Assembly: GCA_021779955.1 (NCBI GenBank)
Contig: JAJXZS010000030.1
Location: 1 to 38,151 of the forward strand
Direction of reading: 5' to 3'
DNA length: 38,151 nucleotides
DNA from: Chloroflexota bacterium
GTDB lineage: Bacteria; Chloroflexota; Anaerolineae; Anaerolineales; Anaerolineaceae
Positions 1 to 38,151 of the stretch are shown piece after piece; position 1 is the stretch's first letter; every line of letters begins with the position of its first letter. The position numbers were made by a program, and so were the translations under genes. Under the pieces are notes generated by a model. The model had not been told where the DNA came from, ran no database searches, and was given only the letters and a program-made list of their open reading frames with translations.

Positions 1-630
1 GCCGCCGATGCCTTTGCCAATGGCGCGCGCGAGGTGCCGCTGGTGCGGCTGGCCTGGGCGCGCAGCGGCGACAAGGGCGACTGCGCCAACATCGGCCTGA
101 TCGCGTTGCTCGATTCTGCGGGGCTGACCGAGAATGACGTCACCCTTGACTCGATCGGGTTCAACCAGGTGGCTGCCCTTTCCACAGACCGTGATGACGC
201 GGTCGTCATTTACGTGGCCAATGAGCCGAATGTGCTCAAAAGCGAGGGAATCGATGTCAATGTGATCAAGGTATCTGATTACAGTTCACTGGTCGGCAAT
301 GGGCTGGTAACGAACGAGACCACGCTGGCAAACAACCCTGATCTCGTGCAGAAAATGGTGCGCGCCACACTGAAAGGGATTGCATACGTCAACGCCAACC
401 CGGACCAGTCTTTTCAGATTTGCATGAAGTACGTTGAAAACCTGGCCAACAGCGACCAGGCGCTCCAAAAGCAGGTGCTCGCCGATTCCATTGCCGAGTG
501 GCAGGCAGCAACGCCTGGCGAGAGTGACCCGGCTGCCTGGGAGAACATGCAGCGGATCTTGCTCAAAATGAGCTTATTGACTGCACCGCTCGACCTGAAC
601 CAGGCTTACACCAACCAGTTTGTGCCGTAA
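1..630 (+). CDS. ABC transporter substrate-binding protein (NMT1/SsuA-like), 5'-truncated and apparently chimeric
   Basis: The frame is open from base 1. From about residue 36 (base ~106) to the stop, the protein matches the C-terminal two thirds of periplasmic binding proteins of the NMT1/THI5/SsuA type, with the typical stretches IGFNQVAALSTDR, VIYVANEP and LVGNGLVTNE. These proteins bind small organic ligands (sulfonates, pyrimidine precursors, riboflavin-like compounds) outside the membrane; the ligand cannot be told here. The first ~35 residues instead carry ARSGDKGDCANIGLIA, the signature of the C-terminal domain of AtuA/DUF1446 proteins (acyclic terpene/acyl-CoA utilisation). That part is much more GC-rich than the rest. 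The binding protein's signal peptide and first lobe are missing. An in-frame start (GTG at 34) exists but is probably not biological. The gene lies 9 nt before its likely partner ATPase. I read this as a contig-edge chimera of two genes; a true fusion is less likely. Confidence 0.75.
   Translation, partial: AADAFANGAREVPLVRLAWARSGDKGDCANIGLIALLDSAGLTENDVTLDSIGFNQVAALSTDRDDAVVIYVANEPNVLKSEGIDVNVIKVSDYSSLVGNGLVTNETTLANNPDLVQKMVRATLKGIAYVNANPDQSFQICMKYVENLANSDQALQKQVLADSIAEWQAATPGESDPAAWENMQRILLKMSLLTAPLDLNQAYTNQFVP
100..112. other. Probable chimeric junction (AtuA-like to binding protein)
   Basis: The reading frame switches family at about base 105, between an AtuA C-terminal motif and an SsuA/NMT1-type binding protein, together with a visible drop in GC. 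Neither domain is complete. The likely cause is an assembly join at the contig end; recombination is the alternative. The exact base cannot be fixed by eye. Confidence 0.6.
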
Positions 631-639
631 TATGGACAT

Positions 640-1389
640 ATGAACGAGCCATTGATTACAGTAAGCCACCTTGGCGTCACCTTCGACGATGCTTCCGGCG
701 ATCTTGAAGCGATCGACGATATCAGCTTCTCATTGCACGATCAAGAATTTCTGTGTGTTTTGGGGCCTTCGGGTAGCGGCAAGAGCACGCTGCTCAGGGT
801 GCTCGCCGGTTTATTGGCTCCAAGCACAGGCGAGGTGCGCTTCCATGGACAAAACCGCATTCCCAAAGTGGGGCTCGTTTTCCAGCATGCCAACCTGATG
901 CCGTGGCGTACTGCCATCGAAAACATCAAGTTGCCGCTCGAACTGGCAGGCGAGAGCGAAGAAACGATCAAAGCAGAATCAGAAGCGATGATCGATCTGG
1001 TCGGATTGAAGGATTTTTCCCTATCTTATCCCGATGACCTTTCCGGCGGCATGGCGCAGCGGATTGCCATTGCCCGTGCCCTCGTGCAGAAACCGGATAT
1101 CTTACTGCTTGACGAGCCTTTCGGCGCGCTCGATGCACTTACCCGCGAACGCATGGGTACTGAACTCTTGCGCATCTGGCAATCGACTCATACCGCTGTG
1201 GTCATGGTGACGCATTCGATCCCAGAGGCGCTCCTTCTCTCGGACAGGGTGCTTGTGCTCTCCGCACGGCCAGGCAGGGTCATTCTTGACATGCCGGTGA
1301 CGCTGCCGCGCCCGAGGCAGGAGCAAATCCGCTACTCGACCGAGTTTATTGACCTCGAGCGTACGTTGCGCGAGTCGATTCAGCTTTAA
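640..1389 (+). CDS. ABC transporter ATP-binding protein (SsuB/TauB/ThiZ-like)
   Basis: Cytoplasmic ATPase that powers an importer for a small organic ligand. All nucleotide-binding motifs are present: Walker A GPSGSGKST (residues 42-50), Q-loop VFQ (Gln82) followed by LMPWRT, signature LSGGM (134-138), Walker B ILLLDEP with Glu159, D-loop ALD, and switch His192. The LMPW after the Q-loop and the PFGALD D-loop are typical of the nitrate/sulfonate/taurine/HMP-precursor family. Length 249 aa is normal. It starts 9 nt after the binding-protein stop with no clear Shine-Dalgarno, so it is probably translated from the same message. No permease gene follows, so the permease would have to lie upstream, outside the window. 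Its TAA stop overlaps, tail to tail, the stop of the convergent holB gene. Confidence 0.9.
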   Translation: MNEPLITVSHLGVTFDDASGDLEAIDDISFSLHDQEFLCVLGPSGSGKSTLLRVLAGLLAPSTGEVRFHGQNRIPKVGLVFQHANLMPWRTAIENIKLPLELAGESEETIKAESEAMIDLVGLKDFSLSYPDDLSGGMAQRIAIARALVQKPDILLLDEPFGALDALTRERMGTELLRIWQSTHTAVVMVTHSIPEALLLSDRVLVLSARPGRVILDMPVTLPRPRQEQIRYSTEFIDLERTLRESIQL

Positions 1390-2387
1390 TCGTGCCGGGA
1401 GTTGGCAACTGGAATTTCCAGCATCAAAACATCGGTAGCCAGGCGCAGATTGGCGTTGAGCTCGATCGCTTCGAGAGCATTTTGCATTGCGCTGATCGTG
1501 TCCAGGATGGTTGATTGCGTGAGGGAAGCGCTGATCTGTTCGAGCTCTGAGCGCCGGTCGATATTCGTCAACGGCGAGTCTGAACCGCTGCGGACGAGAT
1601 AGAGGTCGCGCATGTAGGTCATCCAGGTCTGCAATTCCATGCGCAGAAGATCTTTCACCCTGTTGATGGTTTCCGAATATACAAAACGCTGCCTTAGATT
1701 CATGTCAAAGAGATGAACCAGATCGTCCAGCCAGTGGGCGCGCCGTTCGAGCGCTGCCTTATCCGCGCTCAAGCCAAGGGCCAGGCCGGGGCGCCCGCCT
1801 GAGAGATGGGCGTACAAATTTGCATCCTGTTCTGTAAAGCTCCAGCGCTCGACCAGGGCGCGCTCGAGCGCCTCGATGGGCAGCGGGCGCAAGCGCAATA
1901 TCTCGCAGCGAGAGGCGATGGTCGGCAGCAGGTTCTCTGCGGAATCGGCCGTGAGAATGAGGATCACCTTTTGAGGGGCTTCCTCGAGAGTCTTCAGGAG
2001 CGCATTTTGAGCGCTGGCGTTGGCGAGCTGGAAGTTGCGCAGCAGCGCCACGCGATATTTTGCTTCATAAGGCGCCAGTGAGAGGCTGTGCTGCAATTGC
2101 CTCACCTGGTCGACTTTGATCATGGCCCCTTCGCTTTCGGACTCCACGATCGAGAGATCTGGCTGCTGGAGTTTGGAGAGCTGTTTGCAGGCGCGGCATT
2201 CGTCGCAAAAGTCGCCGGGAGCGGGCGGGTTGAGGCAGTTGACTGCCTTGGCCAATTCGATAGCCAGGCTGCGCCTGCCTGTACCCGGCGATCCGGTGAT
2301 CAAATAGGCGTGCCGCAAGTCTCCATGGCAGATATGCTGTGCCAGGAGTTGTTCTGCCCATTCATGGCCGATCAAATTCCAACTCAT
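1386..2387 (-). CDS. holB: DNA polymerase III delta' subunit
   Basis: Clamp-loader subunit that helps open the sliding clamp and load it on primed DNA. The 333-aa protein has the AAA+ layout: RHAYLITGSPGTGRRS P-loop region (residues ~25-40), a zinc-binding set Cys51-x9-Cys61-x2-Cys64-x2-Cys67, the sensor segment SAQNALLKTLEEAP, and SRC (TIASRCEIL). The P-loop lysine is replaced by arginine (GTGRR), in keeping with delta' subunits that do not hydrolyse ATP. It is the last gene of a minus-strand set behind the methyltransferase, but also has its own likely promoter (TTGTCT-17-TAAAAT) whose -10 ends 6 nt before the ATG, suggesting a leaderless message. Last codon overlaps the convergent ABC ATPase stop. 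Confidence 0.92.
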   Translation of the reverse strand: MSWNLIGHEWAEQLLAQHICHGDLRHAYLITGSPGTGRRSLAIELAKAVNCLNPPAPGDFCDECRACKQLSKLQQPDLSIVESESEGAMIKVDQVRQLQHSLSLAPYEAKYRVALLRNFQLANASAQNALLKTLEEAPQKVILILTADSAENLLPTIASRCEILRLRPLPIEALERALVERWSFTEQDANLYAHLSGGRPGLALGLSADKAALERRAHWLDDLVHLFDMNLRQRFVYSETINRVKDLLRMELQTWMTYMRDLYLVRSGSDSPLTNIDRRSELEQISASLTQSTILDTISAMQNALEAIELNANLRLATDVLMLEIPVANSRHD

Positions 2388-2393
2388 TGTGGC

Positions 2394-2422
2394 ATTTTAG
2401 CCCAAAGCGGGGTGAAAGACAA
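2394..2422 (-). promoter_or_regulatory. Putative leaderless promoter of holB
   Basis: On the minus strand TTGTCT (2417-2422), a 17-nt spacer and TAAAAT (2394-2399) precede the holB ATG (2387) by only 6 nt, so transcription would begin at or next to the start codon. No Shine-Dalgarno is visible, which agrees. Confidence 0.45.
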
Positions 2423-2426
2423 ACGT

Positions 2427-3164
2427 CTACGCCGTCTTTTCGACGACCCAGAAGTGGGAAAGTCCAAGCGCCTGCAGCGGGGACCGCTCCAGTGCCTGCA
2501 GCAAAAATCTCAGGAACTTGCCAAGTACAGGCCGCCTGGCGATGATATTGTCATACGCGCCGAATACGGTGCGCCGCTCGATGACCTCGATGGGTAATTG
2601 GGCGAACAGGCGGGAGAGGTTTTTGCGGGTATAGACGTTGACATGCGGGGCGAGTCTGTCGCGCCAACGGCGCGGCAGGTAATTGACCAGGGGAATGTTG
2701 CCAAAGTGGTATTTGCCCTTCCAGTAGATGCCATGAGTTTCGAATGGATATCCCCGGTTTGGGCAGAAGAGCACCAGCCGGCCGCCGGGCTTGAGCGTGC
2801 GGACGATCTCTTTGATCACGAGTCCATCATCCTGAACATGCTCGAGCACTTCGTGGCTGAGGATCAAGTCGAAGGAATTGTCGGGGAAAGGCAGGTGCTC
2901 GCCCACGCCGCAGACAACCCGTGGTGTTTTTTGGATGGCATCCAGCGTCCTGGGGAATTCGATATCCAGACCGATGGTGAAATTCGCGTCCGTTGCCAGG
3001 CGGGAGAGGTACGATCCCAGCCCGCAGCCGTCGACAAAGATGCTGCCGTTGACGCGCTCCCCCGCGGCTTTAACGATCATCTCCAGCCGCCTGCGCTGTC
3101 CTTCGCGCCAGACGTATGAGGGCTCGCCGCGCAGGGCTGCTTTATCCGAATGAGTGGATGTCAT
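2427..3164 (-). CDS. Class I SAM-dependent methyltransferase
   Basis: Transfers a methyl group from S-adenosylmethionine to an unknown acceptor. Motif I is VDGCGLGSY, with an acidic residue after the second strand (LDIEFP). The Methyltransf_11/25-type stretch GEHLPFPDNSFDLILSHEVLEHV and the LKPGGRLVLFCPN motif follow. The C-terminal part (NVYTRKNLSRLFAQ and an aromatic tail) resembles methyltransferases acting on lipids, quinones or cell-surface sugars, but the substrate is not decided by sequence. I place the start at ATG 3164 (245 aa); the frame also allows GTG 3218, but the extra 18 residues are low-complexity and unlike the family. It follows the sensor kinase by ~70 nt and precedes holB by 39 nt on the same strand. 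Confidence 0.82.
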   Translation of the reverse strand: MTSTHSDKAALRGEPSYVWREGQRRRLEMIVKAAGERVNGSIFVDGCGLGSYLSRLATDANFTIGLDIEFPRTLDAIQKTPRVVCGVGEHLPFPDNSFDLILSHEVLEHVQDDGLVIKEIVRTLKPGGRLVLFCPNRGYPFETHGIYWKGKYHFGNIPLVNYLPRRWRDRLAPHVNVYTRKNLSRLFAQLPIEVIERRTVFGAYDNIIARRPVLGKFLRFLLQALERSPLQALGLSHFWVVEKTA

Positions 3165-3236
3165 CGTACTGCCTGATCCGATTGCTCCAAGATGGGACGA
3201 ACGCCCCAATGCTACCACAAAACGCTTTGAACCTGC

Positions 3237-4937
3237 TTACTCGGCAATGCCGGATTCGGGGGCGGGGAATGGCACCCAGGCGAGCACTGTGGATCCCTGG
3301 CCGATTTCGCTTGAAATATCCACCTCGCCTCCCGCGTTGGTTGCCCGAGTTTGCATGTTCGAGAGGCCGTGACCGATCGCCTGGTGGATCTGGTCGGGAT
3401 TGAAGCCCTTGCCGTCGTCATGCACTTCGAGCAGCGCGCGGTCGTCAGTGCGCCACAGAATGACGTCTACTCTGCGGGCATGCGCGTGCTTGGCGATGTT
3501 CGCCAGCGCCTCCTGGCAGATATGGAACAGGGCAACCGCCTGCGGGCCTGGCAATTCGGCGAGCCCATCGGCCGGGCCATCGAGATTCACTTCGATCAGT
3601 GTGTTGGCTTTGAACTCGTGCACCAGCCGTTGAACTCCCTCGAGCACACTCTCGTTGTGCATCTGGCGCGGGCGCAAATCGAGAATGTAAGCCCGGATGT
3701 CGCGGATGGTGTTGTTCAAGTCGTGGACGGCCTGGTCGATACGGCTGGCGGCCATCTCGGGGTCGTCTGTCAGCAGCAGCCTGGCGTGTTCGAGCGTCAA
3801 ACCCACGGCGTAGACCGATTGGATGATGCCGTCGTGCAAATCCATGCCGAAGCGTTCGCGCTCCTCAAGGATCGCCAACCTTCGATCTGAAAGATTAAGG
3901 CGCACGTTTTCCAGGGCGGTTGCCATCCACGATGCGATGGCCTGCAGGAACTGGAACTCTATGTCGTCTATCGGACGGGGGTGGCAGGTTGCCACGCACA
4001 TGACGCCCAGTACGCCGGTTCGCCCGTTGAGAGGGAGTACGGCAATTTGAAAAATTTGCTTCGAGCGAATTCCGGGGATGAGATCGGGATACTTGTTCTC
4101 GCCGAGGTCCATGATCAGCGCATAGCCCGATTGTGCCACCTTACCCACAGTGCCTTCGCCGATCACGAATTGCTTGCGGATCCACAGGTTGTCGGTGTCT
4201 CCGCCGCGATGGCTCTTCAAGATCAGGTTGCGGCTGTCTTCCTGGCGCAAAAAGACTTCGGCAACTTCCATTTGTAGATAGTTCATCAACTGGCCAAGCC
4301 CGTTATCGACGATCTGGTCGATATCCGTGCTTGTGGCCAGGGTGGATGCCAGTTCGTTGAGCAGCGCCAGGTTTTCGTTACGGCGGGTGAGAATGCGATC
4401 GCGGGAGATCAAATCGCGATAGAGCTGTGCATTGGTGATCGCAACTGCGGCGTAGTTGGCAAGCATCTCGATGATTCCCTGATCATTGGCGTCGAATGCC
4501 TTGGCGCTTTGCTTGTTCGTCAAATAGATCTGCCCGAGCTGTTTTTCTCCCTGCAGAATGGGCACACCCAGGAAGGAGGTCATTGCAGGGTGAAAAACCG
4601 GGAAACCGCCCTGGCGCGGATCTTTGCTAATATCAGGAATGAGGATGGCTTCTTTCGAGTGCATCAATGCGCCGATGAGCCCTTCGCCTACAGGAGGGTG
4701 GGGCATCTGGTCGATTTCCTGCCGCGTCATGCCAATGGGGATGAAACGCTCCAGCTCGCCCTTTTCGTCCAGCACGCCTACAGCGGCGTATTTGGCGGTC
4801 GAAAGCTCACAGGCAATAGAACCAATTCGCTCGAGAAGCGAATCCAGTGAAATATCCTTCACCAGGTCAAGGCTTGCCGAGTGGAGCGCGAGGAGTTGCT
4901 GCGAAAGTTGTTCTCTTGTTAGACTGGTAGCGGTCAT
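3237..4937 (-). CDS. GAF-GAF sensor histidine kinase (NarL/HisKA_3 family)
   Basis: Soluble sensor kinase of 566 aa with no membrane segment. Two GAF domains occupy about residues 25-172 and 195-345. They are followed by a HisKA_3 dimerisation/phosphoacceptor region with the sequence ERFGMDLHDGIIQS (His368) and an HATPase_c domain with N-box QEALANIAKHA (Asn480), G1 box DDGKGF (508-513) and GHGLSNM (522-528). This class normally phosphorylates a NarL/LuxR-type response regulator, but none is encoded next door, so its partner must lie elsewhere. Family GAF domains bind cyclic nucleotides, haem or other small ligands; no ligand-fixing residue could be identified. It has a very good sigma-70-type promoter and a short leader with no strong ribosome site. 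Confidence 0.92.
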   Translation of the reverse strand: MTATSLTREQLSQQLLALHSASLDLVKDISLDSLLERIGSIACELSTAKYAAVGVLDEKGELERFIPIGMTRQEIDQMPHPPVGEGLIGALMHSKEAILIPDISKDPRQGGFPVFHPAMTSFLGVPILQGEKQLGQIYLTNKQSAKAFDANDQGIIEMLANYAAVAITNAQLYRDLISRDRILTRRNENLALLNELASTLATSTDIDQIVDNGLGQLMNYLQMEVAEVFLRQEDSRNLILKSHRGGDTDNLWIRKQFVIGEGTVGKVAQSGYALIMDLGENKYPDLIPGIRSKQIFQIAVLPLNGRTGVLGVMCVATCHPRPIDDIEFQFLQAIASWMATALENVRLNLSDRRLAILEERERFGMDLHDGIIQSVYAVGLTLEHARLLLTDDPEMAASRIDQAVHDLNNTIRDIRAYILDLRPRQMHNESVLEGVQRLVHEFKANTLIEVNLDGPADGLAELPGPQAVALFHICQEALANIAKHAHARRVDVILWRTDDRALLEVHDDGKGFNPDQIHQAIGHGLSNMQTRATNAGGEVDISSEIGQGSTVLAWVPFPAPESGIAE

Positions 4938-4953
4938 TTATTTACGTCCATTT

Positions 4954-4982
4954 ATTTTACTTGAATGACCCGTAGACGTCAA
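4954..4982 (-). promoter_or_regulatory. Sigma-70-type promoter of the sensor kinase
   Basis: Minus strand TTGACG (4977-4982), exactly 17 nt spacer, TAAAAT (4954-4959), with the kinase ATG 16 nt further. Five of six matches in each box. The implied leader is about 9 nt. Confidence 0.7.
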
Positions 4983-5028
4983 TCCTATATTTATGATATG
5001 ATTAGTCTTAATTAATTGATAATTCCCT

Positions 5029-5067
5029 GCGGACGCGGACTGCGGTTTCGGGTCCGTCCGCTATAAT
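5029..5067 (+). promoter_or_regulatory. Promoter with GC-rich inverted repeat before the sulfite-oxidase-like gene
   Basis: An inverted repeat (left arm 5029-5040, right arm 5052-5061, 10 paired bases with a 2-nt bulge, 11-nt loop) ends directly at a perfect TATAAT (5062-5067). The start codon is 16 nt downstream, with GAGG at 5074-5077. No good -35 is seen at the right distance, as if an activator or repressor bound the repeat. The repeat could equally be fortuitous. Confidence 0.5.
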
Positions 5068-5083
5068 TAGAACGAGGTACCTT

Positions 5084-5722
5084 ATGGCGTCGTCATTTTT
5101 TGAAAGAAAGAAACGCGAAGATGAGATCAAACGGGAAGGCAGACTGCCACCCGGTCAATCGCTAACATTGAAGTTCCCGGTGTTGCAGTATGGTCCGATC
5201 CCCGATTTCGATCCTTCAACCTGGACGTTCGAAGTCTGGGGCGAGGTCGAGAAACCCTTCAAGTTGACCTGGGACGAATTCAGTCAGCTCCCGCGAACGA
5301 AGCGGGTTCTCGACATCCATTGCGTGACGAGTTGGAGCAAATTCGATACCGAATGGGAAGGCGTCTCTGTGCGCGACCTCGTCGATTCCGGCGTGATCCA
5401 GCTCAAGCCCTCGGCAAAATACGTCATCCAGCACGCGGAATTTGGATTTACGGCCAATCTGCCTTTGAGCGTGGTCATGGCCGATAACTTCCTGATGGCC
5501 ACGCACTATGACGGCCAGCCCCTTCCGCCCGAGCATGGCGCTCCTCTTCGCGGCGTCGTCGGCGCCATCAAAGATCGAAGCGATCTGATGGTTCCCTACT
5601 TCTGGAAGGGCGCCAAATGGCTGCGCGGTCTGCAATTCACGGCAGTCGATCGGCGAGGATTTTGGGAGCAAGCCGGATATCACAATGAAGGGGATGTCTG
5701 GAAGGAAGAGCGTTACGGCTAG
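5084..5722 (+). CDS. Sulfite oxidase-family molybdopterin oxidoreductase, cytoplasmic
   Basis: Molybdenum enzyme of the sulfite oxidase/YedY superfamily (COG2041). The conserved molybdenum-binding cysteine is Cys80 in RVLDIHCVTSWS, followed by the family's WEGVSVRDL, ADNFLMATHYDGQPLPPEHGAPLR and FWKGAKWLRGLQF segments. At 212 aa it is a stand-alone catalytic domain without the dimerisation or haem domains of true sulfite oxidases. Unlike YedY/MsrP it has no Tat signal peptide; the N-terminus is charged (MASSFFERKKREDEIKREGR), so it should be cytoplasmic. Substrate is unknown; sulfite or an S-/N-oxide are possibilities from the family. GAGG lies 6 nt before ATG. It is monocistronic and converges with the LysM gene 15 nt away. 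Confidence 0.88.
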   Translation: MASSFFERKKREDEIKREGRLPPGQSLTLKFPVLQYGPIPDFDPSTWTFEVWGEVEKPFKLTWDEFSQLPRTKRVLDIHCVTSWSKFDTEWEGVSVRDLVDSGVIQLKPSAKYVIQHAEFGFTANLPLSVVMADNFLMATHYDGQPLPPEHGAPLRGVVGAIKDRSDLMVPYFWKGAKWLRGLQFTAVDRRGFWEQAGYHNEGDVWKEERYG

Positions 5723-5737
5723 TCCCGGCCGTAAATC

Positions 5738-6532
5738 CTATTTGCTTGATTTGACCATCAACAGGCGGACATAAAGGCCCAGGCCAACGCCGGCGATCAG
5801 TACGAGACCGCCAACGATCGCGAGAAGGATGGATTTGCCTCCACCCTGTTGTTGGGTCGCGCCAGATCGCGAGCTGGATTGAGCGCTGAAGTTTACGGTT
5901 GCGGTATCCCCGGCTTTCAAGTCAATGGAGACTGATTGGCTCGACGTGGCATTGTAGCCCTCAGGGATGGCCATACTGATGGTGTAGTGCGACTCCGGAA
6001 GGTTTTCGAAACATACAGGGTCGAGAGTGGCTGTGGCAATGCTGGTACCTGAAAGCGAAGTATTGCTCGCTGCGCTGCTGATGTTGAATTGCCCTCCGGC
6101 AATCGGGCCTTCGCCCGTGTCCACCATGCCGTTGCCGTTGATATCGTTGAACAGATAGACGCACAGCGTCCCAAATCCTGATGCGGGCTGCGCAGTTGGG
6201 ATGGGCGAAGTAGGTGTAGGGCTTGGCCCGGGGGTGATCACCGCCGTGGGAACGATGGCGAGGCGCAACCTGGTTCCGGCGGTCAGAAACTTGCAGCCGT
6301 CGGCATTCAGATTGTTCAACGATTGCAGGGTTTCTGTCGAAATGCCGTTCAGAAGAGCGATGCTTTCACATGAATCGCCTTCTCTGACAGTGTAGATGAC
6401 GTTGCCGTTGGCGTCGGCCGTTGGAGTGTAATAGTAGATCTGCGCCTCGGCGGGTTGGGTGAGCAACGGCGCAAAGATGATTAGCAGGACCACGGCCAGG
6501 ACGACCGGAATGAGTGAAATTGTTTTCTTCAT
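5738..6532 (-). CDS. Membrane-anchored LysM / SdrD-B-like envelope protein
   Basis: Exported 264-aa protein. An N-terminal hydrophobic segment (about residues 5-28, ending QPAEAQ) looks like a signal peptide. A LysM domain (YTVREGDSCESIALLNGIS...LTAGTRLRLA, about 46-92) would bind peptidoglycan or related glycans. After a Pro/Thr linker comes a beta-sandwich domain opening with CVYLFNDINGNGMVDTGE, whose D-N-N-D-E pattern is the EF-like calcium loop seen in SdrD-B/dockerin-type domains. A C-terminal transmembrane helix (~235-260) ending in KSSK anchors it, so most of the protein faces outside. I take ATG 6532; a TTG at 6544 in the same frame would fall on top of the promoter. Divergent from the lipoprotein gene. 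Confidence 0.8.
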   Translation of the reverse strand: MKKTISLIPVVLAVVLLIIFAPLLTQPAEAQIYYYTPTADANGNVIYTVREGDSCESIALLNGISTETLQSLNNLNADGCKFLTAGTRLRLAIVPTAVITPGPSPTPTSPIPTAQPASGFGTLCVYLFNDINGNGMVDTGEGPIAGGQFNISSAASNTSLSGTSIATATLDPVCFENLPESHYTISMAIPEGYNATSSQSVSIDLKAGDTATVNFSAQSSSRSGATQQQGGGKSILLAIVGGLVLIAGVGLGLYVRLLMVKSSK

Positions 6533-6546
6533 AGGCTTTGCCAAAG

Positions 6547-6555
6547 ATTATAACA
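6547..6555 (-). promoter_or_regulatory. Extended -10 promoter of the LysM gene
   Basis: Minus strand TGT-TATAAT; the hexamer (6547-6552) ends 14 nt before ATG 6532. No good -35 is present, as expected for extended -10 promoters. It supports ATG 6532 over the upstream TTG. Confidence 0.55.
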
Positions 6556-6599
6556 TTATTATTTTCTCGTAAAGAGAGCGTGAAAATCGCATCGAAAGG

Positions 6600-6605
6600 T
6601 ATAAT
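6600..6605 (+). promoter_or_regulatory. Putative -10 box of the lipoprotein gene
   Basis: TATAAT sits 23 nt before the ATG at 6629, with AGGAA in between. No convincing -35 is present; this is the divergent partner of the LysM promoter. Confidence 0.4.
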
Positions 6606-6628
6606 CAATTATAGGAAATTCCGTTCGA

Positions 6629-7468
6629 ATGAAGATGTTGATACCGGCTTCACGTTTGTTTCTCGCTGCAACGATCGCATTGGGGTTTATTCTGTCTGCC
6701 TGCGCACCTCAAGGTGACCAATCGGGCGAGATCGCTACCGATACCCCAATTCCAAGCCCTACGCCAACCATTGAATGGTTCCCGCCCACGCCAACCATTC
6801 CCATCCCGCCGACACCTACTCCTGATACTCAACCGGAATCGCTGCCGGGCGTTGGAGACCTGATCTACACCGATACGTTCGATGAATCGTCGCTTTGGAC
6901 TTCCGATCAGGCGCAGGCGCAGAACGGAAATATTGCCTTCGCCGGCAGCGAACTGACCCTGGCCGTGCTCGCGCCGAAAGCAACGCTGCAGACCTTCCGC
7001 CGTGATCCTGTTCTGACCGATTTCTACGCCGAGGTTACTGTCACTGCCAACCTGTGCCAGGGGAGTGATGCAGTTGGCTTGCTTTTTCGCACCAACGGCA
7101 ACGATTCTTATCGCTATCTGATCGATTGCAGCGGCATGGTTTCTGCCCAGGTGGTGATTAACGGGGCGCCGACCCCCATGCAAGATTGGATCGGCAGCGG
7201 TGAGTTGCTTCAAGGGCTGCCTGCGCCGGTCAAACTTGCGGTTTGGGCTTCCAAAAACACTTTGCGTTTCTTCATTAACGACCAGTTCCAGTTCGAAATA
7301 AACCGCAATGTCTATGTCAGCGGAGGAATCGGGCTCTATGCCAGGGCTGCCTCGGATAGTGCGCTGAGCGTCAGCTTCTCGAATCTCTCTGTCTACCAGG
7401 TTGCAGGTACTCCGCCGGCAGGCGCATCGCCTTCACCATTCTCTGCGACAGCGACCCCCACACCCTGA
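6629..7468 (+). CDS. Lipoprotein with Pro/Thr linker and jelly-roll (concanavalin-like) domain
   Basis: Secreted lipoprotein of 279 aa. The signal peptide ends in the lipobox LSAC with the lipidated cysteine at residue 25. A Pro/Thr-rich spacer (about 38-66) is followed by a ~185-residue beta-sandwich beginning YTDTFDESSLWTSD. It has the alternating pattern of DUF1080/LamG-like concanavalin folds (AEVTVTANLCQGSDAVGLLFRTNGNDSYRYLIDCSGMVSAQVV, then LAVWASKNTLRFFINDQFQFE). Such domains bind or hydrolyse sugars, but I see no catalytic set, so a binding or structural role is as likely. A second short Pro/Thr/Ser tail ends the protein. It is not clearly in an operon. Confidence 0.75.
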   Translation: MKMLIPASRLFLAATIALGFILSACAPQGDQSGEIATDTPIPSPTPTIEWFPPTPTIPIPPTPTPDTQPESLPGVGDLIYTDTFDESSLWTSDQAQAQNGNIAFAGSELTLAVLAPKATLQTFRRDPVLTDFYAEVTVTANLCQGSDAVGLLFRTNGNDSYRYLIDCSGMVSAQVVINGAPTPMQDWIGSGELLQGLPAPVKLAVWASKNTLRFFINDQFQFEINRNVYVSGGIGLYARAASDSALSVSFSNLSVYQVAGTPPAGASPSPFSATATPTP

Positions 7469-7611
7469 CGCAATTCATCGGTATCGAGGCACCATCTGCA
7501 TCTCTGCATGAACCTTCATCGCAAGAAACGCCATCACTGACTTGCGCCGCTCCATGCTGCGGCAGGCATCGATTGATCCGCCCCAAGATTTGCGGTGTTG
7601 TTTGCACAACA

Positions 7612-7641
7612 TTGCATTTCTCAAATCGTGTAAAATAATCT
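7612..7641 (+). promoter_or_regulatory. Weak candidate promoter of ssb
   Basis: AT-rich stretch with TTGCAT (7612-7617) and TAAAAT/ATAATC (7631-7640) upstream of the ssb ribosome site. The spacing is ambiguous, so this is only a region call. The rest of the 207-nt gap from 7469 shows nothing else. Confidence 0.3.
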
Positions 7642-7675
7642 TAAATGCGACGCGGATTCATTCAAAGGAGAAAAC

Positions 7676-8095
7676 ATGTATCAGAAAATCGTCATTGTGG
7701 GACGCCTGGGCAGAGACCCCGAAATGCGGTTCACGCCATCCGGTCAGGCTGTAACGAGCTTCTCGGTTGCTACCGACAATTTTCATAACGACGCAAACGG
7801 AGCCTCGGTAAAAGACACCGTTTGGTTTAGAATTTCCGCCTGGGGTAAGTTGGCCGAGACCTGCAACAACTATCTTCAAAAAGGCAAAATGGTTTTGGTC
7901 GAAGGCCGCCTTACCGCAGACGCCAAGACGGGCGGACCTCGCGTTTGGACAGCCCAGGATGGCACGACCAGGGCGAGTTTCGAGGTTTCAGCGCAGACCG
8001 TGAAGTTTCTATCTGGTAAGGCTGAAGGCGCGGCCGGTGGCGCTGGTGAAGAGGAAGCAGAAGTTCCGACATCGGATGATAACATTCCATTCTAA
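7676..8095 (+). CDS. ssb: Single-stranded DNA-binding protein
   Basis: Binds and protects single-stranded DNA during replication and repair. The OB-fold occupies about residues 1-107 (YQKIVIVGRLGRDPEMRFTPSGQAVTSFSVATD, WFRISAWGKLAETCNNYLQKGKMVLVEGRL). A Gly/Ala/Glu-rich linker and the acidic tip DDNIPF, which recruits repair and replication partners, follow. Length 139 aa is typical of short SSBs. A strong AAGGAGA precedes the ATG. It heads a plus-strand run of closely spaced genes reaching at least to recN. Confidence 0.97.
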   Translation: MYQKIVIVGRLGRDPEMRFTPSGQAVTSFSVATDNFHNDANGASVKDTVWFRISAWGKLAETCNNYLQKGKMVLVEGRLTADAKTGGPRVWTAQDGTTRASFEVSAQTVKFLSGKAEGAAGGAGEEEAEVPTSDDNIPF

Positions 8096-8128
8096 GGAGA
8101 GTTGCTCTCAAGGAGCGATCGAGACAAA

Positions 8129-8467
8129 ATGAGTGAACAAGAAAAGCATCCGGCTTCCACGATGCCCCCGATGGATGTTCCGGAAGATTTGTTACCAATC
8201 TATTCAAATTTGGTGCGCATCAGCCATTCGCCGTCTGAAATCATCCTGGATTTTAGCCGCATCCTTCCAGGCCAAACGGCTGCGCATGTGCTCGCGCGTA
8301 TCCTCATGTCTCCCATTGGGGTGAAGCTGCTCTACCGCGCTTTGGGTGAGAACATTGCCCGCTATGAGGCGGCTTTTGGCGAAATTCGCACACCAGGGGA
8401 TTCACCGTTGGCAAACGACCTGTTCAAACAGATCCATCCGCCCCATCCTCCCGAGACAGGTGAATAG
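8129..8467 (+). CDS. DUF3467 family protein
   Basis: Small cytoplasmic protein of 112 aa matching the DUF3467 pattern: a proline-rich start, then DLLPIYSNLVRISHSPSEIILDFSRILPG, AHVLARILMSPIGVKLLYRALGENIARYEAAFGEI. The family is widespread, has no settled function, and often lies near housekeeping genes. I choose ATG 8129; the frame is open back to TTG 8102, but that would place the AAGGAG at 8110-8115 inside the gene. It is 33 nt after ssb and 2 nt before the translin gene, so it is probably co-transcribed with both. Confidence 0.85.
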   Translation: MSEQEKHPASTMPPMDVPEDLLPIYSNLVRISHSPSEIILDFSRILPGQTAAHVLARILMSPIGVKLLYRALGENIARYEAAFGEIRTPGDSPLANDLFKQIHPPHPPETGE

Positions 8468-8469
8468 AG

Positions 8470-9114
8470 ATGCATAACTTCAACGGAATTATCGAACAGG
8501 CAGAAGCTGTCTTCGAGGCGCGTACCAAGGCCCGCGACCAGGCATTGGTGCAGGCCCGCCAGTTGACCCGGCTCTCCGCTCATACCATCCGTGCCATTCA
8601 CCGCAGTGAGGTCGACCAGGCGCATACCCTGCTCGATGAAGCGCGCGCGATCGTCGAGGCGCTCAAGACGGACCTTGCAGGCTTCCCCGATCTGTATTTC
8701 GCCGGCTACACCCAGGATGCAATCAAGGAATATGCCGAAGCAAGCACCACCTGCGCGCTGATCGAAAATGAGCCTTTGCCCCTGCCCGAAACCATGGGCA
8801 TCGAGATTGCCACCTACATTAATGGACTTGCCGAAGCCATTGGCGAATTGCGCCGGCGCTGTCTCGACATCTTGCGCCAGGGATATTCTGAAGAAGCCGA
8901 ACGTCTCCTGGGCGAGATGGACGAAATCTATAATTTCCTGGTCACCATGGACTACCCCGACGCGGTCACCAACGGCTTGCGCCGCCAGACTGACCTTGCC
9001 CGCGGTATCATCGAACGCACCCGGGCTGACCTGACGATCAGCCTGCGCGAGCAGCATCTACAGGAAGCACTCCAAGAGTTTGCCGATCGATATCCCGGCA
9101 TGAAGGCTGAATGA
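8470..9114 (+). CDS. Translin family protein (prokaryotic)
   Basis: All-helical 214-aa protein resembling archaeal and bacterial translins. Family-like stretches are QARQLTRLSAHTIRAIHRSEVDQAHTLLDEA, LYFAGYTQDAIKEYAEAS and the long helix INGLAEAIGELRRRCLDILRQGYSEEAERLLGEMDEIYNFLVTMDYP. Eukaryotic translin/TRAX form the C3PO octamer, an RNA-binding RNase; archaeal translin octamers also cut RNA. Candidate acidic metal ligands are the Glu residues of the EAERLLGEMDEIY helix, but I cannot assign the catalytic triad without a structure. The gene starts 2 nt after DUF3467 and its stop is interlocked (ATGA) with the next gene, the N-half of a Cas4-like nuclease, so the two are probably translationally coupled. 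Confidence 0.82.
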   Translation: MHNFNGIIEQAEAVFEARTKARDQALVQARQLTRLSAHTIRAIHRSEVDQAHTLLDEARAIVEALKTDLAGFPDLYFAGYTQDAIKEYAEASTTCALIENEPLPLPETMGIEIATYINGLAEAIGELRRRCLDILRQGYSEEAERLLGEMDEIYNFLVTMDYPDAVTNGLRRQTDLARGIIERTRADLTISLREQHLQEALQEFADRYPGMKAE

Positions 9115-9338
9115 AAGTCGTTAAAGCATCTGAGCTGGGCCTTTACCTCTATTGCAGGCGAGCCTGGTTTTACCAGCAAGAAGGATTGAAATCGCAGAAT
9201 TTGCCTGAGATGGCAAGGGGCATTGCGTTTCACCAGCGTCACGGTTGGCAGGTCTTGACAGCCGGCTTGCTTAAGATTCTGGCCTTCGTCTGCCTCATTG
9301 GGGCAGCCCTGGGCGCTTTATTATTGGTATTCGATTGA
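9111..9338 (+). CDS. Cas4-like nuclease, N-terminal half with C-terminal membrane helix
   Basis: 75-aa protein whose first 52 residues match the N-terminal lobe of Cas4/Dna2-type RecB nucleases. It has KVVKASELGLYLYCRRAW with the first iron-sulfur cysteine (Cys15), and RGIAFHQRH with the motif-I histidine (His41). Residues 54-74 form one transmembrane helix and the protein then ends. The remaining motifs (PD, ExK, QxxxY and three cysteines) are all in the next ORF, which starts with its own membrane helix. Positive residues before the helix put this half in the cytoplasm. Start ATG overlaps the translin stop (ATGA); the stop codon TGA runs into the GAGG of the next gene. Half-enzymes acting as a pair is inference from the complementary motifs. 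Confidence 0.8.
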   Translation: MKVVKASELGLYLYCRRAWFYQQEGLKSQNLPEMARGIAFHQRHGWQVLTAGLLKILAFVCLIGAALGALLLVFD

Positions 9339-9346
9339 GGTTTTGA

Positions 9347-9904
9347 ATGATCCAATCCGACCTCGTGTTCGTCGCGATAATCGTTTTACTGGCGATGGGA
9401 ATTGCTGCGCTCATCATCAGCCGCAGAACTCAAAGGGCTACTGGTTTGCCCGAAGGCCGGTTGATCTATTCAGACACAACTGCCTGGCATAAGGTCAACC
9501 GGGCATATTTCGATTCTGAATGGGGACTGGCAGGGAAACCCGATTATGTCATCGATGTGCGTGGGGTTCAAATTCCAGTCGAGGTAAAAAGCAGCCAGGC
9601 TAAACACCCCTATGACAGCCATATCCTCCAGCTTGCTGCATATTGCCGTCTGATCCAGGTGAATAGCGGCGTGCGGCCGCCGATGGGGCTGATCAAGTAC
9701 CAGGACCGTGTGTTCGAGATCGCTTATTCTGAGTTTCTCGAGAAGCGGCTCGAGGCGCTGATTTCCGAGGTCCGCAGCCATGATGGCGCGAGTGACTTGA
9801 CACGCTCGCATAATTCACCGGCGCGCTGTGCGGGCTGTGGCTATCGTTCCCAATGTGATCAAAGCCTGAACGTGACCAACAGCAATCAGCCAAAAAAGAT
9901 ATAA
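9347..9904 (+). CDS. Cas4-like nuclease, C-terminal catalytic half with N-terminal membrane helix
   Basis: 185-aa protein with an N-terminal transmembrane helix (5-24) followed by SRRTQR (positive, so the rest is cytoplasmic). The PD-(D/E)xK core then appears: GKPDYVI (Asp66), VEVKSS (Glu79, Lys81), QLAAYC (Gln95, Tyr99). The C-terminal RCAGCGYRSQC gives Cys161-x2-Cys164-x5-Cys170, the three-cysteine part of the Cas4 [4Fe-4S] site. The fourth cysteine and the motif-I histidine are missing here and present in the preceding ORF. Its frame has a TGA immediately before the ATG and differs from the upstream frame, so this is a designed two-gene arrangement rather than one broken gene. GAGG (9337-9340) overlaps the upstream stop, indicating coupling. 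No cas gene or CRISPR array is nearby; the role may be DNA end processing or repair. Confidence 0.82.
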   Translation: MIQSDLVFVAIIVLLAMGIAALIISRRTQRATGLPEGRLIYSDTTAWHKVNRAYFDSEWGLAGKPDYVIDVRGVQIPVEVKSSQAKHPYDSHILQLAAYCRLIQVNSGVRPPMGLIKYQDRVFEIAYSEFLEKRLEALISEVRSHDGASDLTRSHNSPARCAGCGYRSQCDQSLNVTNSNQPKKI

Positions 9905-9914
9905 TTAAGGAACT

Positions 9915-10790
9915 ATGCCCGAAAACAAGAAGGAAGTCCGTTCGATCGTCATCCTTGCCAACCCGACCATGCCGGAGGCGCTCGCCGAAGGCCGGAAAGT
10001 TCAAAGAGCACTCGAGAAGACACATCAGGTCAGGACTGTGTTGGCGAATATCGACGACACGGCCATCCGCAAGCGGGTGACCGAAAATGAATTCGACATT
10101 TTGATCGCCCTGGGTGGTGATGGCACGATGCTGCGCGCGGGCCACCTGGCTGCGCCGGTAGGGCTGCCCATCCTCGGCATCAACCTCGGGCGGTTCGGTT
10201 TTCTGATGCAGTTGCGCCTGGACGATTGGAAAGCTGCAGTCCCGCGCCTGCTGGCAGGCGAGTATAAACTCGAGCACCGTATGATGCTCCAGGCGGAGCT
10301 CTTGCGCGGCGATGCCATCTTGCAGACCTTGCAGGTGGTTAACGAAGCAGTCGTCTGTCGCGGGAAATACGTTCGACCGATCCGGGTGGTGGCTTCTGTC
10401 GATGGCTACGTCCTTGCCTCATACGTGGCAGATGGACTGATCGCGGCTACACCCACGGGCTCGACCGGATACGCCCTTGCAGCTAATGGGCCCATCCTGC
10501 CCCCTGAATTGCGCAACATTCTCATCATACCGGTCGCTCCGCACCTTTCGATGGAGCATGCCGTTGTCCTTCCCGAAGGCGCCACGGTGATCTTCTCACA
10601 CGAGACCGATCACGAGGCTGTCTTGAGCGTCGACGGCCATGAACCGATCCATCTGGAGGACGGCGATCGCGTACGAATTTCGAGCGGCGCGCATACACTG
10701 AAGTTTGTTGTCTTCAAAGACCCCGGTTACTTTTATCGTAACCTGAGTTTATACATGGAGCAGAACCCATCGCGCAATGGATTAAAATGA
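9915..10790 (+). CDS. nadK: NAD kinase
   Basis: Phosphorylates NAD to NADP using ATP or polyphosphate. The 291-aa protein shows the family's GGDGT motif (ALGGDGTMLRAG, about residues 64-76), GRFGFL after the NLG turn, the conserved VNEAVV segment, PTGSTGYALAANGPILPP, and a C-terminal beta domain with VLSVDG. AAGGA lies just upstream of the ATG, and a TATAAT (9900-9905) ends only 9 nt before it, overlapping the upstream gene's stop; an internal promoter with a tiny leader is possible. The stop overlaps the start of the next gene (ATGA). Confidence 0.96.
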   Translation: MPENKKEVRSIVILANPTMPEALAEGRKVQRALEKTHQVRTVLANIDDTAIRKRVTENEFDILIALGGDGTMLRAGHLAAPVGLPILGINLGRFGFLMQLRLDDWKAAVPRLLAGEYKLEHRMMLQAELLRGDAILQTLQVVNEAVVCRGKYVRPIRVVASVDGYVLASYVADGLIAATPTGSTGYALAANGPILPPELRNILIIPVAPHLSMEHAVVLPEGATVIFSHETDHEAVLSVDGHEPIHLEDGDRVRISSGAHTLKFVVFKDPGYFYRNLSLYMEQNPSRNGLK

Positions 10791-11344
10791 CAGACGTCGA
10801 AAACAATTCAACAACCAACCCTGAGCCTGAAACGCTCTATTGTTACGTACATCCCGATCGCCCCACGCTGCTGCGCTGCAATCGCTGCGGACGTCCCATC
10901 TGCACCAAATGTGCAGTGCTTACGCCAACCGGCTATCGCTGCAAAGAATGTGTGAAAAGCCAGCAAAAGATATTTATCACAGCCCGCTGGTGGGATTACC
11001 CTCTGGCAGTGTTGATTGCCGCTGTATTGGGTTACATTGGGAGCTTAATTGTCAGCCAGTTGGGAGGCTTTCTCGGGTTCATTACCATCTTTATCGCCCC
11101 GATCGCCGGTATGATTATTTCTGAAGCAGTCAGGTTTGTGACTCACAAGCGCCGATCGAAGCCCCTCTTCTGGACGGCCGCTGCGGCAACATTCGTGGGC
11201 AGCATTATCATCAGCCTTACTTACATTTCTTTTCTCTTTCTTGGACGAGGAATCGGCGCCTTGTACGGGATCCTCTGGCCTTCTGTTTTTGCCGTGCTGA
11301 CGACATCGACCGTCTATTACAGGCTGGCAGGCATCCGCTTATAG
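10787..11344 (+). CDS. B-box zinc-finger integral membrane protein
   Basis: 185-aa protein with an N-terminal zinc finger (about residues 18-56): YCYVHPDRPTLLRCNRCGRPICTKCAVLTPTGYRCKEC, a B-box-like Cys/His array. Four or so hydrophobic helices follow (about 70-90, 93-113, 127-150, 155-175). Proteins with this layout are common in Chloroflexi and other bacteria, often near rhomboid or Yip1-type genes; no function is known. The ATG overlaps the nadK stop, so it is translated from the same message, and recN starts 9 nt after it. Confidence 0.82.
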   Translation: MTDVENNSTTNPEPETLYCYVHPDRPTLLRCNRCGRPICTKCAVLTPTGYRCKECVKSQQKIFITARWWDYPLAVLIAAVLGYIGSLIVSQLGGFLGFITIFIAPIAGMIISEAVRFVTHKRRSKPLFWTAAAATFVGSIIISLTYISFLFLGRGIGALYGILWPSVFAVLTTSTVYYRLAGIRL

Positions 11345-11353
11345 GAAGGACTC

Positions 11354-13084
11354 ATGTTAACTGAACTCCGTATCGAGAACTTCGCCATCATCCAGGCGCT
11401 CGAATTGCATTTCAAGAACGGGCTGGTCATCTTCACAGGTGAGACCGGCGCCGGCAAGTCGATCATTCTGGATGCCATCGAAGCTTTGGTCGGCGGACGC
11501 TCTGATGCAACCATGGTGCGCAGCGGATCAGATCGTGCAGCGCTTGAAGCAGTTTTCAAAATCCCGGCGCAATTCAGCACAGAGCTTCATGCCATCCTCG
11601 AACGCGAAGATCTCGATGACGGATCGGACGAGGTAGTGTTTGGCCGTGAGATTCGCCTCGAAGGGCGCACGGTGGCGCGAGTCAACGGGCGGAGTGTCAA
11701 TGTAGGGCTTCTCAAGGAACTGGGAACTTCCCTGGTCGATATCCATGGTCAATCGGAACACCTTTCTCTGTTGAATGTAAAATCTCATCTCGGTTTGCTT
11801 GATCGCTTTGCCGGAGTACCCAAAGAACAGGAGGAATACCAGGCAGCCTACCGCAATCTGCGGCAGATCCGCAAGGAATTACAGACCCTGCGCGAAGTGG
11901 AAGCCGAAGCTGGGCGCCGGATGGAGTTGCTCGAATTCCAGGCCCAGGAAATCCAGGGCGCCAATTTGAGCCTGGGCGAGGACGAAGAGCTTACCCAGGA
12001 ACGTTCGCGCCTCGCAAACGCCGAGACGCTTACCACTTCAGCCCAACAGGTTTTGACCCTCCTGGACGAAGGCGGGCCGGACGCGCTTGCCGTAAGCGAC
12101 TTATTGGGGCAGGCAAGGCAGTTGCTCTCGAACCTTGCGCGTATCGATTCGAGCCAGTCTGCGCTTCTCGAACAACTGGAGGGCGCCTCCGAGCAGCTTT
12201 CCGATGTGGCGCGCAGTCTGAGCGGATACCTGGAAGAGATCGAATACAACCCCCGCCGGCTCGAGCAGGTCGAGGAAAGGCTCGAGCTGATCCATCGCGT
12301 GCTCAAAAAATACGGAGGCACGGTCGAAGCTGCGCTCGAATTCGGTCAGAATGCGCGCAGCCAGCTCGAAAGCATTGCCCATGCCGGCGAGCGGATCGCA
12401 GAATTGGAAGAGCAGGAACAGGCTGCGCTGGACGTGTTGAAAGACAGGGCGATCGCCCTTTCCGGAAAACGCAAAGCCGCAGCTCTGACGCTGCAGGAGT
12501 GCGTCGAAAAGGAGCTTGCCGATCTGAGTATGTCTGGGGCGAAGTTCGAAGTCGAATTTGCGACCGCTGAATCCGATGCCGGTGTCGAGGTGACGCCAGG
12601 CATCAGGACAGCCTTCAACGAAACAGGCATCGATCAGGTCGAATTCTTCATTGCGCCCAACCCGGGCGAAGGCCTGAAGCCGTTGACCAAGATCGCTTCA
12701 GGCGGAGAGACTTCCAGGTTGATGCTTGCGCTCAAGAATGTGCTCACCGGCGCCGATTTTATCCCAACGCTGATCTTTGACGAGATCGATCAGGGGATAG
12801 GCGGTAGAGTAGGAAATGTGGTCGGTGAAAAACTGTGGAGGCTTGCGCGAAATCACCAGGTGATGTGCGTCACTCATCTGCCGCAACTTGCCGCATATGG
12901 TGACCAGCATTACAGCGTGCGTAAGCTCGTCCATGACGGTCGCACCACCACCGAAGTCCATGAACTGGCGGATACTTCCCGTGAGTCCGAACTGGCGCTG
13001 ATGACCGGAAGCGTCAGCGAAGCAACGCTCAAAGCTGCCCGCGAAGTTCTTGAAGCAGCCCAAAAACGGTCGCAGACGGATTAA
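11354..13084 (+). CDS. recN: DNA repair protein RecN
   Basis: SMC-like ATPase used in recombinational repair of double-strand breaks. The N-terminal half has Walker A GETGAGKS (29-36) after LRIENFAIIQALELHF. A long coiled-coil middle (about 150-370, rich in Glu, Gln, Leu) follows. The C-terminal half carries the signature KIASGGETSRLMLALK, Walker B TLIFDEIDQGIGG, and a final VTHLPQLAAYGDQHY switch region. Length 576 aa is normal. GGAAGGA precedes ATG. It follows the B-box gene by 9 nt, tying it to the nadK set, an association of nadK and recN that is common in bacteria. Confidence 0.97.
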   Translation: MLTELRIENFAIIQALELHFKNGLVIFTGETGAGKSIILDAIEALVGGRSDATMVRSGSDRAALEAVFKIPAQFSTELHAILEREDLDDGSDEVVFGREIRLEGRTVARVNGRSVNVGLLKELGTSLVDIHGQSEHLSLLNVKSHLGLLDRFAGVPKEQEEYQAAYRNLRQIRKELQTLREVEAEAGRRMELLEFQAQEIQGANLSLGEDEELTQERSRLANAETLTTSAQQVLTLLDEGGPDALAVSDLLGQARQLLSNLARIDSSQSALLEQLEGASEQLSDVARSLSGYLEEIEYNPRRLEQVEERLELIHRVLKKYGGTVEAALEFGQNARSQLESIAHAGERIAELEEQEQAALDVLKDRAIALSGKRKAAALTLQECVEKELADLSMSGAKFEVEFATAESDAGVEVTPGIRTAFNETGIDQVEFFIAPNPGEGLKPLTKIASGGETSRLMLALKNVLTGADFIPTLIFDEIDQGIGGRVGNVVGEKLWRLARNHQVMCVTHLPQLAAYGDQHYSVRKLVHDGRTTTEVHELADTSRESELALMTGSVSEATLKAAREVLEAAQKRSQTD

Positions 13085-13121
13085 AAGCAACATTCCCCCA
13101 GGTACGTTTGGAGCGAAATTC

Positions 13122-16100
13122 ATGCCATTACCCGTAGATAAGAATCAACTCCAGATCGCCCTCCTCGGTCCCCCAATCGTAAAATACGCCGGACAGATAC
13201 AGAAAATTGAACGCTATCGGACACGGGCAGTGTTGTTTTACCTTGCTGCCCAAAAAGTGCCTGTCAGCAGGGATGCGCTGTGTGCCAGGTTCTGGCCCAA
13301 TCTGTCTGAAAAAGCTGCCCATAAGAACCTGCGCGAGATTCTCAGTCACCTGAGGACTCAGTTTGCCGACATCGAGGTGATCGAAACTCACTACGATCAG
13401 CTTTCGCTCAACTCCGAAAACAGCCAGGTTGACGTTCGCGATTTTCAAAGCCTTATCGACAGGGTTCACTTTAATCTTTATGCTATCCCCACGGGGAAAC
13501 TACCCGAATCTCTTTACCGCGAGCTTCGCGAGGGCGTATCTCTCTGGCGGACACCCCATTTCATGGATGGTTTCGCCCCGCGCAATTTGCCTGAATTCGA
13601 TGCGTGGATCGTGGAGACAAACCAGGAGTTGCGGCACTGGCAATCCCAATTCCTCGAACGCCTTGCGGATCACACCATCACCACAGGCAATCTCGCTGAA
13701 GCTCTATACTGGATCTGGCAGGCCACGCAAATCGAACCGCTAAATACCGACCTGCATTACCTCGCGCTGACCTGCCTGCGTGACAGCGGAAAAACCGATG
13801 GCTTTTCCGCTTACATGGAGCAGGTCGAAAAGATCTACAAGACCGATCACAACCTTGAAGTTCCCCAGTTGCTGACAGATTTCATCGCTCGCAGCCTGGA
13901 ATCCAAGGAAATGTTCGGGGTCCATATCGGGGAATCCGGTGAACAACGAATCGATCCACAGCCCGCGTTTATCGGGCGCAAGGATTTGATGCTGCAAATT
14001 AACCTCTGGGCGCAGCGCGGAGGGATCATCTATGTAAAGGGTGAATCGGGCATTGGCAAAAGCCGGCTGCTCCAGGAGTTTTACAACCGCATCGATTTTC
14101 CCATCCGCTCGGTTTTCTGCAACGCCCAGGCTATGGAACAGAACCTCCCCTTCCAACCCTTCATCGATGGCTTGCGCAGTGCAATCAAACCCGATGATTG
14201 GCAGTCCCTCCCGCAGCCCCAGGCGGAAATCCTTTCCCGGTTGTTTCCTGAAATCTCGGAATATCGTCCGGATGTCAGCGGCGGTAGTCATTTGGTTGTT
14301 CAGAACGCTTTCCAGGCAATCTTCGAAGCCATCTATGTGCTCCTGGGGAATATGGCAGGCCAAAAGCACCTCGTGTTGTTCTTCGATGATGCTCATTGGG
14401 CTGATGAGGCAACGATCTCGTTGCTTTCCCACCTGTGTTCTCGTGGTTTGTTCCAGGGCAATAATGTATTGATACTGGCCGCCCGTAATGAGGAGAAGAA
14501 CAATGGCCTGTTCCAGTGCATTCGTTCGGTTGAAAGGCGCAGCAACTTCCAATCTGTAAAACTGGATTACCTGAATGAAAAGGAAATCGGCGAACTGGTT
14601 TATTCTGTGCTTGGGCAAATGCCTCCGCCTGAGATGGTAGCCAGACTGATGCGCGAGGTGGGCGGCAATCCGCTCTTTCTCCACCAGACGCTAAAGCTGA
14701 TCATGGACTACTCGGTTAACATTGATTCCCTGTCCGTGATGACGACCTTCCCAATTCCCTATGAGGTTCAGGCAGTGATCCGCGAGCGTATCGATAGCCT
14801 GGTTCCCGATGCCCTTGCGGTGGTCAATATTTGCGCAGTGATTGGTAACGCTTTCACGCCTGGTTTGGTCGAAGATGTGTGCCATTTGGATCGTGAACGT
14901 CTGGTGCAGATCTTTGAGCAGTTGGTTGCCATGCATCTGCTCAATGAGAACAAAGACGTCAAACCTGCCGGTGGATATGCGTTCGCCCACGAAAAAGTGC
15001 GCGATTCGATCCTGGGCAATCTCAGTCCGGCCCGGGCCCGCATGCTCAATCTGCAAGTCGTGGAAGCCCTGCAAAAGCGCCATGGACAGCCGCTGGCACT
15101 CTCTTCGCACTTTGCTCAGTATTACGAGGCCGCAGGCGAGCTAAAGGCGGCTTTTACAGAGTGGATCCATGCAGGGCAGCATGCCAGGCAGCTTTTTTCA
15201 AGGGCCGATTCTTATTTCGCATATCAACGCGCCTTCGACCTGATCAAACACAATGAGGGACTCTTTACCATTGGTGAAATTCACGAACTGATTACCAAAT
15301 GGGGCAATTACACCTTCGACATTCTTGATAAAGAAACCTGCGAATTCGTGTATCAGAGCTGCCTGGATTGGGGCAATCAGCGGCAAAGCCCGTTGTTGAT
15401 CGGAACCGGACAAAGCGGCCTGGCTCGTGTGATGGGCATGCGCAATCAGATCCCCAGCGCTCTCAAACGCATGCGCCTGGCGCTGAAGAGCCTCGAAGCC
15501 GGCGGCTGGGTCGGTGAACTGATTCAAGCTTATGCGCGCCTTGGTAATCTATACCACCTGGCGAACAACTACCGCGAGGCGCGGGAAGCCTACGAAAAGG
15601 CCCTATCATTGACGGGAAACGGTGAAGTTGAAAGCCGCATGGCCATTGAGGCGCGGATCAGCGCCCAGGCCCTCCTTTCCATTCTATATTCCGAAACAGG
15701 CTGGCCGGCCAGGGCGCTCGATTTGGCCAATCAGAGCCTCGAAGCGAGTCAGACCGTGCACCGCATCACTTCAAGGATCCAGGCATATGCAGCCAGGGCA
15801 ATAGCCCTGTTTTATACAGGAAATTTTCGTGAGGCGATCGAGGCGGGTCGATTCGTGCTGGAAGATGCCAGTGCAAAAGGTACCGCTTTCTGGCAAGCGC
15901 TTTTGAACAGCGCACTCGCCCGCAGCTACATCTCAGCCGGATTCATCGATAAAGCCTGGGCTCATCTGGATGAAGCCAACCGTCAGAGTGAGATTGCGGA
16001 GATGCCTTACCTTACCGGCCAGGCGCGTACCATTCGCGGCGAGATATTTCGTTATCTCCGTCAATATCCTGGAGCAGAAAAGCTTTTTTTGTCCAGCATC

Positions 16101-16673
16101 CACGAGAACCGCTACGATTTTTTTGCCCTGGAATGCATCTATAAGCTCGGCTTTGTCAAAATATCGACCGGCGAGAGCGCGAAGGGCTTTGAATTGATCG
16201 AATTGGCCAGGAGCCAGGCAGAGAAGATGGAGCTTGGCATGATCACGCTCCCGGCAAAAGCAGCGATGTTGATTTCGGGCTGCTACGGCAACGGGAAAGT
16301 TGATGATCCTCAAGCTTTCGAGAATCTCATTCGCGAGGTAAGAGAGCGCGGATTCATGCCCCTGCCGCTTTGGCTGGAGTTCATCAAATTTACCTTTGAT
16401 TATTCAAACGGCTTGAACGAAGATGCGTTGAAAAGGCTGCTCCAATTGCTCAAAGAGATCCACGATTCGGGCAATATCTGGCTGGAATTGGATGCTTATG
16501 ACTACGTCTTGAAATCGAAGGTTATCCCCGTTCAATTCAAGCCCCAGGCCCGTCAGCGCATTCAAGCTATTTGCGACCACCTGGTTGAACATGCTGTGCA
16601 AGAGCCTGTAAACGAGATGGTGAAAGACTTTACCAACGAAATCGAGAAGTCGATTGCATCCGTTACTGAATGA
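13122..16673 (+). CDS. BTAD/winged-helix-AAA-TPR transcriptional regulator
   Basis: Large (1183 aa) SARP/AfsR- or MalT-like regulator. Residues ~8-95 form an OmpR-type winged helix (LQIALLGPPIVKYAG, AVLFYLAAQKVPVSRDALCARFWPN, NLREILSHLRTQF), then a bacterial transcriptional activation domain (~105-260). An AAA_16 ATPase starts at FIGRKDLM, with Walker A GESGIGKS (307-314) and Walker B LVLFFDDAHWADEA (~415-428). The C-terminal ~500 residues are TPR-like helical repeats. Such proteins gather signals through the TPR region and switch transcription using ATP; the target is unknown. I start at ATG 13122 because GGAG (13110-13113) lies 8 nt before it; the frame is open back to 13050, inside recN. 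It may be co-transcribed with recN (37 nt gap) and is followed by a small-RNA-like element. Confidence 0.88.
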   Translation: MPLPVDKNQLQIALLGPPIVKYAGQIQKIERYRTRAVLFYLAAQKVPVSRDALCARFWPNLSEKAAHKNLREILSHLRTQFADIEVIETHYDQLSLNSENSQVDVRDFQSLIDRVHFNLYAIPTGKLPESLYRELREGVSLWRTPHFMDGFAPRNLPEFDAWIVETNQELRHWQSQFLERLADHTITTGNLAEALYWIWQATQIEPLNTDLHYLALTCLRDSGKTDGFSAYMEQVEKIYKTDHNLEVPQLLTDFIARSLESKEMFGVHIGESGEQRIDPQPAFIGRKDLMLQINLWAQRGGIIYVKGESGIGKSRLLQEFYNRIDFPIRSVFCNAQAMEQNLPFQPFIDGLRSAIKPDDWQSLPQPQAEILSRLFPEISEYRPDVSGGSHLVVQNAFQAIFEAIYVLLGNMAGQKHLVLFFDDAHWADEATISLLSHLCSRGLFQGNNVLILAARNEEKNNGLFQCIRSVERRSNFQSVKLDYLNEKEIGELVYSVLGQMPPPEMVARLMREVGGNPLFLHQTLKLIMDYSVNIDSLSVMTTFPIPYEVQAVIRERIDSLVPDALAVVNICAVIGNAFTPGLVEDVCHLDRERLVQIFEQLVAMHLLNENKDVKPAGGYAFAHEKVRDSILGNLSPARARMLNLQVVEALQKRHGQPLALSSHFAQYYEAAGELKAAFTEWIHAGQHARQLFSRADSYFAYQRAFDLIKHNEGLFTIGEIHELITKWGNYTFDILDKETCEFVYQSCLDWGNQRQSPLLIGTGQSGLARVMGMRNQIPSALKRMRLALKSLEAGGWVGELIQAYARLGNLYHLANNYREAREAYEKALSLTGNGEVESRMAIEARISAQALLSILYSETGWPARALDLANQSLEASQTVHRITSRIQAYAARAIALFYTGNFREAIEAGRFVLEDASAKGTAFWQALLNSALARSYISAGFIDKAWAHLDEANRQSEIAEMPYLTGQARTIRGEIFRYLRQYPGAEKLFLSSIHENRYDFFALECIYKLGFVKISTGESAKGFELIELARSQAEKMELGMITLPAKAAMLISGCYGNGKVDDPQAFENLIREVRERGFMPLPLWLEFIKFTFDYSNGLNEDALKRLLQLLKEIHDSGNIWLELDAYDYVLKSKVIPVQFKPQARQRIQAICDHLVEHAVQEPVNEMVKDFTNEIEKSIASVTE

Positions 16674-16684
16674 ACGTCAACATT

Positions 16685-16713
16685 TTGTCAATGCGGGCTC
16701 GGTATAGTATGTT
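16685..16713 (+). promoter_or_regulatory. Promoter of a putative small RNA
   Basis: TTGTCA (16685-16690), a 17-nt spacer and TATGTT (16708-16713). It lies after the BTAD stop, points toward a structured stretch with a T-run, and has no ORF behind it. Confidence 0.4.
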
Positions 16714-16719
16714 CACGTG

Positions 16720-16800
16720 TACAGGCTGGGTGCAGGTAACAGGGAACCTGCACGGTTAAGGTCGATAGCGTCCGGGGGAGTGACTCTGTCGACCTTTTTT
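16720..16800 (+). ncRNA. Candidate ~80-nt structured small RNA ending in an intrinsic terminator
   Basis: Between convergent genes. Hairpin 1 has a perfect 8-bp stem (16730-16737 with 16746-16753, loop AACAGGGA). Hairpin 2 closes with another perfect 8-bp stem (16758-16765 with 16789-16796), has a partly paired interior with a GGGGGA apex, and runs into T's (16795-16800), so it works as a plus-strand terminator. A promoter-like pair lies just upstream. It does not carry the SRP GGAAGGAAGCAG motif or other class signatures I know. It could be just the BTAD terminator with an extra hairpin. Confidence 0.45.
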
Positions 16801-16808
16801 AATTCGGG

Positions 16809-19211
16809 CTAGTTGACATCGAGATGCGCAATTGTCACCCCGTCGCCGCCTTCATTGTCGGCGCCGGATTCAAAGCGCGATACATGATCGGAATCGGCAA
16901 GCGCTTCGCGAATCACCTGGCGCAGCTTGCCGGTACCCTTGCCGTGGATGATGCGGACAAAGGGCATTCCTGCCAGAAAAGCATTCTCAAGGTAGCGGTC
17001 GAGCGCCTCGACAGCGTCCTCTGCCCTCTGACCCCTCAGGTCGATTTCCATGCCGGGTGAAGACCGGTAAGGCATTGCCGGCATAGACGTCTGGCGTTCA
17101 GGCTGCGACCGGGTGGTCTGCGCTTCTTCGGATTCATCGACCACTGCATCCGGACGTTCCAACTCAGACAGGCGCACCCGGATGCGCAGATTACCCACCT
17201 GCACTTCAGCGTCCATTTCGCTCAACGACGTGATCACACCCTCCAGCCTGAGGCTGGACACCCGCACCCGATCGCCGATCTTGAGCGGCCCGTTTGCTCC
17301 GGCTCGCAATATTGGCTTGCGCGGAACTCTGCGTTCGACCTTTTCCTCGATCTCATCTGCCTTTTCTTCGATTCCTCGCAGCGCTTCGAGCGGTTGTCGC
17401 GCCTTCACCAGGTCTCTGCGGATCACTTCCATTTCGCGCCGCAGCCCTTCAAGCTCGGCTTCGGCTTCCTCACGCGTTTTTCTCATTTCTGCCTGGCGTT
17501 CGTCTTCGATTTTCTCCAGGCGAGCTGAAAGCTCAGCTTTAAGAGTTTGCGCCAGCGAACGGTCGCGGTCGGCTGCCGAGCGGGCATTTCGTGCCACCTC
17601 ACGCTGATGATGAATCTCGTTCAACAGGTCTTCCGCTTTCAACTCGTCAGGGTCGATCATGGTTTTTGCCGAATCGAGGATCTCCTCAGGCAGATGCAGG
17701 CGCCTGGCAATTGCCAGCGCGTTCGAGCGTCCAGGGATGCCCAGGGTGAGATGATAAGTGGGGCGCAGTGTCTTCAGGTCGAATTCCATGCTGGCGTTGA
17801 TCACCCCTTCGGTGGCATGCGCAAGCGCCTTCAACTCGGGGTAATGCGTCGCGATCAGGCAGGGAATGCGTTTTTCCACCAGGTAGAGCAGAATGGCGCG
17901 GGCGATGGCCGATCCTTCCTGCGGATCGGTGCCTGCGCCGAGTTCATCAAGCAGCACCAGTGTCTTGGATTTGGCCCGGTTCAGAATGCGCACGATATTG
18001 GTAATGTGACCGCTGAAGGTTGAAAGGCTCTGTTCGATGGATTGCTCGTCGCCAATATCTGCGAATACGTCATCGAAGAAACTCAATTCTGATCCCGATT
18101 GTGCGGGAATATGCATGCCTGATTGCGACATGACAACCATTAACCCCACCGTTTTCAAGGTTACGGTTTTACCGCCGGTGTTCGGACCGGTGATGACCAC
18201 AGCAAAGGTTTGCTCGTCGAGTTCGACATCAATGGGCACTACGGTCTGCGGGTCGAGCAAGGGATGGCGCGCGTGCAGCAGCTTGATTGTGGTTCCGGGG
18301 TGATGGGCTTTCGCCGGCGGGTGAATCGGTTTGAGAATGGGTTCGCTGGCTTTCAATGCGTCGGCATACTTGCCGCACATCAGCGCCAGGTCGAACTCTG
18401 CCAACGCCGTGACGATGCCGCTGATGGCTTCGGCTTCCTTGCCAACCGTTTCTGAAAGCTGGGCAAGGATGCGGCGTACCTCGTCGCGTTCGGCCAACTG
18501 CAGTTCATGCCATTTATTGTTCAGCTCCACAACGCCGATGGGCTCGACAAAAAGCGTGGCCCCTGAACTGGATTGATCATGCACGATGGATTTGACCCGG
18601 CTCTTGAACTCAGCCCGCAATGGGATGACGTATCGCCCGTTGCGTTGGGTGATGATGCCTTCCTGCAGCATGGGGCCCGTATGCGGGTCTGAGATCATGC
18701 GCTCCAACTTGGTCAGCAGGCGTGAATGGGCGATCTTGACCTCGGAACGGATCGAGGTGAGTTTTTGCGATGCGCTGTCGAGCACCTCACCGCGGTCTGA
18801 GATGCAGCGGCTGATGGCCTCGATGATTCCGGGAGGCGGCGGAAAGAGTCTGGCAATTTCGTACAGGTGCGGATAAAGGGCGGCATTCTTTTCGAACGAC
18901 CTGGCCAGCGACCGGGCTGAAATCAGTGTGCCGCTGACGGCAAGCAGGTCCGACTCGCCAAGCACTCCTCCGCGGCTGGCAAGCGTTACCAGGGGGCGGA
19001 TGTCGTGCGCCCCGCCCACACCTGACTCGGCTTTAACGCTCAACAAGTGCCTCGCCTCGGTGGTGCGGGCAAGCCGCTCTTGGGCCGTCTCGAGATCCTT
19101 CGCGGGTCTGAGTTGGCGGGCAAGGTCGGATGAAGCGCTGAACGCTGCGTAGCCGGCAAGCGCTTCGATGACCTTGGGAAATTCAAGCGTGTTGAGTGTT
19201 TTTTCGTCCAT
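16809..19211 (-). CDS. mutS2: Endonuclease MutS2 (RqcU-type)
   Basis: About 800 aa. MutS-like core and lever helices come first (DEKTLNTLEFPKVIEALAGYA). The ABC-type ATPase has Walker A VITGPNTGGKTVTLKT (about 335-350), STFSGHITNI, Walker B LVLLDELGAGTDPQEG and ATHYPELKALA. A charged coiled-coil (~500-620), a KOW-like segment (GDRVRVSSLRLEGVI) and a C-terminal Smr domain (from about 720) with IDLRGQRAEDA and HGKGTGKLR complete it. MutS2 proteins suppress recombination and, in Bacillus, split collided ribosomes; which applies here is unknown. I choose ATG 19211 because the family starts MDEKTL and an extended -10 (TGG-TACACT) ends 8 nt before it; ATG 19238 is the alternative. Convergent with the BTAD gene. 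Confidence 0.94.
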   Translation of the reverse strand: MDEKTLNTLEFPKVIEALAGYAAFSASSDLARQLRPAKDLETAQERLARTTEARHLLSVKAESGVGGAHDIRPLVTLASRGGVLGESDLLAVSGTLISARSLARSFEKNAALYPHLYEIARLFPPPPGIIEAISRCISDRGEVLDSASQKLTSIRSEVKIAHSRLLTKLERMISDPHTGPMLQEGIITQRNGRYVIPLRAEFKSRVKSIVHDQSSSGATLFVEPIGVVELNNKWHELQLAERDEVRRILAQLSETVGKEAEAISGIVTALAEFDLALMCGKYADALKASEPILKPIHPPAKAHHPGTTIKLLHARHPLLDPQTVVPIDVELDEQTFAVVITGPNTGGKTVTLKTVGLMVVMSQSGMHIPAQSGSELSFFDDVFADIGDEQSIEQSLSTFSGHITNIVRILNRAKSKTLVLLDELGAGTDPQEGSAIARAILLYLVEKRIPCLIATHYPELKALAHATEGVINASMEFDLKTLRPTYHLTLGIPGRSNALAIARRLHLPEEILDSAKTMIDPDELKAEDLLNEIHHQREVARNARSAADRDRSLAQTLKAELSARLEKIEDERQAEMRKTREEAEAELEGLRREMEVIRRDLVKARQPLEALRGIEEKADEIEEKVERRVPRKPILRAGANGPLKIGDRVRVSSLRLEGVITSLSEMDAEVQVGNLRIRVRLSELERPDAVVDESEEAQTTRSQPERQTSMPAMPYRSSPGMEIDLRGQRAEDAVEALDRYLENAFLAGMPFVRIIHGKGTGKLRQVIREALADSDHVSRFESGADNEGGDGVTIAHLDVN

Positions 19212-19259
19212 CAAAAGCGAGTGTACCATAGATTGCATCTTGCGCTTGAGCCTCGCAGG

Positions 19260-19287
19260 TTGAAATGAAGCACCGGGTTGCTATAAT
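19260..19287 (+). promoter_or_regulatory. Strong promoter of the radical SAM gene
   Basis: TTGAAA (19260-19265), 16-nt spacer ending in TGC, TATAAT (19282-19287). The start codon is 14 nt downstream, so the leader is about 8 nt and only partly contains the GAGAGGT ribosome site. Confidence 0.65.
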
Positions 19288-19301
19288 CAAAGAGAGGTCT
19301 T

Positions 19302-20393
19302 ATGAACGGACAGTACAAACTGGACGAGTGGACACACCCGGGGGAGGTCTACGAAAAGCTCGAAGACGGCTCGGTCCGCTGTTTCTCCTGCGGACATCGC
19401 TGTCTCATCCATCAGGGAAAGCGGGGCATCTGCAAGGTGCGCTTCAATCGTGAAGGCGAATTGCGCGTGCCATGGGGGTATGTGGCAGGTGCAGCGTCCG
19501 ATCCGATCGAAAAGAAACCTTTCAATCACTTTCTGCCTGGTGCAAATGCATTCACCTTTGGCATGCTTGGCTGTAATTTTCACTGCAGCTTCTGTCAGAA
19601 TTGGGTTTCTTCCCAGGCGCTTCGCGATCCTGAGGCTGCCAACCTTTCGAACCCGCCCACGCTGGTGAGCGCTGAAAAACTGGTCGACTACGCCTGGAGC
19701 AGCATGGCACAGGTGGTGGCGTCATCTTACAATGAGCCGCTCATCACCAGCGAATGGGCCGTCGAAATCTTCAAGCTTGCCAGAAGTCGCGGAATGAAGA
19801 CCGTGATGGTTTCGAACGGTTACGCCACGCCCGAAGTGCTCAAGTACGTCCGTCCCTACCTTGATGGGTACAAGATCGACCTGAAAAGCATGAATCCCGT
19901 CAACTACCGCGACATGGGAGGAGTGCTCCAATGTGTTTTGGACAGCATCAAACTCGCTGTAGATCTCGGCCTGTGGGTGGAAATCGTCACGCTGGTCATA
20001 CCCGGATTCAACGATTCTCAAGAGGAACTCTGGGAAGCCTCCCGCTACATCGCTTCGGTGTCCAGAAATATCCCCTGGCACGTCACAGCTTTCCACCCCG
20101 ACTACAAGATGGAGGATGGCGTTCCAACCCCCGCCGAGACACTCAAGCAGGCTGCTGAAATCGGCCAGGAAGCAGGCTTGAATTACGTGTATGCAGGCAA
20201 TATCCCAGGCAGGGTGGGTTCGCTTGAAAATACGTATTGTCCGAAATGCGGAAATGCGCTGATCACCCGCCGCGGCTATTCTTTGCAGAGCTACAAGATC
20301 ACCGCGGAGGGCAAATGTTCATTCTGCGGTGAAAAGATCGCCGGAGTTTGGACGGAGCATCCGGAAGAGATCCGTTACTCCTCCTGGTTTTAA
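19302..20393 (+). CDS. amrS: AmmeMemoRadiSam system radical SAM enzyme (PflA-like)
   Basis: 363-aa radical SAM protein. The SAM/iron-sulfur motif is GCNFHCSFC (Cys91, Cys95, Cys98). It is preceded by a four-cysteine N-terminal segment (Cys27, Cys30, Cys34, Cys44; CFSCGHRCLIHQGKRGIC) and followed by a TIM-barrel with SYNEPLI, VSNGYA, GYKIDLKS and ITLVIPGFND-like stretches. It ends in a zinc-ribbon-like CPKCG...CSFCG. This layout matches the AmmeMemoRadiSam enzyme, which occurs with AMMECR1 and Memo domain proteins; neither is in this window. The chemistry of the system is not settled. It is divergent from mutS2, monocistronic, and has the clearest promoter in the window. Confidence 0.9.
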   Translation: MNGQYKLDEWTHPGEVYEKLEDGSVRCFSCGHRCLIHQGKRGICKVRFNREGELRVPWGYVAGAASDPIEKKPFNHFLPGANAFTFGMLGCNFHCSFCQNWVSSQALRDPEAANLSNPPTLVSAEKLVDYAWSSMAQVVASSYNEPLITSEWAVEIFKLARSRGMKTVMVSNGYATPEVLKYVRPYLDGYKIDLKSMNPVNYRDMGGVLQCVLDSIKLAVDLGLWVEIVTLVIPGFNDSQEELWEASRYIASVSRNIPWHVTAFHPDYKMEDGVPTPAETLKQAAEIGQEAGLNYVYAGNIPGRVGSLENTYCPKCGNALITRRGYSLQSYKITAEGKCSFCGEKIAGVWTEHPEEIRYSSWF

Positions 20394-20426
20394 ACTTCAC
20401 ATGAAGGAAATGTCAAACTGAGGATC

Positions 20427-22271
20427 TTAAGTCGCAGTGGGAGAAGTCGTCGCGTTCTGCGTCCCTTCTGCTGTAGGTGACGGGGAAGGCGTTGGCGTTT
20501 GTGAAGGAGTCGGCGTCCGGGTAACAGTAGGCGTGCGCGTTGGGGTTCGGGTGCGTGTGGGAGCTGGAGTGCGTGTCGGCCGCGGAGTGCGCGTAGGCGT
20601 TGGTGTTGGCAGAGGCGTGTTGTACACCGGAATGATCGACGTATCTGCGCCTGAAATATCCATCAGGTAATCCACAGAAGCCCTGCAGACCGGCTCGAAA
20701 TTGGCAGCGACGTTGTACCAATCCAGCGGCTTTCCGCTTTTGTAGGTTCGGGTAAGCGCGCGGGCGAGGCAGCCCGGCCCTGCGTTATAGTTCACAAGCG
20801 TGAAACGCCACAGGTCTTCATAGGAAGCAATGGATGCGGTTTCCCTGCGCGTTGTGTTGAAGAGCATCCGATCCACCTGCTGACAATTGCCTACGAGCGC
20901 CTGTGCAAAGACATTGACGCTGTAATTTGCCTGTGAGAGGTCGATCCCATAGGGGCAGGTGGCGCAGGTGGCATTGACCCTTTGCAGCAGGGCGCCCTGA
21001 AGCATGGCGCGATTCTGCGCTGACATGTTGCCGAATCCCCTGTCGCACACCTCGAAGGAAAGCACCAGTGGGCAGAACTGGTTGTAGAAATCGTTATTCC
21101 ACAGAAGAACCGTCTCGGCTCCGCTCTCGGTCAACTGGCCCAAACCGGCTTCCTTCATCTGGCTATACATGCCAGGCCAAAACTGGCTTTCGCGGTTGAA
21201 CACGTTTTTCATCAGTTGAGATGGCACACCCGAGCTTTGTGCAACTTCGATGATGGTGCTGTCGAATTGATTCTGCCAATCTGTTGCGGCAGCCCTGGCC
21301 TTTTCGACGCCGCATTCGTTGGCCGTGTTATAGGACGCCAGGCCGTAATTGGGGCAATTCGAGGCGTCCACTGTGCCATTTTGAATCAGCATGGCTGAAA
21401 GATAGTACAGAGTTTCGTTCGAATAGAGTTCGGCGGGGTCGGTTGGCGATTGAAGCCATTTATCAGGACCGGTCACAGGAGGGAAGACGTTCCAAATTTC
21501 GGCGCAGGTTCCTGCAGATTGGTCCCCGAAGTATTGCGTGCTGTTCACCTCGACGTAGAATGAAACGCTGTCCGTTCCGGGCTGGTCGGGATTGGTGAAG
21601 TCGCCCCAGGGGATCATTCGCACCTGGGCTGTGTATGTCTCGGTATCATCGCCAAAACTCGATGTACCCCAGAAATTTACGGTCACCCCCTGCGTTCCTG
21701 TCGGCGAGAGTGGCACGATGCATTCCCCGTCCGGGCAACTGAACGGCTTTCCGCCGATATCGCCCTGGATGCTGATGATTTGCTCGTTTGGCAGCGGTTC
21801 TTCGCCAATGAACTTGAGCTCAGGCGTGCCTGTACACGGGCCCTGTTCGCCCTGAACCTCGCAACCCACCACGGTCAGCCTGACGCTGGGCAGCGGCAGG
21901 TCGATGGTGATGGTCTTTTCAGCGTTGTGTTGCCCTACAGATTGCAGGTAATAACCCGCGCAATTGCCGCTTGTGTTGTCGCAAGGGGTGGAACTTATCC
22001 AGGTCTGATAGACACCGTTTCCGCACTGGTCGAAAATTTCTTTGGGAGTGGGATTGCCTTCGTGCTCGACGGAGAGATCACAGGCGACCTTGTTGTTCTT
22101 CCAGCTCACCAGCCACCATTCATACTCGACGGTATTCACATCGATTGTCGTTTTACGTTTGGAAGAGGCTTCCTGGGCGCGCGCGGTCAGAACCTGATTG
22201 GTTGCGATCACGATCATCAGGCAGGCCAACACTCCAATTGCGAGCCAGGCGGCAATTCTCCTCACAAACAT
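20427..22271 (-). CDS. Secreted lytic-transglycosylase-like protein with Pro/Thr/Arg tail
   Basis: 614-aa exported protein: N-terminal signal/anchor helix (7-29), a ~280-residue Cys-rich beta domain without a recognised family, then a lysozyme-like SLT region (about 340-530). The expected glutamate is in NRESQFWPGMY (about Glu361), followed by AGLGQLTESG and LVNYNAGPGCL, the usual SLT motifs. Such enzymes cleave peptidoglycan glycan strands. The last ~65 residues are a Pro/Thr/Arg repeat (RTPTRTPTVTRTPTP) that is either a wall-interacting tail or a spacer. AAGGTGGAGG precedes the start. The next gene upstream is an LCP-like lipoprotein with the same kind of tail, so the two probably act together in the wall. 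Confidence 0.75.
   Translation of the reverse strand: MFVRRIAAWLAIGVLACLMIVIATNQVLTARAQEASSKRKTTIDVNTVEYEWWLVSWKNNKVACDLSVEHEGNPTPKEIFDQCGNGVYQTWISSTPCDNTSGNCAGYYLQSVGQHNAEKTITIDLPLPSVRLTVVGCEVQGEQGPCTGTPELKFIGEEPLPNEQIISIQGDIGGKPFSCPDGECIVPLSPTGTQGVTVNFWGTSSFGDDTETYTAQVRMIPWGDFTNPDQPGTDSVSFYVEVNSTQYFGDQSAGTCAEIWNVFPPVTGPDKWLQSPTDPAELYSNETLYYLSAMLIQNGTVDASNCPNYGLASYNTANECGVEKARAAATDWQNQFDSTIIEVAQSSGVPSQLMKNVFNRESQFWPGMYSQMKEAGLGQLTESGAETVLLWNNDFYNQFCPLVLSFEVCDRGFGNMSAQNRAMLQGALLQRVNATCATCPYGIDLSQANYSVNVFAQALVGNCQQVDRMLFNTTRRETASIASYEDLWRFTLVNYNAGPGCLARALTRTYKSGKPLDWYNVAANFEPVCRASVDYLMDISGADTSIIPVYNTPLPTPTPTRTPRPTRTPAPTRTRTPTRTPTVTRTPTPSQTPTPSPSPTAEGTQNATTSPTAT
20440..20625. repeat. Degenerate Pro/Thr/Arg-coding repeat (transglycosylase tail)
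   Basis: Imprecise 6-12 bp repeats (CG-rich, of the form GTNGGNGTNCGN on the plus strand) encoding RTPTPTRTP-like residues. It is part of the gene, not a satellite. Confidence 0.6.
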
Positions 22272-22365
22272 CCTCCACCTTGTTGCTCACTGGCGCTTTC
22301 CCCCAGTATTTTCGTTCAGGATAGGTAAAGTTTACCTGATTTTATGCATAAATTCAAATTTCGGA

Positions 22366-23598
22366 TCAAGGCGTCGTTTGAGTTGCCTCGGTGGTTCCGG
22401 GCGTACCTGCCGTTGGCGACTGCGTGGGCTCGGGAGTTGGACTCGGCGTGAACGTGTTCGTTGGCGTCCGCGTGTTGGTTGCTGTTCGGGTGGGACGTGG
22501 AGTGCGCGTGGGTCTCGGCGTGCTCGTAGGCCTGGGTGTGCGCGTTGGCGTTCGGGTGGGTGTGGGCGTATTGGTCGGCGTTGGCGAGCGCGTGAGATCG
22601 TATTGGAAGGTAACCAACAGGCCGGTGGTCGGCTGCGGGGTCAGCGCGTAAGACGCTGCGCTCATCAGGAGCGCTTCGATCGAACCGAATGGCGCAGTAA
22701 GAACCAGGGCGCCGGTGCTCGAGTTGATCACCTGGGTCTGCAATTCGGTCTGTTTGAAAGCATAAAAGGCCAGGTGGTCACTGTCGCCAACTTTCAAAAG
22801 CGCAGGCAACAGGGCAATCAGATCGAAAAGATTGATATCGGTGGTTACCTGGTCTTTATACGCCTGGTAAAGTGTGTTCATGCGGGTCAGTGTGCCGTTG
22901 TAGACAAGGGTGTTGAAAAGCGAACGCATCAAGGAAGCCTGGCGCTGATTGCGTGCCGCCTCGTCTGGCCCCATGCGCAGCGTCAAGAGGCAAACAAACT
23001 GGTCGCCTTTGACCACCCGGGTTCCGGGGGGCATGTTGTTGCATTTCCGGGTGATCGGGTCATCGAGGGTGATCAGGACTCCCTTGAATTGGTCGACGAA
23101 CGACGCCAAAACATCGCGGTTGACAATCAAATAATGATCGGGGGTAACACCGAAGTTCGATTGGATTGCGAGGAGCATGCCGGGGACTTCATCCAATGCA
23201 TAAACCGAGTTCAATCTTTCCGGCGTTCCTTGCGGAGAGGTGATCAAAAGATCGGGCGGGATGGAAACTGCTGCTGCCATCCCATTATTTCGATCCAGGA
23301 AGACCAGCATCACCGCTTCAGTTCGCCCAGAATATGGAAAATCGGAGTCGAGCCCCGCGAGCAAAAACACTTCGACATTCTGAAGATCGATCGAGAGCGT
23401 TGGGGCAATGCCCCCGAACGGTGTTTTCGTGCGGGGATGGAAAATGAGCTGTGAAGGAGATGGGCTGTAGGTAGCCGTTGGGGTGGGGGTGAATCCAGGG
23501 GCAGTCGGGGTCGCAGGTACGCAGCCTGCAATCGAGGCAACGACAATCAGGATGGTCAGGAGAACAAAACGAATGGATTTATGAGTGCGATCAGGCAT
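22366..23598 (-). CDS. Divergent LCP (LytR-CpsA-Psr)-like lipoprotein with Pro/Thr/Arg tail
   Basis: 410 aa: signal peptide with lipobox ending SIAGC (Cys26), a short Pro/Thr linker, an LCP-like domain (about 70-330) and a ~75-residue Pro/Thr/Arg tail. LCP enzymes attach teichoic acids, glycans or proteins to peptidoglycan using polyprenyl-phosphate donors. Family landmarks are visible but altered: RTEAVMLVFLD (usual TD becomes TE), SIPPDL (usual SIxRD, the arginine lost) and LRMGPDEAARNQRQASLM (Arg residues kept). It may have lost transferase activity or use a different donor. Compare the canonical LCP at 33083-34516. Extended -10 promoter, then a 21-nt gap to ATG. Confidence 0.72.
   Translation of the reverse strand: MPDRTHKSIRFVLLTILIVVASIAGCVPATPTAPGFTPTPTATYSPSPSQLIFHPRTKTPFGGIAPTLSIDLQNVEVFLLAGLDSDFPYSGRTEAVMLVFLDRNNGMAAAVSIPPDLLITSPQGTPERLNSVYALDEVPGMLLAIQSNFGVTPDHYLIVNRDVLASFVDQFKGVLITLDDPITRKCNNMPPGTRVVKGDQFVCLLTLRMGPDEAARNQRQASLMRSLFNTLVYNGTLTRMNTLYQAYKDQVTTDINLFDLIALLPALLKVGDSDHLAFYAFKQTELQTQVINSSTGALVLTAPFGSIEALLMSAASYALTPQPTTGLLVTFQYDLTRSPTPTNTPTPTRTPTRTPRPTSTPRPTRTPRPTRTATNTRTPTNTFTPSPTPEPTQSPTAGTPGTTEATQTTP
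22395..22600. repeat. Degenerate Pro/Thr/Arg-coding repeat (LCP lipoprotein tail)
   Basis: Same style of imprecise repeat as at 20440-20625, encoding PTRTPRPTSTPRPTRTPRP-like residues. Confidence 0.6.
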
Positions 23599-23619
23599 CA
23601 GGCGGGTTCCCGTTTAAAG

Positions 23620-23628
23620 ATTATAGCA
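23620..23628 (-). promoter_or_regulatory. Extended -10 promoter of the LCP-like lipoprotein gene
   Basis: Minus strand TGC-TATAAT (hexamer 23620-23625), 21 nt before ATG 23598. Confidence 0.5.
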
Positions 23629-23691
23629 TCAGCTCCGAAATTTCACTTTTCAACACGCTGGCATGGAAATTGCATCTGTAAAACATGGAAC

Positions 23692-23741
23692 TTTTCAACC
23701 TTGAAAACCGTATATAGAGTGTGCATCCTTGAAGGGGATGC
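23692..23741 (+). promoter_or_regulatory. Palindrome, AT-rich box and leader hairpin before the miniprotein gene
   Basis: A palindrome with 7-bp arms and a 2-nt centre (TTTTCAA-CC-TTGAAAA, 23692-23707) is followed by TATATA (23711-23716) and a hairpin (GCATCC 23723-23728 with GGATGC 23736-23741). The palindrome overlaps where a -35/-10 spacer would be, as in repressor operators. The -35 is poor. Confidence 0.4.
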
Positions 23742-23797
23742 GGGGTTGTATTTATCAAGAATTGAGAACCATTGGATATGACTGAAGGAGGTTTGCC

Positions 23798-23896
23798 ATG
23801 GCAGCTGGAATCTATTTCGTAGTTGGATGTATGGGCGTGATGTTCATGGCATTCAGCCTGCTTGGGTTTAGCGCAAAATCCCACGATCAGTCCTGA
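23798..23896 (+). CDS. 32-residue single-pass membrane miniprotein
   Basis: Short gene with a near-perfect AAGGAGGT ribosome site 6 nt before ATG. The product begins MAAGIYFVVGCMGVMFMAF and continues to a polar end AKSHDQS, so it is one hydrophobic helix (about residues 4-24) with a short polar tail. A strong intrinsic terminator starts 19 nt after the stop. Having its own ribosome site, possible operator and terminator makes a real gene likely. I do not recognise a family; function unknown. Single-helix miniproteins elsewhere often adjust transporters, kinases or respiratory complexes, but nothing here says which. Confidence 0.7.
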   Translation: MAAGIYFVVGCMGVMFMAFSLLGFSAKSHDQS

Positions 23897-23914
23897 ATCC
23901 TTTCGAACATCGAG

Positions 23915-23939
23915 AGGCCGGCTGCTGCCGGCCTTTTTT
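23915..23939 (+). terminator. Intrinsic terminator of the miniprotein gene
   Basis: Perfect 8-bp stem AGGCCGGC/GCCGGCCT with TGCT loop, followed by TTTTT. It touches the stop codon of the convergent DinB-like gene. Confidence 0.9.
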
Positions 23940-24648
23940 ATTGCAGCGGATAAGCTAGTTTCTGGATGTGCTGAATGTGGTCCAATTCATGCCACAAAGT
24001 TCGGCGCAAGAATTTTCGCGGCGACCAGAATTCGCCCATCACGCCAACGACGGTCTTGTCTCCCGCAAGTCTTTTGAGCACTTCGTTGACGCGCTTGCGG
24101 GTGGCGTTCAAACGCTCGATCTCGTTATCGGGTAATTCGGCCCTCGGAATTCCTTCCCAGCCAAACCGCCTCAGGTACCAGTGCTCGCCGTTGGCAATGT
24201 GTCTTACGATCCCGCGGATGGACCACAGTTCGCCTGGGTGCTCGGCATCCATCACCTCAGGGCTCAAGCCGGCGATCAGATCCAGCAGGTCTTCGCGGGT
24301 CCAGGAAAGCATCAGCACACCCCGTTCGACCTCGGCTTCGGTCAAGGGCTTCCAGTCGTCACGGAACCATGCGTTGATCTCGATCTCGTCTTTCGAAGGA
24401 TTGTAGTTTTCGTCGATGTTGTAGCATTCGAAGACTTCTTCCAGGCGAACATGGAACTCTGTAAGCCCGGCAAGCCAGGAATCCCTTGTCCGGCTGTCGA
24501 CCCACTGTTTGTACTTGATGATCGCCCTCGGAAGGCTGATCAGCGCTTCAGGCCCGTCTTTGCCGTAAGAAAAGCAGCCCGGATAGTCCAAAGCCCAGGC
24601 CAGCGAGCGGCCCTCGATCCCATTTTCCAATCCAACGCGTATGGACAT
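23938..24648 (-). CDS. HicB-like N-terminal domain fused to a DinB-like metal-binding domain
   Basis: 236 aa. The first ~60 residues (GLENGIEGRSLAWALDYPGCFSYGKDGPEALISLPRAI) have the HicB-type pattern: small beta sheet, YPGCFSYGKDGPEAL, then a helix. From about residue 105 a four-helix DinB_2-like domain follows, with the metal-ligand style histidines RHIANGEHWYL and LWHELDHIQHI. DinB-fold enzymes include thiol transferases and metal hydrolases. No HicA toxin gene is beside it, so the N-terminus is probably a ligand-sensing or scaffold domain rather than an antitoxin. The substrate is unknown. Confidence 0.75.
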   Translation of the reverse strand: MSIRVGLENGIEGRSLAWALDYPGCFSYGKDGPEALISLPRAIIKYKQWVDSRTRDSWLAGLTEFHVRLEEVFECYNIDENYNPSKDEIEINAWFRDDWKPLTEAEVERGVLMLSWTREDLLDLIAGLSPEVMDAEHPGELWSIRGIVRHIANGEHWYLRRFGWEGIPRAELPDNEIERLNATRKRVNEVLKRLAGDKTVVGVMGEFWSPRKFLRRTLWHELDHIQHIQKLAYPLQ

Positions 24649-24747
24649 TTGTTCCTCCCCTATTGAGAACTTACCTTAATTCTACTCTCGATCGCTCGAA
24701 GCGTTGACTAATCGTAGGGCAGCGGGAAAATGCGCTGTGGGAACTTA

Positions 24748-24756
24748 TGTTATATT
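24748..24756 (+). promoter_or_regulatory. Putative extended -10 of the exporter operon
   Basis: TGT-TATATT, 43 nt before ATG 24800. TTGACT at 24704-24709 is too far to be its -35. Confidence 0.35.
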
Positions 24757-24799
24757 AATTACGTCTAAGAAAAGACTTCATCACGTCAAAGGGAAAAAC

Positions 24800-25576
24800 A
24801 TGGAAACAGCCAAAGGGGTAACGCTTGCCCGTCCAAAGAACAAGCTGAAATTCGACTGGTTGGTCCAGCTGTTATTCAAACCTAAAAATACGCTCGATTT
24901 GATTTTCGCAGAAGCCAGGCCGAACTGGCAGACTCCGCTGCTTGTGCTCGGGGTTGTCGGTTTCATCCAGGCGCTCATTGCTGGACCGATCAAGAAAACT
25001 GCTATCGAAATGGGGACGAACCTGCCGCCTGATTTTCAATGGTACTCCCCAGAGCAGCAGCAGCAGTTCCTCCAGGCTCAGGCGAGCCAGACTAGCCCGT
25101 TATTTCTGTACGTCTTTCCGATCCTGGGGCTTGTCATTGGCATTTTTATCACCTGGTTCCTGCTGCGCAGCCTGCTTCACCTGAGTTTGACGCTTGCGGG
25201 CAGTCGCGCGAAGAGTATGCTCTCGGGTAACCTGGCAGCCTGGTCTGTCACGCCGCTTATTTTGCGCTCGATCGTCCGCATCATTGCCATGCTGGCGACA
25301 AAATCACAAATCACAATTACCGGGCTTTCAGGTCTCGTCACAGCAGACGGTGGCTTCACTGCGTTTCTCTACGCCTTTCTTGCCCTGATCGATATCTTTG
25401 TTGTCTGGCAGCTCGTCCTTGTGCTCATTGGCGCGCAGAAGATTTCCAACCTGCCCAGGTTCAAGGCCTGGGGCGTGGCAGCCCTTGCATTCTTCATTCT
25501 GCTCCTCCTTGAAGCGCTGCCAGGCTTCATTGGCAGCCAACTGAGCGGACTCACGATGACCCGTATGTTCTTCTAA
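24800..25576 (+). CDS. Yip1-domain membrane protein
   Basis: 258-aa integral membrane protein with about five hydrophobic helices and the Yip1 pattern: a cytoplasmic start ending in FKPKNTLDLIFAEARPNWQTPLLVLGVVGFIQAL, then LFLYVFPILGLVIGIFITWFLLRSLLHLSLTLAG. Bacterial Yip1 proteins have no proven job; they are often encoded near exporters. I start at ATG 24800, with AAAGGGA ahead; the frame extends upstream to 24704, but those codons encode a non-conserved stretch. The stop is 5 nt before the ATPase gene, so it is the first gene of the exporter operon. TGT-TATATT at 24748-24756 is a likely promoter. Confidence 0.8.
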   Translation: METAKGVTLARPKNKLKFDWLVQLLFKPKNTLDLIFAEARPNWQTPLLVLGVVGFIQALIAGPIKKTAIEMGTNLPPDFQWYSPEQQQQFLQAQASQTSPLFLYVFPILGLVIGIFITWFLLRSLLHLSLTLAGSRAKSMLSGNLAAWSVTPLILRSIVRIIAMLATKSQITITGLSGLVTADGGFTAFLYAFLALIDIFVVWQLVLVLIGAQKISNLPRFKAWGVAALAFFILLLLEALPGFIGSQLSGLTMTRMFF

Positions 25577-25581
25577 ACACA

Positions 25582-26319
25582 ATGCCAAAAGAATTCGCTG
25601 TCGAGCTTCAGGACTTGCGCAAAGTCTACCCCATGGGCGACACAGAAGTGGTCGCGTTGGACAATGTCAACTTGCAAATCGAGAAAGGTTCGTTCACAGT
25701 TGTCATGGGGCCTTCCGGATCCGGTAAATCTACCTTGTTATACCTGATCGGCGGGTTGGACTGGCCGACTTCGGGCATGATCAAGGTCTGGGACGCAGTC
25801 GTTGACAGGATGGATGAGAATACCCTGGCAAACTTCCGGCGCAATCGGGTGGGTTTCATTTTCCAGTCCTTCAACCTGCTTGCGACTATGCCTGCAGACG
25901 AAAACGTTGCCTTTCCAATGCGCTTTTCTGGCGCCAAGCCTGCTGAGAGGGTGATGCGCTCGCGCGCTTTGCTCGAACAGGTTGGTCTGGGGGACCGTGC
26001 TTTGCACAAACCCACAGAGCTCTCGGGTGGTCAGCAGCAGCGCGTGGCGATTGCACGCGCGCTCATTCACGACCCTCCCCTGATCCTCGCCGACGAACCG
26101 ACAGGCAACCTCGACAGTACCAGCGGATATTCGATCATGCAGTTGCTCTCGGAACTGCACAAGACGGGCAAGACCGTGCTGGTCGTTACGCACGATTCGC
26201 GTATGCAGCAGTTCGCCACCAATACCATCTATCTGCTTGACGGCAGAATCGTTACGCCTGAAGAATTCAAGAACGCCACAGACGTGTCAAGGCTTGAAAA
26301 ACAAACTCAAGAAGGATGA
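25582..26319 (+). CDS. MacB/LolD-type ABC exporter ATPase
   Basis: 245-aa ATPase. Motifs: Walker A GPSGSGKST, Q-loop FIFQSFNLL, signature LSGGQQQRVAIARAL, Walker B LILADEPTGNLDS, switch VTHDS. The NLDS after Walker B and SFNLL Q-loop mark the MacB/LolD/FtsE-like group, which drive mechanotransmission or lipoprotein/peptide export. The permease is encoded two genes downstream, with an exported CARDB-type protein between them. The stop TGA overlaps the AAGGA of the next gene. Confidence 0.93.
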   Translation: MPKEFAVELQDLRKVYPMGDTEVVALDNVNLQIEKGSFTVVMGPSGSGKSTLLYLIGGLDWPTSGMIKVWDAVVDRMDENTLANFRRNRVGFIFQSFNLLATMPADENVAFPMRFSGAKPAERVMRSRALLEQVGLGDRALHKPTELSGGQQQRVAIARALIHDPPLILADEPTGNLDSTSGYSIMQLLSELHKTGKTVLVVTHDSRMQQFATNTIYLLDGRIVTPEEFKNATDVSRLEKQTQEG

Positions 26320-26323
26320 TCCA

Positions 26324-28078
26324 ATGAGAACTTCCAGAATCACTCTGATCCTACTCATGGTGCTTTCCGCCGTGCTCCTTGCCACAAGCAAAGGATTCGC
26401 CCAAACTCCCGGGATTACCCTCGACCAGACTTCTTTGTCGAAAACCGGCGCTCCAGGTCAGACGGTGTCCTATTCTGTAACCGTGAAGAATGATACAGGG
26501 GCGGATGCCGACATCAGCATTACCAAAGCCGGATCCGCGAAATGGACAACAACGACCTTCCCGGAGGCATCGTTTAGATTGGCTGCAGGAGCCCAGCAAG
26601 CTGTCGAGATCACCGTCCAGATCCCATCGGATGCGAGCAGCGGGACGAATGACATCGAAAACATCACTTTTACCGATGGAAGCACCAACGCTTCGGTCAG
26701 GGTGGAGACGGTGGTTTCCGTGCCTCAACCATCCACCGGCCGGCCCCTCGTTCTGGTCAATGGATATGACACGGGCGGCAAGGTACGTGGTGGACAGGAG
26801 TTCACTCTCAAGCTCCAGTTCGCCAACAAGGGCCAGCTTTCAGCCGTCAATATCCTGATCACATTCGACAATGCCGGGTTCATGGCCAGGAGCACGGGCG
26901 GCACGGTATCCATTCCCGTCCTCGATGCCGGAAAAGAAGTGACCATCTCACAAAACTTTACCGTGGGTTCGGACTTGACCTGGTCGGGCATCGGCAGCCT
27001 GAATGGAACGTATTCCTATGAAGATGCCTCTGGCAAACCATACACAGGCAGTTTCTCATGCACCATCACCATCGAATACCCTGGGTCATCCAGCTCTTAT
27101 GCTACTGCCACCCCCAATATCCCCAAACGGCCGCAACTGGTGGTTTCGAATTACACCACTGACGTCGATCCACTGCAACCGGGCACCATCTTTAACCTCA
27201 ACCTCGACGTGCGCAACCTCGGCAGCGCGGATGCGAAGGGCGTTTCCATGGTGCTTGGCGGCGGGGTATCTCCAGATGCCGGCACGCCCGGTCCTGGGGG
27301 CGTTTCGGGCTCGAGCGGCGAACTGACGAACTTCGCCCCCATCGGTTCTTCGAACATCGTTTATATGGGCGACCTGGCCAAAGATGCGGTCGTGACCATA
27401 CCGGTCAAGCTCATCGTAAACGTCAGCACGGTTCCGGGTGCCTACACTCTCAAACTCTCTTTCGTCTATACCGATCCGGCTGGCAACCGTCAGGTCGACG
27501 ATCAGGTGATCACCCTTCTTGTCTACTCATTGCCCCAGGTAGAAATCGGCTATTATCGCGATCCTGGATTTTTCAATGCCGGCATGATGACGACGCTTCC
27601 ATTGCAGGTGACCAACCTGGGCAGCAAATCTCATATCCTGGGCAACATGACGGTGACTGCCGAGAATGCCGATGTGAGCAACAATGTATCGCTCGTCGGC
27701 GCACTCGATCCGGGCGGCTACTACACGCTCGACGTCAATTTCATGCCCTACCAGGAAGGGCCGATGGAAGTGAAGGTCTCCATCAACTATACCGATGATT
27801 TCAACATGCCTCGCTTTGTCGAACAGACGCTGCAAATCGAAGTTCAGCCGGCCATGGATATGGGACCAACGCCGAACTCGGATGGCACGATCAACCCTGG
27901 CAAGGGCGATCAAATGCCTGTCGACGGTTTGACGCAGCCTGAAACCTTCCTCCAAAAGGTTTGGCGGGCGATCAAGGGCTTCTTGGGCCTGGATGGCGGG
28001 ACCGGCCAGAACCAAACGCCGGTGACCACTGAGATGCCGGTCGAAGGGAAACCCATCCCTGTCGGACCGAAGGGATAA
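26324..28078 (+). CDS. Exported CARDB/NEW3-repeat protein of the MacB-like exporter
   Basis: 584 aa: signal peptide (1-27, ending GFAQ), then repeated beta-sandwich domains. The first is NEW3-like (LSKTGAPGQTVSYSVTVKNDTGADADISI...WTTTFPEASFRLAAGAQQAVEITVQIP). Later ones are CARDB-like, each opening with PGxxFxLxxxxxNxG (GGQEFTLKLQFANKG, PGTIFNLNLDVRNLG, AGMMTTLPLQVTNLG). A short Gly/Pro-rich C-terminus has no clear membrane helix. It takes the gene position of a MacA adaptor between ATPase and permease, but shares no HlyD-type lipoyl or barrel features, so it is either a substrate-binding or an alternative adaptor. I start at ATG 26324; upstream residues in that frame overlap the ATPase gene. 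Confidence 0.82.
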   Translation: MRTSRITLILLMVLSAVLLATSKGFAQTPGITLDQTSLSKTGAPGQTVSYSVTVKNDTGADADISITKAGSAKWTTTTFPEASFRLAAGAQQAVEITVQIPSDASSGTNDIENITFTDGSTNASVRVETVVSVPQPSTGRPLVLVNGYDTGGKVRGGQEFTLKLQFANKGQLSAVNILITFDNAGFMARSTGGTVSIPVLDAGKEVTISQNFTVGSDLTWSGIGSLNGTYSYEDASGKPYTGSFSCTITIEYPGSSSSYATATPNIPKRPQLVVSNYTTDVDPLQPGTIFNLNLDVRNLGSADAKGVSMVLGGGVSPDAGTPGPGGVSGSSGELTNFAPIGSSNIVYMGDLAKDAVVTIPVKLIVNVSTVPGAYTLKLSFVYTDPAGNRQVDDQVITLLVYSLPQVEIGYYRDPGFFNAGMMTTLPLQVTNLGSKSHILGNMTVTAENADVSNNVSLVGALDPGGYYTLDVNFMPYQEGPMEVKVSINYTDDFNMPRFVEQTLQIEVQPAMDMGPTPNSDGTINPGKGDQMPVDGLTQPETFLQKVWRAIKGFLGLDGGTGQNQTPVTTEMPVEGKPIPVGPKG

Positions 28079-28096
28079 TTCAACGGGATTTCCATC

Positions 28097-29425
28097 ATGA
28101 GATTCTTCGATCTTGTCGGGCTGATCTTGTATAACCTTAACCGCCGTAAAGGCAGGGTCGCGCTGACAGCCGTTGGCGTGATCATCGGCACGGCTGCGGT
28201 GGTGGTTCTGGTTTCACTTGCCGCCGGTCTGCAGAAGAATGCCACCAGCCAGCTTTACGGTATTTCCGACCTCACCAACATCGAGGTCTACCCCGGTTAT
28301 TCGATGGGAGACAGCCAGGGAATGGCCGTGGCCGTCGGAGGTGGCGGTGGCAAGCAGATGCCCGATATGCAGCTTCTTACGCCTTCGACTATTTCAGACA
28401 TCGAAGCCATTCCGGGCGTCAAGCAGGTGATCCCGCAGGACTACCTGCAATTGGGCATCGATATGGTCTACGGCAAGCTGCATTCTTATGGCAACGTCAT
28501 CGGCCTTGACACGGATGATTTATCCAATATGGGCTTGACCGCATCGCAAGGCGTGACGAGCCTGGCCAAGGGTACGATCGTAATCGGAAGTTGGGTCACT
28601 CGCAACTTTTACGATCCGAAGGCAAGGCCGAATGACCCACCCGTTGAACCGCCTGACCTGCTCGGGCAATCGGTCAAGTTCGTGCTCTCCAAGTGGTCTG
28701 CGGACGGGGTCGAGGTCAAGAAAACGGTCACGCTCAAAGTCGTCGGCGTACTGAATGAAACCAGGGGCATGTCTGATGGCAGTATCTATCTGCCGTTGAG
28801 CGAAGTCACCGCATGGAATGAATGGTCTCGCGGCACGCGCATCAACCGCAACAAGGAAGGGTATTCGATGCTGAATGTGCGCGCCGAGAGCGTCGATGTC
28901 ACAACCGACATCGCAGATGCGATCAATGCGCTGGGTTACCAGGCGAACACACCTCAGTCCTACGTCGAAGGTATCAATTCCTTCTTCATGGTTTTGCAGG
29001 TCATCTTCGGCGGTGTGGGCGCCATTGCCTTGCTCGTGGCCGCCATTGGCATTGCCAATACGATGACCATGGCCATCCTCGAGCGCACCCGCGAAATCGG
29101 CCTGATGAAGGCAGTCGGCGCCACGAATAAGGACGTGCTCAGCATTTTCCTTGGCGAAGCGGCAGGCATCGGATTCCTGGGCGGCCTGGGCGGCGTCCTG
29201 ATCGGTTGGGGAGGCAGCGCCATCCTGAATGTGGTTGCCCTGTCTTACTATGCCAGCCAGGTTTCGCAGCAGGGAGGCCTGGTGCCCTCGATGGCCACCT
29301 CCACGCCCTTCTGGCTGCCGGTTTTTGCCCTTGGCTTTGCCACGGTGATCGGGCTGCTCTCGGGCCTCTATCCTGCGCTGCACGCGGCTTCCCTTGTGCC
29401 GGTGAATGCTTTGAAGTATGAGTAA
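28097..29425 (+). CDS. MacB-like ABC permease
   Basis: 442 aa with the MacB_PCD (first helix about 18-45, NRRKGRVALTAVGVIIGTAAVVVLVSL; extracytoplasmic part to ~285) and FtsX regions (three helices about 295-320, 345-370, 405-430, with GIANTMTMAILERTREIGLMKAVGA between). One plus three helices is the classic MacB topology. It pairs with the ATPase at 25582. The long insertion with a Gly-rich stretch (VGGGGGKQ) in the periplasmic part is family-typical variation. The substrate is unknown. Confidence 0.92.
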   Translation: MRFFDLVGLILYNLNRRKGRVALTAVGVIIGTAAVVVLVSLAAGLQKNATSQLYGISDLTNIEVYPGYSMGDSQGMAVAVGGGGGKQMPDMQLLTPSTISDIEAIPGVKQVIPQDYLQLGIDMVYGKLHSYGNVIGLDTDDLSNMGLTASQGVTSLAKGTIVIGSWVTRNFYDPKARPNDPPVEPPDLLGQSVKFVLSKWSADGVEVKKTVTLKVVGVLNETRGMSDGSIYLPLSEVTAWNEWSRGTRINRNKEGYSMLNVRAESVDVTTDIADAINALGYQANTPQSYVEGINSFFMVLQVIFGGVGAIALLVAAIGIANTMTMAILERTREIGLMKAVGATNKDVLSIFLGEAAGIGFLGGLGGVLIGWGGSAILNVVALSYYASQVSQQGGLVPSMATSTPFWLPVFALGFATVIGLLSGLYPALHAASLVPVNALKYE

Positions 29426-29440
29426 CGGAGACTGAAAGCG

Positions 29441-29884
29441 ATGAAAACCACAGGACTGCCGCCCAACAAGCTAATGGCGCGCCTGTATCGTTCAGGCCTT
29501 GGCTTGCTTGCCGGTAGAACGATCCTGCTGCTGACAACGACCGGACGCAAGTCGGGTTTGCCCCGTGTGACTCCACTCCAATATGAAAATGTCAATGGCG
29601 AGATCGTCGTCGCTTGCGGATTTGGCCGCCAATCGGATTGGGTGCGCAATCTTCAGAAGGACCCCCATGCCCGGGTGCAGATTCGCATGCGCAAGTTCAG
29701 AGTCGTCGCCGAGCTGATCACGGATGCCGGGCCAATCTGCGACTTTATTATGCTGCGGCTGAAAAGGCATCCCCTCATGGTGGGTGCAATCCTCCATTCC
29801 AAAGGCTTACCCTTCAAGCCCGCTCGCAGCGACCTGCTTGCCTACTCGCAGGGGCTGGCGATGGCGGTGTTGCACCGCGAATGA
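29441..29884 (+). CDS. Deazaflavin-dependent nitroreductase family protein (Ddn/DUF385)
   Basis: 147 aa with the family's TTTGRKSGLPRVTPLQY, VVACGFGRQSDWVRNLQKDP and RVQI strands of a split barrel. Relatives bind F420 or flavin and reduce nitro groups, quinones or sterol-like substrates. Whether this cell makes F420 cannot be seen here. It starts 15 nt after the permease and may be read with the exporter. Confidence 0.88.
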   Translation: MKTTGLPPNKLMARLYRSGLGLLAGRTILLLTTTGRKSGLPRVTPLQYENVNGEIVVACGFGRQSDWVRNLQKDPHARVQIRMRKFRVVAELITDAGPICDFIMLRLKRHPLMVGAILHSKGLPFKPARSDLLAYSQGLAMAVLHRE

Positions 29885-29917
29885 GGCGCGGAAAAGTCCA
29901 TCCCCATGTTTTGAGCG

Positions 29918-29923
29918 TATAAT
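29918..29923 (+). promoter_or_regulatory. Putative -10 box of hutU
   Basis: TATAAT, 47 nt upstream of the hutU ATG, with GGAGG (29960-29964) in between. No good -35; a small GGGG-TTT-CCCC hairpin (29930-29940) lies in the leader. Confidence 0.4.
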
Positions 29924-29970
29924 TAATCGCGGGGTTTCCCCCATCAATCCACCAGCATTGGAGGCTCTAA

Positions 29971-31629
29971 ATGTCCGGTCCCCGTCCTGTGCGCGCACCG
30001 CGCGGCACCCAACTCACCTGCAAGAACTGGCAGATCGAAGCAGCCTACCGCATGATCCAGAACAATCTGGATCCTGCAGTTGCCGAACGCCCGGATGATC
30101 TCGTGGTGTACGGCGGGCGCGGCCAGGCTGCGCGTAGTTGGGATGCCTTCGATGCCATTCTTGACACGCTGCGGCGCCTTGAGCCAGACGAGACCTTGCT
30201 CGTGCAATCCGGCAAGCCGGTGGCTGTGTTCAAGAGCCACACCGACGCCCCGCGCGTTTTGATTGCCAATTCGAACCTTGTGCCGCACTGGGCTACCCAG
30301 AAGCATTTCGATGAACTGGCTGCCCGCGGCTTGATCATGTACGGCCAGATGACCGCCGGTTCGTGGATTTATATCGGTACTCAGGGTATCCTCCAGGGCA
30401 CCTATGAGACTTTCGGATCGCTTGCCGAGCAAAAGGGATGGCACTCGCTCCGTGGTAAGTTTGTGCTCAGCGCGGGTCTTGGCGGCATGGGTGGCGCCCA
30501 ACCCCTCGCGATCACCATGAACGAAGGTGTCGCGTTGATCGTCGAGGTTGATCCGGAGCGGGCGCACAGGCGCATGGAAACAGGTTATGTGCAGACCGTG
30601 GTGGACACCCTCGAAGAAGCCATGACGCTGGTCGAGGAAGCCAGGGATCAGAAGGTCCCGCGCTCGATCGGCCTGATCGGAAACGCGGCCGAGATCTACC
30701 CCGAATTGGTGATGCGCGGCGTCATCCCTGATGCGGTCACCGACCAGACCCCTGCGCACGACGTGATGAGCTATGTCCCCGCCGGGTTCACCCCCGAGCA
30801 GGCCTGGCAGTTGCGCCAGAAGGATCCTGCCGGGTACGCGCGCCGCTCTGCCGATTCGATGAGCAGGCACGTGCAGGCCATGCTCGACTTCCAGAAACGC
30901 GGAGCTGAGGTCTTCGATTACGGCAACAACATTCGCCAGCGCGCCTTTGACAATGGCGTCAAGAACGCATTTGATTTTCCAGGGTTCGTTCCCGCATACA
31001 TTCGACCGCTTTTCTGCGTGGGCAAAGGCCCGTTCCGCTGGGTCGCGCTTTCAGGCGATCCTGAAGATATCTACCGCACAGACGAGGCGCTCGTCGAGCT
31101 CTTCCCCGAAAATGAGCACATGATCCGCTGGCTGAAGATGGCCCGCGAGCAGGTGCAGTTCCAGGGTCTGCCTGCGCGCATCTGCTGGCTGGGCTACGGT
31201 GAGCGCGCCAAAGCCGGCCTTAAGTTCAACGAGCTTGTCGCAAAGGGCATTGTCAAGGCGCCCATCGTCATCGGTCGCGACCATCTGGATTCCGGCTCAG
31301 TCGCATCGCCAAACCGCGAGACGGAAGGCATGCGCGACGGGACGGATGCCGTCAGCGACTGGCCCATTCTCAATGCGCTTATCAACACTGCAGGCGGAGC
31401 CACCTGGGTGTCTTTCCACCACGGCGGCGGTGTCGGCATTGGATACAGCCAGCACGCCGGCATGGTCATCGTTGCTGACGGCACACCCGAAGCGGCTGTG
31501 CGTATCCAGCGTGTGCTGACCACGGATCCTGGCATGGGCGTTGTCCGTCATGCCGATGCCGGCTATCCCGAAGCCATTTCATTTGCCAGGCAAAATGGGA
31601 TCCAGATTCCCATGCTGCCAAAGGATTAA
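29971..31629 (+). CDS. hutU: Urocanate hydratase (urocanase)
   Basis: Adds water to urocanate in histidine breakdown, using tightly bound NAD as an electrophile. The 552-aa protein is full length with the family's QTAGSW-like [30 protein letters not shown] (NAD binding), [10 protein letters not shown] with the essential cysteine (about residue 404), [16 protein letters not shown], and [16 protein letters not shown] near the end. GGAGG lies 6 nt before ATG. No hutH, hutI or hutG is in the window, so the rest of the pathway is elsewhere. The two membrane proteins directly after it (2 nt gap) are probably co-transcribed. Confidence 0.97.
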
Positions 31630-31631
31630 CT

Positions 31632-31991
31632 TTGAGTCGAGGGCGTTGGATCGGTTTTATCGCTGCCATCCTGTTGGGGTTGACTGCCGGATTGATCTAC
31701 GGCTGGGTCGTCAACCCTGCGCCGGTGAGCAACACCACCCTTGCTTCGATGCGCGGCGATTACAAGGCCGATTATGTGCTGATGGTGGCTGAAACCTACC
31801 ATACCTCGGGCGACCTCGCCCAGGCCAGGGCTGATCTCGATTACATCCTCCCAGACGAGCCTTTGATCGCGGTCCAGTCTGCGGTTATCACGGCGCAGCA
31901 GCTGGCCTATCCAACCAATGACATGCAAATGCTTGCCCAACTCGAAATGGCGCTCAAAGCAGGCGCGCAATCCGCAGGGGGAACCCCATGA
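31632..31991 (+). CDS. Single-pass membrane protein, first of a tandem pair
   Basis: 119 aa: TTG start with AAGGA 6-7 nt upstream; helix at about 6-27 (WIGFIAAILLGLTAGLIYGWVV). An extracytoplasmic helical region of the form YKADYVLMVAETYHTSGDLAQARADLDYI follows, resembling one TPR-like helix pair. No family was recognised. The layout (N-terminal helix, NPAPVS, TLRxDYK...A..L) repeats in the next gene, so the pair probably arose by duplication. The stop overlaps the next start (ATGA). Confidence 0.75.
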   Translation: MSRGRWIGFIAAILLGLTAGLIYGWVVNPAPVSNTTLASMRGDYKADYVLMVAETYHTSGDLAQARADLDYILPDEPLIAVQSAVITAQQLAYPTNDMQMLAQLEMALKAGAQSAGGTP

Positions 31992-32872
31992 ACGAGAAAA
32001 AGGGTCCTTTCTACCTGTTCACGGGTCTCATCATCGGCCTGCTGGTTGGCGTGATCGTCTCGCGCTTCATGCTGCCTGTGAGCTACACCGATACCGAGCC
32101 GGCAACCTTGCGCACCGATCAGAGGGAAGTGTATCGCAGCATGGTCGCCCGCGCCTTCCTCATGGAAGCCGATGTGAATCGGGCGCGCAGCCGACTCGAA
32201 CTGCTGCAGGATGCCTCTCCGGTGGAAGAATTGATTGCCCAGGCGCAAAGTCTCCTGGCGAACAAGGGAGATGAGCAAAGCGCGCGCGCCATGGCGCTTC
32301 TGGCTGCATCCTTCAGCCAGCCAAACTTGATGATTACTCCGCTCCCGCCGGCGTTCACGTCTATGCCAACCGTACCCCCGACCCTGGCCGTGACAGCCAG
32401 CATCCAGGCGGCAACTGCCAGCATCCAGGCGGCGACTGCCACGTCGATGCCCTCACCAACCACCAGGCCTGCCCCGACTCAAACACCCCGCAGCACTCCG
32501 CAGGTGCAGGCGAGCTCGACCGTGCAGCCGACGGAGCATTATTCCTTCCAGCTCGTTTCGAACGATCCTGTATGCCAGTCGGCGGATGCCAGACCCCTCA
32601 TGCAAATCACCGTGCTCGATGACAAGGAGAATCCGCTCGCAGGCGTGAAGATCGAGATCACCCTCGTCAATGCTGCGCCAACCTATTTCTACACCGGCCT
32701 CTATCCCGAAATCAGCCCCGGCTATGCCGACTACCTGATGGCCAAAGATACCCTCTATAACCTGCGTGTTGGAGATGGCGGCCAACTGGTCACCGGCTTG
32801 CAGGCGCCGGTCTGCGGTGAAGGCAGCGATGCCTACACGGGAGGCTTGAAGCTCACTTTCCGTCAACCTTAG
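31988..32872 (+). CDS. Single-pass membrane protein with beta domain, second of a tandem pair
   Basis: 294 aa: helix at about 9-28, then a region like the previous gene's (LPVSYTDTEPATLRTDQREVYRSMVARAFLMEADVNRARSRLELL). A Pro/Thr/Ala spacer (about 115-180) contains a tandem duplication, and a C-terminal beta-sandwich (about 182-294, LMQITVLDDKENPLAGVKIEITL) resembles carboxypeptidase-regulatory/Ig-like folds. It would face outside the cell. Function unknown; coupled to the preceding gene through ATGA. Confidence 0.75.
   Translation: MNEKKGPFYLFTGLIIGLLVGVIVSRFMLPVSYTDTEPATLRTDQREVYRSMVARAFLMEADVNRARSRLELLQDASPVEELIAQAQSLLANKGDEQSARAMALLAASFSQPNLMITPLPPAFTSMPTVPPTLAVTASIQAATASIQAATATSMPSPTTRPAPTQTPRSTPQVQASSTVQPTEHYSFQLVSNDPVCQSADARPLMQITVLDDKENPLAGVKIEITLVNAAPTYFYTGLYPEISPGYADYLMAKDTLYNLRVGDGGQLVTGLQAPVCGEGSDAYTGGLKLTFRQP
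32396..32437 (+). repeat. 21-bp tandem duplication inside the Pro/Thr/Ala spacer
   Basis: Two copies of GCCAGCATCCAGGCGGCAACT (20 of 21 identical), in frame, each coding ASIQAAT. Confidence 0.9.
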
Positions 32873-33036
32873 TGGCTGAGCGCCGTAGTACACCACCTTC
32901 CAGACTTCTTTTTATTTTAAGAAATCGGGAATTTATTCGCTCCCTGTAGCTGTTATATATTGCGCGCACGCCTTTTTGGGTAACAGCACTTGCGCTACCC
33001 CTCTTCCAGGCCTAAACGAAAGAAATTTAGCTTAAC

Positions 33037-33065
33037 AAAAAAGGCACGGCGCAAAGCCGTGCCTT
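33037..33065 (-). terminator. Intrinsic terminator of the LCP gene
   Basis: Perfect 10-bp stem (33041-33050 with 33056-33065), 5-nt loop, and TTTT on the minus strand 18 nt after the LCP stop. The ~160 nt between here and the upstream plus-strand gene hold no ORF, only AT-rich sequence. Confidence 0.85.
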
Positions 33066-33082
33066 CTGCATTCGCAGGTTGC

Positions 33083-34516
33083 TTAATTCATGGGGTTACT
33101 GTTCGCCCAATCATACCCAACGTACACCGTAATATCCGTGGTGCTCGCTGTATCCAGCTTTCGCATGATGCGTGTGGTGGGCACCTGCATCAACTTTGCA
33201 AGATACGCCATGGTATATGGCTTGTCGGTGTGCAGCACGATCGTCGTATACTCGAAGTTTTCGTTGGCATTTGCGGTATTGGTGATGTTCAACCCCTGAC
33301 CCTTCAGGTAAGTTCCAGTCGTATCGGCCAACCCGCCGGTTGTGGTCAGGTTGAGCACCTCGATGCTGGCATTCTCGCTCTTCGCCAGGGTCAGTGCATC
33401 ACTCGTCCCCATGGCCAGCGGCGCGGCTGCGGTACCGTTATCCACGAACAACCTGTCGCGTACTGCCCGGATCTGATCCGGGATGGGGCGCAGCACCTGC
33501 AGACCGTCGACCAAATCCTCCGTGACCATCGAAGGGTCGATCGAGACCATGGTGATATTTTCCCGCGGCCACCCCAACACCAATGAGGCCAATTGAATCG
33601 TCTGGCTCAACGAGAGATTGGTTTGAATTCCGTTCGAGATCGAATTGTAGATGGTCGGGGCATTGGCGATCAGGTTCGGCAGCATGTTGAACTCGAGAAT
33701 GCGGTCGCGAATCGCCATGATCACCTGCAATTGACGGTTCCCGCGGTCGAAATCCGAACCGGCTGTCGCGCGGGTACGCGCGTAAGCCAGGGCATACGAC
33801 CCATCCAGGGTGACCACACCCGGCCCAACCCACTGCGGTTCCCTTGGGCCCATGGGATCGAGCAGGATCTTTTCAGGAATATCCAATTTGACGCCCTTGA
33901 TCGCGTCGATCAAAGTGACAAACGAATTCAAATCCACCTGGGCGTAATACTTGATGGGCACTCCCAGGAATTGCTCAACGGTCTTCATCGCCAGGCCTGG
34001 TCCGCCGCCGGGCAATTTATCGGCATCACCGAAGAAGTACGCCATATTAATTTTGCTGTAGTTGTAGCCCGGAATATTTACCCACAAATCCCGCCGTATC
34101 GAAAGCACGCCAACGGTCTTTGAAAGCGGATCGATGCTCACCAGGATCATCGTGTCTGTCTTTGGAGGGCCGGGTAAAGTAACTTCGCGCTCAGTCGAGT
34201 AGTCAAGGCCCATCAGTAAAATATTGATTCGGCTGTTGCCGTCCCATGCGTCGACAGCGGCTGGAGCATCGCCCGGCAAATTCGCCTGTGGGGTCGTACC
34301 TGGAGCGGCGATATTGCCTGAAGAATCCACCGGAGCACCAGGCAAACTCGTTAGTGACCAGCCTTTGATGAAGTTAAGCACAAAATTGCCGGCGACGAAT
34401 GCCAATGCAATTCCCACAACTGCAAACGCGATCAAGAGACCCTTGGTCAGGGAATCGAGTTTAGCTTTCTTCTTCCGGGGCGGGCGCGCCATTTTTTGAT
34501 TGTTGTAGCTGGACAT
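33083..34516 (-). CDS. LytR-CpsA-Psr (LCP) family protein with LytR_C domain
   Basis: 477 aa: cytoplasmic basic start, one membrane helix (about 25-48), an LCP domain (about 95-300) and a C-terminal LytR_C domain (about 385-470). LCP landmarks are canonical: RINILLMGLDY, KTDTMILVSIDP, SIRRDLWVNIPGYNYSKIN, YARTRATAGSDFDRGNRQ with the arginines that hold the pyrophosphate donor. It would transfer a polyprenyl-linked polymer to peptidoglycan or to surface proteins. It has its own extended -10 promoter and terminator. VanW and a Trm112-like protein are encoded upstream on the same strand. Confidence 0.93.
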   Translation of the reverse strand: MSSYNNQKMARPPRKKKAKLDSLTKGLLIAFAVVGIALAFVAGNFVLNFIKGWSLTSLPGAPVDSSGNIAAPGTTPQANLPGDAPAAVDAWDGNSRINILLMGLDYSTEREVTLPGPPKTDTMILVSIDPLSKTVGVLSIRRDLWVNIPGYNYSKINMAYFFGDADKLPGGGPGLAMKTVEQFLGVPIKYYAQVDLNSFVTLIDAIKGVKLDIPEKILLDPMGPREPQWVGPGVVTLDGSYALAYARTRATAGSDFDRGNRQLQVIMAIRDRILEFNMLPNLIANAPTIYNSISNGIQTNLSLSQTIQLASLVLGWPRENITMVSIDPSMVTEDLVDGLQVLRPIPDQIRAVRDRLFVDNGTAAAPLAMGTSDALTLAKSENASIEVLNLTTTGGLADTTGTYLKGQGLNITNTANANENFEYTTIVLHTDKPYTMAYLAKLMQVPTTRIMRKLDTASTTDITVYVGYDWANSNPMN

Positions 34517-34593
34517 AATAGTTGATTACCGTCTCTTCTTGCAGAATTGTCTACCCGCTTCGTGTTGCAAGAATAATTCCATTCCGTGGCTGG

Positions 34594-34602
34594 ATTATAT
34601 CA
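34594..34602 (-). promoter_or_regulatory. Extended -10 promoter of the LytR-type LCP gene
   Basis: Minus strand TGA-TATAAT (hexamer 34594-34599), 77 nt upstream of ATG 34516. Confidence 0.5.
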
Positions 34603-34615
34603 TCGGAATTTGTGC

Positions 34616-34840
34616 TCAACCTTCAGGCCTGGGCGGGGGCACCGGAAGGTCGATTTCAGCCATGGCGTGCCATTTGTCGCCCTCATCGATCAGCATCACC
34701 GGAATGTCCTCGACGATCGGATATTTGCGGCCGCAGTCCTGGCAAACCAGCCATGTCTCTTTGACCAACGCCAGTTTTCCCCCCTTATCGTGCACGCATA
34801 CGGGGCAACGCAAGATTTCAAGCAGATCAGCCTTTACCAT
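34616..34840 (-). CDS. Trm112/UPF0434 family zinc protein
   Basis: 74-aa protein starting MVKADLLEILRCPVC, with zinc ligands CPVC and CQDC and the GRKYPIVEDIPVMLIDE finish of the YcaR/Trm112 family. Bacterial members have no firm function; eukaryotic Trm112 activates methyltransferases. I start at ATG 34840, preceded by GGAGAA; the frame extends upstream to 34981 but overlaps the end of vanW with no conservation. It ends in a Pro-rich tail (PVPPPRPEG). Confidence 0.88.
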   Translation of the reverse strand: MVKADLLEILRCPVCVHDKGGKLALVKETWLVCQDCGRKYPIVEDIPVMLIDEGDKWHAMAEIDLPVPPPRPEG

Positions 34841-34907
34841 AAATTCTCCGGGTGAATCCAGATTCTTGGACAATTTTACCACCGACGCCTTTGCAGGCTC
34901 TTGGTGG

Positions 34908-36767
34908 CTAGTTGCCTGAAGGGGTTGGAGTGGGTATTTCGGTGCCCGGGCCGTACTCATACTTGTCTCCCCAGGCTTCATAATGGGTCTTGTAAGTATC
35001 TTCGTAGAGCACCTCGCCGCCGCGCGTCACCGTTCGGGTGATGGACACATCTGCGCCTTCGACTGCCCAATCCACCTGCTTGATCGTTCCTTGCGGCAAG
35101 TCGGGATTCTCATGGTAAACCGGATCGGGGGGTTTCGTGATGTTCTGCAGCCCTGTCGTATCCCAATCGACCGTGCGCCCATCGCTGGTGGAGTAGAACT
35201 TCCAGGTGAGCGTGTAATTCTTGGTGCTCACGTAGGTTTCCATCAACAGCCAGTAAGGCGTATCGTTGGTGAACTTGAAATCGACCAGCGGGACGAACAC
35301 GGTAGCGTCAAGGCCCGCCAGGTCGGCATTGTGGCCGGATGCGGTCTGTTCATAATAGGTCACGCGGTAAGCATGGGCGTGTCTCTCGACGATGGGATAT
35401 CCGCCAAAGAACACGGTGCGGAAAAGCGCAGTGCTCACCTGGCACACCCCGCCGCCAACACCCTTGATCGTCTGGTCGCCCAGGATGATCAAGGCCTCCG
35501 AGTAACCATTATCCAGGCTGATGTTACCGAGCACGTCCGACATCGAAAGCGTGGCTCCAGGCGCCAACATCAGGCCGTGGAATCTTGAAGAAGCTGTGAC
35601 GATATTCTGCACGCGATCTTTCGAAGATCCGCGGAAATATGTCGTGTAAGAAGATACCAACTCGGTGATTCCCAGGTCTGCGCCATTGGCATTGTCCATG
35701 ACCTGAGGATTTGTCGTGGCGAATACCAGGTTTGCCGAATGATTCCCCGCTCCGATGGCCTGATCGATCGCTCCCAGGCTGGCATTGATATCCAGCGTCC
35801 GGCCGATCACAGCGTTTTGGATCACTTCGAGCAGGCGGGTCTCGTCGTTGAAGATGAAACGGGCGTTTTCGGGTGCCTGGTCGGTTTCAGACTCGATGCT
35901 GGTCAAATAAGCGTGGAAGAGCGTCTTGTTGATCGTTACTTTGTAATTCGCTCCGCTTCCGTTCTCAACCTTCTCGAAGCTGAGCATCTGTGCCAGGGTG
36001 GCCGGGTCCAATTGCCAAGCGGTCTTGTCTCCGCTAGCGCCTTCAGGCAGGGAAAGGGTGAAAGGCTGGCTCAGAATGGTGCGGGTCAGCTCGGCCTGCT
36101 GCGAGGCATCCATGATCACAGGCGCGCTCTCGGTGATCACAAGCGGCACCACGCCGTCTTGCAGCGTCGCGATCTGGGCCGTAATGGCTGCCAGAGATGC
36201 AGGAATATCCAGCACTCTGCCCGTTTGCCCCTGGTTCACGACCACATCCGACCCCTGGATGCTCAGACTTGCCTCGCGAATGGGCTGGTTGATCTCTTTC
36301 GCCAATCCTTCGAGGTAGGTGACGGCAATCTCCTGGTTGAAGATCAAAGAAGGCGAGGTGGCGATACCTTTGTTCACCGAGATCAACTGATTCGAAATCA
36401 GCGTGAACATCGAACCACCCCTGGCTGCCTTATACGCATTTTGCGCAGATTTCTCGGGGTCGAGGAAGAAACCCAGTTGCGCCGGGGAAACCAACCAGTT
36501 CTTCCCTCCATCTGTCAGGATGATCTTTCCCTGGTCGGGATAGGTGTAAGCCCTGGAAATCCGGTCCGTCGCCTGTGGAATGGACAGCCCGCTCAGATCC
36601 ACACCGCTCATCGAAACGCCCGGGAAGATGCGCCCCGCATAAACGATCTGCCCGCCCGCAAAAAGCAATATCGCGGCAGCCACAAAAATGGCAGCGCCGA
36701 CTGCTATGGAGGAAAACAGCACCCGAAAGAGGGATACCGGTTGGTTGTGGGGTCGAGTTTTAATCAT
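34908..36767 (-). CDS. VanW family protein with peptidoglycan-binding (YoaR) repeats
   Basis: 619 aa: short cytoplasmic start, membrane helix (about 17-45), two YoaR/PG_binding_4-like repeats (about 60-370; LVSPAQLGFFLDPEKSAQNAY, LDPATLAQMLSF), then the VanW domain (about 395-510; SRFHGLMLAPGATLSMSDVLGN, GGGVCQVSTALFRTVFFGGYPIVERHAHAYRV). A short beta tail follows without a G5 domain. VanW is linked to envelope and resistance functions but its reaction is unknown. ATG 36767 is preferred over codons upstream to 36953, because a TATAAT ends 7 nt before it. Divergent from the rrn operon. Confidence 0.88.
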   Translation of the reverse strand: MIKTRPHNQPVSLFRVLFSSIAVGAAIFVAAAILLFAGGQIVYAGRIFPGVSMSGVDLSGLSIPQATDRISRAYTYPDQGKIILTDGGKNWLVSPAQLGFFLDPEKSAQNAYKAARGGSMFTLISNQLISVNKGIATSPSLIFNQEIAVTYLEGLAKEINQPIREASLSIQGSDVVVNQGQTGRVLDIPASLAAITAQIATLQDGVVPLVITESAPVIMDASQQAELTRTILSQPFTLSLPEGASGDKTAWQLDPATLAQMLSFEKVENGSGANYKVTINKTLFHAYLTSIESETDQAPENARFIFNDETRLLEVIQNAVIGRTLDINASLGAIDQAIGAGNHSANLVFATTNPQVMDNANGADLGITELVSSYTTYFRGSSKDRVQNIVTASSRFHGLMLAPGATLSMSDVLGNISLDNGYSEALIILGDQTIKGVGGGVCQVSTALFRTVFFGGYPIVERHAHAYRVTYYEQTASGHNADLAGLDATVFVPLVDFKFTNDTPYWLLMETYVSTKNYTLTWKFYSTSDGRTVDWDTTGLQNITKPPDPVYHENPDLPQGTIKQVDWAVEGADVSITRTVTRGGEVLYEDTYKTHYEAWGDKYEYGPGTEIPTPTPSGN

Positions 36768-36774
36768 AAATTGG

Positions 36775-36804
36775 ATTATAGCACTCCGGTTAAAGGGTTG
36801 AAAA
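36775..36804 (-). promoter_or_regulatory. Leaderless promoter of the vanW-like gene
   Basis: Minus strand TATAAT (36775-36780), 7 nt before ATG, so the first transcribed base should be the A of the start codon. TTTTCA at 36799-36804 (18-nt spacer) is a weak -35. Confidence 0.5.
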
Positions 36805-36853
36805 GATCGTGCATGTATCCATCTGACGAAAAAAGTGCAAGGTTGGTTCCAGT

Positions 36854-36882
36854 TTTTAACCAATCTTGGAAATTGGTCAAAA
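36854..36882. repeat. Inverted repeat just upstream of the first rrn promoter
   Basis: Arms TTTTAACCAAT (36854-36864) and ATTGGTCAAAA (36872-36882), 10 of 11 paired, 7-nt centre. It ends 6 nt before the P1 -35 and lies between divergent vanW and rrn transcripts. A protein-binding site or UP-element-like region. Confidence 0.55.
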
Positions 36883-36888
36883 TTACCC

Positions 36889-36916
36889 TTGACAGACAAA
36901 TCGCGAGGTGTATAAT
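36889..36916 (+). promoter_or_regulatory. rrn promoter P1
   Basis: TTGACA (36889-36894), 16-nt spacer, TATAAT (36911-36916). The -10 is framed by the 6-bp inverted repeat CGAGGT (36904-36909) and ACCTCG (36920-36925). Confidence 0.8.
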
Positions 36917-36927
36917 CTGACCTCGTT

Positions 36928-36968
36928 GCGCAGTTGGAAGCGCATGATCTCACCCGAAAGGGTAGATC
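36928..36968 (+). other. Structured start of the P1 leader RNA
   Basis: GCGC-AGTTGGAA-GCGC (36928-36943) looks exactly like a tRNA D-arm. It is followed by a hairpin GATC-TC-ACCC-GAAA-GGGT-A-GATC (36946-36968) with a GNRA loop. No T-arm or acceptor stem follows, so it is not a tRNA. Confidence 0.5.
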
Positions 36969-36980
36969 CTTGAAAACCCA
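36965..36980 (+). promoter_or_regulatory. boxA-like element 1
   Basis: GATCCTTGAAAACCCA, aligning with the two other boxA-like copies in the leader; overlaps the 3' side of the GATC hairpin. Confidence 0.45.
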
Positions 36981-37006
36981 ATACCAGACTCCCGAAAAGC
37001 GATCCT

Positions 37007-37020
37007 GTGGACGAATCCAC
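37007..37020 (+). other. Small leader hairpin
   Basis: GTGGA-CGAA-TCCAC, 5-bp stem with a CGAA tetraloop, 12 nt before the leader terminator. Confidence 0.5.
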
Positions 37021-37031
37021 GAGAAGAGACT

Positions 37032-37067
37032 CGGTGTTTCCAGAAAGAGAAAACGCCGATTTTTTTT
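37032..37067 (+). terminator. Intrinsic terminator/attenuator between rrn P1 and P2
   Basis: 8-bp stem (37032-37039 with 37051-37058, one G-U), 11-nt loop, then eight T's (37060-37067). Unless antiterminated, P1 transcripts would end here after about 145 nt. Confidence 0.6.
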
Positions 37068-37081
37068 GGTGGAAATCGCCC

Positions 37082-37110
37082 TTGACAGGGGAAAAGGAGC
37101 GGGGTATCAT
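37082..37110 (+). promoter_or_regulatory. rrn promoter P2
   Basis: TTGACA (37082-37087), 17-nt spacer, TATCAT (37105-37110). Same CCTTGACAG context as P1 and P3. Confidence 0.8.
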
Positions 37111-37147
37111 ACAAGTCCAAATGCGTTGAAGATTTCGCTGTAGAGCA

Positions 37148-37163
37148 GATCTTATAACAACAA
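37148..37163 (+). promoter_or_regulatory. boxA-like element 2
   Basis: GATCTTATAACAACAA, about 38 nt after the P2 -10. Matches boxA-type NusB/S10 sites loosely. Confidence 0.45.
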
Positions 37164-37254
37164 AATACGCAGAAGGCTTGAGGACAACCCGCAAGCGATG
37201 AACCGGCCGAGGTGTTTTGAATGAAAGACACGTCGGCGATTTGTTCGAAACCCC

Positions 37255-37284
37255 TTGACAGTATCGGGGCGCTGCGAGTAAAAT
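37255..37284 (+). promoter_or_regulatory. rrn promoter P3
   Basis: TTGACA (37255-37260), 18-nt spacer, TAAAAT (37279-37284). Confidence 0.75.
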
Positions 37285-37304
37285 CTGGCCCTTGGAATAA
37301 GTCA

Positions 37305-37320
37305 GTACCTTAACAACTGA
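37305..37320 (+). promoter_or_regulatory. boxA-like element 3
   Basis: GTACCTTAACAACTGA, closest of the three to the classic CTTTAACAA boxA core; about 20 nt after the P3 -10. Confidence 0.55.
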
Positions 37321-37358
37321 ATAGTGATAGGAAGAAAACGATGCCCTGTCGTATTCAT

Positions 37359-37394
37359 GTAAGTCCAGATCCGTAACTTACACCAGAAATGGTG
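37359..37394 (+). other. Processing-type hairpins before mature 16S
   Basis: GTAAGT (37359-37364) pairs with ACTTAC (37376-37381), and CACCA-GAAA-TGGTG (37381-37394) follows just before the 16S start. One arm of the long RNase III stem should lie here, but its partner is beyond the window. Confidence 0.4.
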
Positions 37395-37399
37395 ATATT

Positions 37400-38151
<752 letters not shown>

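Follow-up and report, generated by a model that had tools for sequence, protein, structure and literature searches.

Two adjoining open reading frames in a 38,151-nucleotide stretch of Chloroflexota DNA (hereafter the window) resemble different parts of a Cas4-type nuclease, and each has one predicted membrane helix. The locus raises the question of whether these frames are the remains of one broken gene, a nuclease next to a separate small protein or, as the initial annotation proposed, two membrane-anchored halves of one iron-sulfur (Fe-S) enzyme. Our analyses make it highly probable that ORF1 and ORF2 are obligate subunits of a single two-piece, membrane-tethered solo-Cas4 in which the Fe-S site and the active site are shared; from them we infer a physical heterodimer with an Fe-S cluster and nuclease activity.

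The coordinates, frames and named residues of both ORFs were all as first annotated (Table 1). The two starts are offset by 236 bases (2 mod 3), so the frames differ, and 8 bases separate the ORF1 stop from the ORF2 ATG. The start of ORF1 overlaps the stop of the upstream translin-family gene by 4 bases. Together with the GAGG before ORF2, this overlap and short gap look like a translationally coupled operon. The division falls between motifs I and II, and the catalytic residue set of the window pair is complete.

Table 1. Features of ORF1, ORF2 and neighbouring genes in the window
Feature	Position	Strand	Basis
Single-stranded DNA-binding protein (SSB), operon neighbour	7676..8095	+	profile matches
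Translin-family protein, operon neighbour, not part of the nuclease	8470..9114	+	profile matches
ORF1, 75 aa: Cas4-type N-terminal lobe and C-terminal membrane helix	9111..9338	+	sequence, homologues
Cys15 of ORF1, putative first Fe-S ligand	9153..9155	+	invariant in 28 homologues; N-terminal Cys of Cas4
His41 of ORF1, putative motif-I metal-site His	9231..9233	+	invariant in 28 homologues
Membrane helix 1, ORF1 residues 56-74, predicted in-to-out	9276..9332	+	hydrophobic stretch; helix 31-78 in a relative's model
GAGG, likely ORF2 ribosome-binding site, overlaps ORF1 stop	9337..9340	+	read from sequence
ORF2, 185 aa: membrane helix and remainder of Cas4-type nuclease	9347..9904	+	PF01930, TIGR00372, homologues
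Membrane helix 2, ORF2 residues 6-24, predicted out-to-in	9362..9418	+	hydrophobic stretch; helix 86-112 in a relative's model
P65-D66, motif II of ORF2	9539..9544	+	invariant in 25 homologues
E79-V-K81, motif III of ORF2	9581..9589	+	E and K invariant in 25 homologues
Q95xxxY99 of ORF2	9629..9643	+	Q and Y invariant in 25 homologues
C161xxC164x5C170 of ORF2, putative other three Fe-S ligands	9827..9856	+	invariant in 25 homologues
RecN, operon neighbour	11354..13084	+	profile match

ORF2 matched PF01930 (E = 6.5e-9, 36.5 bits, passing the cut-off of 22.7) and, short of the cut-off of 65, TIGR00372 (E = 7.3e-17, 61.8 bits). Its best E-value against the PADLOC Cas4 models was 1.9e-17, and the best four models were covered from position 34-55 to their end. 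ORF1 of the window matched three PADLOC Cas4 models over their first 42-44 positions only (E = 0.008-0.04) and, taken alone, gave a weak match to PDDEXK_1 (E = 0.16). When the two halves of relatives were read through as one chain, all six passed the TIGR00372 cut-off (78.8-93.6 bits), and in three of the six a single PDDEXK_1 match covered both halves. Comparison of the ORF1 family profile with the PDB yielded four matches, one of them a nuclease (8d3l_I residues 11-49, E = 0.32), in an alignment that pairs the ORF1 Cys and His with their Cas4 counterparts. The best E-value there belonged to a designed protein, 8qag, which matches the hydrophobic part and was set aside, as were two antibody chains.

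Analysis of the homologues revealed strict conservation of the expected ligands. C15, R17, W19, G37 and H41 are invariant in the 28 ORF1 rows of alignment A1, which excludes L012, truncated at a contig end, and L013, without ORF1, from the 30 loci; these residues rule out a chance match, and for Cys15 and His41 they confirm the conservation that had been expected of a split enzyme. In the 25 ORF2 rows of alignment A2 (five of the 30 loci omitted), the invariant columns include P65, D66, E79, K81, Q95, Y99, C161, C164 and C170. A larger set of 151 loci, drawn from fewer genomes than loci and compiled before the last ten loci were added, contained the whole PD-E-K-Q-Y-C-C-C set in 138 and the complete ORF2 Cys trio in 149. 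Cys15 was present in 130 of the 131 loci with an aligned ORF1 (the exception, L150, is cut) and His41 in 129, with R in L114 and E in L129. The N-terminal Fe-S Cys is a feature of Cas4, and the Cys200/203/209 spacing reported for Pcal_0546 is that of C161/C164/C170 in ORF2 (both from the accessible part of PMC4176176). The four conserved Cys are thus present as in Cas4 but divided 1+3 over two chains, and the motif-I His is carried by ORF1. The claim that a Cas4 is complete only over both ORFs is supported: the Cas4 models are covered complementarily and the invariant ligands are divided between the chains. Cas4 is a single polypeptide, whereas the window has two ORFs in different frames. Like solo-Cas4, the pair is encoded outside CRISPR-cas loci, and a search for Cas1 gave no match in the window's genome, in line with the absence of a nearby CRISPR locus noted at the outset.

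Both lobes are predicted from charges to be cytoplasmic, and the K/R bias on which this prediction was first based in the window holds family-wide. An average of 3 residues separates the end of the ORF1 helix from the C-terminus, and K/R average 2.05 before the helix and 0.28 after it (before exceeding after in 71 of 76 sequences). The ORF2 helix begins near residue 2, with a mean of 0.14 K/R before it and 2.88 after it (after exceeding before in 80 of 80 sequences). This bias indicates an N-in/C-out orientation for ORF1 and N-out/C-in for ORF2, with both lobes inside.

An AlphaFold2 model of the read-through of one relative, L239 (118 alignment rows), had a pLDDT of 95.8 and a pTM of 0.90, with block pLDDT values of 94-97 over the soluble part of ORF1. 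In this model one helix (residues 31-78) starts close to the His and continues across the membrane segment; another spans residues 86-112. The model is one chain in which the stop was read as an amino acid, and the proximity of the halves is thereby imposed. The initial annotation had called for structure prediction of the heterodimer; the Cas4-like fold was obtained with confidence, but for a single chain, and since the linker imposes proximity the joint fold supports, without proving, a heterodimer. Foldseek matched the model to type I-C Cas4, the Cas4-Cas1 fusion, ACE1 and Dna2. VIA comparison with 7mi4_A residues 8-200 gave Z = 19.9 (rmsd 2.6, 178 aligned), with Z = 18.9 for 8d3l_I and 14.2 for 4ic1; across the CRISPR Cas4 structures 7mi4/7mi5 (Cas4-Cas1 fusion), 8d3l (type I-C), 4ic1 (SSO0001) and 4r5q (Pcal_0546), the joint model aligned from its first or second residue to the end, with Z of 11.0-19.9. 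Unlike the pair, these Cas4s, which are CRISPR partners of Cas1-Cas2, are single chains that lack the membrane helices. A RecB-type fold like that of the model is also found in AdnA (Z = 15.4), Exo5 (13.8), ACE1 of the Argonaute-associated Cas4 family (9iab/9iac; 12.1), Dna2 (12.0) and AddB (AddAB chain B; 10.7), each of which, in contrast to the pair, is a single chain. The iron-staple nucleases AddB, Dna2 and AdnA carry large helicase-type regions. The joint alignment A4 combined 10 read-through rows and 2 window rows with 51 of the 66 ORF1 rows, truncated ahead of their helix, and with 55 of the 70 ORF2 rows; it replaced A3, where MAFFT had placed the ORF1 helix on the ORF2 helix.

The distribution of the two halves was examined in 301 Chloroflexota genomes. 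The genomes compared were mostly metagenome-assembled. Strong matches were those with E <= 1e-13 for ORF1 and E <= 1e-46 for ORF2 (set after inspection of the score lists), and the counts are lower bounds, as only part of the first-look candidates was scored. At least 62 genomes had a strong ORF1, at least 61 a strong ORF2 and at least 61 both; a strong ORF1 was accompanied by a strong ORF2 in 61 of 62 genomes, and the reverse was true in 61 of 61. The sole genome with a strong ORF1 only (G120) is 82% complete, and no genome among the 301 had a full strong ORF2 without ORF1. At E = 0.001, 75 of the 76 genomes with an ORF1 match also had ORF2, which at this level (117 genomes) also catches other Cas4-like proteins. 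Among 61 relatives, both halves were found in 36 and neither in 24, and one (G016) had only a 40-aa C-terminal fragment of ORF2. Homologues retaining one half, initially named as evidence against a split enzyme, thus amounted to G120 with ORF1, G016 with its fragment and no full ORF2.

Physical linkage of the halves was variable. They were adjacent in 47 of the 61 paired genomes, 212-836 bases apart in 6 and located elsewhere in 8. In G263 they lie at 3,051,906 and 244,709 of one 3.3-Mb contig, and in G341 they are 0.89 Mb apart on opposite strands of one contig. In G209, G336, G095, G315, G329 and G154 each half has its own contig, and ORF1 is absent from the 5 kb or more that precede ORF2. 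With two further unlinked pairs among the 61 relatives (G023 and G051), the total came to ten genomes from six families, two with the halves on one contig and eight with them on different contigs. The best ORF2 tree (68 chosen rows) contains seven changes of linkage label that are weakly supported; well-supported branches force only one, so we claim six families and not seven unlinking events. The conserved pairing predicted initially was therefore found in 61 genomes, 47 of them with adjacency, and extends to pairs on separate contigs.

Examination of individual loci gave the same picture. In 30 loci from the 61 relatives, ORF1 lay just upstream, whole in 28 and cut by a contig end in one; in L013 it was absent there, and the genome concerned (G023) carries it on another contig. 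The best 80 of 340 relatives from GTDB genomes were also taken as loci; by their record titles, these 80 belong to Chloroflexota groups. ORF1 was in the locus in 76 of the 80. L227 is the contig of G023 with its unlinked pair, L207 and L233 start no more than about 660 bases from the end of a contig, and L195, with no ORF1 in the 3 kb upstream (locus only), is an exception. Spacing and relative frame vary among relatives, and some loci have a whole gene between the halves, identified by eye as encoding a repeat-like protein (L106, L109, L190, L199 and others), a YkuD-like protein (L107, L108 and L222) or an FMN-reductase-like protein (L211). The halves are co-kept or co-lost even when far apart on the chromosome, and this suggests that the enzyme very probably forms only when they meet at the membrane.

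Both halves appear to be under constraint. In a set of 119 non-independent sequence pairs with ORF1 pS of 0.08-0.6 and pN under 0.25, a choice that favours low values, the median dN/dS was 0.23 for ORF1 and 0.11 for ORF2 (92 measurable). For the unlinked genomes G263 and G329, dN and dS were 0.020 and 0.162 for ORF1 and 0.014 and 0.105 for ORF2; for G095 and G315 they were 0.312 and 0.654 for ORF1 and 0.219 and 1.119 for ORF2, indicating less constraint on ORF1 there. Neither half was present in 13 of 15 same-genus genomes. In six of these 13, translin and NadK stand side by side with both halves missing, and the remaining seven have other sequence upstream of NadK. In one genome, G009, the pair sits away from NadK.

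Two roles for the two-chain enzyme have similar standing, each tentative. In Anaerolineae the gene order is SSB, DUF3467, translin, ORF1, ORF2, NadK, a B-box/membrane protein and RecN. All eight genes were present in 22 of 80 short loci, with NadK in 60, RecN in 55, translin in 49 and SSB in 41. This order would suit an enzyme of chromosomal repair or recombination working with SSB, the translin-family protein and RecN, and the pair may, with somewhat less than even probability, act on ends handled with SSB and RecN. However, a gene judged RseP-like by eye lies upstream of the pair in 13 of 20 loci from other lineages, which leaves the context indecisive for the role; the pair can also be unlinked, and its loss from most same-genus relatives speaks against this role as well.

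The membrane tether and this patchy loss would suit an enzyme acting on single-stranded foreign DNA that enters through the membrane by transformation, conjugation or phage, and action on DNA entering the cell is possible to about the same limited degree as the repair role. The nearest functional lead, by analogy, may be a Cas4-like nuclease of Synechococcus elongatus that lowers the transfer or maintenance of RSF1010 replicons, according to the accessible part of PMC10653904. Against this, no defence genes were recognised beside the pair in the loci examined, where neighbours are partly annotated. Among the 61 relatives, the pair occurs in 11 of the 15 genomes that have a full-length match to Cas1 and in 25 of the 46 others, so that a tie to CRISPR is not clear, and ComEC, present in 57 of the 61, is too nearly universal to inform on competence. 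As to the origin of the pair, none of eight pattern matches in viral contigs was confirmed as a relative, phages likewise yielded no confirmed relative, and none of the nine plasmid records with distant matches covered 80% of the query.

Further evidence on function came from more distant pairs. A second tier comprised a further 28 genomes with a weaker ORF2, and in 24 of them an ORF1-like separate frame lay upstream (14 identified by profile, six more partly by a pattern that demands the Cys, and four by second-tier ORF1 profiles). ORF1 was not found in two of the 28, G318, which is cut by a contig end, and G286, whose own ORF2 looks broken. In G080 (L118, 353 aa) and G325 (L286, 330 aa) the halves are fused and share a single frame, where two hydrophobic helices separate them as the central hairpin that had been predicted for fused homologues. 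Genus g74 holds both forms (G080 fused; G181 and G332 split), which indicates a recent fusion or split there, with the caveat that one single-base error could join or part the frames in one assembly. As L118 and L286 are divergent and catalytically degenerate, they demonstrate the pairing and the topology rather than the ancestral state.

At least one of D, E, K, Q and Y is missing from seven pairs (L117, L118, L119, L120, L121, L129 and L286), and all seven keep the three ORF2 Cys and the ORF1 Cys, although the ORF1 of L119 was located with a pattern that requires the Cys. The GxxxH His is clearly lost from the ORF1 part of six of the seven; L118 is unclear, with a His one residue further on. 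Thirteen intact relatives from the same group (L111, L112, L113, L115, L116, L281-L284 and L287-L290) keep the His. The co-variation of ORF1 and ORF2 residues anticipated in the initial annotation was thus seen in these six pairs but not in L114, where Arg replaces the ORF1 His and the ORF2 motif set is intact; because the genomes of the degenerate group are related, we claim no significance for the co-loss. In L122, L123, L124 and L125, the Pro of motif II is replaced by Cys and the Tyr of QxxxY by Leu; L124 additionally has Glu for Asp. The degenerate pairs show that selection is not for nuclease activity in every lineage. In the accessible part of PMC4176176, the cluster Cys are dispensable for cleavage in Pcal_0546 and SSO1391 and needed in SSO0001; their dispensability in two Cas4s suggests that the cluster may serve chiefly as a structural staple, in keeping with its persistence in degenerate pairs. 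Some members of the family could have lost nuclease function and act as an Fe-S scaffold or sensor bound to the membrane, which is consistent with this loss of catalytic residues alongside four retained Cys. We consider this unlikely, given the whole motif set in most of the 151 loci and in the window.

It is still less probable that ORF2 is the nuclease by itself, with ORF1 a separate small membrane partner whose Cas4-like N-terminus lies outside the fold. The heterodimer is something we infer, the single-sequence match of ORF1 to the Cas4 models is weak, and mutation of the cluster Cys had no significant effect on cleavage by Pcal_0546 and SSO1391 (PMC4176176, accessible part), all of which would accommodate such an arrangement. 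However, Cas4 ligand residues are invariant in ORF1, its His is lost along with ORF2 catalytic residues in most degenerate pairs, the natural fusions L118 and L286 join the two, and the joint fold takes in the ORF1 soluble part at high pLDDT.

A single enzyme broken by sequencing error or recent frameshift, reduced to a pseudogene or joined by programmed frameshifting has a negligible chance of explaining the locus: the genes do adjoin in different frames, and in two relatives a single frame contains both halves, but the same split occurs phylum-wide as separate ORFs with differing frames and gaps, genes are inserted between the halves, and unlinked pairs already refute this for the family, which also excludes the frame-joining indel that the initial annotation had named as a possible refutation.

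Comparison with known systems places the pair closest to solo-Cas4 (DUF83/COG1468), with which it shares the motifs, the four conserved Cys and a location away from CRISPR, and which is present in many Chloroflexi (Hudaiberdiev et al. 2017, PMC5704561, accessible part). It differs in comprising two polypeptides, cut between motifs I and II, with one membrane helix each. In the main text of PMC5704561, as far as accessible, the word 'split' does not occur and 'membrane' appears a single time, as part of a gene-name legend. The literature covered yielded a single other split Cas4, the inactivated TP1/gp7 of the archaeal virus TTV1, which extends over two ORFs, one bearing Cys1 and its partner three Cys. 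That split, known from one virus, falls inside QhxxY, the motif-III Glu is lost and TP1 is now a nucleocapsid protein; the accessible part of the account (PMC4625639) mentions no membrane helix, unlike our pair. The pair does not share the TTV1 type of split, since it is cut between motifs I and II and its catalytic set is complete in the window and in the same 138 of 151 loci. Among the papers listed on split, membrane or solo Cas4 and on Cas4 with Chloroflexi or Anaerolinea, covered by titles and the beginnings of abstracts with few subscription papers, none described the pair, and the translin literature, including the accessible part of PMC5424206, contained nothing on it.

Taken together, these data favour a two-chain solo-Cas4, for which we propose the following mechanism. 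Each half of this RecB-fold, Fe-S enzyme would be held by one membrane helix. ORF1, with its N-terminus inside, would supply the first Fe-S Cys, the motif-I His and the first helices; ORF2 would enter the membrane from outside, its cytoplasmic part supplying the remaining three Cys as well as D, E, K, Q and Y. The two membrane helices would associate with each other and the two lobes would fold together beneath the membrane, with the result that the Fe-S site and the metal site are both completed across the chain boundary. Separate chains may permit control of assembly via the membrane or cluster insertion. The role is the least certain part: the enzyme might trim or destroy single-stranded DNA on the cytoplasmic side of the membrane, acting on incoming DNA or on ends handled jointly with SSB and RecN. 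More speculatively, the Fe-S cluster with its 1+3 ligation could be a staple that acts as a coincidence and location switch for DNA cutting at the cell boundary, with some lineages keeping the scaffold as a sensor.

If this is correct, a natural two-gene nuclease that is active only once its halves meet in the membrane would be widespread in one phylum, and the scissors would have been lost in some lineages while the stapled scaffold was kept and twice fused into one chain. The membrane-bound form would give Cas4-family proteins outside CRISPR a concrete place of action. The family would also be a natural experiment in metalloenzyme splitting, in which the ligands of one Fe-S site and one active site are divided between two genes that, in several families, have become separated yet persist together, and its degenerate members would allow the contribution of the cluster to be told apart from that of the nuclease.

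A translin-family gene was found in 49 of the 80 GTDB loci, these being the best 80 of 340 relatives. In the interval between NadK and RecN of the ORF1/ORF2 operon, a B-box-like zinc-finger gene was seen repeatedly.

Neighbours of ORF1 and ORF2 in the window
Feature	Position	Location	Profile match
Translin-family protein	8470-9114	Adjoins ORF1 on the upstream side	NF011160, 251.6 bits, under the cut-off of 291
B-box-like zinc finger, then hydrophobic stretches	10787-11344		PF00643, 21.8 bits, under the cut-off of 24.1

ORF1 and ORF2 were separated by a repeat-like protein of ~210 aa in the relatives' loci L106, L109, L190, L199, L201, L202, L209, L216, L228, L229, L234, L237, L241 and L249, with two tandem copies in L202 and L234. 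The ORF2 parts of L117, L118, L119, L120, L121, L129 and L286 were catalytically degenerate (at least one of D, E, K, Q and Y lost) and retained the CxxCx5C cysteine cluster; the two joined to an ORF1 part were L118 and L286. Apparent remnants of ORF1 or ORF2, either surplus copies in decay or fragments, lie in L124 (6088-6945, minus strand), in L126 and in a further relative's genome (G016:C55:16657-16776).

The relatives' genomes G005, G006, G011, G020, G028, G048 and G056 contained divergent Cas1-like frames, about 290-370 aa long, whose similarity to the Cas1 profile was divided between two distinct segments, with best E values of 1.5e-10 to 5.6e-8.
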